41,075 nt of DNA from Bacteroidales bacterium (GTDB taxonomy: Bacteria > Bacteroidota > Bacteroidia > Bacteroidales > UBA932). A model generated the notes under the pieces. That model was not told the DNA's origin, made no database searches, and saw only the letters and a list, made by a program, of their open reading frames with translations. Location: positions 1 to 41,075 of the forward strand of contig JAFYRK010000132.1 in NCBI GenBank assembly GCA_017559545.1. Reading direction: 5' to 3'. The position numbers and the translations under genes are program-made. This document shows, piece after piece, positions 1-41,075 of this stretch; the first letter of the stretch is position 1, and every line of letters starts with the position of its first letter.

Positions 1-303
1 CTCGGTAAGAAGCTGCAATTGCTCCTGGCAACTGCGGATCTTCTCTTCAAGCATATCGATTGAAGGACGTTGAGTCTCGGAATCATACATAGTACGAATC
101 TCCTCCAGACTGAATCCCAGCCCCTTCAAGCGTACGATATTCAAAGCCTTCTGCATCTGCACGACTGAATAATACCGATATCCGGTACTGTAGTCGATGA
201 TTTCTGGCACAAGCAGCTTGATCTTCTCATAATGCCTCAGTGCCCTCACAGTGACACGACAAAGGCGTGAAAACTCCCCGATTTTTAATCCATTTCTATT
301 CAT
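1..303 (-). CDS. MerR-family transcriptional regulator, N-terminal part (cut by window edge)
   Basis: Reading the minus strand from the ATG at 303-301 gives 101 open codons running off the window. The protein begins MNRNGLKIGEFSRLCRVTVR, continues ALRHYEKIKLLVPE and then a TGYRYYS segment. This is the winged-helix DNA-binding domain of MerR regulators: the helix-turn-helix lies at about residues 6-25, the wing at about 38-45, and a second helical pair (LKGLGFSLEEI) follows. The start of the dimerisation coiled coil is visible (DMLEEKIRSCQEQLQ). The TGYRYY signature resembles the BmrR/TipA effector-binding branch rather than the metal-binding branch, but the C-terminal effector domain is outside the window, so the ligand is unknown. 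The family assignment is firm; the function is not inferable. Confidence 0.9.
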   Translation of the reverse strand, partial: MNRNGLKIGEFSRLCRVTVRALRHYEKIKLLVPEIIDYSTGYRYYSVVQMQKALNIVRLKGLGFSLEEIRTMYDSETQRPSIDMLEEKIRSCQEQLQLLTE

Positions 304-320
304 AACGCGTTATTTGCCTG

Positions 321-353
321 CAAATATAAAACATTCCCTAAGGTACGAGTCAA
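321..353 (-). promoter_or_regulatory. Putative promoter of the MerR regulator gene, MerR-type 19-bp spacer
   Basis: On the minus strand TTGACT (353-348) is followed after 19 bp by TATATT (328-323), which is part of TATATTTG, a match to the Bacteroidota -7 element. A 19-bp spacer is the hallmark of promoters twisted open by MerR activators, so autoregulation is plausible. The dyad in the spacer is weak. Confidence 0.45.
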
Positions 354-437
354 GAGGAATGGACTACCGGTGCAACAAAAATTCACGATTTTATGGTACA
401 CCGCTAGTCAAATTCCGACAGAACCACCAAAAACCAA

Positions 438-479
438 GACCGGTGCGACAAGATAATGCAAATTCTTGTCGCACCGGTC
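438..479 (-). terminator. Intrinsic terminator after the phosphofructokinase gene
   Basis: Perfect 15-bp inverted arms (438-452 and 465-479, 12-nt loop) lie just past the phosphofructokinase stop. On the minus strand the stem is followed by TTGGTTTTTGG, a moderately U-rich tract; the plus-strand side lacks one. Confidence 0.65.
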
Positions 480-515
480 ATTTATCAGATTTCCAGATCA
501 GGTCGGGTTATGGAA

Positions 516-1751
516 TTACCACTCCAGAATCTTATTGAAGTCGTAAGCCTCAGGGTTCTCGATGCCGAGAGCCTTTACTGCCTCGTAGTCAGCCTCAGTC
601 ACGTAGTGAGCTATGTACTTGTAGTAGTTCTGAGCTGTACCAGCGTTGATGTCAACTACGCGTGGTGGGATCTTACCTGTTGTAGGATCCTGAAGGTCAG
701 CAAGGTAAAGTGGAGATACGTTACCGTATGAGTCTACGTAAACCATGCAGCCTGTCTTACCCTCGCTGTAGAGCTGGTAAACACCCATTGCGAGCTCTGT
801 ACAGTAAGTAAGGTCATAAGCAACAGGGTCCTGGCAGCGAACGTCGTATCCGATCTCTACTGGACGGCTCTTAACCTTAAGACCGATCTTCTTGAACTCA
901 GCCTCGAGGAGGTCGTTGAAGAGGACAGCCTTAGAAACCTTACCAAGCTCTGGGTGACCGTGGTCGTCGTATGAGAAACGAACGCCTGCAGCCTCCATCT
1001 CCTCAGCCTTGAACTCGTGGAAGAGACCCTCAGCAGCTACGATAGTACCATAGTTGATGCCCATAACCTTTCTCTTGAGGATAGCTGAGATTGAGAGCTT
1101 AACAACCTTGTCAAGGCAGATCTCAGTCTTGTTGAACATCTCAGGGATGATAGTCATCGGGCAGTGAGTAGCTTCACCGATACCGAGTGCGAGTGAACCG
1201 CAAGTACGACCCATAGCTGAGATCACAAGCCAGTTGCCTGATGTGCGTGCATCCTCATACACTGTGCGTGCGAGGTGTGCACCCTCGTTCTTTGCTGAGT
1301 TATAACCAAAAGTCGGAGCGTTGCCTGGAAGAGGAAGGTCGTTATCGATTGTCTTAGGACAGTGGATGTTTGCGATTGGGTAACCCTTAGCTGCGAGGAA
1401 CTTAGAGATACGGTTTGCAGTTGAAGCTGTGTCATCGCCACCGATAGTCACGAGAAGCTTGATGTTGTTCTCCTTGAAGAGGTCAAGGTTGAAGTTCTCC
1501 TCGAAATCCTTGTCAGTTGGCTTGAAACGGCTCATCTCAAGGTATGAACCACCTCTGTTGAAGTAACGGTCAGCGATAGCAAAAGTAAGATCCTCTGTGC
1601 GAGCGTTCTTGCTGAAGAGACCTGAGTATCCGCCGTGGAGACCGATTACTCTGAATCCCTTAGTGATAAATGTCTTTGCAACAGACATTGAAACTGAGTT
1701 CATTCCTGGCGCTGGACCACCACCGCAAAGGATAATAACTGCGTCTTTCAT
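516..1751 (-). CDS. pfp: Pyrophosphate-dependent 6-phosphofructokinase
   Basis: Cytoplasmic glycolytic enzyme converting fructose 6-phosphate to fructose 1,6-bisphosphate. The 411-residue protein starts MKDAVIILCGGGPAPGMNSV, the phosphate-binding loop. Two positions distinguish the phosphoryl donor: the sequence has GGDD (not GGDG) at about residues 103-106 and PKTIDNDLP (not PGTIDND) at about 131-139. The Asp and Lys are the residues that block ATP and favour pyrophosphate in characterised PPi-PFKs. Further active-site blocks are FGYNSAKNEG and SAMGRTCG. With PPi the reaction is reversible and saves ATP, as usual in anaerobic Bacteroidota. It stands alone on the minus strand, divergent from an amylase gene across a repeat-rich 530-bp gap, and ends in a hairpin. 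Donor preference is inferred from residues only. Confidence 0.93.
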   Translation of the reverse strand: MKDAVIILCGGGPAPGMNSVSMSVAKTFITKGFRVIGLHGGYSGLFSKNARTEDLTFAIADRYFNRGGSYLEMSRFKPTDKDFEENFNLDLFKENNIKLLVTIGGDDTASTANRISKFLAAKGYPIANIHCPKTIDNDLPLPGNAPTFGYNSAKNEGAHLARTVYEDARTSGNWLVISAMGRTCGSLALGIGEATHCPMTIIPEMFNKTEICLDKVVKLSISAILKRKVMGINYGTIVAAEGLFHEFKAEEMEAAGVRFSYDDHGHPELGKVSKAVLFNDLLEAEFKKIGLKVKSRPVEIGYDVRCQDPVAYDLTYCTELAMGVYQLYSEGKTGCMVYVDSYGNVSPLYLADLQDPTTGKIPPRVVDINAGTAQNYYKYIAHYVTEADYEAVKALGIENPEAYDFNKILEW

Positions 1752-1753
1752 CT

Positions 1754-2017
1754 TTCTTTAATTTTAAAGTTATACTTGTTTTTTAACGTTTGTGCTTTGT
1801 TTAAGGTCGTCAATTCTTTCGTCAAGATGAAAGATGTCCAACCCCCAGTCGCTTTGCGACAGCCCCGAGGGGCATCTCGACCCTACCCGGGTCGGTCGGT
1901 AAACCGACTGTTCTTTAATTTTAAAGTTATACTTGTTTTTTAACGTTTGTGCTTTGTTTGAAGGTCGTCAATTCTTTCGTCAAGATGAAAGATGTCTAAC
2001 CCCCAGTCGCTTTGCGA
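1754..2017. repeat. Direct duplication of ~106 bp upstream of the phosphofructokinase gene
   Basis: Unit 1 (1754-1859) and unit 2 (1911-2017) both run from TTCTTTAATTTTAAAGTTAT to GTCGCTTTGCGA. They differ by one inserted G and one C/T change and are separated by 51 bp of palindromic sequence. Unit 1 ends three bases before the start codon of the phosphofructokinase gene, so the duplication contains its leader and probably its promoter, giving two copies in tandem. No clear TAnnTTTG match is seen in either copy; TATAACTTTA is the nearest candidate. The near identity suggests a recent duplication. Confidence 0.85.
1848..1908. repeat. Cluster of short palindromes (REP-like) between the duplicated units
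   Basis: Successive small stems are GTCGC/GCGAC (1848-1860), GCCCC/GGGGC (1862-1873), GACCC/GGGTC (about 1879-1893) and GTCGGT/ACCGAC (895-900 and 903-908 within 18xx-19xx numbering, i.e. 1895-1908). The GC-rich stems contrast with the AT-rich flanks. A further GC-rich stem (CGCC..GGCG) follows unit 2 near 2020-2034. They resemble mobile palindromic elements, but only one cluster is visible here, so family membership is not shown. Confidence 0.5.
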
Positions 2018-2130
2018 AACGCCGCAAAGCGGCGCAAATTTATCATTTTTTAGTCTAAATCACAAATATATACATTTCAGGTTTAGCCCTCTATTTTTCG
2101 TGTCAGACAACTCACTGACACTGAGCCTTT

Positions 2131-2174
2131 TATGTAAACATCCTGCCGCGAATGGAATGCAGGATATTTACATA
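2131..2174. promoter_or_regulatory. Long inverted repeat upstream of the amylase gene (possible operator)
   Basis: Sixteen-base arms (2131-2146, TATGTAAACATCCTGC, and 2159-2174) pair with a single mismatch across a 12-base loop. A smaller stem, GTGTCAG/CTGACAC, lies at 2100-2121. Both flanking genes are transcribed away from here, so neither stem is a terminator for a visible gene. The rest of 2020-2240 is AT-rich with no credible gene. Confidence 0.5.
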
Positions 2175-2240
2175 TCTGATTAATATTCAATTATTTACGG
2201 AAAACAAGTAGAGAAGGTTAGAATGGTCAAAAAATATGTC

Positions 2241-2248
2241 TATATTTG
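2241..2248 (+). promoter_or_regulatory. -7 promoter element of the amylase gene
   Basis: TATATTTG matches the Bacteroidota TAnnTTTG consensus 33 bp before the start codon at 2282. The -33 side is poor (TTAG around 2217), which would fit a promoter that needs an activator. Confidence 0.5.
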
Positions 2249-2281
2249 TAGGCTTGTAGAAAACAACATAATAATTTACAT

Positions 2282-3724
2282 ATGAACAGATTCATTACCA
2301 TCGTCGCATGTCTCGCTCTTGCAGCATGCACATCTCAGAAGGCGGTAAACACCGTTGACCGCATGACTCATGATCCAAACAGCACCAATACCGAGACAAT
2401 CCTCCACGTATGGAGCTGGAACTTCCCTACTATCGCTCAGAACATGAAGCAGATCTCGGATGCAGGATTCACCATGATCCAGACATCACCTGTAAACGCA
2501 TGCTTCAGCCCCGAGGGCGGTAACGTGAAGATCCTCGATGAGAAGGAAGGAAACTGGTATCATTACTACCAGCCAACTGACTGGACAATAGGTAATAACA
2601 TCGTTGGAACTGAAGAAGAGATGAAGGTCATGCTGGACTCTGCGAAGAAGTATGATATCCGCGTTCTGGTTGACGTTCTCCCTAACCATACAGCCTTCAA
2701 TATCGACCTCGTGACAGACGAGTTCTATGCCGCTGTCGGAGGACGTGACAAGATGTTCCACACTCATGGACTTGAAGGTATCAACGATTATAACGACCGT
2801 ACCGAATGTACTCACCAGGGCGTTGGAGGACTTCCTGACGTAAACACAGAGAATCCCCTCTTCCAGAAGTATTATATGGAGTTCGTGAACAAGCTCGTGA
2901 ACATGGGCGTGCGCGGTTTCCGTTATGACACTGCAAAGCACATTGGAGTTCACTCTGACCCGGTTGATGCTGAGGCAGGAGTGACAGAAAACGACTTCTG
3001 GGATGTAGCTACAGGCCGCAAGGAGGTCCTTGGAGTATCACTTGCCATCCCTTACGACAGTCTCTTTGTCTACGGCGAGGTCCTTCAGGACAGGAACGTT
3101 CCTGAGGAGGAGTATGCAAGCTATTTCGGTCAGACAGCATCATCGTACGGTCACGTTCTTCGCGAGGTTCTCTGGAAGAGATCAGCTAAGGACATCAACC
3201 TTCTTGACTGGTACCATCGTGCTGCTCCTGAACACCTTACAACATGGGTAGAGAGCCATGACACATACTGCAACGCAAACGAGAGCGCTGGTCTTACAGA
3301 CGCTCAGATCCGCACAGGATGGGTATTCCTTACAGCTCGTCAGAACGGTACACCTCTCTTCTACAGCCGTCCTATGAACTCAACACGCGAGAACTATTTC
3401 GGAGACAACCTCCTCGGTGCACGCGGAAACGACGAATTCTTCCATCCAGAGGTGGTGGCAGTCAACAAGTTCCGCCAGGAGATGAAAGGTCAGGTAGAGA
3501 ACGTACAGATCGCACCAGAGGGTGAGGTCATCGTGGTCAATCGTGGTGACAAGGGTGCAGCAATCATCAACTTCGCACTCAACGAGAATGCAGTAGAGCT
3601 TGCTACAAACCTTCCGGATGGCGACTACACTGACATTGTTTACGGTACTGCATTCCAGGTTGAAAACGGAATCCTTAAAGGTTCAGCCGCACCAGAGACC
3701 ACATATATTATTGTAAGAAAGTAA
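2282..3724 (+). CDS. GH13 alpha-amylase-family lipoprotein
   Basis: Predicted surface or periplasmic glycoside hydrolase acting on alpha-glucans. Residues 1-16 form a lipoprotein signal with lipobox LAAC (lipidated Cys16). The (beta/alpha)8 barrel carries all four GH13 conserved regions in order: DVLPNH (131-136), FRYDTAKH (213-220, nucleophile Asp216), YGEV (264-267, acid/base Glu266) and ESHD (324-327, stabiliser Asp327). The catalytic triad is therefore intact. The length of 480 residues fits a single catalytic domain plus a short C-terminal beta domain, with no carbohydrate-binding module recognised. No susC/susD pair lies next to it, so it is not part of a visible polysaccharide utilisation locus. 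Pta follows in the same direction but has its own promoter. The exact substrate and subfamily cannot be told. Confidence 0.9.
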   Translation: MNRFITIVACLALAACTSQKAVNTVDRMTHDPNSTNTETILHVWSWNFPTIAQNMKQISDAGFTMIQTSPVNACFSPEGGNVKILDEKEGNWYHYYQPTDWTIGNNIVGTEEEMKVMLDSAKKYDIRVLVDVLPNHTAFNIDLVTDEFYAAVGGRDKMFHTHGLEGINDYNDRTECTHQGVGGLPDVNTENPLFQKYYMEFVNKLVNMGVRGFRYDTAKHIGVHSDPVDAEAGVTENDFWDVATGRKEVLGVSLAIPYDSLFVYGEVLQDRNVPEEEYASYFGQTASSYGHVLREVLWKRSAKDINLLDWYHRAAPEHLTTWVESHDTYCNANESAGLTDAQIRTGWVFLTARQNGTPLFYSRPMNSTRENYFGDNLLGARGNDEFFHPEVVAVNKFRQEMKGQVENVQIAPEGEVIVVNRGDKGAAIINFALNENAVELATNLPDGDYTDIVYGTAFQVENGILKGSAAPETTYIIVRK

Positions 3725-3740
3725 AATTGTCTTACTTTTG
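3710..3740 (+). promoter_or_regulatory. Promoter of pta
   Basis: ATTG (3710-3713), 19-bp spacer, TACTTTTG (3733-3740), matching TTTG-N19-TAnnTTTG. It overlaps the last codons of the amylase gene and leaves a leader of roughly 30 nt before the pta ATG at 3781. Confidence 0.6.
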
Positions 3741-3780
3741 TATGATTTATAGAAAATAACAGAACAAACATAGAATCATT

Positions 3781-4788
3781 ATGACACTTATTGAAAGCAT
3801 CATCGCGCGTGCCAAATCAAACAAGCAGCGCATCGTGCTCCCTGAGTCACTCGAGGAGCGCACACTTACAGCAGCAGACAAGGCCCTCGCTGACGAGATT
3901 GCAGAGATCATCCTTATCGGTAACCGCGAGGAGATCCTCGCTCTTGCAGAGAAGCTAGGTCTCAAGAATATCGACAAGGCAATCATCATCGACCCTGCAA
4001 CAAGCGAGAAGACTGCAGAGTATGCAAACCTCCTTTATGAACTCCGCAAGAGCAAGGGTATGACTCCAGAGAAAGCCGCACAGCAGGTGCTTGACCCACT
4101 CTACTTCGGTTGCCTCATCATCAAGAGCGGCGATGCAGACGGTCAGATCAGCGGTGCTCTCTCCACTACAGGTGAGACTCTCCGTCCAGCTCTCCAGATC
4201 ATCAAGTGTGCTCCTGGCATAACATGCGTCAGCGGTGCTATGCTCATGATCACCCAGACTCCAGAATACGGTGAGGACGGTGTTCTCGTAGTAGGTGACG
4301 TTGCCGTTACTCCTATGCCTGACGCAGGTCAGCTCGCACAGATCGCAGTCTGCACAGCTCAGACGGCAAAGAGCGTTGCAGGTTTCGCAGATCCAAGAGT
4401 CGCAATGCTCTCATTCTCTACTCTCGGTTCAGCTAAGCACGAGGTTGTGGACAAGGTCATCGAGGCAACAAAGCTTGCAAAGGAGCTTGATCCTACTCTC
4501 AAGGTTGAAGGTGAGCTTCAGGCAGATGCAGCTCTCGTTCCTTCAGTTGGCCAGAAGAAGGCTCCTGGTTCTGAGATTGCAGGTCACGCAAACGTTCTCG
4601 TGTTCCCATGCCTTGAGGTTGGTAACATCGGTTACAAGCTCGTTCAGAGACTTGGTAACGCAGACGCTATCGGACCAATCCTCCAGGGTATCGCCCGTCC
4701 GGTTAACGACCTTAGCCGCGGTTGCTCAGTAGACGATATCTACAAGATGGTTGCTATCACAGCTTGCCAGGCAATGGACGCTAAGTAG
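3781..4788 (+). CDS. pta: Phosphate acetyltransferase
   Basis: Cytoplasmic enzyme interconverting acetyl-CoA plus phosphate and acetyl phosphate plus CoA. It is the first half of the acetate-forming, ATP-yielding pathway in fermenters. The 335-residue length is that of the compact single-domain PTA_PTB type, without the N-terminal regulatory domains of the long enterobacterial form. Recognisable family blocks are RIVLPESLEERTL near the N-terminus, GDADGQISGALSTTGETLRP around residue 120-138, and KKAPGSEIAGHANVLVFPCLEVGNIGYKL toward the C-terminus, which holds the phosphate/CoA site. No acetate kinase gene is adjacent, which is slightly unusual because pta and ackA are often paired. It has its own promoter and a strong terminator, so it is probably monocistronic. 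Confidence 0.95.
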   Translation: MTLIESIIARAKSNKQRIVLPESLEERTLTAADKALADEIAEIILIGNREEILALAEKLGLKNIDKAIIIDPATSEKTAEYANLLYELRKSKGMTPEKAAQQVLDPLYFGCLIIKSGDADGQISGALSTTGETLRPALQIIKCAPGITCVSGAMLMITQTPEYGEDGVLVVGDVAVTPMPDAGQLAQIAVCTAQTAKSVAGFADPRVAMLSFSTLGSAKHEVVDKVIEATKLAKELDPTLKVEGELQADAALVPSVGQKKAPGSEIAGHANVLVFPCLEVGNIGYKLVQRLGNADAIGPILQGIARPVNDLSRGCSVDDIYKMVAITACQAMDAK

Positions 4789-4807
4789 TCTAGTGCAAAT
4801 TATAGCC

Positions 4808-4855
4808 AAAATGCTCCAGGCACCCTTACTCCAATGGGTATCTGGAGCATTTTTC
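4808..4855 (+). terminator. Intrinsic terminator of pta
   Basis: Arms AAAATGCTCCAG (4808-4819) and CTGGAGCATTTT (4842-4853) flank a loop that itself can pair (ACCC..GGGT), followed by a short T run. It lies 20 bp after the pta stop. Confidence 0.85.
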
Positions 4856-4881
4856 GTATACAATTGCACCAGACTGCAGCA

Positions 4882-4913
4882 GTTGCAGAAGTGGAAACGA
4901 TTTTGTACCTTTG
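4882..4913 (+). promoter_or_regulatory. Promoter of ligA
   Basis: GTTG (4882-4885), 20-bp spacer, TACCTTTG (4906-4913), then 16 bp to the ligA ATG. A good match to the Bacteroidota consensus; the leader is very short. Confidence 0.6.
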
Positions 4914-4929
4914 AAGGTTAATTGTTTTT

Positions 4930-7083
4930 ATGGAAAAGACACAGGCAAATACAAGGATAAATGAACTCAGGGACATTCTCAACGATGCCTCCAGAAGGTA
5001 TTATGTCGAGAATATGCCGACAATGAGTGATTATGAGTTCGACATGCTCTTAAAGGAGCTCGAGGCGCTTGAGGCACAGTATCCTGAGCTGGTGACTCCG
5101 GACTCCCCTACACAGAAGGTCGGAAGCGATCTGGCTGCGACAAAACCTGCGAAACGCAAAGTTGCAGAGCCCCGTAAGGAGTTTGAGCAATATCCACATC
5201 GTTACCCTATGCTTTCCCTTGGAAACACTTATGACATTACAGAGGTTCAGGCATTCGCCGACAGAGCCGCGAAAGGAATCCCGGCAGAAGAGACTGCTCT
5301 GGTTCCATTCTCGTTCAGCTGCGAGCTCAAATTCGACGGCACAGCGATTTGCCTGACATATAAAAATGGCAGACTCACCAGAGCGCTTACCCGTGGAGAT
5401 GGAACTATAGGTGATGATGTGACCGAGAACGTAAAGCACATCGCCAATATCCCGCAGACATTGAAAGGTTCTGACTGGCCTGAAGAGTTTGAGATCAGAG
5501 GTGAGATATACATGCCATGGTCTGCTTTCGACAGACTTAACCAAGAGCGTGAGCGCGACGAGGAGCAACCGTTCGCCAATCCTCGAAACGCCGCCTCCGG
5601 CTCGCTGAAGCTCATTGATAGCAAGATGGTCGCAAATCGTGGTCTGGAATGCACCCTGTACCACATGCTTGGCGAGGATCTGCCTTTCAGCACACATGAT
5701 CAGGCACTGAACAAGGCAGCAGAATGGGGTTTGCCGGTTTCAGACAAAAGAAGGATCTGCTCCACAATATCAGAGATTGAGGAATTCATAAAATACTGGG
5801 ACGCAGAGCGTAAAACACTTCCGTTCGCAACTGACGGCATCGTTATCAAGGTAAATCAGATGCAATATCAGGAGGAATTAGGCTACACAGCCAAGTTCCC
5901 TCGCTGGGCAGTGGCATACAAGTTCAAGGCAGAGCAGGCGCTGACAAGGCTTAACAGCATAGATTATCAGGTCGGACGCACTGGAGCTGTAACACCGGTG
6001 GCAAATCTGGAGCCGGTCTTGCTGAGCGGAACTGTTGTCAAGCGAGCCTCTCTTCATAATGCAGACCAGATGGAGCTTCTTGATATCCATGTCGGAGATT
6101 ACGTCTATGTAGAGAAAGGTGGAGAGATCATTCCAAAGATTACCGGAGTGGAATTGTCGCAAAGACCTGCAGATGCAGAACTGCCACATTTTCCGGAAAC
6201 ATGTCCTGACTGCGGAGCAGTACTAGTGAGAGACGAGCAGGAAGCCAAGGCCTTCTGCCCCAATCAATCCGGATGTCCTACTCAGATCAAAGGCAAACTG
6301 GTACATTTCCTCAGCCGCAAGGCTATGAATGTAATTGCCGGCGATGCAACCATTGAACAGCTATACAATAAAGGTCTTGTTTGGAATCCTGCAGACTTCT
6401 ATGAGCTTGAAAAGGAGCATCTGCTAGGACTGGAAGGTTGGAAAGACCGTGCAGCCGAGCGTTTCCTCAAGAGCCTCGAGGATTCCAAGAACACACCGTT
6501 CGAGAGGGTTCTGTTCGCGCTTGGAATAAGACACGTCGGTGAAACCACAGCCAAATCTATGGCAAGACACTTCAAGAACATTGATGCGATGTCCACAGCC
6601 TCCCGCGAGGATCTGCTTGCTGTTGACGATATCGGTGAGGTCATTGCAGACAGTGTCCTGGCATATTTTGCTGACGGAGTCAACACCGACACAATAGAGC
6701 GTCTGAAGGCAGCAGGACTGAGATTCGAGGTTGAGAAAGAGGCAGAACAGCTGTCAGACACACTGAAGGGAATGACGATCGTGATCTCAGGAAACTTCAG
6801 CATATCACGAGACCAGATGAAGGCACTTATAGCAGCGCACGGAGGAAAGAACAGTGGAAGCATCAGCGGCAAGACGACTTTCCTGCTTGCCGGAGAGAAG
6901 GCAGGTCCAGAGAAACTGAAGAAAGCTGAGAGCCTGGGTGTAAGGATCATCACCGAAAAGGAGTTCTTGGAGGAGATTCTTCACGAGATTCCCGATCAGG
7001 TCGGGAATGACGACCCCGACACGTCATTGCGAGGAGCGTCAGCGACGTGGCAATCTGAAGATTTTAAGGAAACATTGTTTTAA
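4930..7083 (+). CDS. ligA: NAD-dependent DNA ligase
   Basis: Seals nicks in duplex DNA using NAD+ during replication and repair. Domain order: Ia domain (1-70), with YYVENMPTMSDYEFD for NMN binding; adenylation domain with the KxDG motif at Lys134-Phe-Asp136-Gly137 (CELKFDG); OB fold; a Cys4 zinc finger at Cys425, Cys428, Cys443 and Cys449; helix-hairpin-helix repeats; and a BRCT domain at about 611-683. At 717 residues it is longer than the usual ~670. Part of the excess is a short insertion at about 75-88. The rest is a C-terminal tail (about 685-717) encoded mostly by a dispersed palindromic repeat (separate entry). The catalytic core is complete, so the enzyme should be functional. It may start the long plus-strand gene series that continues to ispG. 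Confidence 0.97.
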   Translation: MEKTQANTRINELRDILNDASRRYYVENMPTMSDYEFDMLLKELEALEAQYPELVTPDSPTQKVGSDLAATKPAKRKVAEPRKEFEQYPHRYPMLSLGNTYDITEVQAFADRAAKGIPAEETALVPFSFSCELKFDGTAICLTYKNGRLTRALTRGDGTIGDDVTENVKHIANIPQTLKGSDWPEEFEIRGEIYMPWSAFDRLNQERERDEEQPFANPRNAASGSLKLIDSKMVANRGLECTLYHMLGEDLPFSTHDQALNKAAEWGLPVSDKRRICSTISEIEEFIKYWDAERKTLPFATDGIVIKVNQMQYQEELGYTAKFPRWAVAYKFKAEQALTRLNSIDYQVGRTGAVTPVANLEPVLLSGTVVKRASLHNADQMELLDIHVGDYVYVEKGGEIIPKITGVELSQRPADAELPHFPETCPDCGAVLVRDEQEAKAFCPNQSGCPTQIKGKLVHFLSRKAMNVIAGDATIEQLYNKGLVWNPADFYELEKEHLLGLEGWKDRAAERFLKSLEDSKNTPFERVLFALGIRHVGETTAKSMARHFKNIDAMSTASREDLLAVDDIGEVIADSVLAYFADGVNTDTIERLKAAGLRFEVEKEAEQLSDTLKGMTIVISGNFSISRDQMKALIAAHGGKNSGSISGKTTFLLAGEKAGPEKLKKAESLGVRIITEKEFLEEILHEIPDQVGNDDPDTSLRGASATWQSEDFKETLF
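6989..7056. repeat. Dispersed palindromic repeat inside the 3' end of ligA
   Basis: A mosaic of stems: TTCCCGA/TCGGGAA (6989-7007), AATGACG/CGTCATT (7006-7012 with 7022-7028) and ATTGC/GCAAT (7026-7030 with 7050-7054), with an inner CGTC/GACG. The part at 7022-7056 is identical, apart from one inserted base, to 38061-38094 between carA and carB. It stays in frame with ligA and encodes most of the LigA tail, including SLRGASATWQS. A 12-base piece (GATCAGGTCGGG) also occurs at 496-507. Confidence 0.85.
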
Positions 7084-7101
7084 ACGAATATAAGATAGAT
7101 T

Positions 7102-7464
7102 ATGAAAGCAGGAGATAAGTATGTATTGAACCGCGTGGTAGCAGATAATGAGACTGCAGAAGTTCTTGGTTCAGGTGGTCTGCCAGTGTATGCAACACCG
7201 GCCATGATCTGCCATATGGAGCTTTCGGCATACAGCCTTGCAGCTGAGCATGGACACGCTACAGTTGGCACCAAGGTGAACATCAGCCATTTGAGAGCAT
7301 GCAAGGTTGGCACCGAAGTGACTGTGACTGCAGAACTCACTGAGGTTGACGGAAGAAGACTCGAGTTCAATATCAAGGCTGAAGACAAGAATGGACTTCT
7401 TGGAGAAGGCACTCATCAGCGTTATATCATCGATCCTGAAAGATTCATGGCTAAGTTAGGATAA
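7102..7464 (+). CDS. Hotdog-fold thioesterase, FlK-like
   Basis: A 120-residue single hotdog domain of the fluoroacetyl-CoA-thioesterase-like family, expected to hydrolyse a small acyl-CoA in the cytoplasm. The block YATPAMICHMELSA gives Thr32 and Glu40 with the eight-residue spacing of the FlK catalytic Thr/Glu. His63 in VNISHLRACKVGTEV matches the family His. The final strand reads RRLEFNIKAEDKNGLLGEGTHQRYII, typical of the family. Members are common housekeeping or detoxifying thioesterases in anaerobes, and the true substrate is unknown; fluoroacetate is unlikely to be the natural one. It begins 18 bp after ligA and its stop overlaps the next start (TAATG), so it is translationally linked to the YihY-like gene. 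Confidence 0.8.
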   Translation: MKAGDKYVLNRVVADNETAEVLGSGGLPVYATPAMICHMELSAYSLAAEHGHATVGTKVNISHLRACKVGTEVTVTAELTEVDGRRLEFNIKAEDKNGLLGEGTHQRYIIDPERFMAKLG

Positions 7465-8390
7465 TGAAACGTATCAAGGGAAAGACCAGCAGACTGAAGA
7501 ACTTCTTCAGCGAAGAGATATGGGAAATGGAATTGGAAGAACTTTCCAAGGCCAAGGCCCGATTCATCAAATACGTCAAGGTGGCGATCATAACAGCAAA
7601 GACCTATGCACAGCAGAAGATCGGTCCACAGGCTGTCGCGCTCAGTTATCTGAGTGTCATGGCATTGGTCCCATTCCTTGCAATTGTGTTCGCAATCACA
7701 GGTGGTCTCGGCTTTGACGGTCTCCTGAAGGATTTCATGTACGAGAACTTCAGCAGCAACCAGGGAGTCATCGACACCGTACTGTCTTTCTCACAGAATA
7801 TAATTGATACAGCCCAGAGCGGATGGATGGGATTCTTCAACGCCCTCCTCTTCCTGTGGATCATATATAGGCTCATGGCAGGAGTGGAATCAGCGTTCAA
7901 CAACGTCTGGAAGGTAAACAGCAACAGAAGCCTCGTAAGAAGACTGTCATATTACCTTCTCATCCTGATTCTCTCCCCTTTCGTGATCCTTGTCCTCTTC
8001 TCCGGATCGTTCGTCTATACGAACCTCCTTGACTACATGGGCTTGAATATCATAGAATTTTCATTCATAAAGAAAGTGATTTCATGGCTGCTGTTCATTG
8101 TGGTGGCAGCTCTTACATTCTCCGCAATGTACAAGTTCATACCTAAGTTCAATGTAAAATACGGAGTCGCTTTCAGGGCAGCGGTCTTTGCGGCTGTAGC
8201 ATTTACAGGGATGCAGTTCCTCTACCTCGAAACGCAGCTCCTGGTTACACGCCTGAATGGCGTATATGGTACATTTGCGGCAATCCCGCTCTTTATGGTA
8301 TGGCTTAACATCAGCTGGAACATCATCCTCATGGGAGCAGAGCTCTCATATGCATTCCAGCACGTAGACACATATAATCTCGAAGATTAG
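7464..8390 (+). CDS. YihY/BrkB-family inner-membrane protein
   Basis: A 308-residue polytopic membrane protein of the YihY/virulence factor BrkB family. After a basic amphipathic N-terminus of about 45 residues there are about six hydrophobic segments. These include ALSYLSVMALVPFLAIVFAI (after QKIGPQAVALSY, the family signature), FNALLFLWIIYRLMAGVESAFNNVWKV, LLILILSPFVILVLF, VISWLLFIVVAALTFSAMY and IPLFMVWLNISWNIILMGAELSYAF. The family was once named ribonuclease BN in error; its role remains uncertain, with transport or envelope functions proposed. The gene overlaps the thioesterase by one base and sits 5 bp before rel, so all three are probably co-transcribed. Confidence 0.9.
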   Translation: MKRIKGKTSRLKNFFSEEIWEMELEELSKAKARFIKYVKVAIITAKTYAQQKIGPQAVALSYLSVMALVPFLAIVFAITGGLGFDGLLKDFMYENFSSNQGVIDTVLSFSQNIIDTAQSGWMGFFNALLFLWIIYRLMAGVESAFNNVWKVNSNRSLVRRLSYYLLILILSPFVILVLFSGSFVYTNLLDYMGLNIIEFSFIKKVISWLLFIVVAALTFSAMYKFIPKFNVKYGVAFRAAVFAAVAFTGMQFLYLETQLLVTRLNGVYGTFAAIPLFMVWLNISWNIILMGAELSYAFQHVDTYNLED

Positions 8391-8395
8391 ACAGT

Positions 8396-10582
8396 ATGGG
8401 AAAGATTTCAGAGTTCAATCAGCATGACTATGAGGTCATAGCACGAGAATATGCCGACCTGAAGGAGGCGGCACGCAAAAGATGTCCTGACCAGTCTGAA
8501 CTGGACATGATTCAGAAGGCATTTGATTTTGCCAACGAAGCTCACAAGGGCGTCAGAAGACGTTCCGGTGAACCATACATTCTGCACCCTATCGCTGTCG
8601 CAAAGATCGTGGTAAGCAACATCGGACTTGGATATAAGTCCATTATAGCTGCCCTCCTGCACGACGTGGTGGAAGACACTGATTACACAGTGGATGACCT
8701 CAGAAGTCTGTTCGGTGACAAGGTTGCCACACTCGTGGAAGGTCTCACCAAGATCAAGACTGTGCTTGACAATGAGGATAAGGCTGTGAAGAAGAGCATG
8801 CAGGCAGAGAACTTCAAGCGCATCCTTCTTACGCTCAATGACGATGTACGCGTTGTTCTCATAAAGCTGGCTGACCGTCTCCATAATGTCAGGACCATAG
8901 AGTTCATGCCGGAGCACAAGAGGGACAAGATCCTCAGTGAGACAATGTTTGTCTTCATTCCACTCGCCCATAGACTCGGTCTATACAGCATCAAGTCCGA
9001 GATGGAGGATATCTGGCTCAGATATAAGGAGCCAGACGCATTCCAACAGATTTCGGAGCAGATCAACAGGAATGTGATCGATAAGGATAAGAAGATCAAT
9101 GAGTTCATCGCCCCTATTGATGAGGCTCTCAAAGCTGCTGGCTTTGAATATGAAATCAAGAAGAGGGTGAAGACACCTTATTCTATATGGAAGAAGATGC
9201 GCACGAAGGGCGTAAGCTTTGACCAGATATACGATCTCTATGCAGTCCGTATCATATTCGATGCGAACAAGTCGACAGAGTCGGAGCGCGCACAGTGTTT
9301 TCATATCTTCTCAATCATTACCGGCCTTTATGCATATAAGGAAGACCGCGTCCGCGACTGGGTGAACCATCCTAAGAACAACGGATACGAGGCATTGCAC
9401 TGTACGCTGATGAGTCACGCTGGAATCTGGGTAGAGGTACAGATCCGAAGCGAAAGAATGAATGAGATCGCTGAGAAAGGTATCGCAGCACACTGGGCAT
9501 ACAAGAAGGAAGGTGTTGTGTCAGAAAGCGAGAGCGAGATGGACAAATGGATTACCAAGGTCAAGGAAATCCTTGTGAATCCGGACGTAACAGCTCTTGA
9601 CCTGCTTGACATGATCCATAATGACCTTATCACGACAGACATTATGGTCTTCACGCCAAAAGGTGAGCAGAGAAGCATCGAAAAGGGCGCCACTGCGCTT
9701 GATTTTGCATACGCCATCCATTCTGAGATCGGCAACAAGGCAATCGCCGCAAAGGTCAACTTCAAGCTAGCTCCCCTTTCATATGTGCTCAAGACAGGAG
9801 ACCAGGTCGAGATCATTACCGCAGAAAACGAGAATCCTAAACGCGAGTGGCTCCAGTTTGTCAAGACTTCCAAGGCAAGGAAATTTATCCTGGAATACTT
9901 GAAGACACAGCGTAATACCACAGAAAAGCATGGTAAGCACATGCTGGAAGTAGCCCTCCTGGAAATCGACAAGACATTGACTGACAAGGTAATAACATCC
10001 CTCATGGAAGAGTTCGATATCTTTGACACAAAACCTGAGGAGATGTATTACAAGATCGGAAACGGAGAGATCAGCCTTGACGGTCTGTCTGAGAAGCTCA
10101 AGAAATACCATGGAATCAACAGAGAGTCATATTTCGTAATCTCTAACTCTGATGCCAATCAGAAATACATCCTTGCATCGTGCTGCACGCCTATCATGGG
10201 AGAAAGCGTCATCGGATTCAAGGATTCTGACGGCGTGATTACCGTACACACCCGCACATGCCCGAATGCCAATAATCTGGCAGCGAAATTCGGTGACCAG
10301 ATTGTAGCTGTAAAGTGGGATACAGACGCGAACTCAGAAAACACCTATCTTGCACGAGTATCCCTTAAGGGTACAGACAGGATGGGCATGATCAACGATA
10401 TCACAAGAATTACTTCAAAAGTTCTCGGAGTGAATATCAGAAGATTCAACCTTGGTGCTGAAGATGGCATATTTGACGGATTCATAGACCTCTATGTCCA
10501 TGACATCGCAGAGCTTGAAAGATATATTGCAAGACTTCGCAAGATCAAGGGTATTGATACTGTCGCAAAGACTGACCTATAA
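8396..10582 (+). CDS. rel: Bifunctional (p)ppGpp synthetase/hydrolase, long Rel/SpoT
   Basis: Makes and degrades the stringent-response alarmone (p)ppGpp. The 728 residues carry the full long-RSH architecture. The HD hydrolase domain has its metal site intact (HPIAVAKI, HDVVEDT with His89-Asp90, and RLHNVRT). The synthetase domain contains YDLYAVRII and HPKNNGYEALHC (His325-) followed by VEVQIRSERMNEIAEKGIAAHW. A TGS domain begins at about 415 (DIMVFTPKGEQ), then the helical and CTPIMGESVIGF (RIS) region, and a C-terminal ACT domain from about 651. With both active sites retained it should be bifunctional. The RNA/ribosome-sensing C-terminal half fits amino-acid starvation sensing. It sits mid-operon between a membrane protein and envelope genes. 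Confidence 0.95.
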   Translation: MGKISEFNQHDYEVIAREYADLKEAARKRCPDQSELDMIQKAFDFANEAHKGVRRRSGEPYILHPIAVAKIVVSNIGLGYKSIIAALLHDVVEDTDYTVDDLRSLFGDKVATLVEGLTKIKTVLDNEDKAVKKSMQAENFKRILLTLNDDVRVVLIKLADRLHNVRTIEFMPEHKRDKILSETMFVFIPLAHRLGLYSIKSEMEDIWLRYKEPDAFQQISEQINRNVIDKDKKINEFIAPIDEALKAAGFEYEIKKRVKTPYSIWKKMRTKGVSFDQIYDLYAVRIIFDANKSTESERAQCFHIFSIITGLYAYKEDRVRDWVNHPKNNGYEALHCTLMSHAGIWVEVQIRSERMNEIAEKGIAAHWAYKKEGVVSESESEMDKWITKVKEILVNPDVTALDLLDMIHNDLITTDIMVFTPKGEQRSIEKGATALDFAYAIHSEIGNKAIAAKVNFKLAPLSYVLKTGDQVEIITAENENPKREWLQFVKTSKARKFILEYLKTQRNTTEKHGKHMLEVALLEIDKTLTDKVITSLMEEFDIFDTKPEEMYYKIGNGEISLDGLSEKLKKYHGINRESYFVISNSDANQKYILASCCTPIMGESVIGFKDSDGVITVHTRTCPNANNLAAKFGDQIVAVKWDTDANSENTYLARVSLKGTDRMGMINDITRITSKVLGVNIRRFNLGAEDGIFDGFIDLYVHDIAELERYIARLRKIKGIDTVAKTDL

Positions 10583-10593
10583 ACAAAGTGTAG

Positions 10594-12387
10594 ATGAAAA
10601 AGTTTCTCAGCAGATTCTTCCCTATAATTCCGGTATCTATAATTCTCGGAATGACAATATTCTCGCATTCATGCGCGAATACTACAACGCCACCCACCGG
10701 TGGACCGAAGGACACTATTCCCCCGGTCATAACACAGATATATCCATCCTTGGGTCAGACACAGGTACCGGTACATAAGACACAGCTTAAGATCATGTTC
10801 AATGAGTATGTGACAGTGAAGGATCCAAAGAGTCTCTTCCTGTCCCCGCCTCTTGAAAAGGCTCCAAAGTTCAGACTCAAGGGAAAAGGAGTGGTAGTAT
10901 ATTTTGAGAATGACCTGGACTCAAATAAGACATATACCCTTGATCTCACCAATGCAATCGGTGATAACAATGAGGGCAACATGTTCCCTGGCTTCACTTT
11001 GGTATTCTCGACAGGCGACGTGATCGACACAATGATGGTCACAGGAATCGTACAGGACTGCAACTCATTGAAACCTCTCAAAGGAGCTACTGTCATGCTC
11101 TATAAGGATCACGCTGATTCTGCGGTTTTCCTCAAGAGACCTGACGCGGCTGTAAAGACTGATGATTGGGGATTCTTCTGTCTTAGAAACATCCAGGATA
11201 CAGTATATAGGGTATATGCGGTCATTGACGAGAACAACAATAACATGTATGACCCTGAGACTGAAAAGATTGCGTTCATAGACTCGCTCTTCAAGCCGGC
11301 AAAGCATGTGATAGACAGTTTGCCGGAACTCCAGAAATATGACATGAAGGATACGTTGCACTGTCTTGCGCGCGAAACCGAAGTAGAGCTCAACATCTTC
11401 AAGGAGAAGCCTTCAAAACAGATGATCGTCAACAAGGAACGGGTCGGCGAGCGTACAGCATATATAACCTTCATGGCGCCATATGCCCAGATTGATTCAA
11501 TCTGGGTAAGAAATGTCCCTGCTGAAAATCTTATTACTCAGTTCAACATCATGCAGGACAGTCTTGAGATCTGGGTGAACGATCCTAAGCCACAGCCTGA
11601 TACTATGTTCCTGAATGTCAGGTATATGAAGACGGATACTCTCGGCATGCTGAACCCATTCACAGAAGAAATCAAATTGCTTAAACCGAAGAAGACAGCA
11701 GGAAAGAGTTCAACACGTGACATCAAGAAGGAAGACACACTGGCTGTCTTTACCCTGGAGGCTAAACCGGAGACAGTCGAGCAATATGGATTTACAATCG
11801 AGTTCGCATATCCGCTGGTTGAATCCGCGTTTGACTCGCTTGTATTCCGTTCTATAAACCCACGTCAGCAGGAAAGCATCGGCAAATATTCTATCCGTCA
11901 GGACTCCCTGAATCTTAGAAAGTATATTGTCACCCCTTCAGAGAAACTGCAGCCTGGATATGAGTACTTCCTTAAGGTACCGCATCGTAAGTTCCGTGAT
12001 ATCAACGGTTTCTACAACGACAGCTCAGAGGTTAAGGTATCTCTTCCTAACGACGACAAGCTCAGCACGTTAAACCTCAATCTTTCAAATGTCCATAATA
12101 AATACATTGTGGACCTCTTGACTGAAAAGAGAGACAAAGTGCTCAGGCAGTATATTGTAGATTCTGACCAGACCTTGATTTTCCCATATCTGAAGGCCGG
12201 TAAATACTCTATCAGAATCACTGAGGACCTTAACAGGAATGGCATAGTTGATACCGGAATCCTGCTGGAAAAGAAGCAGCCTGAAAAAGTGAGGTTCTAC
12301 AAACTTGAGGACGGAACATTCCTGATTGACATACCGGAAATGATGGAGATTGAGCAGATGCTTGATGTCCAGGCTATGTTTGAGTAG
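10594..12387 (+). CDS. Ig-like (Big_5) domain lipoprotein, GGPKD family
   Basis: A 597-residue predicted lipoprotein. The signal peptide ends in SHSC with lipidated Cys27, followed at once by ANTTTPPTGGPKDTIPPVI, the conserved opening of a widespread Bacteroidota lipoprotein family. Residues of about 40-135 form an Ig-like Big_5 domain (YPSLGQTQVPVHKTQLKIMFNEYV ... YTLDLTNAIGDNNEGN ... FVFST-type end). The next ~100 residues look like a carboxypeptidase-regulatory-like beta sandwich (VTGIVQDCNSLKPLKGATVML). Function is unknown for the family; an envelope structural or assembly role is usually assumed. It lies 11 bp after rel and 2 bp before an outer-membrane barrel gene, supporting a shared envelope role. 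Confidence 0.8.
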   Translation: MKKFLSRFFPIIPVSIILGMTIFSHSCANTTTPPTGGPKDTIPPVITQIYPSLGQTQVPVHKTQLKIMFNEYVTVKDPKSLFLSPPLEKAPKFRLKGKGVVVYFENDLDSNKTYTLDLTNAIGDNNEGNMFPGFTLVFSTGDVIDTMMVTGIVQDCNSLKPLKGATVMLYKDHADSAVFLKRPDAAVKTDDWGFFCLRNIQDTVYRVYAVIDENNNNMYDPETEKIAFIDSLFKPAKHVIDSLPELQKYDMKDTLHCLARETEVELNIFKEKPSKQMIVNKERVGERTAYITFMAPYAQIDSIWVRNVPAENLITQFNIMQDSLEIWVNDPKPQPDTMFLNVRYMKTDTLGMLNPFTEEIKLLKPKKTAGKSSTRDIKKEDTLAVFTLEAKPETVEQYGFTIEFAYPLVESAFDSLVFRSINPRQQESIGKYSIRQDSLNLRKYIVTPSEKLQPGYEYFLKVPHRKFRDINGFYNDSSEVKVSLPNDDKLSTLNLNLSNVHNKYIVDLLTEKRDKVLRQYIVDSDQTLIFPYLKAGKYSIRITEDLNRNGIVDTGILLEKKQPEKVRFYKLEDGTFLIDIPEMMEIEQMLDVQAMFE

Positions 12388-12389
12388 AT

Positions 12390-13268
12390 ATGAATATGAA
12401 GAAACTAATATATATGATAACTGGCCTGCTTGTCTGCCTTGCATCGGCTCAGGCACAGACTCTTCGCCCGATTCCGAAGAAACCCTGGAGTGGCGAAGTG
12501 TCGTTGCTTGATGTAAATGCTATAACGGATGAGCAATTGGACACGATTGACATCAAGAAGAAACTGGTTATCAACGATTATTCGATGATAGGCATCCAGT
12601 ATGGTGTCGGACTCAGTCAGGTAATGTGGAATCCAACCCAGAAGCAGGACATGGTGTTCTCCCCTATCAATGTCGGCATAACCTTTACAACCTATCAGAA
12701 GATGTTCGGCTATATGCCTTTCTTCGGATTCCAGGCCGGTATTTTCTACGCTAAGGAAGGTTATCAGTTCGAATACAATAAAGATAAGAATTACACCTAC
12801 AAGATTGAAGGTGCAGAAAAGGCAGTGCTTGATGTCGTAGAGGTTCCGCTTCTGTTCCAGTTCCACTACGACATGTGGAATTTCAAGTTCCTCGCACAGG
12901 TCGGCTGCTACGGTGGTTACAGACTTGGAATTGAACGATTCCCAGGAAAGACAGGCAACGTAAGAGATGAGATCAGGTATTCCTTCACTGATACAGACAG
13001 ACGCATGGATTACGGAATCAAGGGAGGAGTCGGCTTCGCACTGGTCTTTGAGCCACTGGAAATCCATTTTCAAGCATCATACAAACATTCTCTGGCCTCA
13101 CTCTATGAACCAGACCATTACAGCGATTATTACTATAGGTACGCATATCCACAGAATATCATAGTGTCTGTCGGAACACATTTCCACATCACTAAAAGAA
13201 CTGGAAAGACAAAGGCAGAAATCAAGAAGATGGCTAAGGATATGGTCTATAAAAAGGATAACTTATAA
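12390..13268 (+). CDS. Outer-membrane beta-barrel protein (PF13568-like)
   Basis: A 292-residue protein with a cleavable signal peptide (LIYMITGLLVCLASAQAQ) and then alternating aromatic/polar strands typical of small outer-membrane barrels, such as MIGIQYGVGLSQV, YMPFFGFQAGIFYAKEGYQF, VPLLFQFHYD, FLAQVGCYGGYRLGI and VGFALVFEPLEIHFQASYKHSL. The organisation resembles the PorT/outer membrane beta-barrel family of Bacteroidota. It does not resolve to PorT itself, which serves type 9 secretion. The C-terminal TGKTKAEIKKMAKDMVYKKDNL is a basic tail beyond the barrel. Start could equally be the second ATG at 12396 (MKKLIYM). The stop overlaps the ispG start by one base. Confidence 0.75.
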   Translation: MNMKKLIYMITGLLVCLASAQAQTLRPIPKKPWSGEVSLLDVNAITDEQLDTIDIKKKLVINDYSMIGIQYGVGLSQVMWNPTQKQDMVFSPINVGITFTTYQKMFGYMPFFGFQAGIFYAKEGYQFEYNKDKNYTYKIEGAEKAVLDVVEVPLLFQFHYDMWNFKFLAQVGCYGGYRLGIERFPGKTGNVRDEIRYSFTDTDRRMDYGIKGGVGFALVFEPLEIHFQASYKHSLASLYEPDHYSDYYYRYAYPQNIIVSVGTHFHITKRTGKTKAEIKKMAKDMVYKKDNL

Positions 13269-14614
13269 TGAAAGCAATTGAAGTAAAGGCAGGTAATGTC
13301 ATCATTGGAGGTGACGAACCTATCGTTGTCCAGACAATGTGCAATACACATACATCTGACGTTGAAGCGTCCGTTGCACAATGTGTAGAACTATATAAGG
13401 CAGGAGCGCAGCTGATAAGGCTTACTGTTCCGTCTATGGGTCAGGTTGATTCTATCCGCGAGATCAGAAGACGGCTTAGAGAAATGGGGATTGATACTCC
13501 TCTTGTAGCCGACGTACATTTTTCGTCTGATATAGCCATAGCATGTGCTGAGGTTGTGGAGAAAGTCAGGATCAATCCGGGCAACTTCCATAAAGACCAT
13601 GAGAAGGCCAAAGAGCAGTTTGCAAAACTGGTCGAAACATGTAAGCATCACAAGACTGCCATCAGAATAGGACTTAACCACGGTTCACTAGGAGACCGTA
13701 TCACAAATCTATATGGCAACACTCCACTGGCCATGAAAGAGGCAGTCATGGAATGGCTTGAAATGTGTGTTGAAAACGACTTCTACAATGTAGTGGTGTC
13801 GCTTAAAGCAAGTAACACTTTTGTTATGGTGGAAGCTTATCGCCTGCTATTCAATGAGATGCGCGAGAAAGGAATGGCATTCCCTTTACATCTTGGTGTA
13901 ACGGAAGCCGGCAACGGCGATAGTGGCAGGATCAAGTCCGCAGTTGGGATTTCCGCCCTTCTTTCAGAGGGAATCGGCAACACAATCCGCGTATCCCTGA
14001 CAGAAAATCCGGCAAATGAGATACCTGTTGCGCAGTACCTTTCAGACCGTTACGGCAGAAGGCTCTATTCGTCTATGTCGAACATTGTGATCAGAGACAA
14101 GAAAGCTGTCGCCGAATATCATGCGCCATCCAAAGAGAGACTCCTCCTTGATGCCTCATGCGACTTCGGAAAGAGGCTCCTTGATAAGGAACTTGACGAG
14201 CTCGAGATTGTAGGAACCTATAAGAACGAATCTGGAGAAGAGGTTGTGCTTGAAGGCAGCGAATATGCAGCATACCTTGTTGACGAAATCATGCAGGCAG
14301 CACGAAGACGCTTCTATAGACCTGAATACATCGCTTGTCCAGGCTGCGGAAGAACAATGTATAATCTTGAAGGCACTTTTGAAGAAGTGAAGCGCAGAAC
14401 AGCACATCTGAAAGGAATGGTCATTGCGGTCATGGGCTGCATTGTAAACGGTCCCGGAGAGATGGCAGATGCTGACTGGGGCTATGTAGGAGAAGGAAAC
14501 GGTAAAGTTTCCATCTATAAAGGCAAAGAGCCTCTCGAAAGACATGTTCCTGATACGGAAGCAATTGACAGGCTGCTGGAATATATACAGAAGGATATGA
14601 TAAAAGCGGAGTAA
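13268..14614 (+). CDS. ispG: (E)-4-hydroxy-3-methylbut-2-enyl-diphosphate synthase, short-insert form
   Basis: Penultimate step of the MEP isoprenoid pathway, converting MEcPP to HMBPP with a [4Fe-4S] cluster. The N-terminal TIM barrel is clear (VGNV-like KAGNVIIGGDEPIVVQTMCNT, PLVADVHF, VRINPGN, IRIGLNHGSL, LHLGVTEAG). The C-terminal domain has the cluster cysteines Cys357 and Cys360 (ACPGC) and Cys391 (MGCIVNGPGE, with the fourth-ligand Glu398). Bacteroidota enzymes usually carry a large extra domain between barrel and cluster domain, giving about 600 residues. Here only about 85 residues (around 270-353) lie between them, so this is an intermediate 448-residue form. The last nine residues, IQKDMIKAE in part, are encoded by a palindrome shared with the convergent gene. 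Confidence 0.93.
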   Translation: MKAIEVKAGNVIIGGDEPIVVQTMCNTHTSDVEASVAQCVELYKAGAQLIRLTVPSMGQVDSIREIRRRLREMGIDTPLVADVHFSSDIAIACAEVVEKVRINPGNFHKDHEKAKEQFAKLVETCKHHKTAIRIGLNHGSLGDRITNLYGNTPLAMKEAVMEWLEMCVENDFYNVVVSLKASNTFVMVEAYRLLFNEMREKGMAFPLHLGVTEAGNGDSGRIKSAVGISALLSEGIGNTIRVSLTENPANEIPVAQYLSDRYGRRLYSSMSNIVIRDKKAVAEYHAPSKERLLLDASCDFGKRLLDKELDELEIVGTYKNESGEEVVLEGSEYAAYLVDEIMQAARRRFYRPEYIACPGCGRTMYNLEGTFEEVKRRTAHLKGMVIAVMGCIVNGPGEMADADWGYVGEGNGKVSIYKGKEPLERHVPDTEAIDRLLEYIQKDMIKAE

Positions 14615-14643
14615 ATTACTCCGCTTTTATCATATCCTTCTGT
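14587..14643. terminator. Perfect 57-bp palindrome covering both convergent gene ends; bidirectional terminator
   Basis: Arms 14587-14614 and 14616-14643 are exactly complementary over 28 bp, with a single central base at 14615. The inner part (AAAAGCGGAGTAA and complement) has the A-rich/T-rich flanks of a bidirectional intrinsic terminator. Unusually, both stop codons (14612-14614 plus, 14618-14616 minus) lie in it and the outer arms are coding. Both proteins therefore end QKDMIKAE. Confidence 0.9.
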
Positions 14644-15662
14644 GCCTTTTCCCACTGTTCCTTAGCATATTCCTGCATATCCACAACTTCGTCTGTCTCA
14701 TCGACGATCTCCTGACCGAGCATCGTCTCTATCACGTCCTCCATGGTTACAATACCTCGGAATGTGCCGTATTCGTCAATGATTACAGAGATATGCTCCT
14801 TCTTCTCGAGGAACTTCTCCCAGATGCTACCTACAGGCTCATTCTCAGGGAATGTAAGAATCGGGCGGCTGATATCACGGATTGTTGTAGAGAATTTATC
14901 TTCTGCCATCTCTTCAAGAACTGTCTGTCTGAGGACATAACCTATCACATACTCGTCATTTTCCTCATCATACACAAGGATTCTTGAATGTGTGAGATCT
15001 GAATCATAAAACTCCCTTATCGTCATCTGGCCCTCTGCCATCTCGACTACCGTACTTGGAGTCATTATCTCGTGTGCTGTAATCTCATCAAGTTTGAGAA
15101 GGTTCTGGATCATCTTCTTCTCCTCTGTCTCGATGACTTCCTCCTCAGTCGCAACACTGACCATTGCCGAGATATCCTCTCTGCTGACACTCACCTGGTT
15201 TGACTTTGATGAGATAAGTCTCTGGAGTTTCTCAAGGATCCATACCAACGGGAATGTTATGAAAATCATCATATTGATGATTGCTGAAGCCGGCAGAGCA
15301 AGACTTCTCCAATAGTTGGCTCCGATCGTCTTAGGGATAATTTCTGCAAATATCAGAATCGCAAACGTAAAGATTGTCGAGAACGCTCCCACCAGCGCAT
15401 TGCCATAAACCTCATATACGAGCGAACCTACGATTGAGGCTCCGACTGTATTTGCAATAGTATTCAGGCAAAGGATCGCTGAAATAGGACGGTCTGGGTT
15501 CTGTTTAAGTTTCTTAAGTCTGATCGATCCCTTTACTCCCTGATCCTCCAGTCCAGTTACGTACGACAGGGGTGTCGAAAGAAGTGTCGCTTCAAGCATA
15601 GAGCATAATGCCGACAATGCTATTGCGACCAACATTATAATATATATGAGCTGTTCTTCCAT
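14616..15662 (-). CDS. CNNM/DUF21 transmembrane and CBS-domain protein (HlyC/CorC-like)
   Basis: Inner-membrane protein of the CNNM/CorB family, linked to Mg2+/divalent cation transport. About 150 N-terminal residues form the DUF21 membrane domain (IIMLVAIALSALCSMLEATLL, GASIVGSLVYEVYGNALVGAF, FAILIFAEIIPKTIGANYW). Two cytoplasmic CBS domains follow (IMTPSTVVEMAE..., then HISVIIDEYGTFRGIVTMEDVIETMLG). The usual C-terminal CorC_HlyC domain of ~80 residues is absent; the protein ends soon after the second CBS with an acidic/helical tail. I chose the ATG at 15662 (MEEQLIY), one base past the psd stop. A TTG at 15683 would add seven residues and overlap psd. Its C-terminal QKDMIKAE arises from the shared palindrome. 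Confidence 0.85.
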   Translation of the reverse strand: MEEQLIYIIMLVAIALSALCSMLEATLLSTPLSYVTGLEDQGVKGSIRLKKLKQNPDRPISAILCLNTIANTVGASIVGSLVYEVYGNALVGAFSTIFTFAILIFAEIIPKTIGANYWRSLALPASAIINMMIFITFPLVWILEKLQRLISSKSNQVSVSREDISAMVSVATEEEVIETEEKKMIQNLLKLDEITAHEIMTPSTVVEMAEGQMTIREFYDSDLTHSRILVYDEENDEYVIGYVLRQTVLEEMAEDKFSTTIRDISRPILTFPENEPVGSIWEKFLEKKEHISVIIDEYGTFRGIVTMEDVIETMLGQEIVDETDEVVDMQEYAKEQWEKAQKDMIKAE

Positions 15663-15663
15663 T

Positions 15664-16317
15664 TTATTTGTGTAATTCTGCAATAACGGTCTCAGATCCC
15701 CTTACTGTATCGCCAAGCTTAACCTTTATCTCAGCGTCAAGCGGCAGGTACATATCGATTCTCGAACCGAACTTGATGATTCCACATTCATCGGATTTCA
15801 GGATCTGTGTGCCTGGATTGGCGTGACATACAATTCTTCGTGCGAATGTTCCTGCAATCTGCTTGAAGAAAACATCTCCATATTCGCTGCGAACGCCAAC
15901 AGATGTGTGCTCATTAAGCTCCGAGGCTTTCGGAAGGAATGCGAGCATGTATTTACCTGGATGGTATTTATAATAAGAAACCTCTCCATCGACAGGCCAA
16001 TAATTGACGTGCACATTGAAGAAGTCCATATAGACTGAAACCTGGATGCATTCACCCTTGATATACTCGTTCTCTACTACTTTCTCAATGACAACTACTC
16101 TACCGTCAGCGACAGAAGTAACCTGATTGTCTGTTCCGACACGCATGCGTGAAGGTACTCTGAAGAAGAACAGTACAAATCCCATAAAGAACATAGGGAT
16201 TGTGCACAGAGGATACGAGATGAAAGGCCACGGAATAAAGCGCATGATAAGATATGCCAAAGGCAGGCAGATCAGCCAAACAAGCAGGATTGTACCGTAA
16301 CAGTCTTTATGAATCAT
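15664..16317 (-). CDS. psd: Phosphatidylserine decarboxylase (PSD-B-like)
   Basis: Membrane-bound enzyme that decarboxylates phosphatidylserine to phosphatidylethanolamine. The 217-residue length and FGS processing site are those of the short archaeal-type/Rhizobium-Bacteroidota PSDs. Autocleavage is predicted between Gly184 and Ser185 (IIKFGSRIDMYLPLD), with Ser185 converted to the pyruvoyl cofactor. Two N-terminal hydrophobic segments (about 10-27 and 32-52) anchor it. The conserved VYMDFFNVHVNYWPVDG block, containing the catalytic-type HVN histidine, is at about 96-110. It lies downstream of cdsA in the phospholipid pathway direction, but a palindrome and a candidate promoter of its own separate the two, so expression may be partly independent. 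Confidence 0.93.
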   Translation of the reverse strand: MIHKDCYGTILLVWLICLPLAYLIMRFIPWPFISYPLCTIPMFFMGFVLFFFRVPSRMRVGTDNQVTSVADGRVVVIEKVVENEYIKGECIQVSVYMDFFNVHVNYWPVDGEVSYYKYHPGKYMLAFLPKASELNEHTSVGVRSEYGDVFFKQIAGTFARRIVCHANPGTQILKSDECGIIKFGSRIDMYLPLDAEIKVKLGDTVRGSETVIAELHK

Positions 16318-16349
16318 AAAAAATCGCGTTTTATTTAAATAAAGCGCGA
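16318..16349 (-). terminator. Terminator-like palindrome directly before the psd start codon
   Basis: Arms 16324-16336 (TCGCGTTTTATTT) and 16337-16349 pair with one wobble and no loop. On the minus strand the stem is followed by six T (16323-16318) and then the psd ATG. It could terminate readthrough from cdsA or attenuate psd, or, lying at the inferred start site, be an operator. Confidence 0.5.
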
Positions 16350-16378
16350 AATTACTAATTATTTGTCAATTAGGCAAA
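16347..16378 (-). promoter_or_regulatory. Candidate promoter of psd
   Basis: Minus strand TTTG (16378-16375), 20-bp spacer, TAATTTCG (16354-16347), a one-mismatch -7 element. The start site would fall inside the palindrome at 16324-16349. Confidence 0.45.
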
Positions 16379-16381
16379 TTG

Positions 16382-17239
16382 TTAAAGGCAGAGGACGTCC
16401 CAAGCTACCAGATAGATGATACCGATAGGAACAGCAATCAAGGCGCTGTCAAAACGGTCCAGGAGACCTCCATGTCCCGGAATGATATTGCCGGAATCCT
16501 TGACATCATAATGTCTCTTCCACTGCGACTCGATCAGGTCACCATATACACCGGCTACATTGAGCAAAACAGCAATCGCTATACAATGTATCAGGTCAAA
16601 GGTATGGCGTCCTGATGTAAGAGGAAAAATTCCGGTATAATACAATACTACAGAGATTACTATGGCCATCATCAATCCTCCCCAGAATCCTATCCATGAC
16701 TTCTTAGGAGAGATAGACGGGAACAGTTTCTTACCGTACTTCTGACCAAGAGTAATTCCGAAAAGATATGCTCCAACGTCAGAGCCCCATATGATAGCGA
16801 AGAAGGAAAGCAAGAGAATTCCGTTGAACTCTCCTTCCGGATCAAAGGCTGCAAAATTTATTACAGACCATGGAACTGCGATATAGATTATTGCAGTGTA
16901 AAGATTTGCAAACTTATTGAAGCGAGACTTATCCTTGACATACAGCGAATTGATCATCAGGAGGAATATCGGCACAAATGCCAGGATCACAAGTCTGCCT
17001 GGGAAATTGAATCCCTTGAAAAGCCATACCAGTGTAAACAAAGTTGCACCGGCCAGAATTGACAGGAGCTGGGAATACTTATATTCCTTTCCACAGGTCA
17101 TCCTGAGAAACTCCCACATCATCACAACCAGTGCGAAGAGCATCACTGCTCCAAATACAAACTTATTGGTGAGAAACGCGGCAAGCATTATTGCCGCGAA
17201 TCCCACACCTGATATGGTTCTTTTAATAAAATTATTCAT
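16382..17239 (-). CDS. cdsA: Phosphatidate cytidylyltransferase
   Basis: Inner-membrane enzyme making CDP-diacylglycerol from phosphatidic acid and CTP, the branch point of phospholipid synthesis. The 285 residues contain about eight hydrophobic segments. The C-terminal CdsA signature is present: SPKKSWIGFWGG at about 177-188, then GVYGDLIESQWKRHYDVKDSGNIIPGHGGLLDRFDSAL at about 227-265, including the metal-binding D-x3-S and DRFDS aspartates. Its start overlaps the ftsH stop by eight bases, indicating translational coupling. FtsH governs lipid balance in other bacteria by degrading envelope enzymes, which makes the pairing sensible, though that link is an inference here. Confidence 0.95.
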   Translation of the reverse strand: MNNFIKRTISGVGFAAIMLAAFLTNKFVFGAVMLFALVVMMWEFLRMTCGKEYKYSQLLSILAGATLFTLVWLFKGFNFPGRLVILAFVPIFLLMINSLYVKDKSRFNKFANLYTAIIYIAVPWSVINFAAFDPEGEFNGILLLSFFAIIWGSDVGAYLFGITLGQKYGKKLFPSISPKKSWIGFWGGLMMAIVISVVLYYTGIFPLTSGRHTFDLIHCIAIAVLLNVAGVYGDLIESQWKRHYDVKDSGNIIPGHGGLLDRFDSALIAVPIGIIYLVAWDVLCL

Positions 17240-19214
17240 TGGTCTGGCCTTCTGTTTCTTCTGCGACCTCTTCAGGATCCTTCTTTACCGGCTCATCAGC
17301 GGCTGCACCGGCACGTGGACCGAAAATCCTTTCAAGATCGTCTGCAAAGATAACTTCTTTCTCCAATAATAAAGCGGCCAACTGACTGAATCCGTCAAAA
17401 TTTTCCCTGAGCAGCTGCTCTGTCTTGTCGTGGATGCTCTCAACAAGCTCCTTAACCTCCTTATCTATGAGTTCAGCAGTCTTCTCGCTATATGGTTTTC
17501 CAAGCTCGAATCCCCTCGATCCTGTAGAATCATAATATGATACAGTTCCGATTTCGTCGCTCATACCATAATATGTAACCATGCCATATGCCATCTTTGT
17601 AAGACGCTCAAGATCATTGAGTGCACCGGTAGAAGGCTGTCCGTTCACGATTTCCTCGGCAACGCGACCTGCTATAAGCGAGCACATCTCATCGATCATC
17701 TGTTCCTTGGTGATCAGCTGGCGCTCCTCAGGAAGATACCAGGCTGCTCCAAGAGCCTGTCCACGAGGTACGATGGTTACCTTGAAAAGAGGATGCGCAT
17801 TTGGAAGGAGCCAGCTTACAGTTGCGTGTCCTGCCTCATGGTGCGCGATAGACTTCTTCTCTTCAGGAGTTATGATCTTTGACTTTCTCTCCAGACCTCC
17901 GATTATTCTGTCAACTGCATCAAGGAAATCCTGCTTGTCAATTGCCTTCTTGTCCTTACGTGCAGCTGTAAGGGCTGCCTCGTTGCAGACGTTAGCAAGG
18001 TCTGCACCTGAGAATCCTGGAGTATGCTTGGCAAGGAACTCTACATCAAAATCGTCAGCAAGTTTGAGACCGCGAAGATGTACCATAAGGATCTCCTCTC
18101 TTTCCTTCAAGTCTGGAAGCTCAACGTGAATCTGACGGTCAAAACGTCCGGCACGCATGAGAGCCTTATCGAGAATATCTGCTCGGTTTGTCGCTGCAAG
18201 AATGATTACACCAGAGTTTGTACCGAATCCGTCCATTTCTGTAAGGAGCTGATTCAAAGTATTTTCACGCTCATCATTTGAAGAGAAGCCTCCATTCTTG
18301 CTTCTTGCGCGACCTACAGCATCGATCTCATCAATGAATACGATACATGGGGCTTTTTCCTTTGCCTGACGGAAGAGGTCACGCACACGTGATGCACCTA
18401 CTCCGACGAACATCTCTACGAAATCTGATCCAGAAATCGAGAAGAAAGGAACATTGGCCTCGCCCGCTACAGCCTTTGCAAGGAGGGTCTTTCCTGTGCC
18501 TGGAGGGCCTACCAGAAGTGCACCCTTAGGAATCTTTCCTCCGAGAGCAGTATATTTCTTCGGGTTCTTGAGAAAGTCAACGATTTCCATCACTTCGTCC
18601 TTAGCTCCATAAAGACCAGCCACATCCTTGAATGTCACCTGGTTCTCACCTTTCTCTGCAAGCTTTCCGGTAGACTTTCCTACATTGAAGATACCGCCTG
18701 GGCCTCCCGGACCGCCACCCATGTTTCTGTTCACTCCCCTGAACATGAATACCCACATAAGGATAAGAAGAAGAGGGAAAATCAGCCACTCGAGCATGCT
18801 CCACCAGCTTTCGTGGTTCTCAATGACCACCTTGACCTGACGGTCTTCCGGAAGCTGGGCGTTGAGTTCTCCGAACATCTCCTCAGCATTGAAACTGCCT
18901 GAGACAAGGAAAATGAAGTGCGGAGACTTCTCGGGCACCTTTCCACCGAACTTATCGGCATAGTTCTCGATACGCTCCGGGCGCATAGTGACACGGCCTT
19001 CGTATTCATTTCTGATGAACACAACTTCCTTGATATCACCTGCAAGCCACTGCTTCTTTACGTCTGCCCACTCCTCTTTCTGAGGGTTTGAACCACCCTG
19101 GTTAAAGAACATCCATCCAATCGCAATAAGGAGGATAAAATATATCCAGGATATATTGAACTTAATCCTCACGGGTTTGTTTCCGCGAGGAGCATTATTC
19201 TTGTTTTCTGCCAT
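17232..19214 (-). CDS. ftsH: ATP-dependent zinc metalloprotease FtsH
   Basis: Hexameric membrane AAA+ protease that extracts and degrades membrane and cytosolic substrates. Layout of 660 residues: TM1 at about 22-37 ([16 protein letters not shown]), periplasmic domain 40-138, TM2 at about 140-158, and a Gly-rich linker (GGGPGGPGG). The AAA module has Walker A GPPGTGKT (236-243), Walker B IVFIDE (291-296) and the SRH around [20 protein letters not shown] with its arginine fingers. The M41 protease domain has zinc motif HEAGH (459-463) and the third ligand Asp534 ([11 protein letters not shown]). The acidic, Glu/Pro-rich C-terminal tail ([16 protein letters not shown]) is variable in the family. 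It follows rsfS by 15 bp and overlaps cdsA. Confidence 0.98.
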
Positions 19215-19229
19215 ATTATCTGTTGGAAA

Positions 19230-19577
19230 TTAGTCTTCGTAAACTGTACGCTCTGCGTCAGCCCAGAGGTCTTCGAGTCTATAGAATGCTCTGTAAGGAG
19301 TCTGGAACACGTGTACCACGATATCGCCGTAGTCAAGGATTACCCAGAATGCGTTCTCCTTACCCTGGGTGCGGATTACCTTTCTCCTGCACTTCTCGAT
19401 CATCCTATCCTCTACGTTGTCCGCGATTGCGCACACAGCCGGAGTCGAGTCTGCGTTACATACTATGAAATAATCTGAAATTGCTGTTCCGATAGGTTTA
19501 AGGTCAAGCGACACCACATCCTGTCCTTTCTTTTCGAGCATTGCGTCTGCAATAACCTTGAGAGCTTTATTGTCCAT
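19230..19577 (-). CDS. rsfS: Ribosomal silencing factor RsfS
   Basis: Binds ribosomal protein L14 on the 50S subunit and blocks subunit joining under nutrient limitation. The 115-residue protein matches the Iojap/RsfS family: DYFIVCNADSTPAVCAIADNVEDRM near the centre and ENAFWVILDYGDIVVHVFQTPYRAFYRLEDLWADA at the end, with the hallmark (W/L)DYGD..VH motif. First gene of the rsfS-ftsH-cdsA series, 15 bp before ftsH, an arrangement frequent in Bacteroidota. It shares a 56-bp divergent promoter region with birA. Confidence 0.95.
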   Translation of the reverse strand: MDNKALKVIADAMLEKKGQDVVSLDLKPIGTAISDYFIVCNADSTPAVCAIADNVEDRMIEKCRRKVIRTQGKENAFWVILDYGDIVVHVFQTPYRAFYRLEDLWADAERTVYED

Positions 19578-19641
19578 TATCTGAATTATGTTAAATTTGT
19601 AAAAACCTCACAAAGATAATCAAAATCCGCACCATGGCAAA
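19569..19641. promoter_or_regulatory. Overlapping divergent promoters for rsfS (-) and birA (+)
   Basis: Minus strand: TTTG (19641-19638), 19-bp spacer, TATCTTTG (19618-19611) for rsfS. Plus strand: ATTG (19569-19572), 19-bp spacer, TAAATTTG (19592-19599) for birA. Both fit the consensus, and each -33 element lies inside the opposite gene's first codons, so the two promoters may compete. Confidence 0.6.
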
Positions 19642-20296
19642 GAAGCATGACATTATATGGTTGGAAAGCGTTGATTCGACCAATGAAGAGTGCAGGAGGC
19701 ACATTTCAGACATTGACAATTTGTCAGTCGTGGCAGCGCTGTCACAAACTTCCGGCAAAGGTCAAAGAGGCAACAGCTGGATTTCAGCACCTGGTAAAAA
19801 CCTGACCTTCAGCGTTGTCCTGAAGTTCCCTTCAAGCGTCAGCGCAGGAGAGCCGGAGCCGGTCAAAGCATATGATCAGTTCGTACTTAGCGAAATTGCC
19901 GCCCTGGCAGTCGTAGATCTGCTGGCCGAACACGGGATTCAGGCGAAAATCAAGTGGCCGAACGACATATATGCAGGGGAAAAGAAGATCTGCGGGATCC
20001 TCATAGAGAACACTCTCCAAGGAGAATGGATCCAGCATAGCATTATTGGCATAGGACTGAATGTCAATCAGAGAAACTTTGATGCCACGCTACCGAATCC
20101 GACTTCAATGGTGCTTTGCAACGGTTCATCAGACCTGGAGACGCATACACTTCTTGAAGAGTTTATGGACATACTTAATGCATATCTGGACAGATACTGC
20201 CACATCCGCGGAGGCTATGCAAACCTCCGCAAGATGTACCTTTCACAGCTCTGGCCGAATGATGATCCGGCAAAGATCAGCGCATTGCTGCAATAA
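19634..20296 (+). CDS. birA: Biotin-[acetyl-CoA-carboxylase] ligase, catalytic form without HTH
   Basis: Activates biotin to biotinyl-AMP and attaches it to the carrier lysine of biotin-dependent carboxylases. The 220 residues begin directly with the catalytic domain (DIIWLESVDSTNEECRRH). They show the biotinyl-AMP loop SGKGQRGNSWIS (a GRGRRG-type loop with Lys and Gln substitutions), the core strand KWPNDIYAGEKKICGILIEN with the catalytic lysine, and IIGIGLNVNQ. There is no N-terminal winged helix, so it cannot be a repressor of biotin genes like the E. coli protein. The C-terminal SH3-like domain is largely missing, as in many compact Bacteroidota enzymes. The last 20 bp overlap the convergent rpe. 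Confidence 0.92.
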   Translation: MAKKHDIIWLESVDSTNEECRRHISDIDNLSVVAALSQTSGKGQRGNSWISAPGKNLTFSVVLKFPSSVSAGEPEPVKAYDQFVLSEIAALAVVDLLAEHGIQAKIKWPNDIYAGEKKICGILIENTLQGEWIQHSIIGIGLNVNQRNFDATLPNPTSMVLCNGSSDLETHTLLEEFMDILNAYLDRYCHIRGGYANLRKMYLSQLWPNDDPAKISALLQ

Positions 20297-20915
20297 CCTC
20301 CGCAGGGTCCGATGCCTTGAATACAGCACTTCCTGCTACGAGAATTTCTGCGCCGGCATCAATCAGTCTCTGCGCGTTGTCAGGACATACGCCACCGTCC
20401 ACTTCGATCTTGACATCAAGGCCATGGCGATCGATCTCGGCCTTAAGCGTCCTTATCCTGTTATATGTATCTTCAATGAACTTCTGACCACCAAAACCAG
20501 CGAACACTGACATCAGGATGATATAATCACAGAGGTGGAGATACGGATACAGACTCTCTACCGGTAAATCCGGATTGATGACAAGACCTGCCTTCATTCC
20601 TGTCTCGCGGATATGGAGAAGCACCTGAGCAGGCTTGTCAGTCGCATTCAGGTGGAAGCTCAGCATCTGAGTGCCCAGCTTTGCGAATCGGTCAACGTAC
20701 TTCTCCGGATGTACGATCATCAGGTGCACATCAAGTGGTTTCTCTGCAATTGAGGCAATCGCCTCCACTATAGGGAATCCGTATGAAATATTTGGAACAA
20801 ATGTTCCGTCCATGATATCAAGATGGAACAGGTCTGCGTGTTTATTTACAAGCTGGACATCCTTCTCAAGATGGAGAAAGTCAGCTGCAAGCATCGATGG
20901 TGCTATAAGTGTCAT
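20277..20915 (-). CDS. rpe: Ribulose-phosphate 3-epimerase
   Basis: Interconverts D-ribulose 5-phosphate and D-xylulose 5-phosphate in the pentose phosphate pathway. The 212-residue TIM barrel has the family signatures: APSMLAADFLHL at the start, LFHLDIMDGTFVPNISYG (metal-binding His and catalytic Asp34 region), PLDVHLMIVHPEKY, VFAGFGGQKFIEDTYNRI and the second catalytic Asp in VKIEVDGGV. The end (LVAGSAVFKASDPAEVIAAMR) holds the phosphate-binding GSAVF. It starts 7 bp after the pepD stop, so pepD-rpe is a likely pair, and its 3' end overlaps birA on the opposite strand. Confidence 0.96.
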   Translation of the reverse strand: MTLIAPSMLAADFLHLEKDVQLVNKHADLFHLDIMDGTFVPNISYGFPIVEAIASIAEKPLDVHLMIVHPEKYVDRFAKLGTQMLSFHLNATDKPAQVLLHIRETGMKAGLVINPDLPVESLYPYLHLCDYIILMSVFAGFGGQKFIEDTYNRIRTLKAEIDRHGLDVKIEVDGGVCPDNAQRLIDAGAEILVAGSAVFKASDPAEVIAAMR

Positions 20916-20922
20916 AATCTTC

Positions 20923-22362
20923 TTATTTATAATTAACTACAACATCAACGAGAAGATCCACAAACTTGTCAAGCGATGCAAGATCAAGGCGTTCACCCGG
21001 AGCATGCACTCCCCTGAGTGTCGGTCCAAATGACACCATGTCAAGGCCCGGGAACTTCTCTGTAAATAGACCGCACTCAAGACCGGCATGGATTGCCTTT
21101 ACCTTAGGATCAACACCGAAAAGCTTTCTATATGAAGCCACGCAGGCATCTCTTACTGGAGATTCTGCAGCCGGAGCCCATCCTGGATACTCTCCCTCAT
21201 GTGTTACAGTAGCTCCTGCAAGCACGAAGCATGCCTCCATCTTCGCTGCTGCAGCGCGACGCGCCGCAGTAACGCAGCTGCGCTGGCTTGAACCGATGCG
21301 GATAACTCCTGGCTTAGTCATCTTGACAGAAGCAAGATTAGTCGAAGTCTCAACGAAATTCTCTATTTCCTGGCTCATAGCAAGTACACCATGAGGTGCC
21401 GCGCAAAGAGCCGTGATGAGGTTCCACGATGTCATCTCGTCAATAGCCTTCACATCCTCCAGCTCCAGCTCAACCTCATCAAATCCGAGCTTAAGCTCAG
21501 TCTCGATTGCACCATATTCTTCCGCCACGTCAGCGGCATAAGCCTCAAGGCGCTCGTTGATGATATCCAATGTGTCAGGCTCTGCTGCAATCACAGCCTT
21601 AGCCTCACGTGCAATCGCATTTCTCTTGTTACCGCCGTCAATCGTAACAAGCTGCCAGTCGAGGTCCAGACAGCTATAAAGGAAGCGTCCGAGGAGCTGC
21701 ACAGAGTTTGCGCGACCCTTGTTGATGTCGTCACCGCTGTGTCCGCCCATAGCGTCCTTCACGAAAACTTCTTCAAGTTCGAAGCCTTCCTGTACGTCAA
21801 CATCAGTATAATGGAACTCAGCCGTAGTGTCAAGTCCTCCTGCACAGCCGACGAAAATCTCGCCCTCATCCTCAGAATCAAGGTTAAGAAGCACTTTTCC
21901 AGTGAAGAATCCTGGTTGAAGTGCCATAGCACCGTCAAGGCCGGTCTCCTCTGCTGTCGTAAAGAGACATTCGATCTTTCCGCATGGAATGTCAGTCACG
22001 AGCATTGCCATCTGAGCCGCAACACCGATACCGCAATCTGCGCCGAGTGTAGTATCCGGAGCGATCATCCATCCGTCTTTGATGATATACTTGATAGGGT
22101 CCTTTGCAAAATCATGTTCTACCCCCTCGTTCTTCTCGCAGACCATGTCTGTATGACTCTGGAGAACGATTACAGGAACACTCTCAAATCCCGGAGCTGC
22201 CTCCTTGACAATCAGGACGTTACCAGCCTCATCTGTCTTGCATTCGAGATTATTCTCTGCTGCAAAATTCTGGAGGTATGCGATTATGTGTTCCTCGTGA
22301 CCAGACTCTCTTGGGATTTTGGTGATTTCCTTGAAATAGGACAAGACTTTTTCTGAGTTCAT
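20923..22362 (-). CDS. pepD: Aminoacyl-histidine dipeptidase (cytosol non-specific dipeptidase, M20)
   Basis: Cytoplasmic metallopeptidase that cleaves dipeptides such as Xaa-His. The 479-residue length is typical of PepD. Zinc-site motifs are present: VIVLQSHTDMVCEKN (His70 and Asp72), TLGADCGIGVAAQMA (Asp109, bridging), the general base pair in TTAEETGLDG (Glu138-Glu139) and a late His in GVHAPGERLD. The lid/dimerisation domain interrupts the catalytic domain, around GGHSGDDINKGRANSVQLLGRFL. It has its own TATCTTTG promoter and is followed closely by rpe. Dipeptide use suits a peptide-fermenting gut anaerobe. Confidence 0.95.
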   Translation of the reverse strand: MNSEKVLSYFKEITKIPRESGHEEHIIAYLQNFAAENNLECKTDEAGNVLIVKEAAPGFESVPVIVLQSHTDMVCEKNEGVEHDFAKDPIKYIIKDGWMIAPDTTLGADCGIGVAAQMAMLVTDIPCGKIECLFTTAEETGLDGAMALQPGFFTGKVLLNLDSEDEGEIFVGCAGGLDTTAEFHYTDVDVQEGFELEEVFVKDAMGGHSGDDINKGRANSVQLLGRFLYSCLDLDWQLVTIDGGNKRNAIAREAKAVIAAEPDTLDIINERLEAYAADVAEEYGAIETELKLGFDEVELELEDVKAIDEMTSWNLITALCAAPHGVLAMSQEIENFVETSTNLASVKMTKPGVIRIGSSQRSCVTAARRAAAAKMEACFVLAGATVTHEGEYPGWAPAAESPVRDACVASYRKLFGVDPKVKAIHAGLECGLFTEKFPGLDMVSFGPTLRGVHAPGERLDLASLDKFVDLLVDVVVNYK

Positions 22363-22386
22363 ATATGTAATATTAATAGTTTAATG

Positions 22387-22394
22387 CAAAGATA
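22387..22394 (-). promoter_or_regulatory. -7 promoter element of pepD
   Basis: TATCTTTG on the minus strand, 24 bp before the pepD ATG. The expected -33 position falls in the T-rich tail of the dnaA terminator and shows no clear TTTG at 19 bp. Confidence 0.5.
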
Positions 22395-22407
22395 AAACAA
22401 TATAGAT

Positions 22408-22444
22408 ACAAAAAAAAGATAGAAACCTCAATGGTCTCTATCTT
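22408..22444 (-). terminator. Intrinsic terminator of dnaA
   Basis: Minus-strand stem AAGATAGAGACC (22444-22433), 5-nt loop, GGTTTCTATCTT (22427-22416), then a run of T. One wobble pair. The stem overlaps the dnaA stop codon by two bases and its T tract runs into the pepD promoter region. Confidence 0.85.
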
Positions 22445-23870
22445 ATCTCTTGACTGGAACGAGAAGCTTCTCTATATCAGTCACATATTGCTTGAATGTC
22501 TTGTCTGTCGACATCAGGTCAGTCACTGTCGTACAAGCATGAAGCACTGTAGCGTGGTCTTTACCTCCGATTTCAGCTCCGATTGTCGAGAGCGAGCAGT
22601 TTGAGATCAGAATCCTGGACATGTACATCGCAATCTGTCTTGCTTGAACAATCTGACGCTTGCGTGTCTTGGAAAGAAGCTCATCACGGGTGATCTTGAA
22701 GTATTCGCATACGACTCTCTGAACCTTGTCTATTGAAACATCGTTCTGCTCTTCGCCAACTATCTTTTCTGTGATTGACTCCGCGAGTTTTACAGTAATC
22801 TCCCTGTGTGCAAGTGTTGCATTTGCAAGAAGCGAAATCAGTGCACCCTCAAGCTCTCGGAAGTTAGACTTGATTCTATGTGCAAGGAACTCAAGTACAT
22901 CTTCCTTCAACTGAATACCTTCTCTGTCCGCTCTTGCGCGAAGCATCTCAAGTCTTGTAGTGTAATCCGGCTTCTGAAGCTCTACAGACAATCCCCACTT
23001 GAGTCTTGAAAGAAGTCTCGCCTCGAAATGCTCGAGATCAGCCGGAGCACGGTCTGACGTAAAGATCAGCTGCTTGCCTGACTGGTGGAGGTGGTTGAAG
23101 ATAGAGAAGAATGCGTTCTGCGTTCCTGGTCCATTGAGATCCTGGATATCATCCATGATCAGCACATCCATCTTCTGGTAAAAAGCTATGAAGTCTGTGA
23201 ACTTATTCTTTACATTCACCGCATCCATGAACTGAGTCTTGAAACGGCTGGCAGGAACATATAGAACTACAAGCTCAGGATATTTCTTCTTGATTGCGAT
23301 ACCGATAGCCTGTGCAAGATGGGTCTTTCCAAGTCCCGGACCTCCAAAAAGGAAGAGAGGATTGAAAGGTGTCTTGCCTGGCGCTGCAGAAATACTCTCG
23401 CCGGCAGTGAATCCCATTCTGTTGCACTCACCTACTACAAGGTTCTCGAAACAGTAAACAGGATTGAGCTGTGGATTTACCTGTATTCTCTGCATTCCTG
23501 GGAAAACGACAGCTCCTGGTGAGCCACTGCCTGTGGTATATGTCTCGACAGAGATCGACTTATTTCCCGGAGTGTTGCCATGCGCAGCCGGATAATTTAG
23601 CGATTGTGCTCTCTGCACTGGAGTTGTAACATATCTCAGTCTGGCACCTACTCCCAACTCCTTCTTCAATGCTGCCTTGAGAAGATCAAGGTATGCATCT
23701 TCGATATACTCACGGAAGAACTCTGACGGAACCTCAATCAAAAGAGTCGCCTCCTCCAGTGAAACAGGCCTGATCGGCCTGAACCAGACTGCGAACTGCT
23801 TAGGATCGATGTTCTCCCTGATAAAATTCAGGCAGTTGTTCCATACAGCTATGTGTCTTTCGTTAGTCAT
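22443..23870 (-). CDS. dnaA: Chromosomal replication initiator protein DnaA
   Basis: AAA+ ATPase that opens oriC. 475 residues: domain I (1-80), a linker (about 85-125), and an AAA+ core beginning NPVYCFENLVVGECNRMGFTAGE. The core has Walker A GGPGLGKT (176-183), Walker B VLIMDD (236-241), sensor 1 (LIFTSDRAP) and the RLLSRLKWGLSVELQKPD arginine-finger region. The C-terminal DNA-binding domain ends with the DnaA signature IGGKDHATVLHACTTV. The linker is short and Gly/Ser-rich. It is transcribed alone, with an AT-rich 269-bp region upstream and a terminator downstream. The dnaN/recF neighbours common in other phyla are absent, as usual in Bacteroidota. Confidence 0.97.
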   Translation of the reverse strand: MTNERHIAVWNNCLNFIRENIDPKQFAVWFRPIRPVSLEEATLLIEVPSEFFREYIEDAYLDLLKAALKKELGVGARLRYVTTPVQRAQSLNYPAAHGNTPGNKSISVETYTTGSGSPGAVVFPGMQRIQVNPQLNPVYCFENLVVGECNRMGFTAGESISAAPGKTPFNPLFLFGGPGLGKTHLAQAIGIAIKKKYPELVVLYVPASRFKTQFMDAVNVKNKFTDFIAFYQKMDVLIMDDIQDLNGPGTQNAFFSIFNHLHQSGKQLIFTSDRAPADLEHFEARLLSRLKWGLSVELQKPDYTTRLEMLRARADREGIQLKEDVLEFLAHRIKSNFRELEGALISLLANATLAHREITVKLAESITEKIVGEEQNDVSIDKVQRVVCEYFKITRDELLSKTRKRQIVQARQIAMYMSRILISNCSLSTIGAEIGGKDHATVLHACTTVTDLMSTDKTFKQYVTDIEKLLVPVKR

Positions 23871-24139
23871 GTATCCGTTAGAAGTAAGTTTTAGGGAGTG
23901 TTTCTGAAATCGGATACAAAGATGAGGAAAAAAAAGTTATAAAAAATATTTTTTTCTCTTGTTTTTTTATTTTGTTTGACAGGGTACGAAATTTTTTCAG
24001 CACATTTTTCATTTTCTTAACTCGTTGTTTATCAGCGCATTACAAAGATGAAAAACCTGTAAATCATTGTAATATATGCATTTATCAATTTTGAAGATTT
24101 CCAAACTGATAATTTGTTGATAACCCTGTTCGTAACGCT
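23871..24139. other. AT-rich dnaA upstream region with DnaA-box-like sites
   Basis: No gene. The dnaA-proximal half (about 23925-24000) is extremely AT-rich. The distal half has four TTATCA cores in about 95 bp: 24029-24034 and 24082-24087 on plus, 24112-24107 and 24123-24118 on minus. The best is TTATCAACA (24123-24115), one base off the TTATCCACA DnaA box. Two CATCTTTG elements (23924-23917 and near 24050) could be dnaA -7 boxes. A GTATCCG/CGGATAC pair (23872-23878, 23911-23917) brackets the dnaA leader. It could be a dnaA autoregulatory region or part of an origin. Confidence 0.4.
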
Positions 24140-25051
24140 TTAGAACACGGAAATCTTCAAGTATTTCTTAGGATTTTCCTGTATTTTTTTGACTAAAGAA
24201 TCAACATCATTCAAAAGTTCATCTACCGAGTCATAAACTGATCCGTCAACAAGAAGTTTCCCAACACTTCCGTCAGGATCGTTGATATTCTGAAGAAGAT
24301 CGTTAAATGATTTGATCAACGCTTCGATATCAGACTCATTCAGGGACGAAACCATTTCGTTCGCTCCGCTCAGCAAAGTATCCACCTGCCCGACCATCGA
24401 GCCAAGCTTAACGGATATATTCTCCAAATTGGTTATGAAAGCAGAAATCTCCTCAGACTTTCCATTTACAGCACCCGCAATGCCGCTAACATTCTTCATA
24501 GTCTTTTCAAGATGTGCCAACGTCCTGGCAATAGCGTTTCTGTTAGCCTCGGAAAGCATAGAATTAATTCCGGCCACTGTTACCGATAGACTGTCGAGAG
24601 CATCCGTCACTTTTGCCATCAGAGGCTCCACACCAGCCGCAAGACCGTCAAGAAGGCCAGCCTCATAAGACGGAACAAGCGTTCCACCATCCTCTACAGC
24701 GACATCGGAAGTACCAAGTTCGACCTTCACTCCCTTTCCGCCCATGATATCCACAGCGTAAATGGTCATCTTCGAATCAGCAGGAATACGAAACTCCTTC
24801 ATTACCGAGCAAGTCACCTTGAAAAGCTCCTTCTCAGGCTGATAGACAACCTCACTGACCTTTCCTGCCTTATATCCTTTAATGAACACTGGAGCAGACT
24901 CTACCAGCCCATCTACATTCGCATATTCAGATACGATCTCTATCTCTTTATTTAATATATCCTTACCGCGAAGGTAGTTGATTACAAAAAAAGATGCAGT
25001 AAGCACTACAACAACAAAAACACCGATCTTGAATTCCTTTGAATATTTCAT
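24140..25051 (-). CDS. MCE/MlaD-family lipid-transport protein
   Basis: A 303-residue inner-membrane-anchored protein of the mammalian-cell-entry family, whose members form hexameric rings that shuttle lipids between inner and outer membranes. One N-terminal TM helix (about 8-26, IGVFVVVVLTASFFVINYL) is followed by a single MCE domain (about 38-115, VSEYANVDGLVESAPVFIKGYKAGKVSEV ... MTIYAVDIMGGKGVKVELG). A long helical C-terminus (about 135-300) is rich in amphipathic heptads and probably builds a periplasmic needle or coiled coil. No permease or ATPase of the Mla type lies beside it. It follows the amidase gene by 6 bp, a pairing seen widely in Bacteroidota, with lptD divergent, making an envelope block. 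Confidence 0.88.
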   Translation of the reverse strand: MKYSKEFKIGVFVVVVLTASFFVINYLRGKDILNKEIEIVSEYANVDGLVESAPVFIKGYKAGKVSEVVYQPEKELFKVTCSVMKEFRIPADSKMTIYAVDIMGGKGVKVELGTSDVAVEDGGTLVPSYEAGLLDGLAAGVEPLMAKVTDALDSLSVTVAGINSMLSEANRNAIARTLAHLEKTMKNVSGIAGAVNGKSEEISAFITNLENISVKLGSMVGQVDTLLSGANEMVSSLNESDIEALIKSFNDLLQNINDPDGSVGKLLVDGSVYDSVDELLNDVDSLVKKIQENPKKYLKISVF

Positions 25052-25057
25052 TTCAAT

Positions 25058-26185
25058 CTATTTATTCTCTACATATATAATAAAAGCCTGAGGGAACTTC
25101 GCCTTAACCTTCTTCAGTTCCGCATTCGCCTGATCTCTTGTCTTGAATTTTCCTACTATATATTTATAGGTAGGAGCACCATCCGGCTTATATGGCACCG
25201 CATTCAAACCTTTCAACTGCGGGTCATCCGATTTCAAAAGCTTCGCCACACTCATTACCTGAACGGCATAATATGATGTCAGTTCCTCCTGAGCAGGTTC
25301 GTTTTCAGGAGTTTCTACCGGCATCTGGGACACATCGACATTAAGAGACATATCATACTGAGTCTTGTAATCCTTGAACGCCTTGAAAAGTCGCTCTGCA
25401 ATCTCCTTCTGTCCTGCATCGGATGACAGATACTTATATTCAGTCGGATTACTGATGAAAGCCACCTCCAAAAGTACAGCCGGCATATTGGCTTCTACCA
25501 GAACCTGGAAGATATCCTGATCAATAGGTATCTTTCGCGCCTGAAGCGGCTTCACCATTAAATTCTCTACCACTTCAACTGCAAAGAGAAGACTGCTCTC
25601 ATAGTGAGCCTTCCACTGGAGTGCATATCCGATATATGCTTCCGGCGTATTCGGATCGAAGTGCGTGTATTTGGTTTCATAACCTTCCTCCATCACAATC
25701 ACCTCATTCTCACGCTGTGCAACAGACATGTTACGCTCAAAATAATCTGTCGTGTTACTCTTTCTGTCTGATCTCTGACCTAGGATATGAACAGAACTTC
25801 CGTATGCAGACTTATTGCTGCTGCTGTTGCAATGGATCGATATGAAAAGGTCGGCATTATTGTTTCTCGCAACCATAGCACGGTCGTGAAGGCCGACAAA
25901 AGTATCATTGGAACGGGTATATATGACCTTGACACCCGGATATGCCTCCTTGATCTTATTACCCAGAAGCTTTGAAATTGCCAGGACAACGTGCTTTTCG
26001 TGCGAGGAAGAATTCTGACCTAACGCACCCGGGTCTTTTCCACCATGACCTGGATCGATTACAACGGTCCTGAGGCCGAGTTCCTTACCTGTCTGCTGTG
26101 CTGAAGCCATAAAAGAACTGAATCCAAGAAGGGCAAAAACAAGCAATAAGGCAATATTTGATTTAGAGGGCGCAGGCATACTCAT
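25058..26185 (-). CDS. N-acetylmuramoyl-L-alanine amidase (Amidase_3) with C-terminal SPOR domain
   Basis: Periplasmic zinc amidase that cleaves the amide bond between muramic acid and the peptide stem, used in septal cell-wall splitting. The signal peptide spans about 8-29 (ending SSFMASAQ). The Amidase_3 domain begins at RTVVIDPGHGGKDPGA (zinc His47) and includes Glu63 (SSHEKHV) and His118 (LFISIHCNSSSN). The catalytic Glu is in the PAVLLEVAFISNPTEY block. The last ~75 residues (YYAVQVMSVAKLLKSDDPQLKGL ... YKYIVGKFKTRDQANAELKKVKAKFP) form a SPOR domain, which binds denuded septal peptidoglycan and would target the enzyme to the division site. An ATG at residue 3 is an alternative start. Confidence 0.93.
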   Translation of the reverse strand: MSMPAPSKSNIALLLVFALLGFSSFMASAQQTGKELGLRTVVIDPGHGGKDPGALGQNSSSHEKHVVLAISKLLGNKIKEAYPGVKVIYTRSNDTFVGLHDRAMVARNNNADLFISIHCNSSSNKSAYGSSVHILGQRSDRKSNTTDYFERNMSVAQRENEVIVMEEGYETKYTHFDPNTPEAYIGYALQWKAHYESSLLFAVEVVENLMVKPLQARKIPIDQDIFQVLVEANMPAVLLEVAFISNPTEYKYLSSDAGQKEIAERLFKAFKDYKTQYDMSLNVDVSQMPVETPENEPAQEELTSYYAVQVMSVAKLLKSDDPQLKGLNAVPYKPDGAPTYKYIVGKFKTRDQANAELKKVKAKFPQAFIIYVENK

Positions 26186-26186
26186 T

Positions 26187-26233
26187 TTTGTATTAATTGA
26201 AAATAAATTCTAAATTTGCAGTTTGCAAAAATA
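26187..26233. promoter_or_regulatory. Divergent promoters for the amidase gene (-) and lptD (+)
   Basis: Plus: TTTG (26187-26190), 20-bp spacer, TAAATTTG (26211-26218), reading to lptD. Minus: TATTTTTG (26233-26226), reading to the amidase-MCE pair; its -33 lies in a T-rich run. The two -7 elements face each other 7 bp apart. Confidence 0.55.
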
Positions 26234-26275
26234 GCAAAAAAAACTTAGAAACTAGTGTCACAATATATTAAAGGT

Positions 26276-29020
26276 ATGATCAGAAAGTGCTTGAAGAGAT
26301 GGGGACTTGCGGCGTTTATGCTGCTGGTACTGAGCTCTTTCACACTTTCCTCACAAGATATTGGACGCGACAGACGCATGCGAAGATCCAGAATTGACCT
26401 GGAAAACCCGCTTGACACTGCCGCTATTCCGGTCATATCCGATTCCTTAAGATTTGTACGTGACTCAATTCATAGAGCGGATTCCATAAAGGCTGCGGAT
26501 TCCCTTCTGATGCTTAACAAAAGCTCTCTTGAATCCCCTGCATTTACTGTAGCAAAAGACTCCATCATCGAAGATTTCAGCAATGGAAAAAAGATGATCT
26601 ACTATTATGGTGACGTGAGCGTTACATACGGAAACATGAAGCTCACTGCCGATTATATGGAGTACGACCTCGCCACATCGACTCTCTACGCTCGTGGTAC
26701 AAAGGACACAACCGGAGTCATCAAAGGCATGCCTGTGATGGAACAGGGCCAGAAGTCATACACCATGGAGGAGGTACGATATAATTTCGATACACGCAAG
26801 GCCAGGATTACCAACATGGTGACACAGGAGCAGGACGGAATACTTCATGGAAAGAACATCAAGATGATGCCAGACCGCTCAATCAACATGACCCATGGTA
26901 AGTATACCGTATGTGATTGTGACGAACCGCATTACTATCTCCATCTTACGGCAGCGAAAGTAATGACCAGTCCGTCGCAGAAGACGGTCTTCGGTCCGGC
27001 CTATCCGGTAATTGCCGATGTTCCGCTTCCGATCGGACTTCCATTCGGATTCATTCCGAAGCGTCCTGACAGAGCTACGGGTATCCTCTTCCCTACCTTC
27101 GGAGAAGAGACCAGCCGAGGATTCTACATGAGAGATGCCGGTCTATACTTCGTGATCGGAGACTACTTTGACATTGCACTGACAGGTGATGTCTATACAT
27201 TGGGATCATGGGCAATCGACCTCAATTCACGATATAAGGTAAATTATAAATGCAACGGCAGCTTCTCGCTGACATACTCGAACGACCAGATCGGTGAGAA
27301 AGGAAGTTCCGACTTCCAGCAGCTCAGGAACTTCGGCGTGAAATGGTCACACTCGCAGGATCCGAAGGCGCGCCCAGGAACAAGTTTCACGGCTTCCGTG
27401 AACTTCTCCAGCCCATCAAACAACCGATATAACTCAACATCGGTAACAGAGGCTCTCCAGAACCAGATTTCGTCTTCAATTTCATATTCAAGAAACTGGA
27501 ACGGAAAGATAAACCTTTCCATAAATGCCCTGCATAGTCAGAACTCCCGAGACAGTTCATACTCGTTCACGCTTCCTAACCTTACGCTCTCTGTGAGCCG
27601 TTTCTATCCATTCAAGAAGAAGAACAGAGTCGGAAAAGAGAAATTTTACGAGAAGTTCTCTCTGGGATATAACACCTCATTCCAGAACAAGATCGGATTC
27701 AAGGCATCAGAGTTCAACCAACCAGGATTCTGGGACAAGTTCCAGAACGGTATGACACATAACTTCCAGATCGGCCTGCCAAACTTCACAGCGTTCAAAT
27801 ACATTAATATTACGCCGAGCGTTTCATACGGAATGAACTGGTTCTTCAGGAAGACCGAACAAGAGTATAATCCTGACTCAGGAAAGGTTGAAGATATAAA
27901 GGGTAAAGCTTTCGGAACATTCGGAGCAACGCACAACTATTCTGGAAGTATCTCCATGAGTACGCGTCTTTACGGTATGTTCAACTTTGGAAAACACAGG
28001 AAGGTACAGGCGATACGACATGTGGTGACCCCATCTGTTTCAGCATCGTTCAGTCCAGAAAAAGGAACATATTTCAACGGTTGGAGAACACTTACATATA
28101 TTGACAAGAACGGAAAGGCCCAGACCAAGGATTATAACATCTACGCCGGAAATGTCGGTTCTTATCCAGGCAAGGGTAAGACAGCCAGCCTCAGCATGTC
28201 GCTTGGCAACAACTTCGAGGCCAAGGTCCGCGATCTAAAGGATACCACAGGAACAGGTACCAAGAAGATCAAGCTTATCGACAACCTGAACTTCTCGACA
28301 GGATACAACTTCCTTGCTGAGGAATTCAAGATGTCCAATATCGGAATGACGATGAATACGTCAATTTTCGGCAAACTCGGTATCAGCGGAAACATGAACT
28401 TCGATCCATACGCAATGGAGGTTCAGGAGAATAAGGTTGTAAGAGTGAACAAGTTCGCAATCACACAGGGCCAAGGCCTGGCGAGACTGAACTCCGCTAC
28501 CCTTTCGCTTTCATACTCGCTCTCCGGAGAAGGAAAGATCAATGGAAACGACGGTACAAAGCAGGCCGGCGGCAATCCTGCCGATCATTACACCAGGATC
28601 TACTACCACCCTATTACAGGAGAATATATTCCAGGTGGATACCTTTATTATATGAATCCTAACGTACCTTGGTCGGTGAACTTCAACTACTCGTTCAACT
28701 ATAGGCCGACATTCCAGTACGCTAACGAGCAGATGACAAAGGTAAAGAACTACACCCAGACCTTGGGTATGAGCGGAAACATCAAGCTTACACCAAGACT
28801 CTCAATGCAGATGAGCACCAACTTCGACATCATGGCATTGCAGATGGGAGCCACACAGCTCAGCGCGACATACGACTTGCACTGTTTCAACATCAACGTA
28901 TCGTGGGTTCCTACAGGAAAATGGCAGAGCTGGAGTTTCAGAATCCAGGCAAACGCGGCTGCGCTGGCGGACCTCTTGAGATTCAAGAAGAGCAGCAGTT
29001 ACTACGATAATGTATTCTAA
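26276..29020 (+). CDS. lptD: LPS-assembly outer-membrane protein LptD
   Basis: Outer-membrane translocon that inserts lipopolysaccharide into the outer leaflet. The 914 residues start MIRKCLKRWGLAAFMLLVLS with a signal peptide. An upstream GTG at 26255 would add seven residues, but the ATG gives the better signal and distance from the promoter. A periplasmic beta-jellyroll (OstA/LptA-like) spans about 85-230 (YYGDVSVTYGNMKLTADYMEYD, TYTVCDC-type closing block). A large C-terminal barrel of alternating aromatic strands extends to the terminal phenylalanine. The segment PVIADVPLPIGLPFGFIPKRPDRATGILFPTFGEE is the family's characteristic lumenal block. Two vicinal-type cysteines occur in CDCDEP. 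Monocistronic between its promoter and a strong terminator. Confidence 0.9.
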   Translation: MIRKCLKRWGLAAFMLLVLSSFTLSSQDIGRDRRMRRSRIDLENPLDTAAIPVISDSLRFVRDSIHRADSIKAADSLLMLNKSSLESPAFTVAKDSIIEDFSNGKKMIYYYGDVSVTYGNMKLTADYMEYDLATSTLYARGTKDTTGVIKGMPVMEQGQKSYTMEEVRYNFDTRKARITNMVTQEQDGILHGKNIKMMPDRSINMTHGKYTVCDCDEPHYYLHLTAAKVMTSPSQKTVFGPAYPVIADVPLPIGLPFGFIPKRPDRATGILFPTFGEETSRGFYMRDAGLYFVIGDYFDIALTGDVYTLGSWAIDLNSRYKVNYKCNGSFSLTYSNDQIGEKGSSDFQQLRNFGVKWSHSQDPKARPGTSFTASVNFSSPSNNRYNSTSVTEALQNQISSSISYSRNWNGKINLSINALHSQNSRDSSYSFTLPNLTLSVSRFYPFKKKNRVGKEKFYEKFSLGYNTSFQNKIGFKASEFNQPGFWDKFQNGMTHNFQIGLPNFTAFKYINITPSVSYGMNWFFRKTEQEYNPDSGKVEDIKGKAFGTFGATHNYSGSISMSTRLYGMFNFGKHRKVQAIRHVVTPSVSASFSPEKGTYFNGWRTLTYIDKNGKAQTKDYNIYAGNVGSYPGKGKTASLSMSLGNNFEAKVRDLKDTTGTGTKKIKLIDNLNFSTGYNFLAEEFKMSNIGMTMNTSIFGKLGISGNMNFDPYAMEVQENKVVRVNKFAITQGQGLARLNSATLSLSYSLSGEGKINGNDGTKQAGGNPADHYTRIYYHPITGEYIPGGYLYYMNPNVPWSVNFNYSFNYRPTFQYANEQMTKVKNYTQTLGMSGNIKLTPRLSMQMSTNFDIMALQMGATQLSATYDLHCFNINVSWVPTGKWQSWSFRIQANAAALADLLRFKKSSSYYDNVF

Positions 29021-29045
29021 AAGTCAGAATTATTTATAAATAAGG

Positions 29046-29076
29046 AGCGGAACCGTTTGTGTTCCGCTTTTTTTTG
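29046..29076 (+). terminator. Intrinsic terminator of lptD
   Basis: AGCGGAAC (29046-29053), 7-nt loop, GTTCCGCT (29061-29068), then seven or more T. It lies about 25 bp after the lptD stop. Confidence 0.9.
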
Positions 29077-29077
29077 C

Positions 29078-29194
29078 TATATTTGTATGTCAAAATGTTC
29101 TTTTTGACTCACGTACATTTCTTTTTGCAAGCATTTTGCAATTACTACCCCGTAGTCATATCCAATCGTTGGAAAATTAAATCATAAATTTATT
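29078..29194 (+). promoter_or_regulatory. Promoter and long leader of rho
   Basis: TATATTTG (29078-29085) abuts the lptD terminator. The start codon is at 29195, so the leader is about 100 nt, the longest for a housekeeping gene here apart from carA. It contains a GTCAAAA/TTTTGAC inverted pair (29089-29095, 29102-29108) and two TTGCAA palindromes near 29127-29143. A long leader would suit the Rho-dependent autoregulation known for rho in other bacteria; that is an inference. Confidence 0.4.
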
Positions 29195-31012
29195 ATGCAT
29201 AACAAGAACGATCTTAAGGAAATGGACATAGAACAGCTCCGTTCCATTGCATCCGGTCTTGAAGTAAAAGGATTCAAGAAAATGGAAAAGGATGACCTGG
29301 TCTATGCAATTCTTGATCACGAAGCGGCTGTCGACGCTAAGAAAGCTCCGGAAAAACCAGAAAGAAAGAAACGCGGCAGACCTAAGAAAGAGAAGACAGC
29401 AGAAAAGCCAGTGGAGAAGCCTGCAGAGAAACCTGTTGAGAAGGCTGATGAAACTCAGGATACTCCAAAGGAGCCGGAAACTGCACCGGCAAAGCAGCCT
29501 AAAAAGCGCGCAAAGAAGCAACAGAAGCAGAATAAGGCAGAGGCACCGGTATCGGACACTCCTGCAGTTGAGCCAGTGGCAAAAGTAGAAACGCCTCAGG
29601 AGCCTGCTCAGGAAGTGAAGCCTGTTCCGGAGGCAAATCCTACAGAGGAAGCGAAGCCAAGACAGCCAAAACAGAAACGCGCCAGAATCCAGAAGGGCGA
29701 AAAGAAAGCCGTTCCGGTTCAGGAGCCTGTCCCAGCAGAACCTGTAGAAGAGACTGTCAATAATGAAGTTCCTGCCCAGGAGGCAACAAAGCCAAAGGAG
29801 CACAGAGAGCCAAAGGAACACAGAGAGCCAAAGGAACACAGACAGCAGAAACCACAGCAGCAGCCACAGGCACAGCAGCCAGAGTTCGAAGGTGTCGTAG
29901 AGGCAACCGGTGTTCTCGAGATTCTTCCTGAGGGTTACGGATTCCTTCGTTCATCAGACTATAATTATCTCAACTCACCGGACGACATCTATGTTTCACA
30001 GTACCAGATCAAGCAGCATGCGCTCAAGACCGGTGACACTGTGACTGGCGAGATAAGACCACCGAAGGCTGGTGACAAGTACTTCCCTCTCGTGAAGATC
30101 AAATATATCAACGGACGCACACCTGAGTTCATCAGAGACAGAATTCCGTTCGACTTCCTTACTCCACTCTTCCCTGACGAGAAGTTCAACCTTCTTGGAA
30201 ACGGCCATAACGACATGTCATGCCGTATCGTTGACATGTTCACCCCTATCGGAAAAGGTCAGCGCGGACTTATCGTTGCGCAGCCGAAGACCGGTAAGAC
30301 CATGCTCCTGAAGTCAATCGCAAACGCAATTGCAGACAACCATCCAGAGGTTTACATGATTGTGCTTCTGATCGACGAGCGCCCTGAGGAGGTTACAGAC
30401 ATGGCACGTAGCGTGAAGGCCGAGGTTGTCGCATCTACATTCGACGAGCCGGCAGAAAGACATGTAAAGGTAGCCAACATGGTCCTTGAGAAGGCCAAGA
30501 GAATGGTTGAGTGCGGCCACGATGTCGTTATCCTCCTTGACTCCATTACACGCCTTGCACGCGCATATAACACTGTACAGCCAGCATCAGGAAAGGTTCT
30601 TTCCGGTGGTGTTGATGCAAATGCACTCCACAAGCCAAAGAGATTCTTCGGCGCTGCCCGTAACATCGAGAACGGTGGTTCGCTCACAATCCTTGCAACC
30701 GCCCTCACAGAGACAGGTTCAAAGATGGACGACGTAATCTTCGAGGAATTCAAGGGTACAGGTAACATGGAACTTCAGCTTGACCGCAGACTTGCCAACA
30801 AGCGTATATTCCCTGCTGTAGATGTAACGCTTTCAAGTACACGTCGAGATGACCTTCTCTACTCCCCTGCAATTGCCAACCGCATCTGGGTAATGCGCAA
30901 GTTCCTTGCAGACATGAACTGCATCGAAGCGATGGAGATTCTCCAGAACAGGATGAACAAGAGAAAGACAAACGAAGAATTGCTGCAGTATCTGCAGGAT
31001 GATGATATGTAA
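29195..31012 (+). CDS. rho: Transcription termination factor Rho with long disordered insertion
   Basis: Hexameric RNA helicase that ends transcription. Residues 1-45 form the Rho_N helical domain ([34 protein letters not shown]). Residues of about 46-232 are a low-complexity Lys/Glu/Pro/Gln/Ala-rich insertion with short tandem repeats ([14 protein letters not shown], then EPKEHR repeated near residue 200). The cold-shock RNA-binding domain follows ([20 protein letters not shown]). The RecA-like motor has Walker A AQPKTGKT (362-369), the [16 protein letters not shown] block and [15 protein letters not shown]. The motor is intact. In Bacteroides thetaiotaomicron the equivalent disordered region of Rho drives phase separation and gut fitness; the same role here is likely but unproven. 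Confidence 0.97.
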
Positions 31013-31049
31013 AAAAAGAATGGACGATTGATCGTCCATTCTTTTTTTT
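31011..31049. terminator. Bidirectional terminator between rho and the convergent lipoprotein gene
   Basis: Eighteen-base perfect arms (31011-31028 and 31031-31048) with a two-base centre. The outer part is A7/T7, giving a U tract in both directions. The rho stop codon overlaps the first arm. Confidence 0.92.
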
Positions 31050-31059
31050 ACATTTATTT

Positions 31060-31563
31060 TTACTTCTTGTGATGATGCTTCAGGTCTGCTTTAGCTCTGG
31101 AAATCTGCTCATCAAATTTAGCCTTAAGCTGTTCCTTGGTCAATCCCTTTGTCTCAAGCTCGTGCTGCTGTTTCTTCAGGTCATATCTTACCTGATTGTT
31201 GAAGAGCTGGATATTATCGTACAATTCCGCCTTCTCAATCGCATTCCTGTAATGGCGAAGCGCCATCATCTGATTAGGGAATGTATATACCCTCTCAACC
31301 TCGACACAAGTATTTCCACTGAATGTATATGCCTTTATATCTATGATGCCGTCATATATATGGGTATATACCACTGTGCTGTCGATCAGGTCAACCCTCT
31401 GCACATCAGGACTATGATCCTTTATCGCCTGATCCATGAACTTGCGTTCCTGACGCATCTGATCGTCCATAGCGTGCCTTTCGTCCTTATAAGGATTATC
31501 CTTACATCCTGTCATAGCTGCCAATGTGACTGCCATAGACAATGCTAACATTAATTTTCTCAT
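31060..31563 (-). CDS. Small putative lipoprotein of unknown function
   Basis: A 167-residue protein from the ATG at 31563; longer upstream frames lack a promoter and spoil the signal peptide. Residues 1-20 (MRKLMLALSMAVTLAAMTGC) form a lipoprotein signal with lipobox MTGC. The mature part is hydrophilic and mostly helical: a charged stretch (KDNPYKDERHAMDDQMRQERKFMDQ), a short beta region (RVDLIDSTVVYTHIYDGIIDIKAYTF) and a Lys/Gln-rich coiled-coil end finishing DLKHHHKK. I do not recognise the family. It has its own promoter and shares the rho terminator, so it is a single gene. Confidence 0.7.
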   Translation of the reverse strand: MRKLMLALSMAVTLAAMTGCKDNPYKDERHAMDDQMRQERKFMDQAIKDHSPDVQRVDLIDSTVVYTHIYDGIIDIKAYTFSGNTCVEVERVYTFPNQMMALRHYRNAIEKAELYDNIQLFNNQVRYDLKKQQHELETKGLTKEQLKAKFDEQISRAKADLKHHHKK

Positions 31564-31586
31564 AACACAAACAATTTTTAATAAAT

Positions 31587-31594
31587 CAAATTTA
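31587..31594 (-). promoter_or_regulatory. -7 promoter element of the small lipoprotein gene
   Basis: TAAATTTG on the minus strand, 23 bp before the ATG at 31563; it supports that start over the longer frame. Confidence 0.5.
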
Positions 31595-31664
31595 CTGTGT
31601 TTCAGGAAAGTCAATATCCATGCCTGAGCAACACTGAAGGCTATAAATCTATTATTTTATCATT

Positions 31665-31709
31665 CCTATCTATCGTGGTATTCTGTTTGATATGCGAACA
31701 GAAGATAGG
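31665..31709 (+). promoter_or_regulatory. Stem-loop upstream of the small peptide gene
   Basis: TTCTGTT (31681-31687) pairs with AACAGAA (31697-31703) across nine bases. The stem extends outward as CCTATC (31665-31670) with GATAGG (31704-31709) across a 10-base bulge. It ends 30 bp before the ATG at 31740. No TAnnTTTG box is seen in 31615-31739, so the promoter is unclear and the stem may be a leader element. Confidence 0.4.
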
Positions 31710-31739
31710 TATCAACTATAAAAATTAAAAGACAGGATT

Positions 31740-31856
31740 ATGGAAAATGAGAAGTACGAATCTCCTTCGGTCGAGATCATAAACTTAGCAGCCGCTCAGC
31801 CAATACTGACAGCGAGCTTTACAGGCGAGGACATCAACGGATGGGAAGACATGTAG
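31740..31856 (+). CDS. Small peptide gene (38 residues), unknown function
   Basis: An ATG at 31740 opens 38 codons to the TAG at 31854-31856, 17 bp before the start of the lipoprotein gene. The product begins MENEKYESPSVEIINLAAAQ and ends DINGWEDM. It has no signal peptide or cysteine. The layout (short charged head, Y-x-SP-x-VEII strand, hydrophobic middle AAAQPILTASF, acidic/Gly-Trp tail) resembles small conserved peptides encoded beside surface lipoproteins in Bacteroidales, which are usually left unannotated. Direct adjacency suggests co-transcription with the fimbrillin-like lipoprotein. Whether it is a secreted peptide, a peptide precursor or a leader is unknown. Confidence 0.55.
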   Translation: MENEKYESPSVEIINLAAAQPILTASFTGEDINGWEDM

Positions 31857-31873
31857 ATTAAAATTTGAAGATC

Positions 31874-33631
31874 ATGAAAAGGATTACATATATAATAGCA
31901 TTTACTGCTGTTCTGGCAGCATCATGTCAGAAGAACGAATTTGCAGAAGAACCGGCTTCTGATGAACAAAATTACAAGATACTGACTGCCGGAATTACAG
32001 ACGAGCCACAAACTCGAGTCGGATTTAATGAAAACAACTCATTCTATTGGCATAAAGGTGATCAGATCGGAGTGCTTACCTCGGGAGGTCTGAAGGTGAT
32101 GACACTTGACGCGCAGTATCACAAACAGCCATCTGGAGTATTCTACGGCTCATTTACAGAGGATTTCGGCGAATATGCGGTATATCCGTATGGTAACCAT
32201 CTTTTCGGTAACGGACAGCTGACATTCATTCTGCCTTCATCATACACATATACATCAATAGAAGCAGATACAAACAGCTTCAACCCTCCGATGCTGGGAA
32301 AAATCATTGAAGGCAACACCCAGCTGAATCATCTGGCAAGTTTCCTCAAGATCACTGCCACCAACATCCCGGCAGGCGGAGAAAACATGAAGTTCATATT
32401 GACTTCAGACAAAAGGATAACCGGCGAATTCATCGTTGACCTGGCAGGAGATGCGCCAATGATAATCACCGATGAATCAGCCGGGAATACCGTCACAATC
32501 TACTTCACCAACACAACAGCAGGAGCAACAGGCACATTCTACATACCGGTTCCGGTAGGCTCGTATGATTCAATCACAGCCGAAATCAAGGTCGGAGACA
32601 TCCTGCTTGCAAGCAAGACATGGAACAATCAGGTTATCAACAGAGCGACACCAAAGAGAGGCACTATGGAAGTGGATTATATCGCTGAAATCGATGTTGT
32701 CCCATTCGGTTCGCTTCAGGATGCCATAGATGCAGCTGACAACCAGACAATTACACTTGTAAGGGATCTGGTTCTTGAGTCTCCGTTGGAGATAGTCAGC
32801 GGTAAAACCGTTACACTGGACCTTAACGGCCACACATTGTCCGAGACTGCGACATCAGCTGCTGCCTCATGCCTGATAGCCGTTAAGAGCGGTGGTAACC
32901 TGACAATCCAGAACGGAACGATTGTCTATGCCGCAACAACTCCTGATACTGGCTGGGGCGGAGAAGGTCAGCCTCCATATCCAGGTTATGCCAATAACAC
33001 AATCAGGAATGAAGGCACATTGGTCATCGAAAATGCAACTATTGAAAACAAGACAAGCAAGGGCGGAGCATCATATGTGATTGACAACTACGCTGGTGCA
33101 AACCTTACAATCAATGAGGGCGCTGTGCTCACACAGTCCGGCGGAGACATCGCGATCCGTATGTTCAACGGAGGTAGTGGAGCGATAAATGTAACTATAA
33201 ACGGTGGTACTATCAGCGGATATCGAGCAGTCTGGGTACAGCTTGCATCCAACAATACCGCTGTCGCTCCGATCATGAACCTTACAGTAACAGGCGGAAC
33301 ATTGACAAGTACCGAGCAGACATATAATCAGGCAATCTATTCATACAGTTACGGAAACGACATGAGGAACGTCCTGATCAATGTCAGTGGAGGAACATTC
33401 AACGGTGACATCGCTCTGACAGGTGGAGCTAACAAGACCAATCTTGAGACTCTCAACATCAGCGGAGGCCAGTTCAACGGCCAATGGGGATTCTACAGCT
33501 ACGGAGCTGATGAGAAGGCCTTGGAGGCAATCACTGTGACAGGAGGAACCTTCATGACCGACCCAAGCTATTATCTCGATCCAGGCTATACAGCTGTCGA
33601 GACAGATGGCAAATGGACTGTCGTTGCTTAG
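31874..33631 (+). CDS. Fimbrillin-like/beta-helix surface lipoprotein
   Basis: A 585-residue predicted lipoprotein from the ATG at 31874 (MKRITYIIAFTAVLAASC, lipidated Cys18). A TTG three codons earlier is an inferior start. Residues of about 30-270 read like the beta-sandwich of the fimbrillin/Mfa-type families: TRVGFNENNSFYWHKGDQIGVL, then HLASFLKITATNIPAGGENMKFILTS and a TFYIPVPVG strand. From about 275 it becomes a right-handed parallel beta-helix. This part opens with SLQDAIDAADNQTITLVRDL and DLNGHTLSETA, followed by repeated G-G-T/N-x-T-I-x-x-G-T coils (GGNLTIQNGTIVY, NVTINGGTISGY, NLTVTGGTLTST, LINVSGGTFNGD). Likely surface-exposed; no catalytic residues recognised, so adhesion or structure is more plausible than lyase activity. 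Confidence 0.75.
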   Translation: MKRITYIIAFTAVLAASCQKNEFAEEPASDEQNYKILTAGITDEPQTRVGFNENNSFYWHKGDQIGVLTSGGLKVMTLDAQYHKQPSGVFYGSFTEDFGEYAVYPYGNHLFGNGQLTFILPSSYTYTSIEADTNSFNPPMLGKIIEGNTQLNHLASFLKITATNIPAGGENMKFILTSDKRITGEFIVDLAGDAPMIITDESAGNTVTIYFTNTTAGATGTFYIPVPVGSYDSITAEIKVGDILLASKTWNNQVINRATPKRGTMEVDYIAEIDVVPFGSLQDAIDAADNQTITLVRDLVLESPLEIVSGKTVTLDLNGHTLSETATSAAASCLIAVKSGGNLTIQNGTIVYAATTPDTGWGGEGQPPYPGYANNTIRNEGTLVIENATIENKTSKGGASYVIDNYAGANLTINEGAVLTQSGGDIAIRMFNGGSGAINVTINGGTISGYRAVWVQLASNNTAVAPIMNLTVTGGTLTSTEQTYNQAIYSYSYGNDMRNVLINVSGGTFNGDIALTGGANKTNLETLNISGGQFNGQWGFYSYGADEKALEAITVTGGTFMTDPSYYLDPGYTAVETDGKWTVVA

Positions 33632-33688
33632 ACTTTTCCAGTTGCTGTATATGTTTACACAAAGGGGTGACTGTTTCAATGTATTTGG

Positions 33689-33873
33689 CTATCTCCCTTT
33701 GCACATGATCCAGACAGTGTTCATTGAACGACAAGACTCAAAAGGAACCTTAGTCTTGTCGTTCAATTTCTCCAGGTCATCTCTGACCATATCAAGATAT
33801 TTATCCATAGCAGCAGAATCTTCACGGGAATAATTGAACAGAGCCTGACATTGGAGGAAAACCGAATCTGTGC
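33689..33873 (-). pseudogene. Possible gene remnant
   Basis: The minus strand is open in one frame from about 33873 to a TAG at 33691-33689. It reads GTDSVFLQCQALFNYSRED, then SAAMDKYLDMVRDDLEKLND, and lacks a good start except ATG 33808. A second overlapping frame downstream (FNEHCLDHVQREIAKYIETV) also looks protein-like, as if one frame had been broken by an indel near 33740. The inverted repeat at 33723-33767 falls at the break. No homologue is recognised; chance open frames remain possible. Confidence 0.25.
33723..33767. terminator. Strong inverted repeat, probable bidirectional terminator
   Basis: Perfect 16-bp arms (33723-33738, ATTGAACGACAAGACT, and 33752-33767), with an inner AAGG/CCTT pair. 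It lies between the lipoprotein gene and the convergent membrane-protein gene. Neither side has a good T run, so termination is less certain than the pairing. Confidence 0.5.
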
Positions 33874-34275
33874 CTAATCTTCAACTCCAAGTTTCTTCGG
33901 GAGGTAGTCATAAAAGAAATCAAGCAATACCAGAGCAAGGATTGTGGAAATGAAGATCGCCAAAAGTTCCTTAAATGTAAATACAGGCACCCTTCCCAGC
34001 AAGGCTGTTATAATTGATGCTATTGCCGTATATAGCAGCAGTCGCTTCGAATACTTGCCCTTCTTTTTTGTCTTCGGGTTCTCATCCGGCTGAGAAAAAT
34101 CGTACTCTCCCCTAAGTTGTGCTATACCTGTCGGGAGAACACACAGCATTCCTATATTGATTATAACGAAAGGCTCAAGACCTTCCTCGGGCACTGTGAT
34201 AGCGCAAAATAAACTTATGCCATAGCTGATCACAGCAATTATCCAAAATACGATCCACCAAAATTTCCTTTTCAT
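33874..34275 (-). CDS. Small membrane protein of unknown function
   Basis: A 133-residue protein with four predicted membrane helices: about 7-26 (WIVFWIIAVISYGISLFCAI), 35-52 (PFVIINIGMLCVLPTGI), 79-95 (LLLYTAIASIITALLG) and 103-125 (ELLAIFISTILALVLLDFFYDY). A hydrophilic loop between the second and third is rich in Lys (NPKTKKKGKYSKR). No family recognised. It is divergent from the TerB-like gene across a very AT-rich 82 bp and has no same-strand neighbour, so context says little. Confidence 0.65.
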   Translation of the reverse strand: MKRKFWWIVFWIIAVISYGISLFCAITVPEEGLEPFVIINIGMLCVLPTGIAQLRGEYDFSQPDENPKTKKKGKYSKRLLLYTAIASIITALLGRVPVFTFKELLAIFISTILALVLLDFFYDYLPKKLGVED

Positions 34276-34319
34276 ATTAGCATAATGTGATATTCTATGT
34301 AAAAATAATTAAAATTATA

Positions 34320-34327
34320 TATATTTG
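34320..34327 (+). promoter_or_regulatory. -7 promoter element of the TerB-like gene
   Basis: TATATTTG, 30 bp before the ATG at 34358. Its last three bases are the TTG that could be mistaken for an upstream start, so this box supports the ATG. Confidence 0.55.
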
Positions 34328-34357
34328 CCAAAGAAAACACTTAAAATTAATATTGCC

Positions 34358-34732
34358 ATGATTTATTTTGAACCACATGAAGTTGCAGCCGTCCATAAAG
34401 CAGCATTGACAATGGTCGAAGCCGATGGATTGCAGCACCGTAAAGAAAAGCGTCTCGTAATGGAGGAACTTGACAGATTTGGTGTTCCTGAAAACGCCTT
34501 ACCGTCACTTTTTGAGGCTGCAAGAGAGATGGACTACGATACAATGATATCAATCTGGCGGGACTTCGGAAGATATCAAACACTATATGCCTTAGGATAC
34601 CTTGCTGAACTTGGAGCGCGAGACGGATATGTAGATGATTCAGAAGGTTTTTTCTGGTTTACGTTAAATGATATGGTTGGATATGAAGGACTCACGCCTC
34701 AAATGGCAATCGAATTCTGGCAAACCCACTAA
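34358..34732 (+). CDS. Small acidic protein, possibly TerB-like
   Basis: A 124-residue all-helical cytoplasmic protein starting MIYFEPHEVAAVHKAALTMV. Two repeats of an acidic D-G-x(n)-E pattern stand out: EADGLQHRKEKRLV at about 22-35 and ARDGYVDDSEGFFW at about 88-101. That spacing of paired helices with D-G...E motifs is reminiscent of TerB/DjlA-N domains, which bind divalent metal. The similarity is seen by eye only, so the assignment is tentative. It stands alone with its own promoter and a strong terminator. Confidence 0.55.
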   Translation: MIYFEPHEVAAVHKAALTMVEADGLQHRKEKRLVMEELDRFGVPENALPSLFEAAREMDYDTMISIWRDFGRYQTLYALGYLAELGARDGYVDDSEGFFWFTLNDMVGYEGLTPQMAIEFWQTH

Positions 34733-34749
34733 ATATCAAACATAATTAA

Positions 34750-34800
34750 TAATAGTGACCTGTGACACATTTCATATGAAAATGTCACAGGTCACTATTA
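34750..34800. terminator. Bidirectional terminator between the TerB-like gene and carB
   Basis: Perfect 17-bp arms (34750-34766, TAATAGTGACCTGTGAC, and 34784-34800) enclose a loop that itself can pair (ACATTT..AAAATGT). The U tracts are weak in both directions, but the position between convergent genes fits. Confidence 0.75.
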
Positions 34801-34814
34801 TATCTGGATTCCTA

Positions 34815-37800
34815 CTAATACTGATCCCAGCTCTTGATCTGGATATCATCTACAGACATTGCGCAGAATGCACGGATGAAGGCTGTTGCCAGACGGGCAT
34901 TTGTGATAAGCGGAATGTTGTAGTCGATAGCTGCACGACGGATGTGGTATCCGTTTGTAAGCTCACCGGTAGAGAAGTTCTTAGGGATGTTCACCACCAG
35001 GTCGATCTCCTTGTTTGCAAGCATATCCATAGCTGCTCTGAATTTTCCTACGAGCTCTGGATCATGTGCCTCTGTAGGCCATATAACGCGCTCTGCAGGA
35101 ACACCGTTCTCATTGAGATATCTTGCTGTACCCTCTGTACCGAAGAGCTTGTATCCTCTTTCGTGCAGGAGCTTACATGCATTGAGGAGGTCAGCCTTCT
35201 GGAGAGGATTACCTGATGAGATAAGGATATTCTTCTTAGGAATCTCATATCCTACTGAAAGCATTGAGTTAAGGAGTGCCTCGTTGAAATCGTCACCAAG
35301 ACATCCAACCTCTCCTGTCGAGTGCATATCCACGCCGAGTACAGGGTCTGCCTGCTGGAGACGTGAGAATGAGAACTGCGATGACTTGATACCGACATAG
35401 TCAAGGTCGAACGCAGACTTGCGAGGAGCCGAAGGCTTCAGGCCAAGCATTGCTTTAGTTGCAAGCTCGATCATATTGATTTTAAGCACCTTGGAAACGA
35501 ATGGGAAGCTTCGTGAAGCACGAAGGTTACACTCAATTACCTTTATATAGTTGTCCTTTGCAAGGAACTGGATGTTGAATGGACCTGTGATCTCGAGAGC
35601 GGCTGCAATCTTCTTTGCGATCTTCTTCACGCGACGAACTGTCTCAACGTAAAGCTTTTGTGGAGGGAACTGGATTGTCGCGTCTCCTGAGTGTACACCA
35701 GCGAACTCAATATGTTCAGAGATTGCATATGCGATAACCTCACCGTTATCAGCAACTGCGTCGAACTCGATCTCCTTGCAGCGTTGCATGAACTCAGACA
35801 TCACAACTGGGTGTTTCTCAGACACTTCCGCTGCAAGACCAAGGAAGTTGCGAAGCTCCTCGTGGTTGTAGCAGACATTCATCGCTGCACCTGAAAGCAC
35901 GTATGAAGGACGAACGAGTACCGGGAAGCCGACCTGCTCTATGAACTGATCAACCTCATCGAAGTTAGTAAGCTCCTTCCATTTAGGCTGGTCAATGCCG
36001 AGAGCATCCACGATTGATGAGAACTTGTGACGATCCTCTGCCTTGTCAATTGAAGTAGCCTTTGTTCCGAGGATATTCACTCTGTTCTGGTCGAGTCTGA
36101 GAGCGAGGTTGTTAGGAATCTGACCACCCACAGAAACCACTGTTCCGTGCGGATTCTCAAGGTCATGGATATCCATCACACGCTCGAATGTGAGCTCGTC
36201 AAAATAGAGACGGTCACACATATCGTAGTCAGTAGACACAGTCTCAGGGTTGTAGTTGATCATTACTCCCCTATATCCCTGGTTACGGATTGTCTGGAGT
36301 GCGTTTACTGAACACCAGTCGAACTCTACTGAAGAACCGATGCGGTAAGCACCAGATCCGAGTACGATAACTGAGTTCTTATCATGCTGATACTTAACAT
36401 CATGGAAGTTACCACCGTAAGTAAGATAGAGGTAGTTTGTAGCTGCAGGATAGTCTGCTGCAAGAGTATCTATCTGCTTTACGCATGGAACGATGCCCTT
36501 AGACTTACGGAATGCACGTACGATATCTTCAGCCATCTCGCTGTCCATACCTTTATATAATGCATTTGCAACCTGAACGTCTGAGAAGCCCTGTACCTTA
36601 GCCTTTTTGAGAAGGTCAAGAGGCATCTGCTCACAGCTGTCGTACTGTCTCATCTCCTTATGAGTATTCACAATACCCATGAGCTTGTTAAGGAACCACT
36701 TGTCAATCTTTGTGAGGTCATGGATCTGATCTACTGTGTAGCCAGCCTGCATCGCCTTACTGATCACGAAGATACGGTTGTCAGTTGGTTCGTGGAGCGC
36801 CTGTGCGATGTCATCAACCTTGATTTCCTTGTTACCAACGAATCCGTTAGCACCCTGACCGATCATACGGAGACCCTTCTGGATGATCTCCTCGAAGTTA
36901 CGTCCGAGTGACATTACCTCACCTACTGACTTCATAGATGAGCCGATCTTGCGTGATACGCCTGTGAACTTAGAGAGGTCCCAGCGTGGGATCTTAGCCA
37001 CTACGTAGTCGAGCGCAGGCTCAAAGAATGCAGGTGTCTGCTTAGTCACAGAGTTCTTGATGTCAAAGAGACCGTAGCCAAGACCGATCTTAGCAGCAAC
37101 GAATGCAATCGGGAATCCTGTAGCCTTTGATGCAAGAGCAGATGAACGGCTAAGACGCGCATTCATCTCAATCACATAATATTCCATTGAATCGGTGTCG
37201 TAAGCGTACTGTACGTTACACTCACCCACGATGCCGATGTGGCGAACCATCTTGATTGCAAGGTCATGAAGGAACTGACACTCCTTAGCACTGAGTGTCT
37301 GAGTAGGAGCAACTACGATAGACTCACCTGTGTGGATTCCGAGTGGGTCGAAGTTCTCCATGTTACAGATTGCGATGCAGTTGTCATAGCGGTCACGCAT
37401 CACCTCATACTCGATCTCCTTCCAACCTTTGAGTGACTTCTCCACGAGCACCTGTGGAGAGAATGAGAATGAACTCTCGCAAAGTGTAACGAGCTCCTCC
37501 TCATTATTGCAGAAACCGGAACCGAGTCCACCGAGGGCATATGCAGCACGCACAATCACTGGATATCCGAGTTCCTTAGCTGCCTCCTTTGCTGCCTCCA
37601 CAGTCTCAACAGCGTGTGACTTGATAGTCTTTACGTTGATCTCAGCGAGCTTTGCATTGAAGAACTCACGATCCTCTGTATCCATGATAGCCTGGACTGG
37701 AGTTCCGAGCACCTTTACGTTATATTTCTCAAGGATGCCTGCCTCATAGAGATCCACACCGCAGTTCAGGGCTGTCTGGCCACCGAACGCAAGGAGAATG

Positions 37801-38051
37801 CCCTGAGGAGCCTCCTTCTGGATTACCTTCTCAACAAAGTATGCTGTCACCGGAAGGAAGTATACCTTGTCTGCAACCTGCTCTGAAGTCTGTACGGTTG
37901 CGATGTTCGGGTTAATGAGGATGGTCTCGATACCTTCCTCCTTCAAAGCCTTAAGGGCCTGTGATCCTGAATAGTCAAACTCACCGGCCTGACCGATCTT
38001 GAGTGCTCCCGAACCGAGCACGAGTACTTTCTTTATGCTGTTGTCAATCAT
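34815..38051 (-). CDS. carB: Carbamoyl-phosphate synthase large subunit
   Basis: Makes carbamoyl phosphate from bicarbonate, two ATP and ammonia for pyrimidine and arginine synthesis. The protein has two homologous ATP-grasp halves: the first starts IKKVLVLGSGALKIGQAGEFDYSGSQALKAL, the second near residue 565 with SVIVLGSGAYRIGSSVEFDWC. A C-terminal MGS-like allosteric domain follows (from about 930). Bicarbonate/ATP-site blocks such as VIEMNARLSRSSALASKATG and VIECNLRASRSFPFVSKV are intact, so synthetase chemistry should be preserved. The frame opens at ATG 38066, inside a dispersed repeat; I prefer the ATG at 38051, which gives MIDNSIKKVLVLGSG, aligned with relatives. It is downstream of carA, whose glutaminase site is lost, so ammonia must come from solution or another partner. 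Confidence 0.96.
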   Translation of the reverse strand: MIDNSIKKVLVLGSGALKIGQAGEFDYSGSQALKALKEEGIETILINPNIATVQTSEQVADKVYFLPVTAYFVEKVIQKEAPQGILLAFGGQTALNCGVDLYEAGILEKYNVKVLGTPVQAIMDTEDREFFNAKLAEINVKTIKSHAVETVEAAKEAAKELGYPVIVRAAYALGGLGSGFCNNEEELVTLCESSFSFSPQVLVEKSLKGWKEIEYEVMRDRYDNCIAICNMENFDPLGIHTGESIVVAPTQTLSAKECQFLHDLAIKMVRHIGIVGECNVQYAYDTDSMEYYVIEMNARLSRSSALASKATGFPIAFVAAKIGLGYGLFDIKNSVTKQTPAFFEPALDYVVAKIPRWDLSKFTGVSRKIGSSMKSVGEVMSLGRNFEEIIQKGLRMIGQGANGFVGNKEIKVDDIAQALHEPTDNRIFVISKAMQAGYTVDQIHDLTKIDKWFLNKLMGIVNTHKEMRQYDSCEQMPLDLLKKAKVQGFSDVQVANALYKGMDSEMAEDIVRAFRKSKGIVPCVKQIDTLAADYPAATNYLYLTYGGNFHDVKYQHDKNSVIVLGSGAYRIGSSVEFDWCSVNALQTIRNQGYRGVMINYNPETVSTDYDMCDRLYFDELTFERVMDIHDLENPHGTVVSVGGQIPNNLALRLDQNRVNILGTKATSIDKAEDRHKFSSIVDALGIDQPKWKELTNFDEVDQFIEQVGFPVLVRPSYVLSGAAMNVCYNHEELRNFLGLAAEVSEKHPVVMSEFMQRCKEIEFDAVADNGEVIAYAISEHIEFAGVHSGDATIQFPPQKLYVETVRRVKKIAKKIAAALEITGPFNIQFLAKDNYIKVIECNLRASRSFPFVSKVLKINMIELATKAMLGLKPSAPRKSAFDLDYVGIKSSQFSFSRLQQADPVLGVDMHSTGEVGCLGDDFNEALLNSMLSVGYEIPKKNILISSGNPLQKADLLNACKLLHERGYKLFGTEGTARYLNENGVPAERVIWPTEAHDPELVGKFRAAMDMLANKEIDLVVNIPKNFSTGELTNGYHIRRAAIDYNIPLITNARLATAFIRAFCAMSVDDIQIKSWDQY

Positions 38052-38060
38052 ATCGTTATA

Positions 38061-38094
38061 CGTCATTGCGAGGAGCGTAGCGACGTGGCAATCT
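38061..38094. repeat. Dispersed repeat copy filling the carA-carB junction
   Basis: CGTCATTGCGAGGAGCGTAG and the following 14 bases match 7022-7056 in ligA except for one missing base. It begins one base after the carA stop codon and runs into the first codon of the longest carB frame. It thus supplies the whole intergenic sequence, and translation of carB would have to start in or just beyond it. Confidence 0.85.
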
Positions 38095-38095
38095 C

Positions 38096-39205
38096 CTACA
38101 ATTTAGAAATAAATTCATCAAGTGGTGTAACATTCTCAGTCAGACCCACGCAAACTTCCGGCGCGAAGTTGAGACCGGCAAAAGGCTTGGTCTTGTGGCG
38201 GATACCGTCTACTGCACCGTCATTGAGGTTTGTGAAGTAAACCTCCCACTCTGACGGGATTGCAGAAGCCTTGACTGCACGATATACGTTTTGAGATGAG
38301 ATGTATGTGCGGTTTGTACCCTCCTTGCGAACAGGCTGGTTAGCACCTCTGTGAGGATGGTCAAGTCTTACGAGCTCGCATCCTGCCGCCTTGGCCATGA
38401 GATGATATCCCATACCGAAGCCGAAGACCGGCTTACCACCCTCGAATACCTTCTTGAGCACCTCAACTGTCTTATCGCAGTTACAAGTGCATCCAGGACC
38501 GTTTGATACATATACTCCATCGTACTCCATCTCTGTGAAGTCATAGTCATAAGGCACGCGGATAACCTCAGCACCACGAGCGAGGAGACCTCTGATGATG
38601 CTGTGCTTTACTCCAAGGTCAACTACAACGACCTTCTTTCCTGCTACTGTAGCTGCCTTGCTTCCGTTGATGTTCTCTACATCCTGAGCTGGTTTAGCAG
38701 GATAAGTGATTACCTCCTTGCAACATACATCAGCCGGAGTTGGCTTGGCCGGAGCCTCATGCTTTGCCGCACCTTCAGGAATGATCTCTCCTGTCATCGA
38801 GCCCTTATCCCTGAGGACCTTGGTAAGCTCACGAGTATCAATACCATAGATACCTGTAAGGTTCTGCTCCTTCATCCACTGCTCAAGGCCCTTCTCTGCC
38901 TCCCAGTTGCTGTAATCCTCACAAACATCAAATACGATCAGACCCTTGGGATGGATCCTGTCAGACTCAAGTTTCAATGAGAGGTTCTCTGCCATAAGTT
39001 CCTCAGAAGGAACACCATAGTTGCCGATGAGCGGATAAGTAAGGCAAAGGATCTGGCCGCTGTATGTCGGATCAGTCAACTGCTCAGGGTAACCGACCAT
39101 AGAGGTGTTGAACACAACCTCACCGCTTACCGCTTCTGCGCTACCGAATGACCAGCCGTGGAATTCCATGCCGTTCTCCAGACGAAGTGTTGCTTTAAGT
39201 TTCAT
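38096..39205 (-). CDS. carA: Carbamoyl-phosphate synthase small subunit with degenerate glutaminase site
   Basis: The 369 residues keep the CarA fold. The N-terminal domain is typical (GEVVFNTSMVGYPEQLTDPTYSGQIL, YGIDTRELTKVLR), followed by a class I glutamine amidotransferase domain from about 190. The glutaminase site is broken: the nucleophile motif, normally GICLGHQ/GICMGNQ, reads GFGMGYH with Gly264 in place of Cys. The catalytic-His motif HPEA reads APEV with Ala348. The substrate-binding SQNHG reads SQNVY. Only the Glu (350) remains. An extra CxCxC cluster (Cys239, 241, 243) follows SNGPG where relatives have Asp-Pro. The open frame is intact and collinear, so it is maintained as protein, probably structural or regulatory for CarB. 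It lies 30 bp after an attenuator-like terminator. Confidence 0.93.
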   Translation of the reverse strand: MKLKATLRLENGMEFHGWSFGSAEAVSGEVVFNTSMVGYPEQLTDPTYSGQILCLTYPLIGNYGVPSEELMAENLSLKLESDRIHPKGLIVFDVCEDYSNWEAEKGLEQWMKEQNLTGIYGIDTRELTKVLRDKGSMTGEIIPEGAAKHEAPAKPTPADVCCKEVITYPAKPAQDVENINGSKAATVAGKKVVVVDLGVKHSIIRGLLARGAEVIRVPYDYDFTEMEYDGVYVSNGPGCTCNCDKTVEVLKKVFEGGKPVFGFGMGYHLMAKAAGCELVRLDHPHRGANQPVRKEGTNRTYISSQNVYRAVKASAIPSEWEVYFTNLNDGAVDGIRHKTKPFAGLNFAPEVCVGLTENVTPLDEFISKL

Positions 39206-39234
39206 TTTATACTGTGTTTAGATTTATATTTCAT

Positions 39235-39272
39235 AAAAAAACGACCACCTTCTCGATTAGAGAAACTGGCCG
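39235..39272 (-). terminator. Attenuator-like terminator in the carA leader
   Basis: On the minus strand a 13-bp stem (39272-39260 with 39254-39242; two G-U pairs and one mismatch) with loop TAATC is followed by seven T (39241-39235). It ends 30 bp before the carA ATG and about 180 nt after the predicted start site, so it can only act on carAB transcription. A seven-base alternative pairing (39370-39376 with 39273-39279) could compete just upstream of the stem. A ten-codon frame (39234-39202) then overlaps the carA start (ATGA). Confidence 0.65.
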
Positions 39273-39364
39273 ACAGTAATAGTAACAGGAAAGACGCAAA
39301 GCTGTGCATTATCTTGTAATGCGTTCACTTTAAGGTATGTAGCGGATGTTGATCGTTTACACAT
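39257..39364 (-). CDS. Putative carAB leader peptide (35 residues)
   Basis: An ATG at 39364 opens 35 codons beginning MCKRSTSATYLKVNALQDNA. The TAA stop (39259-39257) falls in the terminator loop, so the last four sense codons form the 5' arm of the stem. A ribosome finishing this frame would cover the stem and prevent termination, the logic of the E. coli pyrBI and pyrE leaders. Coding is unproven: no similarity is known and the frame could be chance. Confidence 0.3.
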   Translation of the reverse strand: MCKRSTSATYLKVNALQDNAQLCVFPVTITVGQFL

Positions 39365-39421
39365 AGCGCTTACTGTTAATTGTTCTTTAATGTGTTCACG
39401 TGCATACTCGCGCGTAAAACC

Positions 39422-39452
39422 TTGCGAAGATAGGAATTTTGTGATAATTTTG
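39422..39452. promoter_or_regulatory. Interlocked divergent promoters of carA (-) and mnmE (+)
   Basis: Minus: GTTG near 39453-39456, 20-bp spacer, TATCTTCG (39432-39425) for carA. Plus: CTTG (39421-39424), 20-bp spacer, TAATTTTG (39445-39452) for mnmE, 20 bp before its ATG. Each promoter's -7 lies next to the other's -33, so polymerase can occupy only one at a time. Confidence 0.55.
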
Positions 39453-39472
39453 CAACACAAATTTACACCAGA

Positions 39473-40933
39473 ATGTACATCAGAAACGAAGATACGATTT
39501 GCGCGCCGGCAACGGTGCCGGGAACTGGAGCGATTTCAGTGATCAGGGTCAGCGGTCCGGAAGCACTTGGCATTACCGATAAGGTCATCAAATGCAAAAA
39601 AGGTTCAATCTCTGAATCAAAAGGTTATACTATTAAATTTGGAGTAATACTTGATGATGCGGGAACGGTGTTGGACGAGGTCCTTGTAAGCATTTTCCGA
39701 GCTCCCCATTCGTATACTGGTGAGAACTCCGTAGAGATTTCTTGTCATGCATCATCGTACATAGTTTCAGCCGTAATGGACCTTCTTTATGCAGCAGGTG
39801 CACGTGCAGCCGAGCCAGGAGAATTCACCCAAAGGGCCTTCCTCAATGGCAAGATGGACCTTGCGCAAGCCGAGGCTGTTGCTGATGTCATCGCATCGCA
39901 GAATGCAGCGGCCCACCGCATCGCATTCAAGCAGATGAAGGGTGGTTTCTCTTCCGAACTCAAGGGCATGAGATCCGAGCTCCTGGAACTCGTTTCATTA
40001 ATGGAGCTTGAACTTGACTTCAGCGAAGAAGAAGTAGAGTTTGCAGACCGTTCACGTCTTGACTCACTGCTTGGGCAGCTCATTGCTCATGTAGGCAGAC
40101 TTATCGACTCATTCAAGCTCGGCAACGCAATTAAGAACGGTGTCCCGGTCGCAATTGCCGGAGCCACCAACACCGGCAAGAGCACCTTATTGAACTCACT
40201 TCTCGGCGAAGACCGAGCCATCGTTTCAGACGTTCACGGAACAACTCGCGACACTGTAGAAGAGACACTCAATATTGACGGCGTTCTCTTCCGTTTCATC
40301 GACACTGCAGGACTTCGCGAGACTGAAGAAACAGTAGAGAAAATAGGTATCGAAAGAACATTCAAAAAGATCAGTGAGGCATCAATCATCCTCGGAATGG
40401 TCGACTTGACACGCGACTTCGAGAGCACTTGCGAGACTGTCCACGAGATCATTGAAAAGGTAGATTTCAGCTGCCAAAAACTGGTCATTTTGCTCAATAA
40501 AACCGATATTTGCGATTTTAACAATAATGTTACTACAATAAACTTTATTGTTTCATCACTTGAATGTAAGGGCATTAAATCTAGTATTACTGAAAACACC
40601 ACAGAGTTGGCCAACCAGACCTCAATCATCGCAATTTCAGCAAAAACAGGCTCAGGAATCAACATATTGCGCTCTGTTTTAGCCGCATCACAACGCGATC
40701 TTCTCGCAGACAGCGACACAACTCTGGTCACAAACCAGCGCCACGTCCAGGCCCTCAGCGACGCCCGCACTTCCCTCCTTCGCGTCCAGGAAGGCCTCGC
40801 CTTCGGCCTACCAACCGACCTCGCCGCACAGGACATCCGCGAAGCCATCTATCACCTCGGTTCCATCGTCGGCGAAATCTCCACTGACGAAGTTCTCGGG
40901 AATATCTTTAGGAATTTCTGCATCGGAAAATAG
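39473..40933 (+). CDS. mnmE: tRNA-modification GTPase MnmE
   Basis: With MnmG it modifies U34 of tRNAs (5-carboxymethylaminomethyl-type). 486 residues: the N-terminal tetrahydrofolate-binding domain starts DTICAPATVPGTGAISVIRVSG. A helical domain with FTQRAFLNGKMDLAQAEAVADVI follows. The inserted G domain has G1 GATNTGKST (230-238), G2 in HGTTRDTVEE, G3 DTAGLRETE, G4 NKTD (342-345) and G5 SAK (389-391). The C-terminus is the invariant CIGK (483-486) with the catalytic Cys. The gap between G4 and G5 is 43 residues, longer than usual, and is Asn/Thr/Ser-rich and encoded by AT-rich DNA. All catalytic elements are present. Confidence 0.96.
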   Translation: MYIRNEDTICAPATVPGTGAISVIRVSGPEALGITDKVIKCKKGSISESKGYTIKFGVILDDAGTVLDEVLVSIFRAPHSYTGENSVEISCHASSYIVSAVMDLLYAAGARAAEPGEFTQRAFLNGKMDLAQAEAVADVIASQNAAAHRIAFKQMKGGFSSELKGMRSELLELVSLMELELDFSEEEVEFADRSRLDSLLGQLIAHVGRLIDSFKLGNAIKNGVPVAIAGATNTGKSTLLNSLLGEDRAIVSDVHGTTRDTVEETLNIDGVLFRFIDTAGLRETEETVEKIGIERTFKKISEASIILGMVDLTRDFESTCETVHEIIEKVDFSCQKLVILLNKTDICDFNNNVTTINFIVSSLECKGIKSSITENTTELANQTSIIAISAKTGSGINILRSVLAASQRDLLADSDTTLVTNQRHVQALSDARTSLLRVQEGLAFGLPTDLAAQDIREAIYHLGSIVGEISTDEVLGNIFRNFCIGK

Positions 40934-40986
40934 CCCGATATCAATATAGATAGTAAAGTATTAGAATATCATTAGATACCAATGCT

Positions 40987-41009
40987 TTAAGCTTCGGAAT
41001 GAAGTTTAA
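40987..41009. terminator. Weak stem-loop after mnmE
   Basis: TTAAGCTTC (40987-40995) pairs with GAAGTTTAA (41001-41009) with one wobble over a five-base loop. It has no T run. The remaining sequence to 41075 is AT-rich, has no gene start and may hold the promoter of the next gene. Confidence 0.25.
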
Positions 41010-41075
41010 CCATTTATGATATTTTAATGCATTTCTACACTTATTTGCCATAATTTGTACCGCATTTGTAACATC

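Follow-up and report, generated by a model that had tools for sequence, protein, structure and literature searches.

Inactivation of the glutaminase site in CarA across a Cryptobacteroides lineage points to a probable ammonia-dependent bacterial carbamoyl phosphate synthetase

The window considered here is a stretch of 41,075 nucleotides (contig JAFYRK010000132.1 of the Bacteroidales assembly GCA_017559545.1), whose source genome presumably belongs to the genus Cryptobacteroides. It encodes both subunits of carbamoyl phosphate synthetase (CPS), the enzyme at the head of pyrimidine and arginine synthesis, beside a divergently oriented mnmE gene, and the features that bear on the present analysis are as follows.

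34815..38066, minus strand: carB, the large (synthetase) subunit of 1083 amino acids; complete and adjoining carA, with 17 of 17 checked positions present
38096..39205, minus strand: carA, the CPS small subunit, a pseudo-glutaminase of 369 amino acids; open frame, TIGR01368, PF00988 and PF00117, with orthologues in 19 further genomes
38162..38164, minus strand: codon 348, GCG, Ala at the catalytic His position; A, N, S, T or D in 19 of 20 clade members and His in one (L053)
38282..38296, minus strand: codons 304-308, SQNVY replacing SQNHG; the His312 equivalent is changed in 20 of 20 members and kept in 46 of 46 other class I sequences
38402..38404, minus strand: codon 268, His at the Gln273 position; His or Leu in 20 of 20 members and Gln in 45 of 46 others
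38414..38416, minus strand: codon 264, GGT, Gly at the nucleophile position; Gly in 20 of 20 members and Cys in 46 of 46 other class I sequences
38477..38491, minus strand: codons 239-243, CTCNC (CxCxC); not invariant in the clade and not counted as a metal site
39065..39067, minus strand: codon 47, Thr at the Ser47 position; Thr or Ala in 20 of 20 members and Ser in 46 of 46 others
39473..40933, plus strand: mnmE, the divergent neighbour of carA

By overall sequence and domain composition, the carA product is a CPS small subunit: it scores 330.6 bits against TIGR01368, an NCBI model named 'glutamine-hydrolyzing' with a cut-off of 307.35, and both PF00988 (CPSase_sm_chain) and PF00117 (GATase) are recovered above their cut-offs. 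However, only the last residue of the Cys-His-Glu triad remains, the three positions being Gly264, Ala348 and Glu350. The initial annotation of this DNA had described Gly264 (GGT), Ala348 (GCG) and SQNVY in place of SQNHG, in an intact frame beside an intact carB, and translation confirms all of these. Alignments place Cys and His in the corresponding columns of intact relatives, and we take these columns to be those of Cys269 and His353 in E. coli numbering. The retained Glu350 (E. coli Glu355) had gone unmentioned, as had four further changes, namely Ser47 to Thr, Gln273 to His268, His312 to Val307 and Phe314 to Arg309. Several of these affect the glutamine pocket of the E. coli enzyme (Ser47, Gln273, Asn311, Gly313 and Phe314). 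In the available text on the E. coli enzyme, Cys269 and His353 are both named as essential (PMC6245113). An Rfam search near carA returned no element at E<=0.1.

These substitutions are a property of a lineage rather than of a single contig. At E<=1e-10, CarA is matched in 258 and missing from 142 of a 400-genome sample of the genus. Twenty of the 400, including the genome of the window itself (G000), carry orthologues of 66-100% identity whose match begins at residue 1 or 4 and ends at residue 369; among the matches listed, the remaining CarA rows show at most 56% identity to the window CarA. The nucleophile Cys is replaced by Gly in all 20, none of whose frames contains an internal stop. The His353 equivalent is lost in 19, being Ala in seven, Asn in nine, and Ser, Thr or Asp in one each. 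By comparison, 46 other class I CarAs from the same genus and order have the Cys and Ser47 without exception and His353 in 44, the exceptions being L108 and the truncated L014. A broader set of 105 intact class I rows comprises several families, was not made unique, and leaves out the truncated L014 and the part-dead L108; both comparison sets consist of the loci read rather than of all 258 matching genomes. A collection of named genomes gave the same picture: the best 80 of its 217 loci include 19 of the dead type, each with Gly for Cys, and 61 that all have the Cys and His. At least 16 of these 19 named loci encode the same protein as a locus from the 400-genome sample. One of the named records, L115, is titled 'Clostridia bacterium' (RGIG2049), though it contains the dead carA of the Bacteroidales together with the beginning of its carB at 99% identity, and it is probably a mislabelled metagenome-assembled genome (MAG). 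In a midpoint-rooted CarA tree of 65 rows, the 20 dead CarAs form one clade (100/100) with a stem of 1.21 changes per column. Thus, the alignment of homologues from related genomes, which the initial annotation had proposed as a check, upholds a lineage trait. The gene neighborhood is likewise shared: mnmE adjoins carA in L044, in L045 and in all but one of the 19 named loci of the clade (18 of 19), the exception being L126, whose contig ends early.

A sequencing or binning artefact might be suspected because the named members are MAGs and the sampled genomes are incomplete, with G000 at 69%. This notion, to which we give practically no credence, is already contradicted by the occurrence of the trait in 20 genomes and 19 named records with differing sample names and hosts, by the presence of mnmE beside carA and by the purifying selection described below. 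Among the titles of the 19 named loci, 15 point to a ruminant, namely water buffalo, goat, roe deer, sheep or cow, and the other four (L112, L116, L121 and L126) name no host. The ammonia-rich gut that the initial annotation had invoked is a weaker side point, drawn only from these MAG source names, and an ammonia-rich habitat may have driven the change.

Across the clade, the glutamine pocket is eroded along with the triad, as only Asn311 of its five residues is kept in all 20 members. The initial annotation had also proposed that the CxCxC cluster beside the old site could bind a metal. The cysteines are indeed present in the window but are not conserved across the clade: position 239 is Cys in 19 of 20 members, position 241 is Cys in 18 of 20, and Cys243 is Tyr in eight of 20. 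We accordingly rejected a conserved metal site. Cys243 is moreover an old residue, being Cys in 95 of the 105 intact class I rows. The extra cysteines at 239 and 241, found near the old site in most members, and the Glu355 equivalent, kept in 19 of 20, could be taken to mean that CarA still hydrolyzes glutamine by means of a non-standard nucleophile, such as Cys243 or one of the new cysteines. Given the replacement of Cys243 in eight members, the loss of Ser47, Gln273 and His312 in all 20 and the loss of Gly313 in 19, we hold this to be extremely improbable.

Despite the loss of the active site, the dead domain has remained under purifying selection. We compared Nei-Gojobori dN/dS medians over pairs with dS<2, using 17 of the 20 clade sequences and 19 intact sequences; the pairs used for the N-domain, GATase domain and CarB were 86, 89 and 111 of 136 in the clade, and only 20, 74 and 43 of 171 among the intact sequences. 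The medians for the dead and intact proteins are 0.080 versus 0.088 in the CarA N-domain, 0.094 versus 0.074 in its GATase domain, and 0.012 versus 0.050 in the first 450 residues of CarB. Selection thus acts on the dead domain with about the same strength as on a working one, and it constrains CarB more than usual. The CarB of the dead clade is approximately four times more constrained than that of intact congeners, a difference not seen in CarA. The 105 intact rows have 106 conserved sites, of which the N-domain contains 44, the GATase domain 60 and the linker two. All 20 dead CarAs retain 68 of these sites (33, 35 and none, respectively), and 14, including 11 in the GATase domain, have disappeared from every one of the 20. 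L062 is an early-branching dead CarA. The CarB tree, built from the first 480 residues, likewise unites all 18 available clade rows (100/100), on a stem of 0.46 and with very short tips; this clade is nested within a group (98/91) made up otherwise of 19 intact class I rows from Cryptobacteroides.

By its residues, CarB itself looks like an intact synthetase with two ATP-grasp halves. The window protein scores 1506.8 bits against TIGR01369 (cut-off 1027). We placed 17 positions, comprising catalytic residues and three ammonia-gate residues, with the ATP-grasp residues following E. coli numbering; all 17 are kept in the 16 clade CarBs read, as they are in seven of seven intact class I and six of six class II CarBs. 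The gate residues of the ammonia tunnel in human CPS1 are given as Cys648, Ala667 and Ala729 in the accessible part of the source (PMC4655335). In 18 of the 20 genomes, a single contig contains CarA and, after it, CarB; the contigs of the other two, G234 and G160, break within about 30 codons of the carB start. A single CarB match is found in 15 genomes, a second CarB is present in G415 and G367, the matches in G311 and G147 are two partial, overlapping ones on two contigs, and none is found in G160 at E<=1e-60. Of the genes after carB, the two scanned are a catalase in L045 and a 133-amino-acid frame without a Pfam match in the window. The effective number of codons is 39.1 for carB, the third lowest of 17 window genes, and 45.2 for carA; the fairly strong bias of carB would suit a gene expressed at a substantial level. 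A consumer of carbamoyl phosphate is also retained, as the higher-scoring transcarbamylase group, of the aspartate transcarbamylase type, is found in 19 of 20 clade genomes, its motif being present in the eight loci read, five from the clade and three from controls. A second transcarbamylase, ornithine-type by score group only, occurs in 15 of 20, and G000 shows only the first type. Elsewhere in the genus, eight genomes (G005, G006, G019, G023, G032, G061, G062 and G063), six of them 91-97% complete, have neither a CarA nor a CarB match, and four of these (G005, G023, G061 and G063) have one transcarbamylase each.

The initial annotation had named as a check the search for a second, intact carA that could serve CarB. 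At E<=0.001, just one CarA is found in 18 of the 20 genomes, including G259 (95% complete), G416 (95%), G365 (93%) and G211 (90%), and G000 shows no second carA at E<=1. The two genomes with a second copy are G415, whose L108 has kept the Cys but has Gln for His, Asp for Glu and a short end, and G367, the earliest branch of the clade, whose L109 looks intact. A wider search for the GATase domain (PF00117) in 10 of the 20 clade genomes found nothing but the dead CarA and a partial match in GuaA in eight of them; G415 has three matches, G367 four, and four congeners with an intact-type CarA have four to five. This bears on the proposal that another glutaminase feeds CarB in trans, leaving the complex still glutamine-dependent. 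Glutamine itself is probably available, given that PurF and PurL persist and that 18 of the 20 clade genomes contain glutamine synthetase. Among the 10 genomes searched, however, the eight with only the dead CarA and the GuaA remnant, as against the extra copies of G415 and G367, make such a supply very unlikely.

The partial GuaA match revealed a second eroded amidotransferase. GuaA, the GMP synthetase, has 431 amino acids in the clade versus 527 in the control L218: its GATase domain has shrunk to a remnant of about 110 residues, which has VMAAGHD where the control has LLGICYG, and the later half with the His and Glu is gone. The synthetase domain is complete (PF00958, TIGR00884). In G000 the gene lies outside the window.

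C146:8225-9517 (outside the window): GuaA with a remnant glutaminase in G000 (L221, L318)

In the GuaA protein P0003, PF00117 covers only residues 3-76 (profile positions 1-76 of 190) and the score against TIGR00888 is 52.2 bits (cut-off 172.15), so that a complete GATase domain is lacking, and the stretches that bear the triad in L218 are missing as well. Among the matches listed, the 431-amino-acid type occurs in 39 of the 400 congeners, which comprise 18 dead-CarA genomes, 20 genomes without a CarA match and G397. The two dead-CarA genomes without it are G090 (71% complete) and G367, which has a longer GuaA. The remnant was read in 30 of the 39 and in G416 (L220-L227 and L319-L347 among the loci), covering 15 of the 18 clade sequences, and the GuaA of the other three, G281, G415 and G147, is known only from a full-length match of 90-93%. 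In 30 sequences, dN/dS is 0.038 for the remnant and 0.041 for the synthetase part, indicating that the remnant is also maintained. Approximately 95 further genomes among the matches listed have a GuaA match starting around query residue 116-121, in frames mostly of 320-360 amino acids that, by their length only, apparently have no GATase domain. Some of these genomes (e.g., G033, G066, G096) combine an intact-type CarA with a further, longer GuaA; therefore, the loss of the GuaA glutaminase is not strictly tied to a dead CarA.

A search for CTP synthase (PF06418) gave no match in 19 of the 20 clade genomes or in the control G334 (100% complete); it did give one in G367 and in five of six controls. 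PurF is the only class II GATase found by PF13522, in 19 of 20 genomes and with Cys1 kept in 19 of 19; this search is incomplete, as it gave no match in the control G066 (98% complete) or in the clade genome G147. Two controls, G068 and G334, whose CarA is assigned to the intact group, also have one class II match, and hence a single match is not special to the clade. PurL retains GICNGFQ, with the nucleophile Cys, in all 19 clade loci read, and the domain end with the His and Glu, read in two clade loci and one control, agrees in all three. We therefore rejected a genome-wide loss of all glutamine amidotransferases, and the retention of PurF and PurL implies instead a selective loss of glutamine use at specific steps.

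Inactivation of the nucleophile is not confined to this clade within the genus. Some congeners carry a divergent class II CarAB, the CarB of which is 41-43% identical. Of 11 class II CarAs read, eight have Gly at the nucleophile position, one has Ser, and two have Cys, namely L038, in which the His is replaced by Tyr, and L039, which has the Cys, His and Glu. In the class II loci L040-L043 and L103-L107 the Cys was lost separately from the class I clade. With class I sequences as the outgroup, the tree requires two or more changes between Cys and other residues, which could represent two losses or a loss and a regain. Taking class I and class II together, the genus has seen at least two separate losses of the Cys, and perhaps more. 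A different arrangement is seen in L031 and L032 (of G036 and G027), where CarA and CarB are fused in a 1462-amino-acid frame with the Cys, His and Glu, a layout like that of CPS I.

The absence of a CarA match at E<=1e-10 from 142 of the 400 congeners and, among the matches listed, from 20 of the 39 remnant-GuaA genomes, together with the missing CTP synthase in 19 of 20, raises the possibility of a decaying operon, in which the bacteria import pyrimidines, carAB is being lost and CarA is a pseudogene at an early stage. This is at odds with the 20 open frames, with dN/dS values of 0.09 in the dead domain and 0.012 in CarB, and with the retention of the aspartate transcarbamylase-type gene in 19 of 20. 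We also considered, and rejected, the loss of carAB as a clustered trait: on the GuaA tree, presence and absence of CarA are mixed just as shuffled labels would be (10 changes against a shuffled mean of 10.2-10.3, for 30 of the 39 remnant-GuaA genomes), a pattern that random incompleteness of MAGs would explain as well as repeated loss would. In view of the 20 genomes with the GuaA remnant and without CarA, carAB may be dispensable in part of the clade, although these genomes average about 76% completeness. We consider general decay of the operon to be an unlikely account of the locus.

Among solved structures, human CPS1 (PDB 5dot/6uel), an ammonia enzyme, gives the highest score for both CarA (260.5 bits) and CarB. 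This cannot be used as evidence of ammonia use for CarB: the window CarB scores 1196.6 bits against human CPS1 and 789.2 against E. coli CarB, but the corresponding scores for the CarB of G013, a congener with an intact class I enzyme, are 1206.3 and 818.3, and we rejected the argument for that reason. A class II CarB is nearer to E. coli (1042.4 versus 821.1 bits). According to the accessible text on human CPS1, its ancestral glutaminase domain is kept in an inactive form, with Ser294 for the Cys, and ammonia is taken from the environment (PMC4655335). Human CPS1 and the window CarA thus have in common a glutaminase domain that is present but lacks its nucleophile. They differ in that CPS1 is one fused chain of the urea cycle that has kept the His, whereas here there are two bacterial genes, the Cys has become Gly and the His is lost too. 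The same source states, in the part consulted, that human Gln318 replaces E. coli Gly293 and blocks the old tunnel (PMC4655335). At this position, which we placed by aligning the window CarA with CPS1, all 20 dead CarAs have Ala or Ser and all 105 intact class I rows have His or Gln; if anything, the old tunnel may be less blocked in the dead CarA, which we offer as a lead only. With E. coli CarAB, the window pair has in common the two-subunit layout, the domains and the CarB catalytic residues, but has lost the equivalents of Cys269, His353, Ser47, Gln273 and His312 in CarA.

Precedents for amide transfer without glutamine are instructive in other ways. The single-domain NadE of type N is a synthetase that uses free ammonia and lacks a glutaminase, according to the portion of PMC3376133 available; there the single-domain form is held to be ancestral, whereas in the present case the glutaminase was there and was subsequently lost. 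In Table 1 of that portion, neither CarAB (600 genomes) nor GuaA (730 genomes) is ever listed as lacking a glutaminase component (PMC3376133). The CPS III of Alcolapia fish is thought, in the accessible text, to have shifted independently towards ammonia (PMC7657897), but unlike the window CarA it keeps the triad, with one glutamine-binding residue changed. In the available parts of both sources, an inactive glutaminase domain combined with ammonia use appears as the hallmark of vertebrate CPS I (PMC4655335, PMC7657897), and bacterial CPS is taken as glutamine-dependent in the consulted text of PMC6245113. A literature search, covering titles and abstract openings with subscription journals mostly outside it, found no description of a bacterial CarAB or GuaA of the present kind.

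We return to the reading advanced in the initial annotation, a functional ammonia-dependent CPS in which CarA is a structural pseudo-glutaminase and which has converged on vertebrate CPS I. Lineage-wide fixation, the absence of a second carA in 18 of 20 genomes, purifying selection and the loss of the GuaA glutaminase in 18 of 20 lend it support, and although the use of ammonia is itself something that we infer, we regard this reading as probable. Under such a scheme, CarB would use bicarbonate, two ATP and free ammonia to make carbamoyl phosphate, with the ammonia entering CarB and reacting with carboxyphosphate. CarA would serve in assembly, keeping CarB folded or oligomerised, and in closing or gating the old tunnel, perhaps by capping or gating the route of free ammonia to the carboxyphosphate site. 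The product would then pass to aspartate transcarbamylase and, in most members, to the ornithine-type transcarbamylase. The glutaminase would have been lost once, in the ancestor of this clade of mostly ruminant gut Cryptobacteroides, with a phase of fast change in both CarA and CarB being followed by strong constraint on CarB. Some observations sit less comfortably with ammonia dependence: PurF and PurL keep the glutaminase Cys in 19 of 19 each, so that glutamine has not been given up across the board; the residue at the His353 position of L053 is His; and the glutaminase losses of GuaA and CarA are not tightly tied. CarB would also need a better affinity for ammonia, a property that sequence cannot show. 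According to the accessible text of PMC6245113, ammonia serves as a substrate of E. coli CPS only when its concentration is very high, and a better use of ammonia by the clade CarB is therefore predicted; the long CarB stem could be a record of such improvement.

A wider proposal, which we favor somewhat more cautiously, is that this clade has dismantled the channelling of ammonia from glutamine in at least two unrelated amidotransferases (the ATP-grasp enzyme CarAB and the ATP-pyrophosphatase GuaA) and has lost CTP synthase. Free ammonia would go directly into the synthesis of pyrimidines, arginine and GMP, and glutamine would be reserved for making IMP de novo with PurF and PurL. The system would be a natural bacterial counterpart of CPS I, its CarB having been re-tuned for low ammonia on the stem and then frozen. 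There is also a practical consequence: both the dead CarA and the remnant GuaA exceed the cut-offs of NCBI models named 'glutamine-hydrolyzing', and metabolic models of gut Bacteroidales could therefore misassign the nitrogen donor. More generally, if the complex is run on ammonia, the clade would represent a natural experiment on the conversion of a channelled amidotransferase into an ammonia enzyme, independent of vertebrate CPS I, for which L062, 19 further members and the intact relatives in the same genus provide the material.
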